Of a DNA stretch of 64,000 bases, positions 1-64,000 are shown in pieces. Position 1 is the stretch's first letter. The number at the start of each line of letters is the position of its first letter. This DNA is from Opitutaceae bacterium (GTDB lineage Bacteria > Verrucomicrobiota > Verrucomicrobiia > Opitutales > Opitutaceae), in contig JANQKV010000037.1 in assembly GCA_028280945.1 (NCBI GenBank), forward strand, positions 1 to 64,000, read 5' to 3'. Below the pieces are notes generated by a model. The model was not told where the DNA came from, did no database searches, and saw only the letters and a program-made list of their open reading frames with translations. The translations under genes and the position numbers were made by a program.

Positions 1-3000
1 AAACGCTGCTTGATCCGGCCGTCGTCATCGATGTCGGTGAATTTGGAGAAGGCGATGTTGAGTCCATTGGAACCGCGTTCTATCACGGTCTCAAGCCGGT
101 TGTCGGTGCGGTAGCCCAGCAGGCGCTTCGTCCCGTTGGGCCGGTCGATCTGGGTAAGCCGGCTGGCGTTGTCGTAATGATAGGTTGTCACGCGAAAGCC
201 GTCGGTAACGGTTCGTAGTCGGCCAAAATCATCGTAGCCGTAGGTCACCGTCTTCGCTCCGCCGGGATACACGATGGATTTAAGCCGGTCGTCCTCGTGG
301 TAAGTGTAATGGATCGTATTGCCTTCGCCGTCCTGATACTCTCGAAGTCGGTTCAATTGGTCGTAGGCACGGTAGGAGGTGCGGGTGGTGCCGGAGATGG
401 TCTCCGCTACGTTCTTGGGGAGTCCGTTGGCCCAGTAATCCCGAGTGACGCTGCCCACTCCATCGGAGATGGCCAGCGGACGGCCCTCGGCATCAAAGGA
501 GGTGATGTTGGTGATCTCGTTGGAGGCTTCGGTGATCTTGGCCACCAAGCCGCGCAAGTTTAGCTCGACGACATGGGATTTGCCAGTGGGGGTAGTGCGA
601 GTGACCTTGCGGTTGGCATCGTCATAAACGGTGGTGTAGTTCTTGCCCCGGCGGTTGTTGAGGTTGGTCTCTCGACCGTTTTTGTCGCGGGTGTAGGTGA
701 CGGTCTTGTTGAGGGCATCAGCCCATTCTTTCATCCGGCCGGCTTTATCGAACGTGGTGCTTGTGGTGTTCAGCAGGGGAGAGGTCACATCGGTCACGTT
801 GCCGTCGGCGTCGTAGGTAAAGTTGGTGGTCTTGCCCAAGGGATCCTTGGTCCAAATCCGCCGGAGGGCCTTGTCGTAGCCGTGCTCAACGACCGCTCCG
901 TTGGCATCGGTGGATTTCCAGAGCAGGTTTCGGTCGTCGTATTGGTTGGCCAGCACGGTGACTTGGGCAGAGCCACGCTTGATGGTGAGGAGGTGCCCAA
1001 GGGCATCGTAGGCGTAATCGGTCGTGCGGCCGGAAGCATCCACCGTATAGTCCACTGCCCCGGAGGCGTCATAGACGGTCTGGTCGACCGCCTGGGTGTT
1101 GTAGGTGGTCGAAGTAGGATCGGTGCTGTTATACCAGCGCTTGGTGTGGGTAAGCCGGCGCCGGTCGTTGTATTCAAACGTGGTCTTCTCCGAGCGCCGC
1201 CCGATGATTTCCTCCACGTCACCTCGGGAATTGTAGGTCATGGTCGTAGTGCCTCCGACCGGGTGGGTGATGGTCCGGGCGTTGCCATAGCTGTCGAAAT
1301 TACTGAAGGTGGTGGCGGAGGAGTCGGCGGGGGTCAGCAGGGAAGTTATGCGCCCGGTTCCGTCGTAGCCAAAATCCGTCACCAGGCCGCCGGGGGCAGT
1401 AATGGTATCGACGCTGTGCTGGGTGGTGTAGGTGATGACGGTTTCGTTGCCCTCGAAATCGTAGATCTTCCACGGTCTTTGCTCGCTGTCGGGCACGATG
1501 GAGCGGATATCGCCCAACGGATTCTTCTCCTGGGTGAGAACGTGGTGGGCGTTGTAGGTGTATTCCCAGAGACCCACCCGGGGGGTAATCATCCCCACTG
1601 TGCGGTCCCGGCCGTCGTAAAGCCATGAAGTGGTGTTGCCTTCCCCATCTATATGACGCACGCGGCGATATTTTTCGTCGAAGTGAGTCCACATCAGGTT
1701 GCCGTCGGCATCCGCCTCCCGCGCCATCCAGGGCGCGTAGCCGATCTCAGTCTCCTTGGACGCGACACCTTGGGGACGCTGGATATTAACCCGATCGAAG
1801 ACGTCGTAGTCGTTTTCGACCACCGTGCGATTGAGGGCATCCTTGACGCGAGTGACCCTGCCCAAAGTGTCAGCCTCAAAGGTCATGGCATAGGACTCGG
1901 GGCCGGTGATAGTGATATCGTTTACGCTGCGGCTGTAGGTAACGGTCCGCCCGGTGCTGTCGGTCACGGTCGACAAGGCGTCACCCGAGTAGGCAAAGGT
2001 CAGGGTGCGGTTGTAGCGATCCGTAACCGTCTGCAGTTTATTACCGGAATAACTAAGGGTCAGGGTATTGTTGTAAGGATCAGTGACCGTGGTCGCCTTG
2101 CCGTCGTTGGCCCGGAATGTAATTTCATTGCCGTGGCGAAACTCGAGGGTGTGAACTCCAGTGGTCTCGTTAAGCGAAAGAGTGATCGGCAGGCTGGAGG
2201 ACTGCATGAAGTCACCGTCGGGCAATCGGTCGAACTGAATGCGGCGTTCGCCGAGGGAAACGAGGCGTTTGGAGTCACGCAGGTGGCGGGCAGCAGCAGC
2301 GGTAGCGCAAGCGCGCAGAGCCACGTCTTTCGCGGTAGGACTGGCGGCGGCCGTATCAAGCAGGTATTGCAGCATCACGATCTGAGGGGCGAGCTCCGCT
2401 ACGGAGGCACGCCGCAGATCGGCTGCTGTGGACGGTAAGGTCGTGACAGATAGATCATAGCTGTGGGTCCACCCATCTCCGATCCCAGCTACATCCTTGC
2501 CGAGCCTCGCCGAAGAATAGTGGTTTGTAAATTCTATGCCATCCGGCCCGGAGTTTGAACCTAACGTCAGACCTGGCACATCATAGAGGAAGGATCCATT
2601 TGTTAAATCAACGGGATCTGCGGCAGTCGGGGGCTCGACCCCGTCCGGTGAATTGGTGTCCGTGTCATTAACGGATGTTTCGGTGACGTCCTCAGGGGTG
2701 GTTCCAGTATCTGGTGAGTTCCCTCCATTTAAACCTCCATCAATTAAATAAGCACCGCCCGCTCGCCATCCCGTGGAACTGAATTCAGGGACCACGTACG
2801 CGCCCCCTCCCGTGAGGCCGTTGCCATCATAAATAGCGTTTGAAAGCTCACTTGGAACGTAAGCCCACTTGTTGTTGTCCTGCACCGAGCTTTGCACCGA
2901 ACTAATCAAGCCATTAGCTTCACCAGAAACTCTCTTAATTTCAGTATCCCAGTTGCCAGCGGTAAGCCGGATAATCTTAGCCCCATTACGCAAGGCCGAC

Positions 3001-4826
3001 TCCAACACCGCCACTGTAGAGTAAGCAGTCACCCCAGTGGCCTGCTCCAAAACCAGGTGCTCCGTCGCAGATGCCCAATAATGAGCAGCATCCATGGCAG
3101 CAACCCTCTTTTCATCCCCAATAGTCTGCGAGAGGTTGCCCCTCATAAGTCGAGTTGTAACGAAGTTAGCCACTCCGTCGACGGTCCAAGCGCTTCCCGT
3201 ATATCTATACAGGGCGATGTTTGCATCCATAGCCAGATAAACATCGGACAGTGCTCCCGATATCTGCCTAACCATTTGATTATGTTGATAGCGCTCTAAA
3301 GATAATACGCTAAGTGTGCTATCGACTGATGCGGTGCTATCCGGATCAATCGCCGACTCCTTAGCTTGGAGCTTTCTGGCATATTCTATTCGACCTGAGG
3401 AATTAACAAAACTATTTGCGCCTATAACAATTCTACCGTTTCGATTAGAAATGGTCTTAGTTTTTACCGATTCGGATGAGGGTGCGGTCGGAAAAGTAAC
3501 TCCAATCTCCAAATTCAACTCGTTCTGATTTGATGTAAAACCACCTTCAGAAAGGATGCTACTGCCACCATTACGATAAAGATGTGCTTTTCCGTTTCCA
3601 TCAAATCCGATGGCCAAAATATCATCGGCGAGGTCACACCAGTTGATTGAAGTATCGCTAGTGCCCAACCGAATTCGTATCACCTGAGCTCGCGTAGCAG
3701 GAATTTCTGTTTGCGGGGTGTAACCAGAGTAACCCGTATTACTAATAACGGGCAAAGATCCTGCTCCGTCTTCATCCAGAACAGGGATTCCTAGGATTTC
3801 CCGAATGGACTTTTCGGTATGGTTTGCGGCAGCGTTTAACGAATAGTTTGCAATAATATTGCGCACATCATTCTGCATGCTGTCCACAAGAGCGGAGGTA
3901 GTGCTATAACTATCGCCCGATACGGTTCCTCCGGCAGCATTTGTGATGGATGTTGAACTGTATCCAGAAAACATACTGGCAACCTCAATTCGCGAAGAAC
4001 GCGAGGTTGCTTTATAAGCCGGATCCAAGTGATATGAATTGCCGTCAATGGTCAATTGAACCCATATCCGTTTTTTTCGAACTGAGTTTGCACCTACTGC
4101 CGTGCCCCACCGCAACCCGAGAGCAATCAAAGTATCCTCAGTATTATACACATCCCACCCGAGCCAATCTTCAAGTTGCTGATCCGTATACTCCTTGTAG
4201 CCCTCGTGATATTCAATATCACTTTCCGGCACACCCGATAATTTAAGCAATGAAACTAATAGAGCACATTGATCGTAGTCATTGCCTTGCATTTCGACTG
4301 CCGTAACATGCGCACCTTGGCGAAGTCCATAGTAAGGCACATATTCAACGTTGGTTTTTACCCAATTGAAGATTTGCAATGGATCATAGTTTAAACCCCA
4401 GGCGATTTCCGCCAAAAAGTCGGTTGATTGTTCACCCAAGCCCAAGGTCGGAGCACTTTGAGAGGTGGCTACGGTAACAGTTTCAGTTTCCGCCATGGCG
4501 TAAGCCACGGTCGGAACGCCTGTCATCTTGGCTGAGGTCTTGGGGGGCTTACGGACCCAGTCACGTTTCCGCATTGGCTTGAGTTGGTTTCGACCAAAGG
4601 CGGGCGGCGCAATGTTCTCGGTGGTGGGATTACGCAGACGGCCGCGTTGTTCCAGCTCGGTGCGCCACTTACTGCCCGGGGTCCAATCAACCTGAACCGT
4701 CTCGTTTAAGTCATTGCTCGCTGAACGCTCAGCTTGAGCTTGAAGGTCCAGCCCGGCCACCATCAAAGCAAAACCCAACCCCATAGCTTTAACCGATGAG
4801 TGAGAGAGGAAATCTAGATGCATCAT
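1..4826 (-). CDS. Transglutaminase-like domain + RHS/YD-repeat protein (partial, C-terminus beyond window)
   Basis: Own translation of the minus frame (codon high coordinate = 2 mod 3) is open in every segment checked from ATGATG at 4826 to position 1. Transglutaminase-like segment QGAHVTAVEMQGNDYDQCALLVSLLKLSGVP at about 4210-4320, followed by many YD repeats (e.g. TDRYNRTLTFAYSGDALSTVTD, YDGTGRITSL, YDALGHLLTIKRG). Not in ORF track because no stop occurs in the window. Confidence 0.92.
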   Translation of the reverse strand, partial: MMHLDFLSHSSVKAMGLGFALMVAGLDLQAQAERSASNDLNETVQVDWTPGSKWRTELEQRGRLRNPTTENIAPPAFGRNQLKPMRKRDWVRKPPKTSAKMTGVPTVAYAMAETETVTVATSQSAPTLGLGEQSTDFLAEIAWGLNYDPLQIFNWVKTNVEYVPYYGLRQGAHVTAVEMQGNDYDQCALLVSLLKLSGVPESDIEYHEGYKEYTDQQLEDWLGWDVYNTEDTLIALGLRWGTAVGANSVRKKRIWVQLTIDGNSYHLDPAYKATSRSSRIEVASMFSGYSSTSITNAAGGTVSGDSYSTTSALVDSMQNDVRNIIANYSLNAAANHTEKSIREILGIPVLDEDGAGSLPVISNTGYSGYTPQTEIPATRAQVIRIRLGTSDTSINWCDLADDILAIGFDGNGKAHLYRNGGSSILSEGGFTSNQNELNLEIGVTFPTAPSSESVKTKTISNRNGRIVIGANSFVNSSGRIEYARKLQAKESAIDPDSTASVDSTLSVLSLERYQHNQMVRQISGALSDVYLAMDANIALYRYTGSAWTVDGVANFVTTRLMRGNLSQTIGDEKRVAAMDAAHYWASATEHLVLEQATGVTAYSTVAVLESALRNGAKIIRLTAGNWDTEIKRVSGEANGLISSVQSSVQDNNKWAYVPSELSNAIYDGNGLTGGGAYVVPEFSSTGWRAGGAYLIDGGLNGGNSPDTGTTPEDVTETSVNDTDTNSPDGVEPPTAADPVDLTNGSFLYDVPGLTLGSNSGPDGIEFTNHYSSARLGKDVAGIGDGWTHSYDLSVTTLPSTAADLRRASVAELAPQIVMLQYLLDTAAASPTAKDVALRACATAAAARHLRDSKRLVSLGERRIQFDRLPDGDFMQSSSLPITLSLNETTGVHTLEFRHGNEITFRANDGKATTVTDPYNNTLTLSYSGNKLQTVTDRYNRTLTFAYSGDALSTVTDSTGRTVTYSRSVNDITITGPESYAMTFEADTLGRVTRVKDALNRTVVENDYDVFDRVNIQRPQGVASKETEIGYAPWMAREADADGNLMWTHFDEKYRRVRHIDGEGNTTSWLYDGRDRTVGMITPRVGLWEYTYNAHHVLTQEKNPLGDIRSIVPDSEQRPWKIYDFEGNETVITYTTQHSVDTITAPGGLVTDFGYDGTGRITSLLTPADSSATTFSNFDSYGNARTITHPVGGTTTMTYNSRGDVEEIIGRRSEKTTFEYNDRRRLTHTKRWYNSTDPTSTTYNTQAVDQTVYDASGAVDYTVDASGRTTDYAYDALGHLLTIKRGSAQVTVLANQYDDRNLLWKSTDANGAVVEHGYDKALRRIWTKDPLGKTTNFTYDADGNVTDVTSPLLNTTSTTFDKAGRMKEWADALNKTVTYTRDKNGRETNLNNRRGKNYTTVYDDANRKVTRTTPTGKSHVVELNLRGLVAKITEASNEITNITSFDAEGRPLAISDGVGSVTRDYWANGLPKNVAETISGTTRTSYRAYDQLNRLREYQDGEGNTIHYTYHEDDRLKSIVYPGGAKTVTYGYDDFGRLRTVTDGFRVTTYHYDNASRLTQIDRPNGTKRLLGYRTDNRLETVIERGSNGLNIAFSKFTDIDDDGRIKQR

Positions 4827-4851
4827 TTAGAGAAATATTTTGAGGGTTCCG

Positions 4852-7800
4852 TTATTTCGCATTGCCAGCATCATCATAGCTGTAGCCCCGCTCCGGACTG
4901 CTTTTAAGCTGCCCGTTCTTGTCGTAATCGTAGTTTTGCGTATTTCCCGAAGACACATCCGTATCATCATTCGGATCCAATCCAGCCTCATACTCGAGTA
5001 GGTTGGATGCGCCGTCGCCGTCAGGGTCTCCCTCGGCTCCGTTGACACCATTCGGATCATTGGGGTCCAAACCGTGTTGGATTTCCCATGAATCCGGCAG
5101 TCCGTCCGAGTCTGAATCCCCATCCGGGATTTCAGTCGTAAAATCCCATACCGAACTGGCAGTGGATCCGTAGGCATTTACGGCGACCACTTTCCAATAA
5201 TACGTGGTGTTCATCACCAGTTCGCCCGGTGGGTCATAGCTGGTTCCTGACGGAACCGAAACGGCTGAATTGTTGTCCGGATTTGGATCGGTGCCAAAAT
5301 AGACATTATAAGACGTGGCGCCCGGGGCTGGACTCCATGAAACGGCACTGCTCAAGGAGACACTGAGACTACCATCGGAAGGACTGGGACCACTTGGTGC
5401 CGAAGGAGGCACCCCTATTGTGGTAAAGCTCCAGACCGGACCGGACGTGGAACCGTAAGCGTTTTTGGCCACCACCTGCCAATAATAGACGGTTTCCGGC
5501 TGCAGGTCCCCAGCTGGGTCGTAAGTGGTCCCCGAGGGAACTGAAACCGCCGGGTTGGTTCCCGGATCCGAATGGGTTCCAAAGTAAACGTCATATGACG
5601 TGGCGCCGGTGGCTGCACTCCACGAAACGGCACTGCTCAACGCCACATCAAGGCTGCCGGCGGCAGGACTGGGGCCACTTGGTGCTGATGGAGGAGCCCC
5701 CGTCGTAAAGCTCCAGACCGGGCCAGACGTGGAACCGTAAGTGTTCTTGGCCACCACCTGCCAATAATAGACGGTGCCCGGCTGCAGGTTCCCCGGCGGG
5801 TCGTAAGTGGTCGTGGTTTGGTTGCCTATGAGCTCGCTGGAGTCCGGGGTGGCATCCGTGCCAAAATACACATCATAGGATGAAGCCCCACTGGCTGCAC
5901 TCCATGAAAGCACGGCATCCAACAAAACATCGGAGCTGCCGCTGGATGGGCTCGGTCCACTTGGTGCTGACGGGGGCAGGCCGGTGGTAGTGAAGCTCCA
6001 GACCGGTCCCGGGTTGGAACCAAAGGCATTTTTGGCCACCACCTGCCAATAATAAACGGTTTCCGGCAGCAGGTCCCCTGTAGGATCGAAGCTGGTCGTC
6101 GACTGGTTGCCTACAAATTCGCCGGCATCCGGGGTCGAATCCGTGCCAAAATACACATCATAAGACGTGGCGCCAACGGCTACATTCCACGATACGGCAC
6201 TGCTCAATGCCACATCGATGCTGCCATTGGTTGGATTGGGGGCGCTTGGCACCGAGGAGGGAGGCACTCCGGTTGTGGTAAAGCTCCAGACCGGCCCTGA
6301 GGTGGAGCCGTAGGCATTCTTGGCCACCACCTGCCAATAATAGACGGTTTCCGGCAGCAAGTCCCCTGCTGGGTCGTAGCTGGTCGTCGCCTGGTTGCCT
6401 GCAAATTCGCCAGCATCCGGGGTGGCATCCGTGCCAAAATACACATCATAAGACGTGGCACCATTGGCAGCGCTCCATGAAACGGCACTGCTCAACGCCA
6501 CATCAAGACCACCGGAGGCAGGACTGGGCGCACCCGGGGCTGAAGTAGGAGGCACCCCGGTCGTGGTAAAGCTCCAAACCGGACTCGAAACTGGAGTTGT
6601 CGAGGTGTTCTTCGCAACGATCTGCCAATAGTAAGTCGTCAGGGGAGCGAGATCTCCGGGAGGGTCGTAGCTGGTGCCGGTCTGACTGCCGATAAATTCA
6701 CTGCTATCCGGGGTCGAATCAGTCCCAAAATAAACGTCGTAGGAATCCGCTCCGGCTGCGGCGGCCCACGAAATCGCCTGGGTAAACGGCCGGCCCGTGC
6801 TTCCGCTGGCGGGGTTGGGTGAACCCGGCGCATTGGGAGGCGTCTCTTCCATCCAGAGGCTCACGGTTTTGTTATGGCTCAATGGCGGACTTCCATCGTC
6901 CGTCACGGTCAGCTTGATCGGGTAGGTGCCCGTTACTGCATACGTATGATTAACGCTTACACCGCTCCCGGTGTTTCCATCACCAAACGTCCAGGCATAA
7001 GTCAGGTTGTCCCCATCGGGATCAGACGACGAAGAGGCATTGAGTGAAACTTGAAGATAATTCCGAGAGTAGGTAAACGCTGCGGTCGGCGCTTGGTTGG
7101 GTACATCCTGGATAGTAACAACATGGTTTTGGTTAGCCAATGTAGAATTTCCAGTGGAATTTCGAGAGACATCGCTATAACTCGCACTGAAGGTGACAGT
7201 GGCCGGTCCATTGTCAGATGTATTAACCTGAGTGCTAAACCAACCTGCAGACATAAAGGCCCCGTTTTTGTAAAGCGTAACGCGGGGAAGATGCGCGGAG
7301 TCCACGGCTACAGCTATATTGTACGTTGTGGCATGCGGAGCAGAAGTGGTGCCGGTCCACAGGTAGGAAACTGAGCGATAGGAAGCGCTGGCTGTTCCAT
7401 TGCCACTTCCCATCGTGAAAGTCGAATTTGGTTCGTGCAGATTGTTGATCGAACCCGAGCCTCCAACACTCCACGCATTAAAAACTTGGTTCTGCGCCGG
7501 GTTGTTCGCGGAAATCGAAACATTCGAACCGGCAGGATAATTGCCGCTGCCACTCCCGGAATAGACCGTCAGCTTGGGTTGAACCGTAACTTGGTATGAA
7601 GTATTAAAGTTAACTCTCAATTCGCCCACTCCGGGGTCTGTATGGTTACCCGCGTGGGAACTGTCAGCCAGTTGGCCCACGTAGAATGTGTAACTGTCGG
7701 GAGCATTTGGGGTCCATGGGGCGGACCCCCAGTTGGTTTGACCTACCACCGCAAATACCTTGGTGCCGCTGCCGTTGGTGGGAGGCGCGGATATGGAAGG

Positions 7801-8217
7801 AGCCCACGCCACCCCTTGGGAAATATTGAAATAATTTGAACTGGTGGGATCTGTCATCGGTGCTTTTACCACCGTGATCGTATAGGGAGAGCCGTTTACT
7901 TGGAGATTGCCGACGATGGGATCAGTCACGTTCCCGTGGTGGGAAGAGTCCGCCAACTGCCCAACATACATTGTGTAAGCGCCCGGGGCTGTGGGAGTCC
8001 AAGGTGCTGAACCCCAGTTGGTATAACCGGCAATGGCAAAAACCTTTGCTCCGGTCCCATTGCTGGGCGGAGCTGAAATCACAGGGCTGAAACTACTCCA
8101 TGCGGTAACTGTTGCATTGGAACTGGTCGGATTGACCATCGGGAGGGTCGCACCGAGTGTTTGCATCAACCCAAACACCGGGACCAAATACTTGGTAAAA
8201 CGAAGGGCTCTTTTCAT
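4852..8217 (-). CDS. Exported PKD / fibronectin-III-like repeat protein with TSP3-like DxDxDG linker and terminal YD motif
   Basis: 1121-aa ORF. N-terminal hydrophobic segment, two related about 95-aa N-terminal modules (TNWGSAPWTP..YVGQLADSSH), PKD motif (DPDGDNLTYAWTFGDGNTGSG), six SYDVYFGT...YYWQVVAKNAYGSTSGPVWSFTT repeats, DSDSDGLPDSWE, C-terminus NYDYDKNGQLKSSPERGYSYDDAGNAK. Confidence 0.9.
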   Translation of the reverse strand: MKRALRFTKYLVPVFGLMQTLGATLPMVNPTSSNATVTAWSSFSPVISAPPSNGTGAKVFAIAGYTNWGSAPWTPTAPGAYTMYVGQLADSSHHGNVTDPIVGNLQVNGSPYTITVVKAPMTDPTSSNYFNISQGVAWAPSISAPPTNGSGTKVFAVVGQTNWGSAPWTPNAPDSYTFYVGQLADSSHAGNHTDPGVGELRVNFNTSYQVTVQPKLTVYSGSGSGNYPAGSNVSISANNPAQNQVFNAWSVGGSGSINNLHEPNSTFTMGSGNGTASASYRSVSYLWTGTTSAPHATTYNIAVAVDSAHLPRVTLYKNGAFMSAGWFSTQVNTSDNGPATVTFSASYSDVSRNSTGNSTLANQNHVVTIQDVPNQAPTAAFTYSRNYLQVSLNASSSSDPDGDNLTYAWTFGDGNTGSGVSVNHTYAVTGTYPIKLTVTDDGSPPLSHNKTVSLWMEETPPNAPGSPNPASGSTGRPFTQAISWAAAAGADSYDVYFGTDSTPDSSEFIGSQTGTSYDPPGDLAPLTTYYWQIVAKNTSTTPVSSPVWSFTTTGVPPTSAPGAPSPASGGLDVALSSAVSWSAANGATSYDVYFGTDATPDAGEFAGNQATTSYDPAGDLLPETVYYWQVVAKNAYGSTSGPVWSFTTTGVPPSSVPSAPNPTNGSIDVALSSAVSWNVAVGATSYDVYFGTDSTPDAGEFVGNQSTTSFDPTGDLLPETVYYWQVVAKNAFGSNPGPVWSFTTTGLPPSAPSGPSPSSGSSDVLLDAVLSWSAASGASSYDVYFGTDATPDSSELIGNQTTTTYDPPGNLQPGTVYYWQVVAKNTYGSTSGPVWSFTTGAPPSAPSGPSPAAGSLDVALSSAVSWSAATGATSYDVYFGTHSDPGTNPAVSVPSGTTYDPAGDLQPETVYYWQVVAKNAYGSTSGPVWSFTTIGVPPSAPSGPSPSDGSLSVSLSSAVSWSPAPGATSYNVYFGTDPNPDNNSAVSVPSGTSYDPPGELVMNTTYYWKVVAVNAYGSTASSVWDFTTEIPDGDSDSDGLPDSWEIQHGLDPNDPNGVNGAEGDPDGDGASNLLEYEAGLDPNDDTDVSSGNTQNYDYDKNGQLKSSPERGYSYDDAGNAK
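5130..6835 (-). repeat. Six tandem Fn3-encoding repeats, about 282-291 bp each
   Basis: The block accacctgccaataatag and variants recurs at 5186, 5471, 5753, 6038, 6326 and about 6616, with matching protein repeats SYDVYFGTD...WQVVAKN. Confidence 0.9.
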
Positions 8218-8232
8218 CAGTATAGTCGGGGC

Positions 8233-9267
8233 TCAGGGTTGTGATCCAAATAACCGGTAGTCCTCCACTGCCTTTGGGGTAAGCGCTACCGCCACGATGA
8301 CTCCTGCGCTGTCCACCAAATAGGTCATTCCGGGCTGATTGAGATGGAGGGCGCTGCTTAACCGCATTTGCGGATCATCCTGGAGCAACAGCCCGGGCAG
8401 GTCATAATAGTTTGGTTTCCCTCGACCTCCTCCCCCTTGATCGCCATTTTCCAAGTTGATCCCTATCTGCTGCACTTGGGGATCCAGGCGCTCGGCCAGC
8501 GACTTTGCCATGAACTGGGACGAGGGGTCTTCACTCGACCAGGTGTAGACCACAACGGGAACGTTCGGCGTGAGCTGCCGAAGGGCAGCCTGGTCCTGTG
8601 GCCTCAAGAGTTGAGCCAGATTTTGGCCGATCAGCCCCAATCTGGCCTGCTCCGCCATCGCGGCTGTTTTGAGGTGTTGGGGGGTGTTTGCATTCGAGAT
8701 TACCTTCGACAGGATGGCTGACGCATCGACCGGCTCGCTGACGCGCGCGATGCCAATCAGGGATTCGAAGCCTGTCTCCCAGCTGGGAAACTCTTTGGAT
8801 ATACGCTCCGCTCCCTCTGCAAAAGCCTTGATGCGTTCTCCGTGCCCTCGGAACGGTCGTTGTTCGATGGCGGTGTTCTCGGCCGTCGCAACCACCTCTG
8901 CTCTGAGTTCAACCGGAACCGTGGTATCTGCCCTGACGCTCGCTACTGCGGCCTCCCGCCGACTCTGCTGCGACCGGTCCCCCGCCTTCCATGCTTTTAC
9001 CAGACTCAAAGCCTCGTAGGCGCGGGCCTTCGAAGCAGCGGAGTGTCCGGGGTTTTCCGAATAAAATCCCCGGAAATCATCAGCCAATGCGATTTCTCCC
9101 TCGGCCCCGCGCGGGGAATTATCCCTGGATCTCGGCTCAAGTTCTCCCCACCGCTGGTCAGGGGTCTTGGCGAGGTCGGACTGGGCCAAGAGAGCTGCCC
9201 CGGTTACAAAAAAGGCAAGCACCGCACCTTGAGTGCGGAAGAGTTTAAGAAATTGCTGAATTTTCAT
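8233..9267 (-). CDS. Exported thioredoxin-like protein lacking a CxxC motif
   Basis: Start MKIQQFLKLF with signal-like segment. C-terminal VPVVVYTWSSEDPSSQFMAKSLAERL..PGMTYLVDSAGVIVAV resembles a thioredoxin fold. 15-nt gap to the downstream gene. Confidence 0.65.
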   Translation of the reverse strand: MKIQQFLKLFRTQGAVLAFFVTGAALLAQSDLAKTPDQRWGELEPRSRDNSPRGAEGEIALADDFRGFYSENPGHSAASKARAYEALSLVKAWKAGDRSQQSRREAAVASVRADTTVPVELRAEVVATAENTAIEQRPFRGHGERIKAFAEGAERISKEFPSWETGFESLIGIARVSEPVDASAILSKVISNANTPQHLKTAAMAEQARLGLIGQNLAQLLRPQDQAALRQLTPNVPVVVYTWSSEDPSSQFMAKSLAERLDPQVQQIGINLENGDQGGGGRGKPNYYDLPGLLLQDDPQMRLSSALHLNQPGMTYLVDSAGVIVAVALTPKAVEDYRLFGSQP

Positions 9268-10262
9268 GATCGGGGGAATAGGGGGTACGCTGAAAAATGC
9301 TTCTTTTGTGCTAGGCCGCTTAGCTATCAGGGGAACTCCGGGATCGCTTCGACATTCGATGCCGCTTCGGTCGCTTTCCGGTTGGCCAGACCCACGGCCA
9401 TACGATCGCCCAGTCATTAAGCGTTTCTTATCCTAAGTCTCAAACAATCCTGTCGAAGAATCTTATTCTGCTTCTACTCCCGATCGTGTGAAGACATGAA
9501 CCAGCGTTGCGAATGCAATCCAGTGGTTCACTGGCAAAAGGGCTTTAGGCTTAAGTCAGTCTGACTTTTATCTCTTTTATGAATAGCGTTTTATGATTCG
9601 ATTATCGGATTTCTTGTTCGATAACGTCGAGATTCAAACAAGGTAAGAGAGCCAGTTGACCCGAGAACGTTAGCAAAACTGCTCGGCGAATTCCATAGGG
9701 ATCTCACCTTATTTTGATTAGGAGTCTTAATCTTTAGTTTTTTAGTATATACAATTATAATTCAAACATCCGCTTTGCATGACGCATAAGGAGGCAACAA
9801 GAATTCCCTTATCCACGCAGTGGGTGCACCTCCTTAAACTCGGGTTTGGACCCTCAGTGCTTCCGTGGTCGTCCCTCAAAATCCAAACCCAAAAAATAAG
9901 GAGTCCGAGGGGATTGGCTCTCCCGCTGCGCGGATGTCCGATGTCGTGCGTCAGGCTCGAAATTCGCCCTTGGCTGCATCCCTTCTTCAATTCGGATGAA
10001 ATCATCGTGAATCCCCCGTCGCTGAAGCTCTGGCGGACTACCGTCCACCGAAGCCTTTGGCGAAGGGCGATGAGCCAGGCATTGGGGGATTGAGTCGGGC
10101 GTAAGCGATCTTCGCTCCCGAAACAACGGAGGACTCACAGCCGAAATTCTCGCCTCTCCGTGAAATCGAAATCTGTTAGTTCAAGTAAGCCAAGGACATG
10201 ATCGATCCACTATTTCCGAAGGATCATTGCCTGTGGAACCGTCCCTATCACGCTTCCCCTTA

Positions 10263-10988
10263 ATGCCTTCCTCTCAAAGTGTAGACAACCCACTCGTGGT
10301 CGCTCGTGACTTGGCCAAGATTTATGGTTCGGGTCACGCGGCGGTGCATGCGTTGCGGGGCGTGGATCTGGATCTGCCGCGCGGGGAATTGATTGTGCTC
10401 CTAGGTGCATCGGGCTCGGGAAAGTCCACCTTGCTCAACCTGATCGGAGGTTTGGACAACCCGACGCGGGGCCGGCTCGAATACCGGGGTTGGGACGTGG
10501 CCAAGGCCGATGAGGAAGGACTGACCGCTTATCGCCGCGATGTGGTGGGTTTCGTGTTTCAATTCTACAACCTGATCGCGAGCCTGACCGCCCGCGAAAA
10601 CATCGCTCTCATCACCGAGGTTTCGCGGGATCCCATGTCGCCCGATGAAGCGCTTAAACTGGTCGACCTGACGGATCGGGCGCACCACTTCCCGGCACAG
10701 TTGTCGGGGGGCGAGCAGCAGCGGGTCGCCATTGCCCGCGCCATCGCCAAGCGACCGGAACTGTTGTTGTGCGACGAACCCACCGGCGCCCTCGATGTGA
10801 AAACCGGCATGCTTGTGCTGGAGGCGATTCAGCGGATCAACCGCGAGATCGGCACCCTCACCCTCGTGATCACCCACAACGCCGTGCTGGCCGAAATGGC
10901 GGACCGTGTCTTCACCATGTCCGACGGCCAGCTTGAACTGGCGCGGGTCAACACCAGCCCCCGCCCCGTTCGGGAACTTTCGTGGTAA
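10263..10988 (+). CDS. ABC transporter ATP-binding protein (MacB/LolD type)
   Basis: Walker [13 protein letters not shown], signature [14 protein letters not shown], Walker [13 protein letters not shown]. Confidence 0.95.
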
Positions 10989-11006
10989 CCAACAATCGGA
11001 TACGAA

Positions 11007-13370
11007 ATGGATCTGCTGGACCTTAAACTGCTGCGCGACCTGCGCGCGTTGAAGTCGCAGGCCTTGGCGGTGTCGCTGGTCATGGCCTGCGGTCTGGCCA
11101 TGATGATCATGACCCGCAGCCTGATCCAGTCGCTCAACGAGGCGCGCGAGGGTTATTATGAGAAACACCGCTTCGCCAAGGTCTTTGCCGAGTTGAAGCG
11201 AGCTCCCGCAAGTCTGCGTGAACAAATCGCGGCCATACCCGGGGTTGCCGCCGTGGAAACCGGCATCGAGGTGAGTGTAACGCTCGATCTGCCCGACTTG
11301 ATCGAGCCTGCTTCGGGACTGATCAACGCGGTGCCGGAACGCCGGCCGGTGCTGCTCAATCAGCTCTACCTGCGCCGGGGCAAACTGCTCGAAGGGACGG
11401 GCACCGGCGAAGTGCTCGTAAGCGAAGCATTCGCCGAAGCAAACCGACTGGAACCCGGCGATGAAATTGCGGCGATTTTGAACGGCCGGCGGCAGGAACT
11501 GCGCGTCGCCGGGATCGTGCTCGCTCCGCAATACGTGTTTGAGGCCCGGCCCGGATCGGCGCTGCCCGACAACCGGACTTTTGGCATATTTTGGATGCGC
11601 GAACAGGAACTGGCCGAAGCGTTCAACCTCGAGGGCGCGTTCAACGACGTTGCCCTTTCGCTGGCGCCGGGAGCTTCGGAGCCGGAGGTCATCGCGGCAT
11701 TGGACCGCCTGCTCAAACCCTACGGAGGACTGGGCGCCTACGGTCGCTCGGAACATCCTTCGGACATCCGGGTTGACGATGAAATTCGGGTGCTGGAAGG
11801 CCTGTCGTTCGGCTTTCCGCTGGTGTTTTTGAGTGTGGCGGCGTTCATGACCCACTCGGTGATGAGTCGGCAGATTGCGTTGCAACGCGAACAGATCGCC
11901 ATCCTCAAGGCCTTTGGTTTCGCGAACCGCACCATTGCCTGGCACTTCATCAAGTTTGCCCTTGTCATCGTGGTCGTGGGCACCGGCCTGGGCACCCTCG
12001 GCGGGTTCGCCCTTGGACTGCAGCTGGTCGACATGTATCACCTGTTCTTCCGGTTTCCCGCGTTGGAGTTTGTGCCGGCAACGGGAGCGATTGCCGGCGC
12101 CCTGGTCGCGAGTTCGGCAGCCGCCCTGATCGGTGTTGCCAGTGCGGTGCGCAAAGTCGTGCGGCTGTCGCCGGCCCAGGCCATGCGGCCGGAGCCACCG
12201 GCGAGTTTTCGTCCCGCCATCGCCGAACGTATGGGATTGGCGCGCTACCTGACGGTTTCGGTGCGCATGGCGCTGCGCAATATCGAACGGAAACCCTGGC
12301 AGGCCGTCTTCACGTGCGCGGCGCTCGCCATGGCCACGGGTATCCTCATTATCCCCAACGCCTTCCGGGATGGCGTGAGGCACATCCTGGATTTCCAGTG
12401 GGACATCGTGCAGCGCCAGACCGTCACGGTTTCCCTGGTCGAACCGGGTCCGCTGCGGGCGGCTCATGACTTCGCCCAATTGCCCGGGGTCATCCACACG
12501 GAGCCCTTTCGCACTGTGTCGATCGAGATGTCCGCCGGCCATCAGTCCCGGCGGCTCGCGCTGCACGGGGTGATCGATCGGGGCGACCTCAATCGAGTGA
12601 TCGGGCGGGACGGGCGCCCGTTCTCCGTGAAGGGACAGGGGCTCATCATTTCCGAAGCCCTCGGTGAAACCCTTGGTATCCAACCTGGCGATACGGTATC
12701 CATTCAGGTATTACAGGGCCGGCGGCGCGAGGTGGCGCTGCCGGTGGGGGGATTTTCGCAGGACTTCGCCGGCATAGCCGCGTTCATGGAACTGGACGCC
12801 CTCAACCGCCTGCTGGGTGAAGGCGACCGGATCACGGGCGCGTTCATGAGCGTCGCCGGCGGGCAGTGGGACACGTTTTTGCACAGTCTCAAGGAGACGC
12901 CGCAGGCCGCGGGGGTCGTGATCAAAAACGCGATGCGGCAGAGCTTCCGCAAAACGACCGCCGAAAGCATCGGCCTGATCCAGGTCATCTACTCGACCTT
13001 CGCCACGGTGGTGGCGTTTGGCATCGTCTACAACAGTGCACGCATCGCGCTTTCGGAACGCGCCCGCGAACTGGCCACACTGCGGGTGCTGGGTTTCAGT
13101 CAGGGCGACGTTGGCAGCGTATTGGTCGGCGAACTGGTGCTGCTGGCCGCCATCGCCCTCCCCCTCGGCCTGTGGGTCGGCTCCGGCATGGCCGCGCTGT
13201 TGATCGAAAGCATCAATACCGAAACCGTGCGTCTTCCGCTGGTGCTGTCTTCGTCCAACTACGCCTATGCCACCCTGGTGATTGTGGTCGCGACCACCTT
13301 CTCGGCGCTGGTCGCCTGCCGAAAACTCAACCAACTCGATTTGGTCGGAGCCTTGAAAGCGGCCGAGTGA
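11007..13370 (+). CDS. ABC transporter permease (FtsX/MacB-like, two FtsX domains)
   Basis: 787 aa, TM segments, periplasmic domain, located between the ATPase and HlyD genes. Confidence 0.9.
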   Translation: MDLLDLKLLRDLRALKSQALAVSLVMACGLAMMIMTRSLIQSLNEAREGYYEKHRFAKVFAELKRAPASLREQIAAIPGVAAVETGIEVSVTLDLPDLIEPASGLINAVPERRPVLLNQLYLRRGKLLEGTGTGEVLVSEAFAEANRLEPGDEIAAILNGRRQELRVAGIVLAPQYVFEARPGSALPDNRTFGIFWMREQELAEAFNLEGAFNDVALSLAPGASEPEVIAALDRLLKPYGGLGAYGRSEHPSDIRVDDEIRVLEGLSFGFPLVFLSVAAFMTHSVMSRQIALQREQIAILKAFGFANRTIAWHFIKFALVIVVVGTGLGTLGGFALGLQLVDMYHLFFRFPALEFVPATGAIAGALVASSAAALIGVASAVRKVVRLSPAQAMRPEPPASFRPAIAERMGLARYLTVSVRMALRNIERKPWQAVFTCAALAMATGILIIPNAFRDGVRHILDFQWDIVQRQTVTVSLVEPGPLRAAHDFAQLPGVIHTEPFRTVSIEMSAGHQSRRLALHGVIDRGDLNRVIGRDGRPFSVKGQGLIISEALGETLGIQPGDTVSIQVLQGRRREVALPVGGFSQDFAGIAAFMELDALNRLLGEGDRITGAFMSVAGGQWDTFLHSLKETPQAAGVVIKNAMRQSFRKTTAESIGLIQVIYSTFATVVAFGIVYNSARIALSERARELATLRVLGFSQGDVGSVLVGELVLLAAIALPLGLWVGSGMAALLIESINTETVRLPLVLSSSNYAYATLVIVVATTFSALVACRKLNQLDLVGALKAAE

Positions 13371-13403
13371 TGCGCTGAGTAATCCCCTGCCACACCTCCT
13401 GCC

Positions 13404-14648
13404 ATGGCCGAAGCCGACAATACTCCCTTTGATCCCACCATGGGCGACCAGCATCAGCGTCGCCGCAAATGGTGGCGTTACGTGGCCGGCACCGTACTGG
13501 TCGCGTTGATTGTGGCAGGCATGTGGCCTTCCGCGATTCCCGTGGAAACGGATTTGGTGCGGCGCGGGGATTTGGTCGTCACCGTCAATGAAGAGGGCAT
13601 GACCCAGGTGCGCCATCGGTATGTGGTTTCAGCGCCGGCTGCCGGCCAACTCCGCCGGGTCGACCTCAAGCCCGGAGCCACGGTGATCGCGGGCGAAACG
13701 GTATTGGCTGTGCTCGAACCCGCAGGAGGCGACATCCTGGACCGCCGCAGCCGGGCGCAAGCTGAGGCCCGCGTGCGGGCGGCCGAAAGCCAGGTCGCCC
13801 AGGCCGAGGCTCAGCGGGAACGCGCGGCGGCCGCCCTCGACTTGGCCCGCGCAGAGGCGAAACGGCAAGGCGCCCTCGCCAACCAAAATCTCATTTCCCA
13901 ACAACAGCTGGATGTGACACTCAACCAGGAACGCACAGCCGCCCAGGACGACCGCGCGTCGGCTTTTGCCCTGCAAATCGCCCAACATGAACTGGAACAG
14001 GCGCAGGCGGTCTTGGACCGGGGGAGCAGCTCCGCCGCCGACCCGAGAGCGTTGATCACCCTCACCTCCCCCGTGAATGGCCGGGTGCTGCGGGTCATGC
14101 AGGAAAGTTCCCGCGTCGTCACCAGTGGCATGCCGATTCTGGAGGTGGGCGACTCCACCGACCTGGAAGTCCGGGTCGAGGTGCTTTCGCGCGACGGCGT
14201 TGCCATCGAGTCGGGCGCCCGGATGTGGCTGGAACAATGGGGCGGCGACGATGAATTGGAGGCGCGCGTGCGTTGGGTGGAACCGGCTGCCTTCACGAAG
14301 GTTTCGGCCCTCGGTGTAGAAGAGCAGCGGGTGAATGTGCTGGGCGACCTTGTTTCACCAGTCGAGGAACGCACCGCTCTGGGCGATGGGTTCAGGGTGG
14401 AAGCCAGAATTGAAAAAGCGCGCCTCGAGGATGTGGTCATCGCACCGGCGGGAGCCCTCTTCCAAAATGGCGAAGCATGGTCCACGTTTGTGGTCGCAGG
14501 AGGTGTGGTTGAACGGCGGCCGGTAGAGGTCGGCCTCACCAACGGGCTCGAGACTCAGATAACCTCCGGTTTGGAAACGGGCGAGGAGCTGGTGCTCTAC
14601 CCGGGGGACCGGATTATCGACGGTGCCCGGGTCGCCCCATTGGACTGA
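13404..14648 (+). CDS. HlyD-family periplasmic adaptor subunit
   Basis: N-terminal TM, biotinyl-lipoyl-like VVSAPAAGQLRRVDLKPGATVIAGETVLAVLEP, coiled coil and barrel domains. Confidence 0.9.
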   Translation: MAEADNTPFDPTMGDQHQRRRKWWRYVAGTVLVALIVAGMWPSAIPVETDLVRRGDLVVTVNEEGMTQVRHRYVVSAPAAGQLRRVDLKPGATVIAGETVLAVLEPAGGDILDRRSRAQAEARVRAAESQVAQAEAQRERAAAALDLARAEAKRQGALANQNLISQQQLDVTLNQERTAAQDDRASAFALQIAQHELEQAQAVLDRGSSSAADPRALITLTSPVNGRVLRVMQESSRVVTSGMPILEVGDSTDLEVRVEVLSRDGVAIESGARMWLEQWGGDDELEARVRWVEPAAFTKVSALGVEEQRVNVLGDLVSPVEERTALGDGFRVEARIEKARLEDVVIAPAGALFQNGEAWSTFVVAGGVVERRPVEVGLTNGLETQITSGLETGEELVLYPGDRIIDGARVAPLD

Positions 14649-14686
14649 CCCTTAACCATCTGCCCTCCAACACTAAACGACGGCAT

Positions 14687-14703
14687 GTCACCATAATGGT
14701 GAC
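14687..14703. repeat. Perfect 17-bp palindrome GTCACCAT-A-ATGGTGAC
   Basis: Read directly; intergenic between the HlyD gene and mnmE. Confidence 0.85.
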
Positions 14704-14817
14704 TTTTAATCCGTGAACGGGAAAGGGTTGGAGACAGAGGTCGAGAGTGTGCGGAGCTGATGCCTGCGCGAAATGGCTTTGCTTTGCAGGGGCAAGCGCG
14801 TTCGGTCTGACAATTCG

Positions 14818-16176
14818 ATGCCCTCGCCTACCGACACAATCGCAGCTCCCGCCACCCCGACCGGCACATCCGCCGTGGCGCTCGTGCGGGTGAGCGGACC
14901 TGCCTGTCTTGAGCTGGGACCCGCGATCTTCCGTGAGACCCTGGAGCCGCGCGAGGCCACCCACCTGCCCTACCATGATCAGGCGGGTGAGATTGTGGAC
15001 GATGTCCTGGTGACCTACTTTGCCGAACCCCGCTCCTACACCGGCGAACACGTCTTGGAGATTTCGACCCACGGCAACCCAGCGATCATTCAACTTGTTC
15101 TGGATGATCTATTTAAGCGAGGTTGCCGAGCGGCGGATCCCGGTGAATTCACCCGGCGGGCTTTCCTCAATGGCAACCTTGACCTGAGCCAAGCCGAGGC
15201 GGTGATGGACCTGATCCATGCGCGCAGTGCACGGGCAATCGCAGCAGCGAACCAGCAGCTTCGAGGCAGCTTGGGGCAACACATGGCCAAGATCACGGAC
15301 GAGTTGCTGCTCGGTTTGGCTCGAGTGGAAGCCTACATCGACTTCCCCGAGGAAGATCTGCCGACGGAAGATCGGCGGATTGTGGCCGAGCTTTTGGACT
15401 CTGTTCTACGTGGAACAAAACGCCTCCTGGCGACCCACCGCTATGGTGACATGCTACGCGACGGGATCAAAACCGTGATACTGGGCGAACCCAACGCCGG
15501 CAAAAGCTCATTGATGAATGCGCTGCTGGGCCGGGATCGAGCGTTGGTCAGTGACCAACCCGGCACCACCCGTGATTATTTGGAGGAAGCCGTCATGGTC
15601 GGCCCGCACTGGCTGCGGCTGATCGACACAGCCGGGCTCAATCCGGATCCGGGCGAGATCGAACGCCAGGGCATCGCCAAAACCTTTGAGCGGGTGGCGG
15701 AGGCGGATTTGGTTCTACTCGTCTTTGACGTGACTCGCCCCACTCCACCGTTGCCGGGCGAACTCAGGGGCCGGCTGAATCCGGAACATACGCGAATTCT
15801 GCTCAACAAGGTCGACCTCTTGGAACGTTCGGCGGCGAAGGCGGTCGCGCCGGAAGGCTTCAAGAGCCTGGAGATTTCGGCGTTAACAGAGACTGGATTG
15901 ACCGATCTCGAAGCGGAAATCGTGGCTTGGGCGGATGCCTTGGGACCGACCAATCAGAACGATCAGATCGCGGTGAATGCCCGCCATGCCGACGCCCTGC
16001 GCCGGGCGATTGAAGGGCTGGAATCCGCCCTCACCCACTTGGGTGCAAACGGTCCCACCGAGCTGATGGCAAGTGATCTGCGCAGCACTTTGGAGGCATT
16101 GGGAGAAATCTCCGGGCGCATCGACAACGAAGAGGTGTTGGATCGCCTTTTTTCCACCTTTTGTATTGGTAAATAA
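14818..16176 (+). CDS. mnmE: tRNA uridine-5-carboxymethylaminomethyl(34) synthesis GTPase
   Basis: GEPNAGKSSLMNALLGRDRALVSDQPGTTRDYLEE, C-terminal FCIGK. Confidence 0.97.
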   Translation: MPSPTDTIAAPATPTGTSAVALVRVSGPACLELGPAIFRETLEPREATHLPYHDQAGEIVDDVLVTYFAEPRSYTGEHVLEISTHGNPAIIQLVLDDLFKRGCRAADPGEFTRRAFLNGNLDLSQAEAVMDLIHARSARAIAAANQQLRGSLGQHMAKITDELLLGLARVEAYIDFPEEDLPTEDRRIVAELLDSVLRGTKRLLATHRYGDMLRDGIKTVILGEPNAGKSSLMNALLGRDRALVSDQPGTTRDYLEEAVMVGPHWLRLIDTAGLNPDPGEIERQGIAKTFERVAEADLVLLVFDVTRPTPPLPGELRGRLNPEHTRILLNKVDLLERSAAKAVAPEGFKSLEISALTETGLTDLEAEIVAWADALGPTNQNDQIAVNARHADALRRAIEGLESALTHLGANGPTELMASDLRSTLEALGEISGRIDNEEVLDRLFSTFCIGK

Positions 16177-18069
16177 ATGATATACAATAATTTACCATAC
16201 GATGTGATTGTTTGTGGCGCCGGCCACGCCGGTTGCGAGGCTGCCTTGGCGGCGGCTCGAATGGGTGCCTCCACCCTGCTCCTCACCGGTAACATCGACA
16301 CCGTTGCCGCCATGAGTTGCAACCCCGCGATCGGAGGCCAGGCCAAGGGGCATATGGTTCGCGAGATTGATGCTCTCGGCGGCGAGATGGCCATCAACAC
16401 GGATGTCACGGCAATCCAGTTTCGACTGCTCAATGAGTCGAAGGGGTTGGCGGTCCAGGCACCACGAGCTCAGGCCGACAAAAAGGCTTACCAGTTCCGG
16501 ATGAAACACACGCTGGAATGGCAGCCCCATCTACAGCTCTTTCAGGCTACGGTCACCGGATTGGTCTTCAAACACGGCAAGGTCACCGGTGTGCGAACCA
16601 ATCTCGATATCGAATTTACCGGAACCACGGTGATCGTGACCACGGGCACATTTTTGCGCGCCCTCATGCACGTCGGCCAAAACAAAACGGAAGGAGGCCG
16701 CATGGGCGATTTTACCGCCAAGACCCTGTCCGGCAGTTTTGAGGAAGCCGGGATAGAGTTGGAGCGGCTGAAAACGGGCACCCCACCCCGTTTGCTGGGC
16801 CGGAGTCTGGACTTCAGTAAAATGAAGGAACAGCTCGGAGACGAGCGCCCCACCCGCTTTGCCTTTCACGACACCCGCCAGGATGAACAATTGTTCCACG
16901 TGGAACAATCCGGCGAAGAGCGCTTGGGTTGGAACCCGGGTACCAACCAAGTTTCATGCTGGATGACCTACACGACCGCCGAAACGGCGGAGATCGTGAA
17001 CCGCAACCTGACCAAGTCGCCCATGTATTCGGGCGAAATCCAAAGCACGGGCCCACGGTATTGTCCAAGCATCGAGGACAAGTTTGTACGGTTCGCCGAC
17101 AAACCGCGCCATCTACTGTTTTTGGAACCAGAGGGTCGTTCGACCAACGAATACTATATCAACGGTCTTTCCACGTCGCTACCGTTTGATGTCCAGATGC
17201 AGATGGTCCGATCGGTTCCCGGTTTGGAAAATGCGGAACTGCTGCGTCCGGCCTATGCGGTCGAATACGATTTCGCGCCGCCTACGCAGCTGCTGGCCTC
17301 GCTGGAGTCCAAAAAGGTCGAGAACCTGTTTTTCGCCGGCCAAATCAATGGAACCTCCGGATACGAGGAGGCAGCCGCGCAGGGACTGGTCGCAGGCGTG
17401 AATGCCGTCAACAAGGTGCGTGAGCGTGAACCTATGATCATTGGGCGGCATGAAGCCTACATCGGTGTGCTCATCGATGATCTGGTCACCAAGGGCACCA
17501 GGGAGCCGTATCGGATGTTTACCAGTAGGGCAGAGCACCGACTGCTGTTTAACCACGGGAGCGCCGAACACCGATTGATCAAACACGCCAGCGAGCATGG
17601 ACTGATAACCGCGGATCGATTTGAACGCATGAACGCAAAAGTTGAAGCCACGGCGCATTGGATCGACTGGGTGGAACAGAACCGGCCCGGAGGAGAGCAG
17701 GGGACTTACGGCGATCATTGGCGCCGGGCAACGATGGGGAAGGGGGCTTTTCCCGAAATGCCCGCCGACTACCATTTGTTGGATTACAATGTCCGCCAGG
17801 AAATCGAATATCGTGTCGCCTATCGCGGATATCTGGAACGCGAGCAAAAGCAGATCGCGAAGCTCTCGCACATCGAAAACGTGCGTATCCCCGGTAAAAT
17901 CAACTACCTGGAAATTCGTGGTTTGCGCAAGGAGAGCGCCCAAAAGCTTGCTGATGTCCAACCCGCCACCTTGGGGCAGGCGGGTCGCATCAGTGGAGTT
18001 AACCCTTCTGATATCAGCATCTTACTGATTTTCATCGAAACTCAACGGCGTGCAAAAACCACAGACTAA
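16177..18069 (+). CDS. mnmG: tRNA uridine-5-carboxymethylaminomethyl(34) synthesis enzyme
   Basis: [44 protein letters not shown]; start codon abuts the mnmE stop. Confidence 0.97.
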
Positions 18070-18165
18070 AACGTTTTCGCAATCGTTTTGCGGACGCTGT
18101 AACAATTGTGAAACGGATCTGGTTTCGACTGTTACGAACGTTGAGTGCTTGTTACTTTCTTAAGA

Positions 18166-18885
18166 ATGGCAGAGAGCGCCCGCAAAAAAATCCTCGTGGT
18201 AGATGACGAGTCTGATGTCGCAGACTTGGTGGCCTATCATCTCAAAGCGAAGGGCTTCGACGTTGAAACGGTCAATGATCCGACGCACAGCATCGGCACT
18301 GCTCGGTCTTTCATGCCCGACTTGGTAATCCTCGATGTGATGATGCCGGAAATCAACGGCATTCAAATTTGCCGGATGCTGCGGGCTGATCCCAAGCTGA
18401 AACAGGTGCCTGTCATCTTCCTCACCGCCAAGGTGGAGGAGAACGACCGCGTCCAGGGCCTGGAAAGCGGTGCGGACGACTACGTCTGCAAACCTTTTAG
18501 CACCAAGGAGTTGGTCCTGCGCGTGCAGAACATACTGCGACGCAGCGGAGGCAAGGAAGCGGAAGAACCGGTCAAACTGATCGCCGGATCGATCGAGTTG
18601 GATGTGGACCGGCATGAAGTGAAAATCAACGGCAGCACCGTCGATCTGACCGCCACCGAGTTTAAACTGCTGCATCTTTTGATGGAGCGGCGGGGCCGGG
18701 TGCAGACCCGGGAGCATCTCCTGCTCAACGTGTGGAATTACGAAACGGAAATCGAAACCCGCACGGTTGATACCCATGTGCGTCGCCTGCGCGAGAAGCT
18801 CGGCACCGAAGCCGAGTGGATTGAAACGATTCGTGGGGTAGGGTATCGGATGGCCGAACGCCGCGTCCAAGAGTCGTCCGCTTGA
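18166..18885 (+). CDS. phoB: Response regulator, OmpR/PhoB family
   Basis: Receiver (ILVVDDESDVADLV, DLVILDVMMPEINGI) plus winged helix (TATEFKLLHLLMERRGRVQTREHLL). Confidence 0.85.
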   Translation: MAESARKKILVVDDESDVADLVAYHLKAKGFDVETVNDPTHSIGTARSFMPDLVILDVMMPEINGIQICRMLRADPKLKQVPVIFLTAKVEENDRVQGLESGADDYVCKPFSTKELVLRVQNILRRSGGKEAEEPVKLIAGSIELDVDRHEVKINGSTVDLTATEFKLLHLLMERRGRVQTREHLLLNVWNYETEIETRTVDTHVRRLREKLGTEAEWIETIRGVGYRMAERRVQESSA

Positions 18886-18924
18886 CCGATGGCGACCGCG
18901 ATGGCGGACTGAGCGTTACCGTTC

Positions 18925-20196
18925 ATGCTCGAAACTCTGGTTGTCGTATTGCTCGTGGCCTTGATCGTCACGGGAGCCAAGCTCGCTGGTCATCACCGCG
19001 CGCTTCGATCGGTTCGCGAGGCCATTGATCATCGCCAACCGTTTCTGCGGAAGGATGCCCCTGGTGCCAGCGGACGGGAGTGGGACAGATTTTGCGTTAC
19101 GGCCAATGAGTTGATCGAGCAAATTTCAGCGCTCGAGAAAACTCAAACCTCCCAACTGACCCAGCTCAATGTAACGCTGGGCAGCCTGAAGGAGGCGGTG
19201 CTGGTAGTGGATCATCACAACCATATCATGTTGGCTAACAACTCGTTGCAGGATATTTTTCCCGCGGCGACCCAAGCGATAGATGAGCGCTTGGAGGTGG
19301 TGCTGCACAGCGTGGAGTTTCTCAACTACGTCGAGGCGGTGCGCAACGGCGAGGCCCAGCCGCACCAGGAGATCGAGTTTGCCGAACTCAACGAAACCCG
19401 ATGGGTCGAGGTCACGGGAACCACGATTCCGGCCTTGGACAGTTCCAACGGCCAGTGGGTGCTGTTTGTGCTCCACGACGTCACCCGGCAGAAAGCGCTG
19501 GAGCGGGTGCGCAAGGAGTTCGTGGCCAACGTCTCGCACGAGCTGCGCACGCCCCTGGCGGTGATCAAGGGCTACATCGAGACCCTGGTGGAGGGGCACC
19601 AGGAAATGGACCCGATCGATCGCCAGCGATTTCTGGGCACGATTCAACGCCACACCGATCGGCTCAACTCGCTGCTGGAGGATCTGCTCACACTCTCCCG
19701 TCTGGAGTCGGTGAATCCCGGGCTCGAACGGGAGTCGATCGAACTGCGCCCCCACATTGCCGGCATTCTGGAAGACTACCGCAGTCGACCGCACGCCGAG
19801 GATCACGTGATTGTCGACGACCTTGATCCTGCCATCGACCGCCTGCTGGTGGATCCGCTCAAGCTGAACCAGGTGCTCAGCAACCTGCTGGACAACGCGC
19901 TCAAATACACGCCACCAGGCACGTGCATTAAAGTCATCGGGCATCTCCGGGCCGGAGAGGTGGAAATTCGCGTCAGCGACAACGGGCCCGGCATCCCGTC
20001 GGGGGACCTGCCCCACATTTTTGAACGTTTTTACCGCGTGGAAAAGGGTCGCTCGCGGGAGAAAGGCGGAACCGGCCTCGGCCTGAGCATCGTCAAACAC
20101 ATCGTGCAACTCCACGGCGGCCAGGTGCTGGCGAAAAGCAAGCCCGGGGAAGGCGTCACCTTCGTCCTTTCGTTTCCCCTGAGTCCGCCCCACTGA
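18925..20196 (+). CDS. phoR: Sensor histidine kinase, PhoR-like
   Basis: PAS region, NVSHELRTPLAVIKGYIETL, DNALKYTPPGT, GTGLGLSIVKHIV. Confidence 0.85.
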   Translation: MLETLVVVLLVALIVTGAKLAGHHRALRSVREAIDHRQPFLRKDAPGASGREWDRFCVTANELIEQISALEKTQTSQLTQLNVTLGSLKEAVLVVDHHNHIMLANNSLQDIFPAATQAIDERLEVVLHSVEFLNYVEAVRNGEAQPHQEIEFAELNETRWVEVTGTTIPALDSSNGQWVLFVLHDVTRQKALERVRKEFVANVSHELRTPLAVIKGYIETLVEGHQEMDPIDRQRFLGTIQRHTDRLNSLLEDLLTLSRLESVNPGLERESIELRPHIAGILEDYRSRPHAEDHVIVDDLDPAIDRLLVDPLKLNQVLSNLLDNALKYTPPGTCIKVIGHLRAGEVEIRVSDNGPGIPSGDLPHIFERFYRVEKGRSREKGGTGLGLSIVKHIVQLHGGQVLAKSKPGEGVTFVLSFPLSPPH

Positions 20197-20296
20197 CTTG
20201 TTGCCCGGCCTTACGACCTTGCTCCAGCGAATATGGCGAACGGTTCGGCCATGATGGAGCTTGCCACTGCAGCAGCCCCGACGTTTTACCCGCGCC

Positions 20297-20890
20297 ATGC
20301 CACCCATCGAAGAGGCCATCGCCATTCGCCAGCAACGACTGGCCGGCATTCGGCGCACCCTGGCGGAGGTCCCGTTGGACCATCCGCGGCTGACGTTGGA
20401 GATCGGCTGCGGCCACGGGCACTTCCTGACGGCCTACGCCGCGGCCCACCCGCAGGAGCATTGCGTGGCCATTGACATCATCGAGGAGCGGCTGCGGAAG
20501 GCCCAACGGAAGTCGGATCGGGCCGGCTTGACGAACAGCACCTGGCTGCGGGCGGCGGCTGACGTGTTTTTGGACGCGCTGCCGGTGGCAACGCGATTCA
20601 CCGGCCGCATCCTGGTGCTATTCCCGGATCCGTGGCCCAAGAAGAAGCACTGGAAAAACCGACTGATCCAACCGGCATTCCTCTCCCGGCTGGCGGAGTT
20701 CACCGCCCCAACCACACCGCTGTGCTTCCGAACCGACCACCAGCCTTACTTCGAAACTGCGCTTGAAGTCGTTTCCGACCACCCTGATTGGGCGCTCGAT
20801 CCGGCCGGCGAGTGGCCGTTTGAGCATGAGTCGGTCTTCGAGTCGAAGGCCGAGAGTTTCGCCTCCTGGATTGCCCGGCGGAAAACATGA
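20297..20890 (+). CDS. trmB: tRNA (guanine-N7-)-methyltransferase
   Basis: LEIGCGHGHFLTAYA, FPDPWPKKKHWKNRLIQ. Confidence 0.93.
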   Translation: MPPIEEAIAIRQQRLAGIRRTLAEVPLDHPRLTLEIGCGHGHFLTAYAAAHPQEHCVAIDIIEERLRKAQRKSDRAGLTNSTWLRAAADVFLDALPVATRFTGRILVLFPDPWPKKKHWKNRLIQPAFLSRLAEFTAPTTPLCFRTDHQPYFETALEVVSDHPDWALDPAGEWPFEHESVFESKAESFASWIARRKT

Positions 20891-21035
20891 CATGATTAGC
20901 GTCAATGAGGGTGGGGGAGCGTTTGCGCTAATGATTGCCATCAGTGGGTGCTGAGGAGGTTTCAAAGGTTGACGGGGGAGAGCGCGCGCCCCTACGGATT
21001 TTCGTTCCAGTCCTCAAAAGCATCTCCTGGCTTCC

Positions 21036-21878
21036 ATGTCCCGAGTTACAAAACTCCTCACAACTCTTCCCTTTCTTCTCGGTGCCTCCGTGGCGTCCGC
21101 CGAGGTATCGCCCCGAGCGGAACCGCTTGTTGAGTCCGGACTGTTCACCAACTCCATTCTGACCGGCTGGATTTATTCGGGCATTATTTTGGCACTCCTC
21201 ATCTGGGCGGTCGGCAAGCCGTCCATTCGCCCGACCAAAGGCCAGGCGCTGATGGAAGCGCTGCTTACGGGCCTGCGTGATCTCTTTGAGCCGATTGTCG
21301 GCAAAAAGGCTTTTCCCGCCGCCTTCCCGTTGTTGGCGACACTCTTCCTCTTCATCTTGGTCAACAATTGGTCGGGGCTGATCCCCGGCGTGGGCACCAT
21401 CGGCTGGCATGGTGCGGACGGACACTTCACCCCGCTGGTGCGTCCGTTCACAGCCGACTTCAACGGCACGATCGCCCTGGCACTGCTGTCGTTCGGCGCG
21501 TGGCTGATCATCGTCTTTAAGTATGCCGGACCGAAGGTGCTGTTTGTCGATCTGTTCGGCAACAAAGCCGACAAGTCCGAGACCCCCGGCTGGCTCTACC
21601 CGATTCTCACCCTCGTGTTCTTTGTGGTCGGTTTCATCGAAGTGTTCTCGATCATCATCCGCCCCTTCACCCTTTCCGTTCGCCTCTTCGGCAATGTTTA
21701 CGGCGGTGAAAACCTGCTCCACGGCACCAGCTTCTTTTTCATTTTCTACTTCCTCGAGCTCTTTGTCGGCCTGATTCAGGCCACGGTCTTCACGCTGCTG
21801 AGCGCCGTTTATATCGGTCTCATTTGCAACCACGGCGACGATCACGACCACGAGGAGGGTCACGCCGAGGCCCACTGA
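21036..21878 (+). CDS. atpB: F0F1 ATP synthase subunit a
   Basis: SVRLFGNVYGGENLL and following TM helices. Confidence 0.95.
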   Translation: MSRVTKLLTTLPFLLGASVASAEVSPRAEPLVESGLFTNSILTGWIYSGIILALLIWAVGKPSIRPTKGQALMEALLTGLRDLFEPIVGKKAFPAAFPLLATLFLFILVNNWSGLIPGVGTIGWHGADGHFTPLVRPFTADFNGTIALALLSFGAWLIIVFKYAGPKVLFVDLFGNKADKSETPGWLYPILTLVFFVVGFIEVFSIIIRPFTLSVRLFGNVYGGENLLHGTSFFFIFYFLELFVGLIQATVFTLLSAVYIGLICNHGDDHDHEEGHAEAH

Positions 21879-21936
21879 TCCTTTCCCGTCGGGAGCATGC
21901 CAAGCGCGTGCACGGCGGAAACCGCAACCACCCTAA

Positions 21937-22155
<219 letters not shown>

Positions 22156-22245
22156 GCGAGTTTTGTAATCCCCCGCGCCGTTGATTGATCCACTCAGTCC
22201 GGCGCGGACTTCACTTTTCCAACCACCCTCCAACCTCCTCGCGAT

Positions 22246-22809
22246 ATGATGGCCAACTTGATCCTCGCAGCAGCAGACGCCTCGGCGGCATCCGGCGGCG
22301 TGCTCGAGCAATTCGGACTCGGCTCCTTCGGCATCGAAGGCAAATACATCGTGCTGCAGTTGATCGGCTTCTCGATCTTCTTTGCAGTCGTCTACTTCAA
22401 GCTGATCAAACCGATCACCTCCGCCATGGAGGAACGCCAGGCCAAGATCGACGCCGGCATCAAGCACACCGAGGAGATGAAGCAGAAGCTCGACGCTGCC
22501 GCCGAAGAGAGCGCTGCCATCATCAAAAACGCCCAAGGGGAGGCCACCAAGATCATCGAGGAAGCCCGCGTCTCCGCCAAAGCTTTCCTGGAGAAGCAAA
22601 CCCAGGAAGCCACCACCAAGGCGCAGGACATCGTGGCAAAAGCCCAGCACGCCACCGAGCTGGAACATCGCAAGATGATCGCCGAAGCCCGCACCGAAAT
22701 TGCCCGCCTCGTCGTCGCCACCACCCAGCAGGTTTTGGCCAAGGAACTCACCGAGGAGGACCGCAAGCGTTACAACGACGCAGCCGCCAAAGAGCTGACC
22801 CTCGCCTGA
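22246..22809 (+). CDS. atpF: F0F1 ATP synthase subunit b
   Basis: N-terminal TM plus long charged coiled coil; position in operon. Confidence 0.93.
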   Translation: MMANLILAAADASAASGGVLEQFGLGSFGIEGKYIVLQLIGFSIFFAVVYFKLIKPITSAMEERQAKIDAGIKHTEEMKQKLDAAAEESAAIIKNAQGEATKIIEEARVSAKAFLEKQTQEATTKAQDIVAKAQHATELEHRKMIAEARTEIARLVVATTQQVLAKELTEEDRKRYNDAAAKELTLA

Positions 22810-22816
22810 CCGAACC

Positions 22817-23212
22817 GTGGCCACCGCGAAAAAAGCGCAAGAACTCGCCAAGCAACTCACGGCGTTGAGCCTGGGTTCCGACGGCGCCGTGGATCCCGAA
22901 CGTGTTGCCGGCGTACTGGCCTACCTCGACAAGCACCAGCCCGCCCAGCTTGTCACCGTGCTCAAGGCCTACCACCGCCGCATCGAACGCGAGCTGCAGA
23001 AAACCAACGCCGTGGTTGAGCATGCCGGGGAGGTTTCATCCGAAGTCCTTGCCGCCATCGGCGGAGCCCTCACCCAAAAATACAAGCGCTCCATCGCGAC
23101 CTCGGCAGCGCGCAACGATGACCTCATCGCCGGCCTGCGCGTCCGTATCGCCGATGACGTTTATGAGTCCACCGTCGCCGGCCAACTCGATGACCTCGCC
23201 GCCTCGGTCTGA
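22817..23212 (+). CDS. atpH: F0F1 ATP synthase subunit delta (short form)
   Basis: GTG start; conserved delta C-terminus RNDDLIAGLRVRIADDVYESTVAGQLDDL; 131 aa. Confidence 0.88.
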   Translation: MATAKKAQELAKQLTALSLGSDGAVDPERVAGVLAYLDKHQPAQLVTVLKAYHRRIERELQKTNAVVEHAGEVSSEVLAAIGGALTQKYKRSIATSAARNDDLIAGLRVRIADDVYESTVAGQLDDLAASV

Positions 23213-23266
23213 ACCTTTCCTTCCACTTTCAATTAAACAAATCCCCTCAACTTCGTCCGCGTCGAC

Positions 23267-24790
<1,524 letters not shown>

Positions 24791-24881
24791 GCCAATTTTC
24801 GAATTACGAGTTACGAAGGACGAATTGATCCGAACCCGCGAAAACCAATCTGAATTCGTAATTCTGAAATCGTAAATCTAC

Positions 24882-25763
24882 ATGCCTTCTACACGAGATA
24901 TCCGGCGGCGAATTAAGTCCGTAAAGAACACTCGCCAGATTACCAAGGCGATGGAGTTGGTCGCTGCGTCGAAAATGAAGAAGGCCCAGGCCGCCGCCCT
25001 CGCCGGTCGCCCCTACGCTCTCCTCATGGCCGACATGCTGGCCGCCTTGGCTCCCAAGGTTGACGCCAACCAACATCCGTTTTTGCAGCCCCGCGAGGTC
25101 AAAACCCGCGGCATCCTGCTGATCACGACCGACAAGGGCCTCTGCGGACCGCTCAACGCCAACCTCTTTAAACTGGTCAGCGAGATAGAGGGCCCGGCCA
25201 AGTTTGTCGTTTCGGGCCGCAAGGGCGCCCAGTTCCTCGCTCGCACCAAGCGCGACGTGGTGGCTGATTTTGGCATCACCGACAAGGTGCCGTTCCACGA
25301 GATCAAAGTCATCGGCGACTTCATGATCGACCTCTTCCTCCAAGGCCAGATCGACACCATCGAGGTCATCTACCCGCGGTTTAAGAACACCCTGGTCCAG
25401 GAGCCGGTGCATCGACCCGTTATTCTGCCACTCGACAGCCTCAACGACTTTGTCGCCAACCTCGCCGAGGACGGCGGCGGTGATGCCAAGGCCAAGGCGG
25501 ACGACCGCCTGATGATCTTCGAGCCCAACGCCCAGACCGTGCTCGAAGCCCTGCTGCCATTCTACGTCAAACGCTTCCTCTATCAACTCGCGCTGTCCAC
25601 CAAGGCCTCGGAGCACTCCGCCCGCATGGTCGCCATGAAGACCGCCAAGGACAACGCCACCAACCTGCTCGACGACCTGACCCTCGAATACAACAAGGCG
25701 CGCCAGGCTGCCATCACCCAGGAAATTCTCGAAATCGCCGCCGCCCAGTTCACGGCAGCGTAG
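24882..25763 (+). CDS. atpG: F0F1 ATP synthase subunit gamma
   Basis: MPSTRDIRRRIKSVKNTRQITKAMELVAASKMKKAQ. Confidence 0.97.
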   Translation: MPSTRDIRRRIKSVKNTRQITKAMELVAASKMKKAQAAALAGRPYALLMADMLAALAPKVDANQHPFLQPREVKTRGILLITTDKGLCGPLNANLFKLVSEIEGPAKFVVSGRKGAQFLARTKRDVVADFGITDKVPFHEIKVIGDFMIDLFLQGQIDTIEVIYPRFKNTLVQEPVHRPVILPLDSLNDFVANLAEDGGGDAKAKADDRLMIFEPNAQTVLEALLPFYVKRFLYQLALSTKASEHSARMVAMKTAKDNATNLLDDLTLEYNKARQAAITQEILEIAAAQFTAA

Positions 25764-25795
25764 ACCATCACCCACCTCCCGCTTCTCCTTTTTAG

Positions 25796-27214
<1,419 letters not shown>

Positions 27215-27310
27215 TTTTGGCCTAAGTCAGAATGAGGAAATCCGAATGCAGAATACTGGTCACCCGCAGTCTAAATCTGCATTCATCATTCAAACTTAGA
27301 ACTTAGAAAG

Positions 27311-27727
27311 ATGTCTCTTTCGTTAGAAATCGTCACCCCTGAGGCCAAGGTTTACTCGGACACGGTCGACCACGTTGTTGTCCCTACCGTCGAAGGCGAA
27401 ATCGGTGTGCTTCCAGGCCACTTGCCCTTGCTGTCCCAAGTGGCTGATGGCGAACTCCGGGTCACCAAGGGCAACAATTCGGAGACACTGGTGGTGGGCG
27501 ATGGCTTTGTGGAAGTGCAGGGCGACAAGGTTTCGATCCTCGCCGAACACGCCATCGAAGAGAACCAGATCGACGAAGACGCCGTCGAAAAGGCCATGCA
27601 GCGAGCCCAGGCCGCTTTGGAGGAGGCCAAGAAGGACAACCTCGATCCGGCTGAAGTGGAACGCCTTGAAAGTGTCGTCCGCTTCGCTGTCGCCCAACTC
27701 GGCATCAAAAAACGCCGCCGGGGTTGA
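27311..27727 (+). CDS. atpC: F0F1 ATP synthase subunit epsilon
   Basis: MSLSLEIVTPEAKVYSDTVDHVVVPTVEGEIGVLPGHLPLLS. Confidence 0.95.
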   Translation: MSLSLEIVTPEAKVYSDTVDHVVVPTVEGEIGVLPGHLPLLSQVADGELRVTKGNNSETLVVGDGFVEVQGDKVSILAEHAIEENQIDEDAVEKAMQRAQAALEEAKKDNLDPAEVERLESVVRFAVAQLGIKKRRRG

Positions 27728-27908
27728 CCCGATCACGCTCGAACCCAGCGCCAGGGGCGTTGGCTGGATTTATGCTGCTTTCGGAAGTCGGTGCGCTTCC
27801 ACGCGAACTTCTGATTGCAAATAATTAACTAAAGCCGAATCTTGCGTCGAAGCTACTATCCGCACAGCTTCTTTCTCCCATCACTTTTCCAACCCTGCCC
27901 GTATTACC

Positions 27909-28943
27909 ATGACACTCCTCCGCAAACTTTTAGCTGCCCTGCTCGTCAGTCTTGTCGCGGCAGGTTCAGTCGTCGCCCAAAACATCCCAGCAATCCAGGC
28001 CCGGATCGCAGCTCTGGGGGCGAACCCAACTCAGGCCCAGATCCAACAAGCCCTTCAGGCCGCAATCGCTGCTGGTGAGGTTGATATTACCGATGCGGAT
28101 CAGGTCACGGCGGCTGTTTCCGCCATTGTAGCTGCCGTTCCCACTGCGGATGTCGCGGTTGTTGCCGAAGCCGTTACTCAAGCCGTGGTCGCCGAGGTCG
28201 CCGCCAGCCCGAATGCTACCACTTCGGACGTGCAAGCGGTGACTCAAGCCGCCGCGGAAGGTGCCGCGGAAGGTGCTGTCGCTGGCGCGGCGGCCCAAGG
28301 CGCCGATGTCCAAGTCGCCGCTCAAGCGGCGGCCGGTGGAGCATCCGCCGGAGCAGTCACCGCAGTGGTCTCTTCGGCCAACCCAGCAATTTCAACTGCA
28401 TCCGCCGTTGTCGCTCAGGCCGCATCCGCCGGTGCTTCCACCGGTGCATCCAATGCAGCGGCAGCGGCAAACGTTACCGTGGACACCACGGCTGTCGTAA
28501 CTGCGTCCAACACTGCTGCTTCCGAGGCTATTACAGAGTCGACCACCACAGAGACTATTACGGTCGTCGAAACGCCAACGGATCCGGGCGATGCCCCGGG
28601 CGAGATTGACCCGGGTGAAATTGAGCAGATCACCACAACCACGTTCACAATCCAGCTCTCCTACGGCACCCTCACTGTTTCTATTGTGAGCAATGTTACC
28701 GGCGGAGAAAGCGTGAGCATCGTGCCCAATGGCACGACCGCCGAAACCGTGGTTTCAAGTAACGGAGGTGATCTCAATGATTTGCTGCTTCCCGGCGTAC
28801 AGCAACCGGACGGCTCGGTGGTGCCACTCAACACCGCTCAGCTTAATGTCATTGGCGAAGCGATCAGGACTCTTCCCGGTGCTCCGACAAACGTGGTGGT
28901 GGACGTTCCCAACAATCCCATCTTTGTCAGCCCCTCGAGCTGA
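27909..28943 (+). CDS. Exported Ala/Val-rich low-complexity protein of unknown function
   Basis: Signal peptide MTLLRKLLAALLVSLVAAGSVVAQ, long AAAEGAAEGAVAGAAAQG-type tract, followed by a strong terminator. Confidence 0.7.
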   Translation: MTLLRKLLAALLVSLVAAGSVVAQNIPAIQARIAALGANPTQAQIQQALQAAIAAGEVDITDADQVTAAVSAIVAAVPTADVAVVAEAVTQAVVAEVAASPNATTSDVQAVTQAAAEGAAEGAVAGAAAQGADVQVAAQAAAGGASAGAVTAVVSSANPAISTASAVVAQAASAGASTGASNAAAAANVTVDTTAVVTASNTAASEAITESTTTETITVVETPTDPGDAPGEIDPGEIEQITTTTFTIQLSYGTLTVSIVSNVTGGESVSIVPNGTTAETVVSSNGGDLNDLLLPGVQQPDGSVVPLNTAQLNVIGEAIRTLPGAPTNVVVDVPNNPIFVSPSS

Positions 28944-28965
28944 TCCGAACATCTTCTCCCTTTTT

Positions 28966-28996
28966 AAAAGCGCACCTTAGGAAGGTGCGCTTTTTT
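28966..28996 (+). terminator. Rho-independent terminator
   Basis: AAAAGCGCACCTT-AGG-AAGGTGCGCTTTTTT. Confidence 0.9.
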
Positions 28997-29061
28997 GTGC
29001 CTCTCTGAGGACAGTGGCGATTGACATTGAAAATGAGTCTCAATCGAATTCCGTCCTCCTT

Positions 29062-29310
29062 ATGCCCGACGCTTCATCTGTCAGCCTGTTGCCCCTGTGC
29101 CAGCTCCCCGCCGGAGCCTTGGGCGTCGTGACAGAATTGCAGGGTGAGGGGACGTTTCGCCAGCGGGTGCGCGAGCTCGGTTTTGGCGAATCCGCCGAGG
29201 TCATGAAGGTCTCGGGCCGCGCGACCATCATTTGCCAAGTGAACGGCTGTCGCATCGCCCTGAGCCACGATGCCGCCCGGCAGATCATGGTGGCTCCGCA
29301 GGCGGGCTGA
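29062..29310 (+). CDS. feoA: FeoA-family protein
   Basis: SH3-like FeoA pattern LPAGALGVVTELQGEGTFRQRVRELGFGESAEVMKVS; upstream of second feoA and feoB. Confidence 0.8.
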   Translation: MPDASSVSLLPLCQLPAGALGVVTELQGEGTFRQRVRELGFGESAEVMKVSGRATIICQVNGCRIALSHDAARQIMVAPQAG

Positions 29311-29347
29311 AGCGCCGCGTCTCGACTGCTCCCTTGGTTTAACCCGC

Positions 29348-29587
29348 ATGGCTGACCCAATCGCTTTATCCCACCTCCCCGTTGGCTCACAGGCCAACGT
29401 GGTTGACTATCCGCTTTCCGGCACGGCGTTTCTTCGCCTGCGGGAAATGGGGCTGCTGCCCGGAACCACCGTCACGTTGATGCGCAAGGCTCCCCTGGGG
29501 GACCCCTTGGAGATCAAGGTCCGCGGCTACAACCTGACCTTGCGCAAGACCGAGGCCGACCACATCACCGTCGAGCCTGTCGCCTGA
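29348..29587 (+). CDS. feoA: FeoA-family protein (second copy)
   Basis: ALSHLPVGSQANVVDYPLSGTAFLRLREMGLLPGTTVTLMRKAPLGDPLEIKVRGYNLTLRK. Confidence 0.9.
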   Translation: MADPIALSHLPVGSQANVVDYPLSGTAFLRLREMGLLPGTTVTLMRKAPLGDPLEIKVRGYNLTLRKTEADHITVEPVA

Positions 29588-29588
29588 A

Positions 29589-31706
29589 ATGAGTGTTCCC
29601 GAACACGTCAAAACACCGTCGCGCCAGCCGGTCTACGCCTTCGTCGGCAATCCCAATTGCGGCAAGTCCACACTCTTCAACGCCCTGACCGGCCTCAAAC
29701 AGAAGGTCGGCAACTACCCCGGCGTCACCGTCGAGCGCAAAATCGGCACCGCCTACTCCCAGCACGGTCATCCCATGACCGTGATCGACCTGCCGGGCGC
29801 GTATTCGCTCGCCGCCCGCTCACCCGACGAGGCTGTCACCCGTGACGTGCTGCTCGGTCATCGCAGCGAGGATACCCAGATGCCGGACCGCATCGTGTGT
29901 ATCGTTGATGGGTCCAATCTGGAACGAAACCTTTACCTCGTTCACCAGATTCTCGATCTGGGCCGCCCCGTGATTGTGGTCGTCAACATGATGGATGTAG
30001 CGGAAAACGCCGGTCTGCGCATCCGCATCGACCACCTCGAGCAGGAACTCGGCGTGCCGGTCATCGCCACGCAGGCGTCGAAGGGCAGGGGCCTCATTGA
30101 GCTTAAGCTCGCGATGAGTCGCAGCGATTTGCCGCTGCCCAAGCATCGTTGGGACGTGCCGGCAAAAGTCGCTCCGGCGGTGGCCGAACTCCAGGCCTCC
30201 CTGCAGGACAACGACCAAAAGCCACCACTCATCGCGCGGGCCGAGGCCCTGCTCCTGCTGACTGATCAAAATCCACTCCGGGTGACCGGGTCCGCTCCGC
30301 TGAGCCCCCCGACCACCGCCCTGCTAGAGCAGTGGAAGACCCGTTGGCAGGAGGACAAAACCGACTGGGCGGGATCACTTGTAGCTGCCCGTTATGAGGC
30401 AATTGGCAAACTCGTCGAAAGCTCGGTCACCGAGTCGACCCCGCAAGCCGTCGACCAGAACACAACCGACAGGATCGACGCCATCGTGACCCACAGTGTC
30501 TGGGGCTGGGCGGTGTTTGGTGGTATCATGACCGCGCTGTTCCTCAGTATTTTCACATTGGCCGAGCATCCGATGAACTGGATCGATGCGGGCACCGTGG
30601 CGCTGGCCGATGGCGTGAAGAACCTGATGGTACCGGGCGACCTGCGTGACCTGATCACCGATGGTATCATCGCCGGGGTGGGGGGCATTGTGATTTTCCT
30701 GCCGCAGATTCTGATTCTGTTTTTCTTCATCGGATTGCTGGAAAGCACGGGTTACATGGCCCGGGCGGCCTTCATCATGGATCGCCTCATGGGCAAGGTC
30801 GGGCTCAACGGCAAATCGTTCATTCCTCTGCTGAGTTCTTATGCCTGCGCGATTCCCGGCATCATGGCCACGCGCACCATTGAAGACCCCAAGGACCGGC
30901 TGGTCACAATTCTCGTCGCGCCGTTCATGAGTTGCTCGGCCCGCCTGCCGGTCTACCTGCTCATGATCGCGGCGCTCCTGCCCCCCGGCGAAGTGCCCGT
31001 GATGACCAAGGTAGGATTGATGATCCTGATGTATGCCCTGGGCACGGTCGGGGCCTTCGGTTTCGCGTGGCTGTTCAAACGCACCCTGCTCAAGGGCGAG
31101 CCGCCGCTCATGATCATGGAACTGCCGCCCTATCGCCTGCCCAAGTTCAGGGACGTGCTGCTGCAGATGGCGGAACGGGCCGGCATTTTCCTGCGCCGCG
31201 CCGGCACCATCATTCTGGCCATCTCCATCGTGCTGTGGGGGCTGACAACGTATCCAAAATCCAGTGACGATGCTCCCCCGGCTGAACAGGTTGCCCAGAG
31301 TTACGCCGGCCAGGCGGGCAAAATGATCGAGCCGATCATCAAGCCGCTGGGCTTCGATTGGCAGATCGGGATCGGTCTCATCAGCTCCTTTGCCGCTCGC
31401 GAGGTGTTTGTAAGCGCGACCAGCATCGTCTTTAACGTGGAGGAGGACGAAGAGGATACCGCCCCGCTGTTGGAAGCGCTGCGGGCAGCCACTTGGCCCG
31501 ACGGTCGGCCGCTGTTCACCCCCTTGGCCTGCCTGTCGCTCATGGTCTTTTACGTGTTCGCCATGCAGTGCATGAGCACGGTCGCCGTGGTGAGACGCGA
31601 AACCAACAGCTGGAAATGGCCTCTCTTTCAGGTCGGCTACCAAACTGGCTTCGCGTGGCTCATCTGCCTCGTCATTTTCCAAACCGGCACCGCGTTGGGA
31701 TTCTGA
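29589..31706 (+). CDS. feoB: Ferrous iron transporter B
   Basis: FVGNPNCGKSTLFNALTGLKQKVGNYPGVTVE plus conserved FeoB membrane domain. Confidence 0.97.
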   Translation: MSVPEHVKTPSRQPVYAFVGNPNCGKSTLFNALTGLKQKVGNYPGVTVERKIGTAYSQHGHPMTVIDLPGAYSLAARSPDEAVTRDVLLGHRSEDTQMPDRIVCIVDGSNLERNLYLVHQILDLGRPVIVVVNMMDVAENAGLRIRIDHLEQELGVPVIATQASKGRGLIELKLAMSRSDLPLPKHRWDVPAKVAPAVAELQASLQDNDQKPPLIARAEALLLLTDQNPLRVTGSAPLSPPTTALLEQWKTRWQEDKTDWAGSLVAARYEAIGKLVESSVTESTPQAVDQNTTDRIDAIVTHSVWGWAVFGGIMTALFLSIFTLAEHPMNWIDAGTVALADGVKNLMVPGDLRDLITDGIIAGVGGIVIFLPQILILFFFIGLLESTGYMARAAFIMDRLMGKVGLNGKSFIPLLSSYACAIPGIMATRTIEDPKDRLVTILVAPFMSCSARLPVYLLMIAALLPPGEVPVMTKVGLMILMYALGTVGAFGFAWLFKRTLLKGEPPLMIMELPPYRLPKFRDVLLQMAERAGIFLRRAGTIILAISIVLWGLTTYPKSSDDAPPAEQVAQSYAGQAGKMIEPIIKPLGFDWQIGIGLISSFAAREVFVSATSIVFNVEEDEEDTAPLLEALRAATWPDGRPLFTPLACLSLMVFYVFAMQCMSTVAVVRRETNSWKWPLFQVGYQTGFAWLICLVIFQTGTALGF

Positions 31707-31723
31707 CGCGGCCACCTTTGCCC

Positions 31724-31891
31724 ATGAGTCCCGAATTCCAATCCTACGCCGCGATCACCCTCTTTGTCTTGGCCACGGGTTATTTGGTCGGACGGTGGTG
31801 GCGGCGGCGGCGGAGTGCTCAAACCGGCTGCGCCAGTGGCGGCGAATGCGCCTGCCCGACCCCCAAACTGAAGAAACGAACCGAGGCCTGA
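31724..31891 (+). CDS. FeoB-associated Cys-rich small membrane protein
   Basis: One TM helix, then GCASGGECACPTPKLKKR; immediately downstream of feoB. Confidence 0.7.
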   Translation: MSPEFQSYAAITLFVLATGYLVGRWWRRRRSAQTGCASGGECACPTPKLKKRTEA

Positions 31892-31903
31892 TAAGAAACG
31901 GGA

Positions 31904-32401
31904 TCAGTTTCGCTCCAATTTGATCTCAAAAAGCAGGCCGGAGTCGGGCGGGATGGTGCCATACTCCTGGCTGCCATAGCCAAGGCGGGGAGGGATGAAG
32001 AGCAGGGCGCGCCCCCCGGGCTTGATCTTTTGCAAGCCTGCGGAGACCCCGGGGATCATCTGCCCGATGCGGGCTTCAATGGGCTCGGTCGTTTTATCAA
32101 CCTGCGTGCCGTCCTTGAGGGTAACCGTGTAGTTGAAATTGACCTCTGCGCCCGGAACCGGATGCGCCCCGGAACCCTCCTCGTAAACGAGGTAGCCCAG
32201 ACCCGTCTCCGTCCACGTGATGGCCGGATCGAGTCCGGCCTCGCCAAACAACTCCAGGCGCTCATTGCGCTCAGCCTGCGCACGTTCCTGGCGAATGGCT
32301 TCATTTTTCGCCAAGACCTCGGCCCGTCGGTCGGAGGAAACCTTCCACAGCCCAAACCCGATACCGCCAATGATGAGAAGGGTGATGAGGACAGCTTTCA
32401 T
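31904..32401 (-). CDS. FKBP-type peptidyl-prolyl cis-trans isomerase
   Basis: VNFNYTVTLKDGTQVDKTTEP...IPGVSAGLQKIKPGGRALLFIPPRLGYGSQEYGTIPPDSGLLFEIKL. Confidence 0.93.
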   Translation of the reverse strand: MKAVLITLLIIGGIGFGLWKVSSDRRAEVLAKNEAIRQERAQAERNERLELFGEAGLDPAITWTETGLGYLVYEEGSGAHPVPGAEVNFNYTVTLKDGTQVDKTTEPIEARIGQMIPGVSAGLQKIKPGGRALLFIPPRLGYGSQEYGTIPPDSGLLFEIKLERN

Positions 32402-32415
32402 GGTAGTCGGTTCAA

Positions 32416-32811
32416 TCAACGGGGCGCCGGTGGGCGCACTTCTTCCATGAGGCCAACGAGGTTGTTCTCTGGATCCCGCACAAACCCCATCCACAAGTCG
32501 TGGTCAGGCATCGGGGCAACCAGCGCGGGTGCACGCTCCTCCGTGGCCCCTTTGGCGACCACGGCGGCATGAGCTGCCTCGATATCGGTTACCTTAAAAT
32601 ACAGGACGGAGTTTTTGCCGGGTTCACCATGACCTTGGGGAGTGGTCAGCATCAGGCGCACTTCACCGGCTTGGAGAAACGCCAGGTTTTCGTTGGGTGA
32701 AAACAAAAACGTCAACCCAATGACGTCACGGTAGAATGCCGATGCGATGGATACATCCGCAACGGTAAGGGCAACTTGGCCAAGAGAGGGATTCCGAGAC
32801 GAGTTATTCAT
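32416..32811 (-). CDS. VOC/glyoxalase-family protein
   Basis: LGQVALTVADVSIASAFYRDVIGLTFLF..DLWMGFVRDPENNLVGLMEE. Confidence 0.85.
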   Translation of the reverse strand: MNNSSRNPSLGQVALTVADVSIASAFYRDVIGLTFLFSPNENLAFLQAGEVRLMLTTPQGHGEPGKNSVLYFKVTDIEAAHAAVVAKGATEERAPALVAPMPDHDLWMGFVRDPENNLVGLMEEVRPPAPR

Positions 32812-32842
32812 GGCAAAAATCGGACACGAGCGGCGAATATGA

Positions 32843-33976
32843 TCAGTCGGATTTCGCCGGCTGAAACACTATGGGCACAACCGCTCTCGCATCGACAACC
32901 TCACCATCTATCATCGGTGGAATGAACTGCCACGATGAAACTGCTTGGGTTGCGGCAAACGCCAAAAGGGGATCGATCTCACCACGGGCCACCGGCAATT
33001 CGGCGGCACCTCTTCGATTGATGATGAAGTCGACTTTGACTGTTACGGCTTCGTCCAACTCCATCAAAGGAGGTTGCACCGGGGCTCGGCGGTAAAGGGG
33101 CTGAGGCATCTGATCAAGTTGATCAAGCGGATGGAAACATTCGGGATCATTTTCCAACGCATCCAGCAGGCGACTCATTTCCGGCGTGTAAAGCGCGTCG
33201 CCCGACGAAGACATTTTGAAGTCGAACGTCATGTTCAAAAGGGCACCGCACGGTTGTCCCTCGCGTAGAGAAGGATCAAAGAGAAACGTATACACTGCCG
33301 CGATCGAGGCTCCCACCAAATCTTCGTGCTTCCCCTCGATCGGTTCGGCTTTGAGCACGGTGCCGTTTGGTCCGACCAAGAAGCCAACTTCAACCCGGCC
33401 TTCACGTCCGTCCATCAACGCTTGGCGCGGATAAATCGGAGGATTGAAACTGCGGAGCTCGGGCGGTGTATCCCAACGCATTTCGGGCGGAATCGAGTCG
33501 GGAAACTTCTTGGGACGCTTAATCTGCCACCCCCAGTTCGTCGGCTGACCTTTAATGCTAAACATAATCGGTACCTGCATCCGGGTATTGACGCGCTCAC
33601 CATTTCTTTTTCCGGGTCGGAATTTCCACTTTCTCACCGCTTCGATGGCTGCATCCCGAAATCCAGGATGCGTAGATTCGGTGACATAGGGAATCCGCAC
33701 TCGTCCTTTGGAATCCACCACGAATTGAACGAGAACCCTGCCTTGAATTCCGGCCCGCCGCATCGCAAAAGGATAGTCAGGTTTAACCGTGGAGATGATT
33801 TTAGGCTGCTGCTCCGATGCTTCTCCGGCGGGTTCTTTTCCAACCGCCGCCCCGGCCAAAACCACCAAAGTCACGACGCCTACCAACGCATCCCAACGCA
33901 CGATTTTCATATCCTTCATCACCACTAAAACGAATCGAGTCTTCGATATCTTTCGGTCATCCGCAGTAAAGTTCAT
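32843..33976 (-). CDS. TonB C-terminal-domain protein (start may be 33919 or 33910)
   Basis: PDYPFAMRRAGIQGRVLVQFVVDSKGRVR..AIEAVRKWKFRPGKRNGE, followed by two further TonB_C-like segments. Confidence 0.8.
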   Translation of the reverse strand: MNFTADDRKISKTRFVLVVMKDMKIVRWDALVGVVTLVVLAGAAVGKEPAGEASEQQPKIISTVKPDYPFAMRRAGIQGRVLVQFVVDSKGRVRIPYVTESTHPGFRDAAIEAVRKWKFRPGKRNGERVNTRMQVPIMFSIKGQPTNWGWQIKRPKKFPDSIPPEMRWDTPPELRSFNPPIYPRQALMDGREGRVEVGFLVGPNGTVLKAEPIEGKHEDLVGASIAAVYTFLFDPSLREGQPCGALLNMTFDFKMSSSGDALYTPEMSRLLDALENDPECFHPLDQLDQMPQPLYRRAPVQPPLMELDEAVTVKVDFIINRRGAAELPVARGEIDPLLAFAATQAVSSWQFIPPMIDGEVVDARAVVPIVFQPAKSD

Positions 33977-35902
33977 TTGTTTGACGGTCCGTGTCGATTG
34001 ACGTGGACCGACAATTCATCACACGGTCATGACCAGCTTGTGAGTTCAGCTCCAACCGAAAAAGACAGCGCCGAGTCATCCGACCCGGTTGAACCACCCA
34101 AACGCAAACGCCGTTGGGGAGTCATCTTTCGTTGGTGGAGTCGCAACCTGCTCAAAGCCGTCTCACTTGACTGGTTCCCCGGCCGCCGATTCCTGCGCAA
34201 GCCGCCCAAGGCCACTCTCGCCGCCGACGCCAAGGCCGGCGTGAATGTCGCCCTGTTGGCTTTCCCGCAGTCGATTGCGTATTCCGTTATTGCCGGGCTG
34301 CCACCTCAATTCGGCCTGATGAGCAGCGCCGTGGGTTCGGCCACCGGGCCTTTCTTCAGTGGCTCCCGCTTCATCGTCCTGGGCCCCACCAATGCCACGT
34401 CGATTCTGATGCTCACCGGCCTCGTTGCCACCGGCCTGCCCGCCGAACAACGCCTCGCCGCCGTACCCCTCTTTGTGCTCTTGGTGGGTTTCTTCATGCT
34501 GCTGGGTGCCTTTCTGCGAGCGTCGTTGTTGATCAACTACATCTCGCGCACCGTGGTCACCGGCTACATCACCGCGGCGGCCGCCCTTATTTTCGTCAAC
34601 CAAGTCCAGAATGCGCTCGGTTTTGATATCGGCGACGCGTCCACCTTCCTCGGGATCGTGTCCAGCACATTGCTGGCCCTGCCGCAGACTCATCTCCCGG
34701 AGCTCGGCATGGCCGCCGCCACCCTGGCAACCAACTGGGCTTTGCTGAAATGGTTTCCCAAGCTGCCCAACGTTGCCGTGACCATCGTGATCATGGCCGC
34801 ATTGGGCTTTGGGTTCGAATACTTGGGTTGGCACCTGAGCTACCTCAGCGGTTTCACCTTGGGTGATCTCGGTTTCCTGCAGGGCGAGTTCGATTTTGAC
34901 CTTATTGGTTCGTTGGCCGGACCGGCTTTGGCGTTGGCGTTTGTGTCCGTGCTGGAAGGCACGTCCATCGGCAAAACCCTTGCCTCCAAGTCCGGCCGTC
35001 GCATCGACGTGAACCAGGAGATGTATGCGATGGGCATCTCCAACGCCATGAGCGCGGTTTGCGGCGGCATGAATTCCTCGGGTTCACTCACCCGGTCGGT
35101 CCTGAGCGATTCCTCCGGCGCCAAGTCACCGCTCGCCAGTGTATTTGCGGGACTGTTCGTGCTGGGGCTCATGTTCACCATCGGTTTCGGCATCCAATAC
35201 ATCCCCACCGCCGCGCTTGCGATCGTGGTCATGGGGATCGCTTGGTCGCTGTTCAACCCGCACAATATTAAGATGGCGCTGCGCACGACGCGCTCCGATA
35301 CGATTGTGTTTCTGGTCACCTGCGGTTCGGCGCTGCTGCTCCAAATCGACTTGGCCATCTACCTTGGTGCATTCACCTCCATCATCCTGTTCCTGCGCAA
35401 GGCGGGGACCCCCGAGCTGGTGGAATACAACTTCACCGATGACGGGCAACTCGCGGAACGCGGCCGCACCCGGCGCTCCGTGCCCGGCATATCCATCATG
35501 CATGCCGAAGGCGATCTGTTCTTCGGGTCGACCGATATCTTTGATCAGCAAATCCGGCAAATCATCCGCGACCCCAGCCTGCGTGTAATCATCCTGCGCC
35601 TGAAAAATGCCCGCAATCTGGACGCGACCGCGGCAGCGGCGATCAGTGAACTGCACGGCTTCCTGAGCAACTCCGATCGGCATCTGGTTATCTCAGGAGC
35701 CAGCCGTGAAGTTGCTCGTGTACTGCGCAATGCCGGGACCATAGAGCTTGTCGGCGAGGAGAACTTCTTCCGCGAGGTGCCGACCAATCCCACTCTTTCG
35801 ACCCGCGATGCATTGAAGCGGGCCACGGAGCTTCTTGGCCGCCGCGATGCCGAGGTGCGCATCTTCGTCGATCAAAACAAGCAGAAGGATAAGTCAGAAT
35901 AG
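33977..35902 (+). CDS. SulP-family anion transporter with STAS domain (GTG at 34040 is an alternative start)
   Basis: AGVNVALLAFPQSIAYSVIAGLPPQFGLMSSAVG; C-terminal STAS GDLFFGSTDIFDQQIRQI..LRLKNARNLDATAAAAI. Confidence 0.92.
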   Translation: MFDGPCRLTWTDNSSHGHDQLVSSAPTEKDSAESSDPVEPPKRKRRWGVIFRWWSRNLLKAVSLDWFPGRRFLRKPPKATLAADAKAGVNVALLAFPQSIAYSVIAGLPPQFGLMSSAVGSATGPFFSGSRFIVLGPTNATSILMLTGLVATGLPAEQRLAAVPLFVLLVGFFMLLGAFLRASLLINYISRTVVTGYITAAAALIFVNQVQNALGFDIGDASTFLGIVSSTLLALPQTHLPELGMAAATLATNWALLKWFPKLPNVAVTIVIMAALGFGFEYLGWHLSYLSGFTLGDLGFLQGEFDFDLIGSLAGPALALAFVSVLEGTSIGKTLASKSGRRIDVNQEMYAMGISNAMSAVCGGMNSSGSLTRSVLSDSSGAKSPLASVFAGLFVLGLMFTIGFGIQYIPTAALAIVVMGIAWSLFNPHNIKMALRTTRSDTIVFLVTCGSALLLQIDLAIYLGAFTSIILFLRKAGTPELVEYNFTDDGQLAERGRTRRSVPGISIMHAEGDLFFGSTDIFDQQIRQIIRDPSLRVIILRLKNARNLDATAAAAISELHGFLSNSDRHLVISGASREVARVLRNAGTIELVGEENFFREVPTNPTLSTRDALKRATELLGRRDAEVRIFVDQNKQKDKSE

Positions 35903-35969
35903 CCGACCCCAACCGAGCGGGATCGCCCGGCCTGGGACCGACTCCAAGCAGCTTGCCGGCGATTCCGAC

Positions 35970-38900
35970 TTAAACCGGCTCGCGGCCCAACGTGCCAACG
36001 AGCGAGGCGAGATAATCCTCGCTGGAGACCCGGGCAAGCTCGTCCTTGGCGTGGGCGATGCGGTCTTTGATCTGCAGGCGCTCGACGGTGTCCTTCATCG
36101 ACTCGTTATCCAGCACCAGCTCCAACGATTGAATATTACGTTCCCAGATCTGCTTGTCCCAGTCCTGCTTGGCCACGAGGCGCGCCTTATACCAATCGCT
36201 CTCGAGCAAGGCCTCACGGGTGAACATGTCACGCACCTCCGGCGCGTCCAGGCCATGACCATTCCAGTCGCCCTTCGCCATGATGTGCAGCAAGGCCTGC
36301 AGGGGAGGGCAGGCGAGGTCGATGGTGCTGTCGTCGAAGTAGGCCTGGGCCACCCGTTCGTGGGTCGCGATGATGTTGTCCACGCCTTCCACGAAGATTT
36401 CCATGCTCTGTTTCTCGGGACTGAGCATTTCATCGGTGAAGACCACGTGCGGATGATTGAAGACCCGGCCAAAATACGTCGCCGCGAATCGACGGGTGAT
36501 GCGGTAGCCCAGGCGGCTGGCGAAGATCGTGCGGCCCTCGTATTCGAAGTCCCGGCACTTTTCGAGATACCCACGCTCGAGCATGTGAGCGGGTTCACGC
36601 TCTTCCGGTTTCATGCGGCACCAGACTTCTGGAATCAGCAGGCTGACGTCGTGGTCGACGCGTACCTTCGGCCCCACGTATCCTGCCGCCGAAATGAAGG
36701 CCGGGTGGCCGGTCAACAGCATCGAGACCAGCGCGGAGTTAAGGTCATACACCGCCGGCAGGCAGTTGAATGGCCCCTTGGTCAAGGCGCCCTCTGAGCC
36801 CGCTCCCGTGGTCGACGGTGACTTGCCGGTCATGGAGCTGATGTATTCCACGAACAGCTCGGGCAGTTCGAAGTAGTGGATGGGATTGAACACCGCCAAC
36901 GAGCGGATGCCGGCTTCAGGATCCGGCGGGTTGTTGCGGCGGCCGGGAACGACCGCGTCAACCGGAGTCAGCACCGGGGCATCGGCATCCAGCTTGCGGT
37001 GCAGGCGCGTGGCCATTTCCGCGAGGTGCACCCCCTTGGGATCTTCCAGGTCGGGCCGCATTTGCAGGTAACGCGGGTTCTTGGTGGGCTTGCCATCCAC
37101 GATGCGCGGATGCGCCGGGGAAACGAAGTAGGAAGGGCCGTCCGGGTTCGTGGCAGCCTCCTTGATGAGCGCTTTGACCGGCTCGGTCCACTGGTCAAAA
37201 CCGACCGCGTCGGCGACCAGCTCTTTGGCAACATCGACCTCCAGGGGTTCGAAGTTGGAGATAAAGTTGCGTGGTCCGGCGAGATCGCGTTCGGCCTGCT
37301 TGTCGTAGCCGCGATGGATGGCGTCGTCGGGGCGTTGGAACAACCGGGTTTCGCAATTTTTGATGAACTTCTGCGACGGACGCTCCCGGCCTTCGGCGAC
37401 TTGGTTGAGTTGCCCGGCCGGCACGACCACCGAAGCGGTGATATCGTCCTCCATCTGGATTTTCGCCGCCGGATGATAGTCCTCGCGCAGACCGAAGACG
37501 CGCCACGAGCCGTCGTCACGGAAACCGACGCGCAGATAGCTGGAAGCCATCTTGCGGTTGTCGCATTTCAACTCGTTGCCCGGGGTGCCGTTGATGATGT
37601 CGACGGAGAAATGGCTGCGCCAATCTTCGCCCCATTCCGGGCGGTAATGGCGTTTTATCACGAAGACGAGCTCCTTGAGATACTGGGGAATCACCCGCAG
37701 CCAGTCGTTGAATTCGTCGGAATACTCCGCGGAAGGAGTGAGCAGTTTGATGACCGAGCCGAGCGACCGTTCCGCGCTTAATATGGGACGCTTGTCGCTG
37801 CCGCGCAGCTCCGGGTCGGCAAACCGATTCTCGTAGGGGTAATCCAGCAACTCCTGCGCACGGTTCATGTCGCGATCGAAATCAGCCACGAAGACCGGAC
37901 CGGGCAGAATCGCATCAGAGATGGCCTTTGAGATCTCCGACTTGCCACCACCGGAGACGGTGCAGGGTTTGTGGCAGACGGTGCCTTCAGCCACCGTGCC
38001 GACGAGGTTCCAACTGCTGTGTCCGGGCGGACGATCCAGGCGCACCTTGTAGCCGGAAGGGCGCACATAATCGATACCGGCCCGCATGGGCAGGACCTGC
38101 TCCTTGCCATCGTTTTTCCACGTCACCGTCTGAGCCGTGAGGTCAAACTTCACGTCCTGGGGGACGTAGTAAATGGTGTCGAATTTGCGGTCGATGGCGT
38201 AGCCTTCCGGCTGCACGTCGATAAGATCGGCGTAGCGCTCCTTCACCTCGGAGAACGTATGACCGCGCCACTGCACGTGCACGTTGCCGACAAACTCCTC
38301 ACCCAAATCGTAGGACGGATAAACCCGCGCACCACCAGCGTGCTCTTCCTCGGCCAGACCAAACAAATTCGCCGCATAACCGATCTGGGTCTTCACCTCC
38401 TTCTTGCAGTAGCCGAAGTAGTTGTCCGCGATGAGCGTCACCACCACGCCGCGAGCGTCCCGGGCGCAGAGCTTGAACGCGCCACCGTCATTGTAGAGCT
38501 CGTCCTCTTCCTTCCAGCACATGCCGTCGCGGCGTTGACGTGGGGTCGCCAAATCCCAATGCGGCATGCCGAGGGTGATCTTTGGCACCGAGACCAAATG
38601 CGGCGCCAGGATCACGCAGCCGGTGTGGCCGGTCCAACCATCGATATCGAGGGCGGAGTCATTTTCCGGCAGGTAGGGATCACCCGCGTTGCCAAAGATC
38701 GATTCGACGAAATCCAAGTTGGAAACCAACGAGCCCGGCGCAAAGAACCGCGTCTCGAGCGACTTCTTTGAATTCACCCCAGGCACCTCCGGCACCACCA
38801 TGGGGCGCAGCATCAGTGAAACCAGGCACTCCGCGGGTTGATCCCACTCGGAAGTGTAGGGCAGGCGCGCCAACTCGGGCGGGGGCTTAAGCGCAATTTC

Positions 38901-39386
38901 CAGCAGCTTCGAGAACGCCTCCAAAGGAGCGGCTTTTTTGTCGTCGGGCACCGGCAGGCCTCCCTCCACGATATGGAATACGCCCTTGGTCGTGCGGCGG
39001 TCGCTGCGGGGGTTGTGCAGGACGCCATTGCGCAGCCGGTAGCTCTTCAGGAGTGGGGAGTCGGCGACATCACCATGAGACGGCAGGGTCAACTCCCGGG
39101 CCATGCCCGGCTGGTCCAGCACAAAGGTCCGCAGAGGCAGGGAAGGCGCGGGGCCGAGGCTGGAGAGATATTGATTGAGGAAGTGCTGAATCCGACCGTC
39201 GACGGGCGAATAACGCTCGACCAGCTGCCGGGTCATCTCGCGATGCCGCGCAAAAATCGGCTCGGTGAGGTGGGTGAGGTCTCCGCTATCTCCGGAAGGA
39301 CTTGATGGGCAACCGAGTAATTCGAGCCGCAAGGCGATGGCTTGGTGTAATTCCTCGGGAGACAGCGGGCGGTTGGCGGACGTCAT
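35970..39386 (-). CDS. Probable PPi-type phosphoenolpyruvate carboxykinase
   Basis: 1138 aa. P-loop-like CTVSGGGKSEISKAISDA, plus SMTGKSPSTTGAGSEGALTKGPFNCLPAVYDLN and related blocks. Size and motifs match my recollection of diphosphate-dependent PEPCK. Confidence 0.6.
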   Translation of the reverse strand: MTSANRPLSPEELHQAIALRLELLGCPSSPSGDSGDLTHLTEPIFARHREMTRQLVERYSPVDGRIQHFLNQYLSSLGPAPSLPLRTFVLDQPGMARELTLPSHGDVADSPLLKSYRLRNGVLHNPRSDRRTTKGVFHIVEGGLPVPDDKKAAPLEAFSKLLEIALKPPPELARLPYTSEWDQPAECLVSLMLRPMVVPEVPGVNSKKSLETRFFAPGSLVSNLDFVESIFGNAGDPYLPENDSALDIDGWTGHTGCVILAPHLVSVPKITLGMPHWDLATPRQRRDGMCWKEEDELYNDGGAFKLCARDARGVVVTLIADNYFGYCKKEVKTQIGYAANLFGLAEEEHAGGARVYPSYDLGEEFVGNVHVQWRGHTFSEVKERYADLIDVQPEGYAIDRKFDTIYYVPQDVKFDLTAQTVTWKNDGKEQVLPMRAGIDYVRPSGYKVRLDRPPGHSSWNLVGTVAEGTVCHKPCTVSGGGKSEISKAISDAILPGPVFVADFDRDMNRAQELLDYPYENRFADPELRGSDKRPILSAERSLGSVIKLLTPSAEYSDEFNDWLRVIPQYLKELVFVIKRHYRPEWGEDWRSHFSVDIINGTPGNELKCDNRKMASSYLRVGFRDDGSWRVFGLREDYHPAAKIQMEDDITASVVVPAGQLNQVAEGRERPSQKFIKNCETRLFQRPDDAIHRGYDKQAERDLAGPRNFISNFEPLEVDVAKELVADAVGFDQWTEPVKALIKEAATNPDGPSYFVSPAHPRIVDGKPTKNPRYLQMRPDLEDPKGVHLAEMATRLHRKLDADAPVLTPVDAVVPGRRNNPPDPEAGIRSLAVFNPIHYFELPELFVEYISSMTGKSPSTTGAGSEGALTKGPFNCLPAVYDLNSALVSMLLTGHPAFISAAGYVGPKVRVDHDVSLLIPEVWCRMKPEEREPAHMLERGYLEKCRDFEYEGRTIFASRLGYRITRRFAATYFGRVFNHPHVVFTDEMLSPEKQSMEIFVEGVDNIIATHERVAQAYFDDSTIDLACPPLQALLHIMAKGDWNGHGLDAPEVRDMFTREALLESDWYKARLVAKQDWDKQIWERNIQSLELVLDNESMKDTVERLQIKDRIAHAKDELARVSSEDYLASLVGTLGREPV

Positions 39387-39441
39387 AAGCTGCCGAGGTT
39401 GGATTAATCGATCCGTCCGGACAATGCATCGATTGCAAAAA

Positions 39442-39879
39442 TTAAATCACAATCGTGCCTGCCAACAACAGACCGCGGGCCGTCCAGGCTACCGTGCGAA
39501 TCCAGTTGGTCCGGATGAGTTTCTTCAGGGCCAGTGACTCGAAATTCCGACCTAATTGCTGATGCAAAGGAACTTGTAGAACTCCCGTCGACAACCAGTT
39601 CACGGCCACCAATACTCCGGCGGCCCACGCCAGGGCACTGCTGGGCGCCACCACCAGCCACCACAACGCGCCGGCCAGCTCGACCAGCATGAGCGGCCCC
39701 ACCACGGAGCCGACCCTGCGGGTGTAATCCGCGTGGATTTGCGTGAATCGGTCGAGGGGCCAGACGGCCATCATGGGGTAAATCACCCGTTGCACGACCC
39801 AGATCAACCCCACCAAGGCCCAAGTCGCTCCCGCATGGAGCCACCACCACCATGTGCCGATAACTGACTCGATGGGCAT
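39442..39879 (-). CDS. Small integral membrane protein, unknown function
   Basis: Several TM segments; start MPIESVIGTWWWWLHAGATWALVGLIWVVQRVIYPMM. Confidence 0.7.
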   Translation of the reverse strand: MPIESVIGTWWWWLHAGATWALVGLIWVVQRVIYPMMAVWPLDRFTQIHADYTRRVGSVVGPLMLVELAGALWWLVVAPSSALAWAAGVLVAVNWLSTGVLQVPLHQQLGRNFESLALKKLIRTNWIRTVAWTARGLLLAGTIVI

Positions 39880-39976
39880 CCACCAAATTAACCGGCCGCC
39901 ACCCAACCGCCACTGCCATTGTGAATTTTCAGGCTCACCATTGCCGGAACCCGGCCAGTCGCCCAACGTCGCCCCC

Positions 39977-40852
39977 ATGCAAGTTTTTCACGATGGGAGA
40001 TGTGTCGACTACGGCTCGGCAGTCCGGCCCGAGCAGCCGGCCCGAGTCGCCCGGACGGCACCGTTTCTCCGGTCACGGCATCCAGACTGGACGTGGCATT
40101 GTCCTGCTCCGGCAACCCGCAACCAGGCAACGCGGGCCCACGCGGCGGTGCTTCTCGATCGACTGGGCGAGGCGCAGGATTTTGACGCCGACACCCCGTG
40201 GTTCGCGGAGATCGATACCCATGCCTATCGGGCCTCGGGTTGTGCGGTTGCCGCAGTCGGGGCGGCCGTCACGGGCCAAGGACCAGCGATTTCGCTCATG
40301 CGCCCGCCGGGACACCATGCCACCCGCGAGCAAGCCATGGGCTTTTGTTATCTCAACCATATCGCCATCGCCGCCTTGCACGCCCAGGTTGAACTTGGAG
40401 CTCAGCGCGTGGCGGTTTGGGATTTCGACGCCCACCACGGCAATGGCACCGAGGCAATTCTGGCCGGAAGGCCCCGCACTCTTTTTGCGTCGGTGCATCA
40501 ATCTCCCTGCTACCCCGGCACCGGGCTCACGTCGTTCGAAAACTGCCACAATTGGCTGGTGCCACCACTGGCATCGCGAGAACGGCATTTCGAGGCCTTG
40601 CAAGCGTCCTGGGATCGTGTGATTGCCTTCGACCCCGATCTTGTGCTCGTGTCCGCGGGATTCGATGCCTACGTCGGCGACCCTATTACGGAAATGACTT
40701 TGGAAGAACAGGATTTTGCGACCCTTGGCTCGTGGCTGCACGACGCCCGTGTGCCCGTGGCCGCAGTCCTCGAAGGTGGCTACAGCCCGGATTTGCCCGG
40801 TTTGGTGGAAGCGTTTTTGGCCGCATGGAACGGGATGGCGGCAAGCGCATGA
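39977..40852 (+). CDS. Histone deacetylase-family (acetoin utilization/APAH) amidohydrolase
   Basis: MRPPGHHATREQAMGFCYLNHIAIAA, WDFDAHHGNGTEAIL, VSAGFDAYVGDPITEM, EGGYSPD. Confidence 0.95.
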   Translation: MQVFHDGRCVDYGSAVRPEQPARVARTAPFLRSRHPDWTWHCPAPATRNQATRAHAAVLLDRLGEAQDFDADTPWFAEIDTHAYRASGCAVAAVGAAVTGQGPAISLMRPPGHHATREQAMGFCYLNHIAIAALHAQVELGAQRVAVWDFDAHHGNGTEAILAGRPRTLFASVHQSPCYPGTGLTSFENCHNWLVPPLASRERHFEALQASWDRVIAFDPDLVLVSAGFDAYVGDPITEMTLEEQDFATLGSWLHDARVPVAAVLEGGYSPDLPGLVEAFLAAWNGMAASA

Positions 40853-42027
40853 TTAAACGCTTTCTTCCAACCACGGCCCGGCGTTTTCTGGGGGTAAAAG
40901 TGAAACCCGAACCGCCGACCTATGAGCTCTACGACCAACCCGGCCAGCTCAAGCCCCTGCTTGATGCCTTGGATCGTGTGGACGAGGTCGCGCTCGATAC
41001 CGAGGCGGACAACATGAACTGCTACCGGACGAAAATCTGCCTGCTGCAGTTCCTCGTGGAGGGCAAGGTCTACCTGGTCGACGCCCTCGCCCCACTCAAC
41101 TTCGATGCTCTCTACGAGCGTCTGGCCGACAAACACCTCCTGATGCACGGGAGCGACTACGACCTTCGCCTCCTGCACGACCTCAACGGCTTCACGGCCA
41201 AGAGCATGTTCGACACCATGCTCGCTGCCCAGCTGCTCAACCGTCAGCGGGTGGGTCTAGCCGGATTACTCGAGGACTACTTTGGACTCGTGATGTCCAA
41301 AGAATCCCAGAAAGCCAATTGGTCGAAGCGCCCGTTGACCAAGAAGCTGCTCGACTACGCTTCCCTCGATGTCTGGCACCTGCCGGAACTGCGCGAAAAC
41401 CTGTCCAAGGAACTGACCAAACTCGGTCGCATGGAGTGGCTCGAGCAACAATGTCTGCGCCAGATCGAAGCGGGGCAGGCGGGTTTTCCAACCGGCGACG
41501 AAAACGCGTGGCGTATCGGCAAATCCGAACGTTTGCGTGGAACCAGCCTCGGGGTCCTGCATGCCGTCTGGCACTGGCGGGAGGCTCAGGCAGAGCGGTT
41601 GGACACCCCGCCGTTTAAAATCTGCAACAACAGCCTGCTCCTCAAAATGGCGGAAGCGGCCAAGGATCACGATCAGGCCGATGCCATTGTCGGCGCAATT
41701 CATCTGGGTCGGCGTCATCCCCGGCTCATTCGTTCGCTGACCACCGCGGTGAAAAAGGGCCTTGAAACCGACCCGGACTCCTTGCCGCGTCGCAAGCGCA
41801 ACCGTGATCACCGGCCACTCACGCCCAAGGAACTGGCCTTCCAAGATCGTCTCAAGGCCGATCGCGACGTTCTGGCGGAAAAGCTCCAACTCGACGCCAC
41901 GCTCATCGCCAACCGTTCCCAGCTGGCGCAAATCGCCCGGGATCCCGCCAGGATGGGCGAGCTACTGCTGCCCTGGCAGTGCGATCTCATCACGTCATTG
42001 CCGTCATTCGTCCAAAACGACCCCTGA
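40849..42027 (+). CDS. rnd: Ribonuclease D
   Basis: ALDTEADNMNCYRTKICLLQFLVEGKVYLVDAL..LLMHGSDYDLRLLHDLNGF; ATGA overlap with upstream gene; HRDC-like C-terminus. Confidence 0.9.
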   Translation: MIKRFLPTTARRFLGVKVKPEPPTYELYDQPGQLKPLLDALDRVDEVALDTEADNMNCYRTKICLLQFLVEGKVYLVDALAPLNFDALYERLADKHLLMHGSDYDLRLLHDLNGFTAKSMFDTMLAAQLLNRQRVGLAGLLEDYFGLVMSKESQKANWSKRPLTKKLLDYASLDVWHLPELRENLSKELTKLGRMEWLEQQCLRQIEAGQAGFPTGDENAWRIGKSERLRGTSLGVLHAVWHWREAQAERLDTPPFKICNNSLLLKMAEAAKDHDQADAIVGAIHLGRRHPRLIRSLTTAVKKGLETDPDSLPRRKRNRDHRPLTPKELAFQDRLKADRDVLAEKLQLDATLIANRSQLAQIARDPARMGELLLPWQCDLITSLPSFVQNDP

Positions 42028-42100
42028 GCCCTAACTATTTGTGGGTCGGGCTTTACGCATAACTGCTCTGAACCTTTGGTGAGGGCGCTCTCTCTATCCG

Positions 42101-43786
42101 GTGCCCGATCCGACCTCCAGTGCCTCTGCCAACATCGCCCGCCATCTGCCGTTGATGGCGGACGCACAACCTGGTGTTGCGGCCCTCAAGATACCCCGCG
42201 GCCGTACTTCCCACGGCGACATTGATTATCTGACTCTGAGCTTTGCCGAACTCGAGACCGAGGCCGCTGCGTGGCAGCACCGACTTGTCTCAGCCGGAGT
42301 CGGGCGCGGCGATCGTGTGCTTGTCATGGTGCGCCAGGGCCTGCCGCTCATCGCCAGCGTGTTTGCCCTTTTCGCCACCGGGGCCGTGCCGGTGGTCATC
42401 GACCCGGGCATGGGGCGAAAGTCTTTTTTGCGCTGCGTGGAGCGATCCCGTCCCAAGGCCCTCCTGGGGATTCCACTTGCCCGGATCCTGAGCCACGTCT
42501 TTCGCGGAGCGTTCAAGTCGGTCTCGATCCGAGTGAGTGCCAGCGGCACCACCACCGCCCGGTGTAAGCGAGGAATGGATACGCCAACACGACTTGCCGT
42601 GGCCGACTCCGCGCCAGATGAGCTGGCCGCGATTTTGTTCACCTCGGGCTCAACCGGGGCGCCCAAGGGCGTTTGCTACGAACACGGCATGTTTGCCGGA
42701 CAAGTGGAGCTCATTCGCCGCACGTTTGATATCCAACCCGGTGAAATCGACCTGCCGATGTTGCCGATTTTCGCTCTCTTCAACCCCGCCCTCGGCATGA
42801 CCACCGTCGTGCCGGAGATCGATCCCAGCAAACCCGCCACGGTCGACCCGGCGAAGGTGGTGCAGGCGATCACGCAGGAAGGCATCACCAATTCATTCGG
42901 TTCGCCCACCCTGTGGTTGAAGATTGCCCGGCATTGCCAACGCCAGGGTTTGGTTCTCGGTTCGATGAAACGAGTGCTCTCGGCCGGGGCGCCGGTTTCT
43001 CCGGAGCTCTGGGAACTGATGCAGTCTGTCCTCGCCCACGGCACCCTGCACAGCCCCTACGGTGCCACCGAAGTGTTGCCCGTCAGCTCAATCGATGCCT
43101 CCACTGTCCTGGGCGAAACCGCCGCCCTGACCCTCGCAGGCAAAGGGACGTGTGTCGGCAAAATCGTGTCCGAAAACAAAGTGCGCATCATCGCGCTTCA
43201 AGAGGATCCCATCGCCACCTTGGCCGAAACAACACCACTTCCCGCCGGCAAAATCGGCGAAATCATCGTGCGCGGCCCTACCGTGACCAAAACCTACGAC
43301 GCGCTGCCCGAAGCCACTGCCCGGGCCAAGATTCGGGATGCCGACGGCACGATTTGGCACCGCATCGGCGATTGCGGTTACCTCGATGACGCCGATCGGC
43401 TGTGGTTTTGCGGTCGCGCTGCCGAGCGCGTGCGGACGGCCCACGGTCCACTTTACAGCGAACAGGTTGAGCCTGCTTTCAACAACCATGCAGGCGTGCG
43501 CCGCAGCGCCTTGATCGGGGTGGGTCCCTCCGATCGCCAACGCGCCGCCATAGTGATCGAACCTCGCGACCCGGCTGTGCTGAAAGCCAGCGCCAAAGGC
43601 CGTGAATTGGGCCGCCAACTCCGTGATGCGACACGCGAGCATCCCCATGCCGGACGCATTACGCTCTTCTTTTTTCACCCGAGTTTTCCCGTGGATGTCC
43701 GCCACAACGCCAAGATCCACCGGCTCACGTTGGCAAACTGGGCCGAGACTGAAGGCGTCGGCCTCGAAATCGATCCGAAGAAATGA
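42101..43786 (+). CDS. oleC: AMP-dependent synthetase, OleC-like (beta-lactone synthetase family); GTG start
   Basis: LFTSGSTGAPKGVCYEHGMFAGQVELIRRTFDIQPGEIDLPMLPIFALFNPALGMTTVVPEIDP; ATGA overlap with OleD-like gene. Confidence 0.8.
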   Translation: MPDPTSSASANIARHLPLMADAQPGVAALKIPRGRTSHGDIDYLTLSFAELETEAAAWQHRLVSAGVGRGDRVLVMVRQGLPLIASVFALFATGAVPVVIDPGMGRKSFLRCVERSRPKALLGIPLARILSHVFRGAFKSVSIRVSASGTTTARCKRGMDTPTRLAVADSAPDELAAILFTSGSTGAPKGVCYEHGMFAGQVELIRRTFDIQPGEIDLPMLPIFALFNPALGMTTVVPEIDPSKPATVDPAKVVQAITQEGITNSFGSPTLWLKIARHCQRQGLVLGSMKRVLSAGAPVSPELWELMQSVLAHGTLHSPYGATEVLPVSSIDASTVLGETAALTLAGKGTCVGKIVSENKVRIIALQEDPIATLAETTPLPAGKIGEIIVRGPTVTKTYDALPEATARAKIRDADGTIWHRIGDCGYLDDADRLWFCGRAAERVRTAHGPLYSEQVEPAFNNHAGVRRSALIGVGPSDRQRAAIVIEPRDPAVLKASAKGRELGRQLRDATREHPHAGRITLFFFHPSFPVDVRHNAKIHRLTLANWAETEGVGLEIDPKK

Positions 43787-44799
43787 GCGCACTTCCCTCC
43801 AGCCCCGTTTTGGTCACCGGCGGCACCGGTTTTCTTGGTTCACACTTGGTTGATCAACTGCTGGCTGCCGGACGTTCCGTGACGGTGGTATCCCGGCAAC
43901 CTCGGCCGGAGTTGGCCGCGCGGGGGATTCGCGTAGTAACAGGATCACTACACGACTCCACCGTCAGCGCCGAAGCCGTGCGCGACGTGGAGACCGTTTA
44001 CCACGTGGCGGCCCGGGTGGGGGTCTGGGGTAAGCGTGACGACTTTCACCGCGACAACGTGGTTGCCACGGAAACGCTTCTGGCCGCGGCACAGGCGGCG
44101 GAAGTAAGGCGCTTCATTTACACCAGCACGCCGAGTGTCGTCTACAATGGCCAGGACCTCTCCGGGGCCGACGAATCGCTTCCGCTTACGACCGATTGCC
44201 CCAGCCCCTATCCGCTTACCAAAGCCCAAGCCGAAGCCAAGGTGATTGCCGCCAACCGCAAAGGGTTTCTCACGACCGCCCTGCGACCTCACTTGATCTG
44301 GGGCATCGGTGATCCCCACCTGGTGCCGCGGATATTGGCGCGGGCTCGTGCGGGCCACCTGCGCATCGTCGGTCACGGACGAAACCGCGTCGACATGGTC
44401 CACATCACCAACGCCACCCAGGCCCACCTCGATGCAGAGTGTCACTTAATAAGTGACACTTCCCAAGACCCGGGGCCGGCGGGGAGGGCGTATTTTATCA
44501 CCAATGATGAGCCGGTGAATTTGTGGGAGTGGATCAACGGACTTTTGCGTGCATTGGGAGAGCCGCCGCTCACAAAGCGTATCTCGCTCGCTGCAGCGTC
44601 ACGCATCGGAGCCGTCTGCGAGGGCCTTTGGGGCGTGTTGCCATTAAAAGGCGAGCCGCCCATGACTCGCTTCATCGCCGCGGAATTGGCCAAGGACCAT
44701 TGGTTCGACATCAGTGCCGCCCGCCGCGACCTCGGCTACCGACCCACCGTCTCCATGGCCGACGGCACCGCCGAGCTGGTCGCCCACTTGCTCGGTTAA
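43783..44799 (+). CDS. oleD: NAD(P)-dependent epimerase/reductase, OleD-like
   Basis: VLVTGGTGFLGSHLVDQLLAAGRSV, YTSTPSVVYNG, YPLTKAQAEAKV. Confidence 0.8.
   Translation: MSALPSSPVLVTGGTGFLGSHLVDQLLAAGRSVTVVSRQPRPELAARGIRVVTGSLHDSTVSAEAVRDVETVYHVAARVGVWGKRDDFHRDNVVATETLLAAAQAAEVRRFIYTSTPSVVYNGQDLSGADESLPLTTDCPSPYPLTKAQAEAKVIAANRKGFLTTALRPHLIWGIGDPHLVPRILARARAGHLRIVGHGRNRVDMVHITNATQAHLDAECHLISDTSQDPGPAGRAYFITNDEPVNLWEWINGLLRALGEPPLTKRISLAAASRIGAVCEGLWGVLPLKGEPPMTRFIAAELAKDHWFDISAARRDLGYRPTVSMADGTAELVAHLLG
44438..44460. repeat. Perfect 23-bp palindrome AGTGTCACTTA-A-TAAGTGACACT within oleD
   Basis: Read directly; 11-bp arms, 1-nt centre. Confidence 0.97.
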
Positions 44800-45602
44800 C
44801 CGCGCTGGCGGACGGCTTCGAAGAGGGTGATGATCGTGGCCATGGCCACGTTGAGAGAGTCGGCCTGGCCCGCCATCGGGATGCGCACGGTGTCGTCCGC
44901 TTCCGCCAGCCACTCGTCACTCAGTCCGTATTGTTCGCTGCCCATCACGATGGCCAAAGGCCCGGTTAGGGCGGCGGCGGTATGCAACTGAGTCGCGGCC
45001 GGGGTGGTGGCAACCGACCGAATGCCTTTGGCCTGCAACCAGTCCCGCACATCGCCGCTGTCGGCAATCACCACCGGCACCGAAAAAAGCACGCCGGTCG
45101 ATGCCCGCACCACGTTGGGGTTAAACAAATCGGTAACCGGATCGCAGACGATCAGTCCATCCACTCCCGCGGCATCCGCGCTGCGCAGGATCGTGCCCAG
45201 ATTACCGGGTTTTTCAATTGCCTCCACCACCAGTAAAAACGGGGACACGGAGAGAGCCAGGTCGTCGAGATCGTTGCGCCACTGGGGCAGGACGGCCAAC
45301 AGCCCGTCAGGACGCTCGCGGTATGCGACCTTGGCAAACGCGGGCTTGTTGAGTTGGAAAACCCGGGCTCCCGCCGCCTCCGCATCGGCAATCAATCGGG
45401 CCTCATTGCCCTGCGCGCCGGGATACCACTCGGGGCACACAAAGAGTTCAACCGGAGGATGGCCTTTGTCGATCGCCCGCCGGATCTGCCGATAACCCTC
45501 CACCAGAAACTGCTGGGCCGCATCGCGCGGCCGCCGATCGCGCAACTTGACGAGCTGTTTTACCCGGGGGTTCTGCAGGCTGGTGATGACCTCGGCATCC
45601 AT
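44796..45602 (-). CDS. TrmH/SpoU-family RNA 2'-O-methyltransferase
   Basis: FLLVVEAIEKPGNLGTILRSADAAGVDGLIVC, LAIVMGSEQYGLSDEWLAEADDTVRIPMAGQADSLNVAMATIITLFEA. Confidence 0.93.
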   Translation of the reverse strand: MDAEVITSLQNPRVKQLVKLRDRRPRDAAQQFLVEGYRQIRRAIDKGHPPVELFVCPEWYPGAQGNEARLIADAEAAGARVFQLNKPAFAKVAYRERPDGLLAVLPQWRNDLDDLALSVSPFLLVVEAIEKPGNLGTILRSADAAGVDGLIVCDPVTDLFNPNVVRASTGVLFSVPVVIADSGDVRDWLQAKGIRSVATTPAATQLHTAAALTGPLAIVMGSEQYGLSDEWLAEADDTVRIPMAGQADSLNVAMATIITLFEAVRQRG

Positions 45603-45603
45603 A

Positions 45604-45681
45604 CCCACGAAACACACGAAATCGCTCGAAAAGAAAACACTGCATTCCGCCCCTATCGTGTCTTTTCGTGTGTTTCGTGGG
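45604..45681. repeat. Inverted repeat with perfect 18-bp arms (CCCACGAAACACACGAAA / TTTCGTGTGTTTCGTGGG)
   Basis: Arms at 45604-45621 and 45664-45681; read directly. Confidence 0.97.
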
Positions 45682-46963
45682 CAGAAAGCAAAACCAACGC
45701 CGCCGGGACTTTCCGTTTCCCTACCATACTGAGATCGAGCTCGAAATCACGACGCTCACCAATCGCGGCGTAGGTCTCGGTCGGGTGAAAGTCGCCGTTG
45801 ATCCGGCAAATCAACCATCCGAAATCGACAATTCCGATTCAAGCTGGGTGGTCATGGTGCCCTTTGCGTTGCCCGGCGAGCGCGTGCGGGCGCGGGTGTT
45901 TCGCAACCAAAAGAATTTTTCCGAAGCCGATCTGGTGGAGGTTCTGCAGGCTTCGCCCGACCGCATCGAACCGCGCTGTCCGGTGTTTGGGGCCTGCGGT
46001 GGCTGTCAGTATCAACATTTTAACTACGATGGGCAGCTGGCTTGGAAACGCCGGCAGGTTACCGAGCTCCTCCGCCACATGGCGGGCATCGAGCACGCCG
46101 TGAATCCGGTGATCGGTTCGCCGGAGCAATTCGGCTACCGTTCCAAGATCACGCCTCACTTCCAACTGCCGCGAGAGGGCGATGATCCCGCAGCGCAGCC
46201 CATCGGTTTCCTCCGTCAGGGCACCCGCAACCAGATCGTGGACGTGCCGGCATGTCTGATCGCCACCGCCGTCATCAATGCCACGCTCGGGGACGTGCGC
46301 GCCGCCGTGCGCCAAAAACTCGGTCAGGGAGGCTACAAAAAGGGCGCCACGTTGCTTCTGCGAGATGCCTCGGGCGAGGTTACCACCGACTACGATCAAA
46401 TCGTCACGGAGACTGTGGGCGACCTGCAGCTGCGATTCCTGGCCCGCGATTTTTTCCAAAACAACCCCTCCATCCTCCCGGCATTTACGGACTATGCCCG
46501 TGAGCAGGCGGCGGGGAGCGGGGCCAAATTCATGGTCGATGCCTACTGCGGCAGTGGACTTTTTGCGCTCACCGCGGCCCCCGCCTTCGAACTGGTGCGG
46601 GGCATTGAGATCAGCAAGACCTCAGTGGAATTTGCGACCGCCAACGCCAAGCGGAACGACATTACCAACGCCACTTTTCAAGCTGGCGACGCTTCGGCCA
46701 TCTTCGCGGATCTGGACTTTCCGCCAGCCGATACGGTTGTGTTGATCGATCCCCCGCGAAAGGGCTGTGATGAGAGTTTCCTGAACCAGCTCTTCGCCTA
46801 CGGACCGCGGGCGGTGGTCTACGTGAGTTGCGACCCCGCCACTCAGATGCGGGACCTCGTGCATTTCCGCGAAGCTGACTACAAGATCACTGCCGTGCAG
46901 CCCTTCGACCTTTTCCCCCAAACCCGCCACCTCGAGTGCGTGGTGACTTTGGTGAAGACCTGA
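45668..46963 (+). CDS. RumA/TrmA-family RNA (uracil-5) methyltransferase
   Basis: CPVFGACGGCQYQHFNYDGQLAWKRRQV, DAYCGSGLFAL, VLIDPPRKGCDESFL, VYVSCDPATQMRDL; GTG start candidates 45668/45677. Confidence 0.9.
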   Translation: MCFVGRKQNQRRRDFPFPYHTEIELEITTLTNRGVGLGRVKVAVDPANQPSEIDNSDSSWVVMVPFALPGERVRARVFRNQKNFSEADLVEVLQASPDRIEPRCPVFGACGGCQYQHFNYDGQLAWKRRQVTELLRHMAGIEHAVNPVIGSPEQFGYRSKITPHFQLPREGDDPAAQPIGFLRQGTRNQIVDVPACLIATAVINATLGDVRAAVRQKLGQGGYKKGATLLLRDASGEVTTDYDQIVTETVGDLQLRFLARDFFQNNPSILPAFTDYAREQAAGSGAKFMVDAYCGSGLFALTAAPAFELVRGIEISKTSVEFATANAKRNDITNATFQAGDASAIFADLDFPPADTVVLIDPPRKGCDESFLNQLFAYGPRAVVYVSCDPATQMRDLVHFREADYKITAVQPFDLFPQTRHLECVVTLVKT

Positions 46964-47012
46964 GCGAAATGAATCCCTATGAGAAATTCGCCGTGACCTG
47001 AGGATCGCGACA

Positions 47013-50000
47013 GTGTTCGACTCAAAAAATAGGAAAGTGAAGATTCACGCGGAAGATTCTACCTGTTCGATCCACGATGTCTTGAGAAGCATCATCTTGA
47101 TCGGATTGTTTGGCTGGGGGCTGCTCCCGAGCTTGTCAGCATGGGATTCGGACGACTTGGGGCTATGGGCCAACGGGAACGTTGAAATCCACCTTCACCT
47201 CGGCCTGGCGCCCACTTACCCTGATGGACTCAACCCGAGCAGTGCGGCACAGCAAGCCACCGCCGCTTGGAACGAAGTCATGCAGAATGTGACCCTGGTG
47301 CCGATCGTGGAGTCGAACGTGAGTCGGATCACCGACAACGGCCTGAACAACGTAACCTTCGGCACGCAGGTGTTTGGCGAGGAGTTGGGCGAAGGCGTGC
47401 TGGCTGTCACCCTCATCAAGTCGGAGAACCGGGTGCGACTGGAAACCGACGTAGTGGTAAACTCAACCCAGACTTGGAGCAGCTACCGCGGTCCACTGCG
47501 GGAGGGGTCCGATGACATTTTGCGCGTTCTGATTCACGAGTTCGGCCATGTCATGGGGTTGGACCACCCGGACGAGGCTCAACAAACAGTCGAGGCACTG
47601 ATGAACTCATACGTCAGCAACATCGATTCACTCATGACCGACGACCGTGATGGGATTGGAGCTCTGTATGGTTTTACCGCCCTAAACCCCGGTCGGCCGC
47701 CCATCTTGATCAGCGGCGTGTTTGATCGGTCGATCGAACTCGGCCAACCCCTCCACGTCCTGCCCAATGTGGACGGCGCCAGACCCATGGCGTTTCAGTG
47801 GTTTAGGAACGACCAGCCCCTGATTGATCAAACGAGCATTGCCTTGGATATTCCCCAACTCACCCGGAATGACGAGGGGCGTTATTCGGTGGAGATCACA
47901 AACGCAGCCGGCATGACATCGGGTTCATTCGAGCTGTCGGTAACGGACCCAGTGGCACCTATCGTCGTCGGACAGCCGCGACGAACTGAGGGCATATTGG
48001 ATGAGCGCCTTGTCCTCCAATTCACGGTGTATGGCTCGGACCCCAAAACCTACCAATGGTATCTCAACGGTTCTCCCATCGAAGGCGCTTCATCACCTTT
48101 CTATGTGATTTCCGATTTGGATGATTCCGACGCCGGATTTTACCATGTTGAGGTATCCAACATCGCGGGGATGGCTTCGAGTTCGACTCATGAAGTCATC
48201 ATAAAACCATTGCCTGAGCCTCAGTTCTCCGAATGGCCTTTAACGCCACCGGCAATCGTCGCCCTGAATCCCGGAGAAACCTTCGAACTCGGCAGTGGGG
48301 GCGGAGTGGGGAGCACTATTTTCCATCAATGGTATCGCAACGGGGTGCCAGTGGCAGGGGCCAATACCCCATGGTTGCGCATAACCCACTCGGCGGAGTC
48401 TCCCGGTGAATACGTTCTTGTCACCACCAACCCGACGGGCTCCGCAAACAGCCAAGTCTATCGGGTGCAGAACGTCGATGAAGGTGCGCCCGACAATCCT
48501 GTTTTTCCGACCATAGATCCCACCACTCAAAACATTCTGGTGGATGATATCTTCAGGGATGTGCGTGGTGACGTGATTCTGCACAGCCAGCTTTCCAACA
48601 ACATCTGGCTCTGGAACACTCAAGAGGGGCGGTTTACCCGCACCATCCCACTGCCCATGGGGGTTCATCGCGTCAGCTACTTGCACGACTGGGATTGCCT
48701 GTTGTTTCTGCATGACGACGCGCGTATTTCCAAGCTGCCGCTAAATGGGTCCGGCAACGAACTGTCGGAGTTCATCGATGCGCCTTCGTCTGCGGTTGAG
48801 TTTGGCGCAGCCGGCGAGTTTTTGATCGTTCAAAAGTCCACTGGCAGCCATTCTGCCTACTACAGCTATGACTCCATCGGAAATCTGCGGGATTCCGTTT
48901 CATTCATCGAGAGCTCGACCGACATGGTGTGGAACTCAGCCTTCAAACGGCTTCAGTTTTTTGCCGCGGGTTCCAACGCAATCTACACGTTGCCGATTTC
49001 AAATTCGGGTGAAATCGGCACCCAAAACGGGAGGCGTTTTCCGGGATCCGGTCTGGGGATTTCACCATTGGTTCTTTCTCCCGATCAGAGCCTATTGCTC
49101 ACGGGAGGGGGAATCGTTTTGGAGGCTCTCACACTTCGACTAATCCGTAACTTGGGATTTCGGTTTGAATCCGCGATCTGGACTCAGTCCGGGCCGATCA
49201 CCGCCACGACCACGACCCAAGGTGTAGCGATCTCGCTACTGAACCCATCCTCATTTGCAGAAACCAAACGCTTCACCGCCCCGGGACATAGTCCTACTCT
49301 TTTCGGTATTCCTGATGGCCGCATCATGGCAATCACGACCGTGAAGGATCGGCTGGTTTTTTCACTGCTGAGGGAGAATTTGGAACCGGTCTATCAGCTA
49401 AGCCACCGGGGCGTTGATCAGATGGCTACTGAAACAAGCCTAACCAACCTCTCCACCCGAGTATGGATTGATGAGCATCCCAGCCCTCCATTGGTTGCAG
49501 GGTTTGTAGTCGATGGCACCGAACCCATCACTGTGCTGCTTCGAGCAATTGGGCCTGGCCTCGAACCTTTCGGGGTGAACGACGTTCTAAGAGACCCCAC
49601 CATAACCATCTATGATGCTGAAGGATCGGAGGTCGCATACAACGACGATTGGTCAAGCAACGGCTTGACCGACATGGCCCGGTTGTTTGCCCGTCTTGGC
49701 GCCTTTACCTTGGCAGACTTCAGCCGTGATTCGGCTCTGCAGACAACCTTGAAACCTGGCCCCTACACCGCTCATGTGGCTGGAAGATACGGCGGAGCCG
49801 GGAATGCTCTCTTGGAGGTTTATGAAGCCACACCGCTCAAGGTGGACGCGCGTCTCTCAAATCTCTCCACGCGGATGCCAACCGGATCGGGAGAACGAGC
49901 CATGATCTCCGGCTTCGTCATCACTGGAAACCAATCAAGGTCGATCCTGGTTCGGGGGGTAGGGCCCAGTTTGGGCAGTTACGGCGTAGATGATTTCTTG

Positions 50001-50246
50001 GCAAATCCCGCTCTCGAGCTATTCCAATCAGGCAACCTGCTGGGCAGCAATGACAACTGGGCGGGAGCGCAGGAGACGAAGGATGCCGCCAGGCTGGTGG
50101 GAGCGTTTCCCTTGGATTCCGACAATAGCCTCGATGCAGCGATGCTCATAACCCTGACCGCTGGGGTCTACACCACTCAAATTTCGAATGCCGACGGCAA
50201 TGATCTCGGAAGCGCTTTGATGGAAGTCTACCTTATGGAAGACTGA
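47013..50246 (+). CDS. Exported matrixin-like zinc metallopeptidase with Ig-like and C-terminal repeat domains
   Basis: HEFGHVMGLDHPDE zinc motif; Ig-like PTFQWFRNDQPL-type modules; duplicated NLSTR..GFVV/IxG..xxLxRxxGPxL C-terminal repeats. Confidence 0.85.
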   Translation: MFDSKNRKVKIHAEDSTCSIHDVLRSIILIGLFGWGLLPSLSAWDSDDLGLWANGNVEIHLHLGLAPTYPDGLNPSSAAQQATAAWNEVMQNVTLVPIVESNVSRITDNGLNNVTFGTQVFGEELGEGVLAVTLIKSENRVRLETDVVVNSTQTWSSYRGPLREGSDDILRVLIHEFGHVMGLDHPDEAQQTVEALMNSYVSNIDSLMTDDRDGIGALYGFTALNPGRPPILISGVFDRSIELGQPLHVLPNVDGARPMAFQWFRNDQPLIDQTSIALDIPQLTRNDEGRYSVEITNAAGMTSGSFELSVTDPVAPIVVGQPRRTEGILDERLVLQFTVYGSDPKTYQWYLNGSPIEGASSPFYVISDLDDSDAGFYHVEVSNIAGMASSSTHEVIIKPLPEPQFSEWPLTPPAIVALNPGETFELGSGGGVGSTIFHQWYRNGVPVAGANTPWLRITHSAESPGEYVLVTTNPTGSANSQVYRVQNVDEGAPDNPVFPTIDPTTQNILVDDIFRDVRGDVILHSQLSNNIWLWNTQEGRFTRTIPLPMGVHRVSYLHDWDCLLFLHDDARISKLPLNGSGNELSEFIDAPSSAVEFGAAGEFLIVQKSTGSHSAYYSYDSIGNLRDSVSFIESSTDMVWNSAFKRLQFFAAGSNAIYTLPISNSGEIGTQNGRRFPGSGLGISPLVLSPDQSLLLTGGGIVLEALTLRLIRNLGFRFESAIWTQSGPITATTTTQGVAISLLNPSSFAETKRFTAPGHSPTLFGIPDGRIMAITTVKDRLVFSLLRENLEPVYQLSHRGVDQMATETSLTNLSTRVWIDEHPSPPLVAGFVVDGTEPITVLLRAIGPGLEPFGVNDVLRDPTITIYDAEGSEVAYNDDWSSNGLTDMARLFARLGAFTLADFSRDSALQTTLKPGPYTAHVAGRYGGAGNALLEVYEATPLKVDARLSNLSTRMPTGSGERAMISGFVITGNQSRSILVRGVGPSLGSYGVDDFLANPALELFQSGNLLGSNDNWAGAQETKDAARLVGAFPLDSDNSLDAAMLITLTAGVYTTQISNADGNDLGSALMEVYLMED

Positions 50247-50252
50247 TTCATG

Positions 50253-51026
50253 TTACCCGCGCTGAGCAATGGCGGCGACGATTTCCTGGCTGGAGACGAC
50301 CACGCCACCAGGTTTTTCCACGGTAATCACAAAGGCCACGGGTTCACTGACGGCGAGGGCCGCGCGAATGGGCACCACCACTTCACCTTCGCCGGCCGGA
50401 ATATCGAACACCCCGCCGTCCACCGGACGTTCGTCGCGTTCAGGATCGACGATCCAAAGTTGGTATTGCGCAACCGTCGGATCGTTGGCCGGCAGACCTT
50501 CGAAACGCATGTAGCCGGATTGCGAATCATCAGCCCAGACCACATCGCCGGATAGTCCTTCGTAATCGGCAAGCCCGGCGAAGGGAAGTTGGACTGATGA
50601 TGCGGAGGCCAACAGAGCGTTGCGCGCCTGGGCGGGGTCAACCTCGTCGGGAGCACTCGGTTCGCTGGTGTAGAGTAGAATTCCAAAACAGGCCGCCGCG
50701 GCCCACCCCAACGCGGGATGTTTCCAGAACGAAATGATGTCGGCATTAGATTCAACCGACTCGGCTGGTGGAACCGTCTCCGACGCAGGCATGAAGGCCT
50801 TGGTTTCCTGCTCAAGTTTTGCGACCAGCCGGGCCGGGGGCCGGGCGGTAGCTTCCGGCAAGGTGGACTCCAGCCCGGCCACGAGCAAGTCGAGCCCGGT
50901 GTCGGGTTGGAACCCATGGTCGTCCACGAGCTGCTGCCATTCAGCCCGCTCTTCGGGCGACAGGTCACCCAGGGCGCGCGCAGCGTCCAACTCGTCAAAG
51001 CGGGAGGCAAGGTCCGAGGGTTTCAT
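50253..51026 (-). CDS. Anti-sigma factor (RskA-like)
   Basis: One TM (WAAAACFGILLYTS), C-terminal YQLWIVDPERDERPVDGGVFDIPAGEGEVVVPIRAAL; ATGA overlap with sigma gene. Confidence 0.85.
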   Translation of the reverse strand: MKPSDLASRFDELDAARALGDLSPEERAEWQQLVDDHGFQPDTGLDLLVAGLESTLPEATARPPARLVAKLEQETKAFMPASETVPPAESVESNADIISFWKHPALGWAAAACFGILLYTSEPSAPDEVDPAQARNALLASASSVQLPFAGLADYEGLSGDVVWADDSQSGYMRFEGLPANDPTVAQYQLWIVDPERDERPVDGGVFDIPAGEGEVVVPIRAALAVSEPVAFVITVEKPGGVVVSSQEIVAAIAQRG

Positions 51027-51595
51027 GGTGAGGCGGGGGTGGGTTGGTCAGCGCGCATGAGGGCACGCATTTCGATGAGACCACGGCGCAGGCGCGTTTT
51101 CACGGTGCCCAGCGGCAAGCCGGTGCGGTCGGCTATTTCGTGGTGAGTGAGTCCATCGGCAAAGTGCAGATTAAAGAGGTCGCGGATCTCGGTGGGAAGC
51201 TGCTTGAGCGCAGCGTGAAGGTTTTCGCTGTCAACACTGCGGCGGTGCGGGTCGGCCGCAGTGAGTTTTTGATCAAAATCTTCCGGCAGGGGTTCGGCTT
51301 GGGGACGACGGCCTTTGCGGCGCAACCAGTCGATGCTGCGACGGCGGGCAATGAGTCCGATGAACGTCGCCGCCGAGGCACGTGAACGATCGAAGCGGTC
51401 GGCTTTTTGCCAAAGTTCGGTAAAGGCTTCCTGCACGACGTCTTCGGCTTCTGAATCGGGCTGCACGTAGCGGCGCGTGATGTTCCAGACTAAGTTTCCA
51501 AATAGAGCGATGCAGTCATTCATCGCCCGCGGTTCGCGACGAGCGACTCGCGGAAGAATATCATCAGCGGCAGGATCTGGTCCCGATTGGGCCAT
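51023..51595 (-). CDS. ECF RNA polymerase sigma factor (SigK-like)
   Basis: DVVQEAFTELWQKADRFD, GLPLGTVKTRLRRGLIEMR. Confidence 0.9.
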   Translation of the reverse strand: MAQSGPDPAADDILPRVARREPRAMNDCIALFGNLVWNITRRYVQPDSEAEDVVQEAFTELWQKADRFDRSRASAATFIGLIARRRSIDWLRRKGRRPQAEPLPEDFDQKLTAADPHRRSVDSENLHAALKQLPTEIRDLFNLHFADGLTHHEIADRTGLPLGTVKTRLRRGLIEMRALMRADQPTPASP

Positions 51596-51636
51596 CTCTC
51601 AGGGGAAATGACTTTTCTTCCGCGAGACAACTCAGG

Positions 51637-52410
51637 TCAGCTGTTTTCCATCATGGAGTCGAAGGCGCGGCGCAGGGTCCAAGCGTTGTCGGTCGAGCTG
51701 CTGCTATGGCGCACGTCATTGAGGGCCGTCTTCAGCATGCGGACCTGGCCTTCGCTGACGGTGCCTTCGGGCATGAGGAGCAGGGCTTCAGCCGCGAGCT
51801 CATAGACCGCCGCGCAGGCGGCATGGTTGCCGTGGTTGTAGAGCGGAGCGCCCTTGTCGATGGCCATGCTCAACAAGGTGGAGGCCTCCTTCGACAGGGA
51901 GTGGCTCGCGGTCACGCTGGGCGGCAACAAAACCGCGTCGATGACATGGATGATACCGTTGGATGTTTTGATGTCGGTCTTGATGACCTTCGAGTCGTTG
52001 AGAAAGAGATCACCACCGCGGAGGTTGAGATCGATGGTTTTGCCGTTGAGGGCTTCGGCTTCGTCGAGCGTGACGGCTGTTTCGGCCGGAACCTCTGCGG
52101 CAACCACGTGGTAGGTAAGAATATCGACGAGTTGGTCGCGATTTTCCGGCTTCAGCAGCGACTCGACCGTGCCGGCCGGAAGCTTGGCAAACGCCTCGTC
52201 GGTGGGGGCAAAGACGGTGAAGGGACCGTCGCCTTTGAGGGCGCCGACCAAGTCGGCGGCACCGAGGGCGGCAGCCAGGGTTTGGAACTGACCGGCGGCA
52301 ACGGCGGTGTCGACGATGTCTTTCTTGGCTTTGGCGCCATGATGGCCGGCAACCGCGAGGGAAAGGGAAGCCAGCATGGCACCGGCGAGGAGAACGGGTT
52401 TCAGTTTCAT
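51637..52410 (-). CDS. Exported fasciclin-domain protein with extra C-terminal domain
   Basis: FTVFAPTDEAFAKLPAGTVESLL, LTYHVV, NGIIHVIDAVLLPP; C-terminal GAPLYNHGNHAACAAVYELAAEALL. Confidence 0.9.
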   Translation of the reverse strand: MKLKPVLLAGAMLASLSLAVAGHHGAKAKKDIVDTAVAAGQFQTLAAALGAADLVGALKGDGPFTVFAPTDEAFAKLPAGTVESLLKPENRDQLVDILTYHVVAAEVPAETAVTLDEAEALNGKTIDLNLRGGDLFLNDSKVIKTDIKTSNGIIHVIDAVLLPPSVTASHSLSKEASTLLSMAIDKGAPLYNHGNHAACAAVYELAAEALLLMPEGTVSEGQVRMLKTALNDVRHSSSSTDNAWTLRRAFDSMMENS

Positions 52411-52521
52411 GATGAAAGGATGACGAAGGGAGTGAAGTCGGCTTGGTGGCAGGTCACCACAAGTTCCAACAACCCGGTTTTCGCCCGCGCCGCGTTTTTG
52501 GATTCAACAACCCAAAAAATC

Positions 52522-55500
52522 TCAGCCGAGTCGGGATTTCAGCCTTTCGCCCGCCAGAGCTCGGCGGGCCCGATTCATCGCCGCCTTCACTTGTTCCACC
52601 TTCAGGGGCTTGGAAATGTAGTCGTTCATGCCGGCGACAAGGCACCGCTGCCGGTCGCCTTCCATGGCATTGGCCGTCACCGCGATGATCCATGGGGCAT
52701 CCTTGACCGGATAATTGCGCCGCACTTCACGGGCGGCTTCAAGGCCATCCATGACCGGCATCTGCACGTCCATCAATATGACATCGGGCAGTTCCTCCCG
52801 CAGCGCCGGCAGGACCTGGGAACCATCCGAAACCATGCGGAAGTCCTGTTTGAGCACCCCGAGCATCTGCGAAAAGATGCGTTGGTTCACACGATTGTCC
52901 TCCGCCACCAAGACCTTCAGAGGGCGATCAATGGAGGCCGGAAAGGGTGAGGTGGTGGTAATTCCTCCACCGGCTCGCTCGGCATCTCCCGCTGACAAAC
53001 GCAACACCGATTCAAGGACGTTGCGCAACGCGAAGGACCGGACCGGTTTGCGCAGGGTTGCCGCGATGCGTGGGTCGCTGCCCTTGCGTGGAGCCTGGTT
53101 GGCTGGATTCAGGAGAATGAGTTTCGCGGCCCGGGTGGCAGCGACATCTTGTAGTTGTTTTGTAACTACAGGTGTGGGCCGGTCCGTCCAGCGGTGGTCG
53201 AGCAACACCGCCGTGAATCCTTCCGGCTGACCCGAGATCCGCCGCCAGGCGTCCTGCTCATGAATCGTGGTGGGCTCATATCCCAACAATGCCACCTGCT
53301 TGGAAAGCACCTCCCCCAGCGTGCGATTACGAGCAAGGATAAGGATGCGGCTATTCGCGGCAGGGGAGGTCGCCTCCGGCAGTTCCGAGGCGGCGACTTC
53401 AAACCGGATGCTGAACCGAAACGTGGTGCCCCGACCCACTTCGCTGGTGCATTCCATTTCTCCGCCCATCATCTCCACCAACCGCTTGGTGATGGCCAAT
53501 CCCAGGCCGGTGCCGCCAAAGCGCCGGGTAATGGAGGCGTCCGCCTGGGTGAACGAATCGAACAACCGATCAATATCTCCCGGAGCAATACCGATGCCGG
53601 TATCGGTGACCTCGAACCGAACAACCAGGGATCCTTCCTTCAACGAACCACCCGCGAGCTCGGCTCGCAGGATGACTTCGCCCTGCTCAGTAAACTTCAC
53701 TCCGTTGGAGAGCAGGTTGATCAGCACTTGCCGAAGCCGGGTTGAGTCACCCATCACAAACGACGGCACCTGCGGGTCATAATCCAGCAGCAGCTCCAGG
53801 TCCTTTTCCGCCGCCCGCATCGTGTTGAGTTCCAAGGCACTTTCGAGGCAGTCAGTCAGTCTGAATGGGGCATGCTCGAGGTCGAGCTGACCCGCCTCCA
53901 CCTTGCTGAAATCGAGGATATCATTGATGATCGCCACCAAGTCCCCCCCGCTGCGGGCGATGGTTTCGGCGCAATCCTTTTGTTCTTCCGTGAGCTCGGT
54001 CTCCAGCAGCAGGGAGGCCATGCCGATGACACCATTCATCGGGGTGCGGATTTCATGGCTCATCATCGCGAGAAATTGGCTCTTCGCCAAACTCGCCTGC
54101 TCGGCCTGCTCCTTTGATAGCAGCAAGTCGTGGGCTTGTTGCTTGAGGGTCGAAATGTCGACCATGGCGATTACATCCTGGCGAGCTCCAGTGGCCGGAT
54201 TATCAAAACGGCGCAAAAGATATTCCACCCAAACCGTGCGCCCGTCCGGATGCACAAAACGCAACTCGTCTTTGGCGATGGTGGCTTCTCCACTATTGAT
54301 CGAGACCACCATCGCCTCCCAGTTGGGAACGTCGTCGGGATGAATCGCTGTCCGAAAACGGGTTGGGTTGTTGCCATGTTCAGCCGGAATGCTGGTCAAC
54401 CGCGTGTAAGCCGGGTTCACCAATACTTCCGCCTCCTCGTCATACTCCTGCAACCGAAGACCCACGGGTGAAGCCTCGAACACCGATCGAATTCGAGCCT
54501 CCTGCACCGCAAGGTCATCCACCGCGCGCTGGGCCGCCCGCCAGGCCCGCAGCCGACTATCGGTGAGACGAAGCGTTAAAAGCACTGCGCCCAAGGAACC
54601 CAGCACTCCCCCGCCCAAGGTGAACCAGGCAAAACGATGCGCCGGATCCCGCACAAGCTCCGGCCGGGGGAACGTGCGCACAGTCCAGGTCTGGCCAAAT
54701 ACACCCACCTCCTCGGAACCAATGAATTTCCGGTCCGGATCATGCCCTTCGCTGTTCCACAGCAGCCTGCCGTCATCGGCGGCGGCGCCTTCGTGCACCG
54801 TGAAACTGATTTCCCTCAGGTATTGCTCCTCGATCGGCGCAACCAGTGCGTCGACGCGCACGGCTGCGTAGACCCAACCCAGCAAGTTGGCTTCCCGCTC
54901 CGCCGGAGTGGAGATCGGCGCCCCCTTGGTGAACGTGGGGTAAAAGAGCAGGAATCCGGGAGTTACTGTTTCGCCAACGATGACCCGGATTCGACGCGAC
55001 ATCGAAACTCGGTGTTCGCGCATCGCGATCTCCGCGGCCGTGCGCCGGGTCACGCCATTGGCAATGTCGATGCCCAGCGCACCCGCGTTATCGGCAAAAG
55101 GTTCGATGAACGCGACCAGGTAGAGCGGGTCGTGTTCACCCGCCCGTTCTGCGACATATTCAGGCAAACCATTCGCCCGCACGCGGGCTTCAAATGCACC
55201 CACATCCGCGCGACGAACCCGCTCGATGTAACCCAAGCCAACCGTGCCACTGTCCGAGGAAAGCCCTGCGGCAGCGAGGAAGTCCACCCACATCCCCCGG
55301 TCCATGCCGCGAGCCTCCGATACCATGATCGCGCCGGTTTGAAGCGCACGGGCCGTGCTGCGCAACCGCTCGTCAAACCCCGTGCTCAACTGATCGGTCA
55401 GATTCTGAAACCGGGCCTGGTCAGCCGCCTGGGCCGCCCGCTTGGTCGAGACAAACGAGACACCGGTTAAGGTGAGTGCGACCACCCCCACGACCAATGC

Positions 55501-55557
55501 CAACCAAGACAGCCCTCTGCGGGGGCGACCTTCGTTGAATATCGGATCAGAAACCAT
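52522..55557 (-). CDS. CHASE-PAS-histidine kinase-receiver hybrid sensor
   Basis: CHASE-like extracytoplasmic region, MSHEIRTPMNGVIGMASLLLET, GTGLGLAITKRLVEMMGG, degenerate then canonical receiver (VLVAEDNRVNQRI, PDVILMDVQMPVMDG). Confidence 0.93.
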   Translation of the reverse strand: MVSDPIFNEGRPRRGLSWLALVVGVVALTLTGVSFVSTKRAAQAADQARFQNLTDQLSTGFDERLRSTARALQTGAIMVSEARGMDRGMWVDFLAAAGLSSDSGTVGLGYIERVRRADVGAFEARVRANGLPEYVAERAGEHDPLYLVAFIEPFADNAGALGIDIANGVTRRTAAEIAMREHRVSMSRRIRVIVGETVTPGFLLFYPTFTKGAPISTPAEREANLLGWVYAAVRVDALVAPIEEQYLREISFTVHEGAAADDGRLLWNSEGHDPDRKFIGSEEVGVFGQTWTVRTFPRPELVRDPAHRFAWFTLGGGVLGSLGAVLLTLRLTDSRLRAWRAAQRAVDDLAVQEARIRSVFEASPVGLRLQEYDEEAEVLVNPAYTRLTSIPAEHGNNPTRFRTAIHPDDVPNWEAMVVSINSGEATIAKDELRFVHPDGRTVWVEYLLRRFDNPATGARQDVIAMVDISTLKQQAHDLLLSKEQAEQASLAKSQFLAMMSHEIRTPMNGVIGMASLLLETELTEEQKDCAETIARSGGDLVAIINDILDFSKVEAGQLDLEHAPFRLTDCLESALELNTMRAAEKDLELLLDYDPQVPSFVMGDSTRLRQVLINLLSNGVKFTEQGEVILRAELAGGSLKEGSLVVRFEVTDTGIGIAPGDIDRLFDSFTQADASITRRFGGTGLGLAITKRLVEMMGGEMECTSEVGRGTTFRFSIRFEVAASELPEATSPAANSRILILARNRTLGEVLSKQVALLGYEPTTIHEQDAWRRISGQPEGFTAVLLDHRWTDRPTPVVTKQLQDVAATRAAKLILLNPANQAPRKGSDPRIAATLRKPVRSFALRNVLESVLRLSAGDAERAGGGITTTSPFPASIDRPLKVLVAEDNRVNQRIFSQMLGVLKQDFRMVSDGSQVLPALREELPDVILMDVQMPVMDGLEAAREVRRNYPVKDAPWIIAVTANAMEGDRQRCLVAGMNDYISKPLKVEQVKAAMNRARRALAGERLKSRLG

Positions 55558-55672
55558 GGGGGGAAACTTTGGAGGCAATGCCCACCAAGCTGGGAACATC
55601 AGGTTCCAAGGCAATTCTCATGAAATGGAATTGCATTTGAATGCACCGCAGAAACCGGGATCCAGCCAACGC

Positions 55673-56551
55673 CTAAAAATACCGCGCACTGCGTCCGAAG
55701 TAGTTCAGCGACCAAGCCTCTTTCCACACCCGGTAGCGACCCTCGGAGGTCATTTTGCCATACTCTTCCCGCTCATGATGCGGAAACAAGAAGCCCAACT
55801 CGGTGTTTACCTGCTCGAGGGCGTGTTGCTGGGCGTTGAGATCGGCAAGCGGCTCAATTTCCCAAGTTCTGAGGGCCTCCGACTCAAGCGCGAGGCGCGC
55901 CTCGTGCCGCCGCAGCAAGGAGCTTAGGGACCGACGCCACGGGTTCCGATCCACCAGCCAATTTTCGGGGTAGAACCCCGCGAAGGGCAGGTAGAGATTG
56001 TCAGTCACGTAACGAGTGCCGTCTTCGGTCTGCGACAGGAAACTCGCACACATCACGATGTTTCCCCCTGGTTGCGGCAGGAAAAGGATCTGCACCCGCA
56101 CATTGCCTTCCAATCTTTCGTAGACCGACATGCGCAAATAGATGCTGGGAGCGATCTCAGCGCGAAGTGACTGCACGGACTTGAAGCCGGTTTGGCGCAG
56201 CCAATCACGCTCCTTGAGCAGGCGGGGTTGGGTGGGCCACTCGTCGCCGCTGGAATTCACCGCAAATCGCGGAAAGAGCGGGATTGGGCTCAGGCTCACC
56301 GCCTTGATCTCCAGCCAGCGGTAAACGGTTTCGATCAGCGAGTATCCCAAAAGAAACACTGCTGAAAGCACCCAGTAAGGTCGATCGCTCCAGCCAAAAT
56401 CCAAAGTGATTTTGGCGAGCCCGAAGCCAAAGATAAGCCATCGCAGCCATCGATTGAAGATCGCCAAAACCGGCGATGCCCGGCGCTGATTGACCTGATA
56501 AAGGATCAACGAGACGACCATGGCGGCAACAAGTGGATAAATGGGATCCAT
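55673..56551 (-). CDS. Membrane protein of unknown function
   Basis: 292-aa ORF with N-terminal TM helices. Confidence 0.65.
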   Translation of the reverse strand: MDPIYPLVAAMVVSLILYQVNQRRASPVLAIFNRWLRWLIFGFGLAKITLDFGWSDRPYWVLSAVFLLGYSLIETVYRWLEIKAVSLSPIPLFPRFAVNSSGDEWPTQPRLLKERDWLRQTGFKSVQSLRAEIAPSIYLRMSVYERLEGNVRVQILFLPQPGGNIVMCASFLSQTEDGTRYVTDNLYLPFAGFYPENWLVDRNPWRRSLSSLLRRHEARLALESEALRTWEIEPLADLNAQQHALEQVNTELGFLFPHHEREEYGKMTSEGRYRVWKEAWSLNYFGRSARYF

Positions 56552-56633
56552 CAGTGAATAACTTGAGCAGATCTCCAGATTTGCCAGCCACCAACCAATA
56601 TCCAGTCAGCTGCCATCAACCGACGTTGCGCGG

Positions 56634-57758
<1,125 letters not shown>

Positions 57759-58006
57759 GACGAGGGGGGGGCCCGGAATCGGGTGGGGAGGGCGGAAGTT
57801 AACAAAGCCTAAAAGATACCTGATTCAATAAGTAATTAGAGCAGTAGTATTATGTGCGTTAAAAACACCAACAATCACTCTCAAACCGTGGATTTTCAGA
57901 GGTAATCTTTCTTCAGCGGTGGCTGCGATTAACTTCCGAGAAACTGCGAACAACTTGGGGGGTTATTCACGGACCAAAATCTGTTGGGAGCAAACCCCCA
58001 GCTTGT

Positions 58007-58879
58007 TCACACGCTTTTCGACTGGGCCCGGCCTTTTCGCCAAGCCCGAAAGATTCCATAAAAAATGTAGCTGAGCATGACGATCAGCATACCGATTTCC
58101 TTAAACGCGATCACTGCCACGAAGGCGATCAACAGCAGCACAAACGAAGGCAGCGGAGTCTTGGTCTGCAGGTCGATTTGCTTGCCGGAGGGGTAGCGGA
58201 TCTTGCTCACCATCATCAGTGCAATAAGCAGCAGCAACGGCGGCAGCACCAAGGCCCACCGCTGAAGGTCGCGGTCGTTTTCGGCAAGATTGAGGAGAAA
58301 CAAAACCAGCGCCGCCACCGTTCCCGCAGCAGCAGGCACGGGCAGACCCACAAAATCCTTATCCGGCAAAGGCTCGTTTTTATGAATCAGGGGGTGGGTG
58401 ATCACGTTGAACCGGGCGAGCCTGACTCCCGCGCAAAGCAGGTAGATGAAACCGAAGAACCAACCGATGTTTTGGAAAATGGGATAACCCTGAGTGGGCG
58501 ACAGGATGAGGAAGAACATCATCAGGGCCGGGGCCACGCCAAACGAAACCATGTCGGTCAAGGAATCGAATTCGCCGCCAAACAGTGATTCCCGGCCTCC
58601 CATGCGGGCCAGCCGCCCGTCGAGCGAATCGAAGGCCATGGCCCCAAAAATGAACCACACGGCTTCTTTGAAGAGCACGATTGATTCCGGTGTGATCACA
58701 TCCGAGCCCCGCATGAAGTAATGCGCTTGGATGCACTTGATGACAGCCACAAATCCGCAGAACAGGTTGCCCGCGGTCATGAGGTTGGGGAGCAAGTAGA
58801 TCCGACTCGCGTTCTCCATCGAAAACGGATTGTGGGAGTCGATCGTTTTCGGCTCTTCTTCCCTAGGAGCGGAGTTCAT
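58007..58879 (-). CDS. pssA: CDP-diacylglycerol-serine O-phosphatidyltransferase
   Basis: PNLMTAGNLFCGF, DSLDGRLARMGGRESLFGGEFDSLTDMVSFGVAPALM. Confidence 0.95.
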   Translation of the reverse strand: MNSAPREEEPKTIDSHNPFSMENASRIYLLPNLMTAGNLFCGFVAVIKCIQAHYFMRGSDVITPESIVLFKEAVWFIFGAMAFDSLDGRLARMGGRESLFGGEFDSLTDMVSFGVAPALMMFFLILSPTQGYPIFQNIGWFFGFIYLLCAGVRLARFNVITHPLIHKNEPLPDKDFVGLPVPAAAGTVAALVLFLLNLAENDRDLQRWALVLPPLLLLIALMMVSKIRYPSGKQIDLQTKTPLPSFVLLLIAFVAVIAFKEIGMLIVMLSYIFYGIFRAWRKGRAQSKSV

Positions 58880-58928
58880 GGTCGAAGACGGGTCAGGTTT
58901 GCACTCGGCAGCAGCGAAGACCCGCCAT

Positions 58929-59285
58929 CTATCGTTTGGTCAGCCCTTCCAGATACTTCCAAAACTTCGAGTGCTGCTCGACCAGTTGTTCATCCGAAAC
59001 CGGCAGACGATTGCGCAACAGGAAGTCCTCCAGCGAGTGCTCATGCAAAATGTAGAGCACGTGCAGGGTGTCGTTACCCTTGACCTCGAAATAAAAACGA
59101 AGGTCACCACTACGCAGCCGAAAGAGGTCCTGGCCCGCGCGCACAAATTTGCCCAACGGCTCCCGCGGGTGCTCCAAGTCGGTCTGGCGTAGACTGCTGA
59201 CCGGATCCAACGCAGTGAGCTGGGTCAGCTTGTCGAGCTTGTTGAGCTCGGTCATGGCTTGGGAGGCGAAGGTAACCTGAAACAT
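58929..59285 (-). CDS. RelE/ParE-superfamily-like small protein
   Basis: MFQVTFASQAMTELNKLDKL..PLGKFVRAGQDLFRLRSGDLRFYFEVKGNDTLHVLYILHEHSLEDFLLRNRLPVSDE. Confidence 0.65.
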   Translation of the reverse strand: MFQVTFASQAMTELNKLDKLTQLTALDPVSSLRQTDLEHPREPLGKFVRAGQDLFRLRSGDLRFYFEVKGNDTLHVLYILHEHSLEDFLLRNRLPVSDEQLVEQHSKFWKYLEGLTKR

Positions 59286-59376
59286 GGAAAAAATGATTTT
59301 GCCCCAAAATGTAACCGGAGCGTCTGGTTCACGTCTTTGCCTGAGTAAGTCACGAATCTCAACTCCCGAAAACGAA

Positions 59377-59868
59377 ATGAAAAACGCCCTCTTCAAAGCC
59401 ACTCTCGCTCTCACGACACTCTCCGTTGCCAGTGCGGTCACACTCTCCGCCCAAGACGAAGACACCCAACCCCCGCGGCCCGACCGCCAGGCTCTCCTCG
59501 AGCGCTTTGATACCAATGGCGATGGCCAGCTTGATCAAGCCGAGCGCCAAACTGCCCGCGAAGCGATGAAAGCACGAGCTGAGCAGCGAGGCGAACGCCG
59601 GGGACCTGGCAACCGCCGCGGTGGGCCCGGCCAGTTTGATACCGATGGCGATGGTGTGCTCAGCGACGCCGAACGCAATGCCGCCGCCGCTCAAATGCGC
59701 GAGCGGGCCAGCTCCAACCCGCGTGCCATGCAACGCCTCGACACGGACGGCGATGGTGTGCTCAGCGACGCGGAGTGGGAAACCGCCCGCAGCGAGTGGC
59801 AAAAGCGCATGGACCAGCGCCCCCTGCGGGGTGGCAAGGGCAAAGGCAAGCCCGAAGCCAGTGAATAG
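59377..59868 (+). CDS. Exported EF-hand protein
   Basis: Signal peptide; EF loops DTNGDGQLDQAE, DTDGDGVLSDAE (twice). Confidence 0.9.
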   Translation: MKNALFKATLALTTLSVASAVTLSAQDEDTQPPRPDRQALLERFDTNGDGQLDQAERQTAREAMKARAEQRGERRGPGNRRGGPGQFDTDGDGVLSDAERNAAAAQMRERASSNPRAMQRLDTDGDGVLSDAEWETARSEWQKRMDQRPLRGGKGKGKPEASE

Positions 59869-59901
59869 TTTATGATCTTGTTAGGAAGGTAAGGTCATGT
59901 G

Positions 59902-59939
59902 GAGGCGGCCCCTTTGGGGTGGGGCCGCCTCTTTCTTTT
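59902..59939 (+). terminator. Rho-independent terminator
   Basis: GAGGCGGCCCC-loop-GGGGCCGCCTC followed by TTTCTTTT. Confidence 0.85.
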
Positions 59940-59970
59940 GCATCGCCGGGTGGGAACGTTTGAGTGAGGC

Positions 59971-61182
59971 ATGCCCGTTACCCTGTCGTCCATCCGCGCC
60001 GCGGCTCGCCGCATTGCCGATGGCGTTTTGCTTTCGCCCTGCCCCGAATCAGTCGCCCTGTCCGAGCTCACCGGCGCGCGTGTTTTCTGCAAACTCGACA
60101 ACTTGCAGTGCACCGGTTCGTTCAAGGAGCGGGGTGCCCGTAACGCATTGCTGCAGCTCACCGCGGCCCAACGACGTCGCGGCGTGATTGCGGCGTCGGC
60201 CGGTAATCATGCGCTGGGCCTGGCTTACCACGGCTCCCTGCTGAAAATTCCCGTGACCGTGGTCATGCCGGACTACGCGCCGTTGATTAAAGTCACCACC
60301 TGCCGGGGACTGGGAGCCAAAGTGCTGGTCAAAGGGGCGGATTTTGCCGCAGCGCGGGCACATGCCGATGCACTCACGGAAAAGAAAGACCTCACCTACG
60401 TGCACGGATTCGACGATCCCGCCATCATTGCCGGCCAAGGCACCATGGCACTCGAGATCCTCAAACAGGTGCCGCGGGTGGATGCCATCGTCGCCCCCAT
60501 CGGCGGCGCGGGTTTGATTGCGGGTCTCGCGGTTGCGGTCAAGGCCCTGCGGCCGGAAGTCCAGGTGATTGGGGTGGAGTCGAGTGCCACGGCGAGTTTT
60601 TCGGCGGCGATGAAAAAGGATCGACCGGTCACCATCCCGCGCAAATCCACCCTGGCCGACGGCTTGGCGGTCCTGCGGGTGGGCGACAACGCGTTCCCGT
60701 TGGCTCGCGACCACGTTGACCGCGTTGTCAAGGTCAGCGAAAATTGGATCGCGCTGGCCATTCTGCGTTACGCCGAACGGGAAAAGACCGTGGTCGAAGG
60801 CGCGGCGGCGGCCCCGTTGGGCGCTATGCTTGCCGGCAAATTGCCCGAGCTAAAAGGCAAGCGTGTTGTGCTGGCAGTTTGCGGGGGCAACATCGATCCG
60901 GCTGTATTGAGCCGGGTCATACAACGGGGCCTGGTTGCCGACGGCCGGCTTTGTCGGTTCCGCGCCACGATCAGTGACCAGCCGGGGGGTCTCGCCGCGC
61001 TCAGCAAGACGATCGCCGATTTAGGCGCGAGCATTCGCGACATCGCCCATGACCGGATGTTCAGTGGATCGGACGTGAGTGCAGTGCACGCGATCTGCAC
61101 CGTCGACACTCGCGACCACGCCCACATCCGCGCCCTCCACCGCGGCCTGGCCAAGGCGGGATTTCCGGTGGTGAAAGGCTAA
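59971..61182 (+). CDS. ilvA: Threonine ammonia-lyase with ACT domain
   Basis: LDNLQCTGSFKERGARNAL, ASAGNHALGLAYHG, PIGGAGLIAGLA; C-terminal ACT. Confidence 0.9.
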   Translation: MPVTLSSIRAAARRIADGVLLSPCPESVALSELTGARVFCKLDNLQCTGSFKERGARNALLQLTAAQRRRGVIAASAGNHALGLAYHGSLLKIPVTVVMPDYAPLIKVTTCRGLGAKVLVKGADFAAARAHADALTEKKDLTYVHGFDDPAIIAGQGTMALEILKQVPRVDAIVAPIGGAGLIAGLAVAVKALRPEVQVIGVESSATASFSAAMKKDRPVTIPRKSTLADGLAVLRVGDNAFPLARDHVDRVVKVSENWIALAILRYAEREKTVVEGAAAAPLGAMLAGKLPELKGKRVVLAVCGGNIDPAVLSRVIQRGLVADGRLCRFRATISDQPGGLAALSKTIADLGASIRDIAHDRMFSGSDVSAVHAICTVDTRDHAHIRALHRGLAKAGFPVVKG

Positions 61183-61188
61183 GGGTTT

Positions 61189-61662
61189 TTAGTTTTGGGG
61201 AGTTAAGTTTTCGAGTTTTTGACCTTGTCGATGTCGCCGGGTGAGCAATCGGAAGTAGCTGCCAGCAACGGTTCCGATCAAAGCAGGTATCCAGGAAATT
61301 ATGACAATTCCCCAGTTGGGTTCGAAGGGCTGAAACATGACGTTGAAACTCAAAACTCCCAGTCCGGCCCAAACCAATTCTGTGCCATAGCGGTGAGTCA
61401 ACCACCCCCGGGTGCACTTGAAAAATGTCAGCGGTAGAACGACCAACAGCCATCCCACGATCGCAAATGCGGATACGACGGCACCCAGAAATAATGCTCC
61501 ACCTAGATTTCGAGGCTTTAGCCAGTTGGCCGGGTCAACGGCTGCGTCGTAAAGATAGACGACGACCCCTAGGACAATGAGCAACGATCCCAAAGCCATA
61601 AACATCGCCAGCAATGATCGCCACCACAGCCCCCTTGGGTATTCGCGTGGTGTTGGCTTCAT
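61189..61662 (-). CDS. Membrane protein of unknown function
   Basis: 157 aa, four predicted TM segments; ATGA overlap with 61659 gene. Confidence 0.7.
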   Translation of the reverse strand: MKPTPREYPRGLWWRSLLAMFMALGSLLIVLGVVVYLYDAAVDPANWLKPRNLGGALFLGAVVSAFAIVGWLLVVLPLTFFKCTRGWLTHRYGTELVWAGLGVLSFNVMFQPFEPNWGIVIISWIPALIGTVAGSYFRLLTRRHRQGQKLENLTPQN

Positions 61663-62618
61663 TTGAAGCCTTCCCTACGCCGGTTGGCGAGATCAGCTGC
61701 TGCGTCATCCCATCGTGGATACGCAAAGGTGAAGCCCGATTCGACGAGCCGCCTGGGCACAACCCGTCGGCTTTTCAGCACGAGCTCACTTTCGGTTCGG
61801 AGCAGCCAGCATCCGATTTCGAGCAGCGGTGTGGGCGTCGGGAGACCGAGCGAACGACCCCAGGCAGTCCGCAAACCGGCCATGAATTCACGGTTGGGAA
61901 TAGGGAGGGGTGAGCAAAGGTTCACCGGTCCGCTGATTTCATCCCGTTCGATCAACCACTCCAAGGCGCGAACAAAATCCTCTTCGTGAATCCATGAGAC
62001 AAACTGGCGGCCGCTACCGACGGTGCCCCCGGCCCCCAACCGCACTATTCGGGACAACACATCGAAGACACTGCCACGGTCGGGACTCATGGTCATCGCA
62101 CTGCGCAGGATAACCTTTCGGGTGTCCGGTGTGGGAACCCTGTTGACCGCCTCTTCCCAGGCTCGGGCGATGGCGATGCTGGCCTTCCATTTCGCCGGCG
62201 CATCGACTTCTTCTCCCCCAAGGCTGCCGTCGACCTCATCATTGGGAGCGTCAAAGCGGTGCGCGTAGAGAGTGGCGGTGCCTGCCTGAAGCCATAACGT
62301 GGGAGGAGACTTGGCCATGCTGATCGCACGGCCGATTGCGGTGGTAGAAAGCAGCCGCGACTCCATCATTTCAGCGAGGTTTCGCGCATGGTAGCGGCAG
62401 TCCACCGAGCGTCCGGCCAGGTTGATTACGACATCGGCGCCTTCGAGTTCTTGGGTCCAATCAGCGAGTGTTTTACCATCCCACCGAACTACTCGGGTTG
62501 CTCCAAGCAAAGGCTTGGTATCCCGGCTTAGCACTACGATCACTCGGTTGGGTTGGGCCAAGCCCCGACGAAGCACTGCCCCGACGTGGCCTGACCCTCC
62601 GGCAATTACGATTTTCAC
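61659..62618 (-). CDS. TIGR01777-type NAD-dependent epimerase/dehydratase
   Basis: MKIVIAGGSGHVGAVLRRGL..VINLAGRSVDCRYHARNLAEMMESRLLSTTAIGRAI. Confidence 0.88.
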   Translation of the reverse strand: MKIVIAGGSGHVGAVLRRGLAQPNRVIVVLSRDTKPLLGATRVVRWDGKTLADWTQELEGADVVINLAGRSVDCRYHARNLAEMMESRLLSTTAIGRAISMAKSPPTLWLQAGTATLYAHRFDAPNDEVDGSLGGEEVDAPAKWKASIAIARAWEEAVNRVPTPDTRKVILRSAMTMSPDRGSVFDVLSRIVRLGAGGTVGSGRQFVSWIHEEDFVRALEWLIERDEISGPVNLCSPLPIPNREFMAGLRTAWGRSLGLPTPTPLLEIGCWLLRTESELVLKSRRVVPRRLVESGFTFAYPRWDDAAADLANRRREGFK

Positions 62619-62648
62619 ATTTGGTTCCTCCAGATGGTTATTCTTCGC

Positions 62649-63038
62649 TCACGCGTTGGGAACTGCCGTGTTCGGCGGCTCCGCCGCGGCGTTGCGTTTC
62701 GCTTTGCGGCGCATTTTGTCGAAGTTGAACAGGTTGAAGAAGTGCATCGCGCCAAGCACCAGCATCGCCAGCCCGACCTTGGTGCTCACGTAAACGAAGA
62801 CCGTCTCGAGATCGGTGGGCGGCTTTCCGTAGCGCAGGGCCAAAGTTACGAAGCCCAGATTAATCAGATAGAATCCCACCACCAGGAGGTGGTTGACCGA
62901 ATCCGCCATCTCAATGCGACCGCGGAAGGCGTCGATGAGGAAGACGCGTCCATTGCGATGGAGCGTGCGCGCAACCCAGATGGTCAACGCGATGCTGATG
63001 CTGAGATAGAGGCCGTAACCGAGGAGGGTGTAGCTCAT
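62649..63038 (-). CDS. Small integral membrane protein
   Basis: 129 aa with about three TM helices; operator-like palindrome 22 nt upstream. Confidence 0.75.
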   Translation of the reverse strand: MSYTLLGYGLYLSISIALTIWVARTLHRNGRVFLIDAFRGRIEMADSVNHLLVVGFYLINLGFVTLALRYGKPPTDLETVFVYVSTKVGLAMLVLGAMHFFNLFNFDKMRRKAKRNAAAEPPNTAVPNA

Positions 63039-63059
63039 GGTATTTCTTTGTTTTTGTAA

Positions 63060-63077
63060 TTTCAGTATATATTGAAA
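63060..63077. promoter_or_regulatory. Operator-like palindrome TTTCAGTATATATTGAAA
   Basis: 18-bp near-perfect palindrome; shares layout with 63624-63641. Confidence 0.6.
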
Positions 63078-63096
63078 TTTTGAGTTAAAATTGAGA

Positions 63097-63621
63097 TCAG
63101 TCGATCAGGCGAAAAATGGTGTCTCCCAATTGGGCGAGTTTCCTCATCTTGGGGGCGCTGAGAGAAGTGGTGCGCCGTCCCCAGGACGCGGACAGTTGGA
63201 TAAACTCGTGCATGGCGACCAGACGGGCATGCCGGTCCGGATCATCCGCGGCTTCGTTGGCGGCACTTTCGTCCACGCACTCCTCAAGGAGGCGGGCCGT
63301 GGGGTCTATCTCCCGCTTTTGGCGCTCGATGATAATGATTCTAAAGAGTTCCCAAACATCATATTGGGTCTCGAAATGGTCTTTGCGGTCCCCTCTCAGG
63401 TGTACGGTGCGGATGAGGCCCCAGCCCTTCAGCTCTTTCAGACTCATGCTCACATTGGAGCGGGCGATATCCAGATGCTCCACCAACTCGTCGGCGGTAA
63501 GGGGTTCACCTGCCAGATAAAGCAGCGCGTGGATCTGTGCCACCGATCGGTTGATCCCCCATTGGGTGCCCATTTCTCCCCAGTGAAGAATGAACTTTCG
63601 CATAACGGGGGTTGTTTCCAT
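63097..63621 (-). CDS. GbsR/MarR-type transcriptional regulator
   Basis: HALLYLAGEPLTADELVEHLDIARSNVSMSLKELKGWGLIRTVHLRGDRKDHFE. Confidence 0.88.
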   Translation of the reverse strand: METTPVMRKFILHWGEMGTQWGINRSVAQIHALLYLAGEPLTADELVEHLDIARSNVSMSLKELKGWGLIRTVHLRGDRKDHFETQYDVWELFRIIIIERQKREIDPTARLLEECVDESAANEAADDPDRHARLVAMHEFIQLSASWGRRTTSLSAPKMRKLAQLGDTIFRLID

Positions 63622-63623
63622 AG

Positions 63624-63641
63624 TTTCAGTAGAAACTGAAA
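63624..63641. promoter_or_regulatory. Operator-like palindrome TTTCAGTAGAAACTGAAA
   Basis: 18-bp palindrome abutting the regulator start codon. Confidence 0.6.
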
Positions 63642-63681
63642 ATATAGCCTTCGTCAACCGGAATTTCAATCATCTCTGAAA

Positions 63682-63990
63682 TCAGGGTGTATTTGCCGTG
63701 AACTCAGTCAGGTCGATGTATTCATCGGTCTCGCGAATGTGCACCGTCAGGATCTCATAGTCCCAGATCTCACCTTGATGGGTTGCCAGCACGTAGACGG
63801 TGGCTTTGCCACGCGGGCCTTGAACGGGTATGGCCAGATCGGCCTCTTTTCTGCCTCCGCTGGTACTAACCGTTCCAGTGACCATCCAGCTCGCTTCGAT
63901 CGGTTCCCCAATTTCCGCTATGACCCGTTCGTTGGCCTGGGTCCGAGCCAGCGCGTTCCGGTAGGCATCATTCGATTTCATCAAGGCCAT
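63682..63990 (-). CDS. Coa1-like (cytochrome oxidase assembly factor 1 family) protein, possibly 5'-truncated
   Basis: NERVIAEIGEPIEASWMVTGTVSTSGGRKEADLAIPVQGPRGKATVYV; near window edge. Confidence 0.5.
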   Translation of the reverse strand: MALMKSNDAYRNALARTQANERVIAEIGEPIEASWMVTGTVSTSGGRKEADLAIPVQGPRGKATVYVLATHQGEIWDYEILTVHIRETDEYIDLTEFTANTP

Positions 63991-64000
63991 GGTGGCGACA

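What the first reader, a model, noticed from the sequence alone, without database searches (positions are those of the whole stretch)
1..9267. Compact three-gene exported cassette: Cys-less Trx-like protein, PKD/Fn3 repeat protein, transglutaminase-like/RHS giant
Three minus-strand genes are separated by only 15 and 25 nt, suggesting one transcript. An exported thioredoxin-fold protein with no CxxC is followed by a repeat adhesin-like protein and a TGase-RHS protein. RHS proteins commonly deliver C-terminal toxins or act as surface glue, and a TGase-like domain could crosslink. The combination is not one I recognise as a named system. The novelty claim is inference.
Basis: partly seen in the sequence, partly recalled or inferred. 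Interest (0 to 1): 0.72.

Follow-up and report, generated by a model that had tools for sequence, protein, structure and literature searches.

The report
Dead thioredoxin partner of RHS toxin
In Opitutaceae bacteria, giant secreted RHS proteins of the interbacterial-toxin type are repeatedly preceded in their operon by an exported protein that descends from a thiol-redox enzyme but has lost its catalytic cysteines, which suggests a non-enzymatic helper, perhaps an escort, dedicated to the toxin.

Summary
In detail: three minus-strand exported genes, 15 and 25 nt apart, the last one cut by the contig end. Relatives of the Trx-like protein (p3) form one clade (100/100). In 16 of 17 loci with enough flank a giant RHS gene follows on the same strand, usually behind an Ig/Fn3/TSP3 protein, fused to the RHS in three. 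All clade members lack CxxC. Homologues with the same TPR+TlpA architecture elsewhere in the class have FWATWCGPC; none of 11 stand-alone homologues with long flanks has an RHS neighbour. So p3 is a redox-dead TPR-TlpA protein tied to RHS cassettes, seen so far only in the window's family (Opitutaceae by named relatives). The RHS part is ordinary: Sec-exported polymorphic toxins with an inactive N-terminal transglutaminase were described in 2012. The window's own tip probably lies on contig C31 (HExxH peptidase-like) after an unbridged gap of about 84 residues. Best reading: p3 is an exported escort or assembly factor for the giants, like CnoX in build and EagR in role; this role is inference. 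Crosslinking by the TGase-like domain is not supported.

The parts
8233..9267 (-). p3: exported, cysteine-free TPR-like + TlpA/CcmG-like protein, 344 aa, signal peptide at its N-terminus
   Evidence: ORF; 0 Cys; AF2 mean pLDDT 84.7; profile match to CcmG/DsbE E 2e-9; Foldseek top hit CcmG 2b1k
8635..9162 (-). p3 N-terminal helical-repeat (TPR-like) domain, residues 36-211
   Evidence: AF2 secondary structure, blocks mostly pLDDT above 90; more strongly conserved than the active-site region in the Cys-less clade
8248..8625 (-). p3 C-terminal thioredoxin-fold (TlpA/CcmG-like) domain, residues 215-340
8518..8529 (-). DPSS (residues 247-250) at the place of the CxxC active site
   Evidence: alignment; homologues elsewhere in the class read FWATWCGPC
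4852..8217 (-). p2: exported 1121-aa stalk/adhesin-like protein (Ig-like N-terminus, PKD, Fn3-like repeats, TSP3, YD-type stub at the C-terminus)
6892..7098 (-). PKD domain of p2 (residues 374-442)
   Evidence: Pfam PF18911 E 7e-19
4957..5118 (-). TSP3 repeats of p2 (residues 1034-1087)
   Evidence: PF18884 weak match and DxDxDG motifs
4855..4944 (-). YD-repeat-like stub at the C-terminus of p2 (YDYDKNGQLKSSPERGYSYDDAGNAK); comparable stubs end the p2 of L020, L021, L027
   Evidence: direct reading
3..4826 (-). p1: exported RHS giant, N-terminal 1608 aa, cut by the contig end
4227..4376 (-). transglutaminase-like core of p1 around C187; catalytic His not retained
   Evidence: PF01841 17.1 bits, below cut-off; sequence
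3..1979 (-). RHS repeats of p1
   Evidence: PF05593 E 2.9e-40

Best explanation
The cassette is a Sec-exported RHS polymorphic-toxin locus. p1 is the RHS shell protein that in intact relatives carries a variable C-terminal tip. p2 is its Ig/PKD/Fn3/TSP3 stalk, split from or fused to the RHS depending on the species. p3 is a dedicated exported accessory: a TPR plus TlpA-type thioredoxin-fold protein that has lost the redox active site and most likely binds the beta-rich giant proteins through its helical domain, acting as an escort/holdase or assembly factor until they are folded, paired or displayed. Shown here: gene order, recurrence, loss of CxxC in one clade, fold class (predicted), tip variability in relatives. 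Inferred: binding, escort role, toxicity, target.
For: RHS gene on the same strand downstream of p3 in 16 of 17 Cys-less loci with enough flank, against 0 of 11 stand-alone homologues (L027 by BLAST; Fisher p 5.6e-7, kinship ignored). Cys-less rows are one side of a branch with 100/100 support, CxxC motif masked. p2 and RHS fused in L025, L030, L032. Helical-domain columns stay conserved (E85 95%, D114 90%) while the active-site surround and the cis-Pro (14 of 21) relax. All three genes start with signal peptides (read by eye) and no T6SS sheath gene is found, so export is Sec-type. Tips: Tox-REase-9 with a DUF4304 gene behind (L096); HExxH types on L093 and, by eye, L022; DUF637 in L025, L030, L032. 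Orphan tips on L020 and L093.
Against: No interaction, secretion or toxicity data exist. Many RHS loci in the family lack p3 (own genome: 2 of 4 loci; G014, G015, G019, G020 hold 8-21 RHS cores and no strong p3), so p3 is not needed for RHS export in general. In L033 the partner is a 1737-aa Fn3/Ig protein without RHS repeats. The window's own tip is not in the window and its assignment to C31 is unproven. A fixed link to a toxin gene does not by itself show a chaperone.
Confidence: 0.5

Rival explanations
1. p3 is a structural part of the mature surface complex (an adaptor or anchor that stays bound to the stalk) rather than a transient escort.
For: One member, L026, carries an N-terminal CBM9 carbohydrate-binding domain (PF06452, E 1.5e-48), which suits a cell-wall or surface location; the protein directly downstream usually starts with related Ig-like domains.
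Against: Only one of the members has such a domain; no lipobox, anchor or sorting signal was seen in the window's p3 (by eye, no predictor run).
Confidence: 0.25
2. p3 is a regulator or sensor, or protects the producer (immunity-like), rather than acting on folding or assembly.
For: Redox-dead enzyme relatives can serve as regulators (general knowledge); the gene stays linked to the toxin.
Against: p3 lies upstream, is co-linear with the stalk gene and belongs to one family while the tips vary, whereas immunity candidates lie directly behind the tips and vary with them.
Confidence: 0.1
3. p1/p2 is a surface adhesin or matrix protein with the TGase-like domain crosslinking it, not a toxin.
For: PKD, Fn3 and TSP3 content of p2; p1 keeps the Cys and an Asp-containing motif of TGases.
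Against: Catalytic His missing in all four relatives compared and Asp missing in L020; variable tips, small genes behind them and orphan tips in relatives; inactive TGase domains are described in RHS toxins (PMC3482391).
Confidence: 0.12

Closest known systems
RHS polymorphic toxins with an inactive N-terminal transglutaminase domain (Zhang et al. 2012, PMC3482391)
   Same: Signal peptide, inactive TGase-like domain, Ig-type domains, RHS array, variable tips, small genes behind them
   Different: The held text of that survey does not mention thioredoxin; here an exported redox-dead TPR-TlpA protein and a separate stalk gene precede the RHS gene
CnoX/YbbN chaperedoxin (PMC8129009)
   Same: Thioredoxin fold plus TPR helices, atypical active site (SXXC in E. 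coli), TPR-based holdase activity
   Different: Cytoplasmic, domains in the opposite order, keeps cysteines, works with GroEL; p3 is exported, TlpA/CcmG-type and the window copy has no cysteine
TlpA/ResA/CcmG (DsbE) thiol-disulfide oxidoreductases
   Same: Fold of the C-terminal domain; CxxC homologues with the same TPR+TlpA layout occur across the class
   Different: Catalytic CxxC lost in every member of the cassette-linked clade
EagR chaperones of T6SS Rhs effectors (PMC7773334)
   Same: Small protein encoded with and dedicated to an Rhs effector (role proposed here by analogy)
   Different: A different, cytoplasmic family that serves the T6SS and binds transmembrane segments of the effector; no T6SS sheath gene was found in this genome

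Membership tests
Sec-exported RHS polymorphic toxin | Signal peptide and RHS/YD repeats | tested here: met
   PF05593 E 2.9e-40; N-terminus read by eye, no signal-peptide predictor available
Sec-exported RHS polymorphic toxin | RHS-associated core followed by a variable C-terminal tip and an immunity gene | tested here: inconclusive
   Clear in relatives; for the window it rests on contig C31, 63% identical to the C-terminus of the L020 relative but not joined to C70
Active transglutaminase | Cys-His-Asp triad | tested here: not met
   C187 kept, His not at the H-x-W-V position in any of four relatives, by alignment reading; AF2 model of this region was poor (pLDDT 37)
TlpA/CcmG thiol-disulfide oxidoreductase | Thioredoxin fold of the TlpA type | tested here: met
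TlpA/CcmG thiol-disulfide oxidoreductase | CxxC active site | tested here: not met
   DPSS in the window; absent from all members of the Cys-less clade
CnoX chaperedoxin | Cytoplasmic Trx domain N-terminal to TPR | tested here: not met
   Order reversed and exported
CnoX chaperedoxin | Holdase activity | not testable with these tools
   needs purified protein
T6SS Rhs effector | T6SS in the genome | tested here: not met
   No VipA/TssB match in G000 (genome 96% complete)

The most novel reading that the evidence does not exclude
A redox-dead TPR-TlpA lineage has become a dedicated extracytoplasmic chaperone for Sec-exported RHS giants, that is, a folding or assembly factor for YD-repeat shells outside the cytoplasm.
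Probability: 0.35. Interest if true: 0.7.

Novelty: new variant of a known kind. Interest (0 to 1): 0.5.

Why it matters
How 150-300 kDa RHS shells fold and are kept safe after Sec export is, to my knowledge, open. A conserved exported partner that lost its enzyme active site while staying tied to these toxins is a concrete handle on that question, and a clean case of a catalytic fold turned into a probable binding module.

Tried and rejected
Direct extension left of position 1: impossible, contig end. C20 as continuation of p1: rejected, it overlaps C28 by 99 exact bases and continues the second cassette. C31: no exact overlap with C70, kept as the probable continuation. Whole genome as file: not available. 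Genome-collection scan with p3 alone found nothing; alignment A1 had no stretch usable as a pattern; A2 gave named loci. AF2 model of the p1 N-terminus too poor to use, so no fold search was made with it. Anti-phage defence models: no match. A strong-looking hit in another family of the phylum (G464) proved to be a CxxC stand-alone protein. Two earlier trees carried wrong CxxC labels from a faulty text pattern; the labelled result is. One search stopped with an error after printing its table; its window residue numbers run one below those around the active site.

Full report
Observation. The scan for promoters and terminators shows nothing between them above shuffles. p1 is open because the window begins at base 1 of contig G000:C70.

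What p3 is. p3 has no Pfam or NCBIfam match of its own, but 17 relatives aligned together match CcmG/DsbE and TlpA structures (E 2e-9 for CcmG), and single members match AhpC-TSA, Redoxin and DsbE models. AlphaFold2 gives a helical repeat domain (residues 36-211) followed by a thioredoxin fold (mean pLDDT 84.7); Foldseek puts CcmG first (E 1.3e-3). The CxxC position reads DPSS and the protein has no cysteine. In relatives the motif reads, for example, WASWSPGS, WATWSPGS, WASWNPES.

Two kinds of homologue. Profile search over 115 related genomes and 385 of the class finds two groups. Cassette-linked members all lack CxxC and come from the window's own family; named relatives are Opitutaceae, Opitutia or Verrucomicrobia assemblies. 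Homologues elsewhere in the class, many with the same TPR+TlpA layout, carry FWATWCGPC with few exceptions (L106 has WYGPC). One weak stand-alone homologue, L075 (58 bits), also lacks the motif and has no RHS neighbour. With the motif masked, the 21 Cys-less rows are one side of a branch with 100/100 support. Constraint has moved: helical-domain positions are kept or tighter, the active-site surround is relaxed, cis-Pro is kept in 14 of 21.

Linkage. Among Cys-less loci with enough flank, 16 of 17 have an RHS gene downstream on the same strand; four more (L023, L031, L067, L082) are cut by contig ends; the exception L033 has an Fn3/Ig giant without RHS. None of 11 stand-alone homologues with long flanks (L069-L079) has one. 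Fisher p is 5.6e-7, but the linked rows are kin, so the persistence at 20-30% identity over about a dozen genera matters more. The flanks of the 25 class-level loci L100-L124 were only about 1.5 kb, so their surroundings were tested less deeply.

The giants. p2 and RHS are separate genes in most loci and one ORF in L025, L030 and L032. p2 of the window ends in a YD-like stub, as do those of L020, L021 and L027, which suggests that the two halves meet at the RHS shell (inference). The L025 fusion also carries SpvB and TcdB-middle domains. Tips after the RHS core vary in sequence and length: Tox-REase-9 in L096 (E 2.7e-28) with a DUF4304 gene behind, peptidase-like HExxH tips, DUF637 regions, and unknown ones.

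The missing end. Two RHS-bearing contigs of the own genome begin inside an RHS gene. C20 overlaps C28 by 99 exact bases and so continues the second cassette. C31 is 63% identical to the C-terminus of L020's p1, the closest complete relative of p1 seen, leaving about 84 residues unaccounted for. It holds a tip with HEMGHH (weak M43/M7/M6 matches), a 150-aa exported small gene, a transposase-like gene, and an orphan tip with another small exported gene. This join is probable, not shown.

Mechanism. Export by Sec is read from the signal peptides; no T6SS sheath gene is present. The TGase-like region lacks the catalytic His and fits the published class of inactive TGase domains in RHS toxins, proposed there to anchor the toxin by binding peptides (PMC3482391). 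For p3, loss of redox residues with retention of the helical domain and of the gene link favours a binding role; CnoX shows that a Trx-TPR protein can be a holdase (PMC8129009), and EagR shows that Rhs effectors can have dedicated chaperones (PMC7773334, listed). That p3 escorts p2/p1 is my inference, about even odds against anchor, regulator or other roles.

Limits. p3 is optional: many RHS loci lack it. No expression or activity data exist. Literature search covered open-access papers only; no paper joining RHS toxins with such a protein was found.

Noticed in passing
L034/L097 (G000:C28) and L092 (G000:C20): Second p3 cassette of the same genome: TSP3 giant, 135-aa gene, p3-like, RHS giant continuing over a 99-base contig overlap, with a 118-aa gene behind the tip.
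   Followed up: partly
L094 (G000:C59) 2751-10514 and L095 (G000:C56) 2-9954: Two further RHS loci of the same genome without p3; L094 has a short TSP3 gene and a 192-aa exported gene instead, and L024 has a 193-aa TPR gene between p2 and RHS.
   Followed up: no
L026:7093-8697: p3 member with an N-terminal CBM9 carbohydrate-binding domain in front of the helical and thioredoxin-fold parts.
   Followed up: no
L033:6449-13760 and L067:2-5136: p3 members next to Fn3/He_PIG/PA14 giants in which no RHS repeats were found (L067 is cut by the contig end).
   Followed up: partly
L093:1577-2602: Transposase-like gene between a tip/immunity pair and an orphan RHS tip, a possible means of tip exchange.
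   Followed up: no
L025:4878-13667: Single ORF joining the Ig/Fn3 stalk to SpvB, FG-GAP, TcdB-middle and RHS parts directly behind p3.
   Followed up: no
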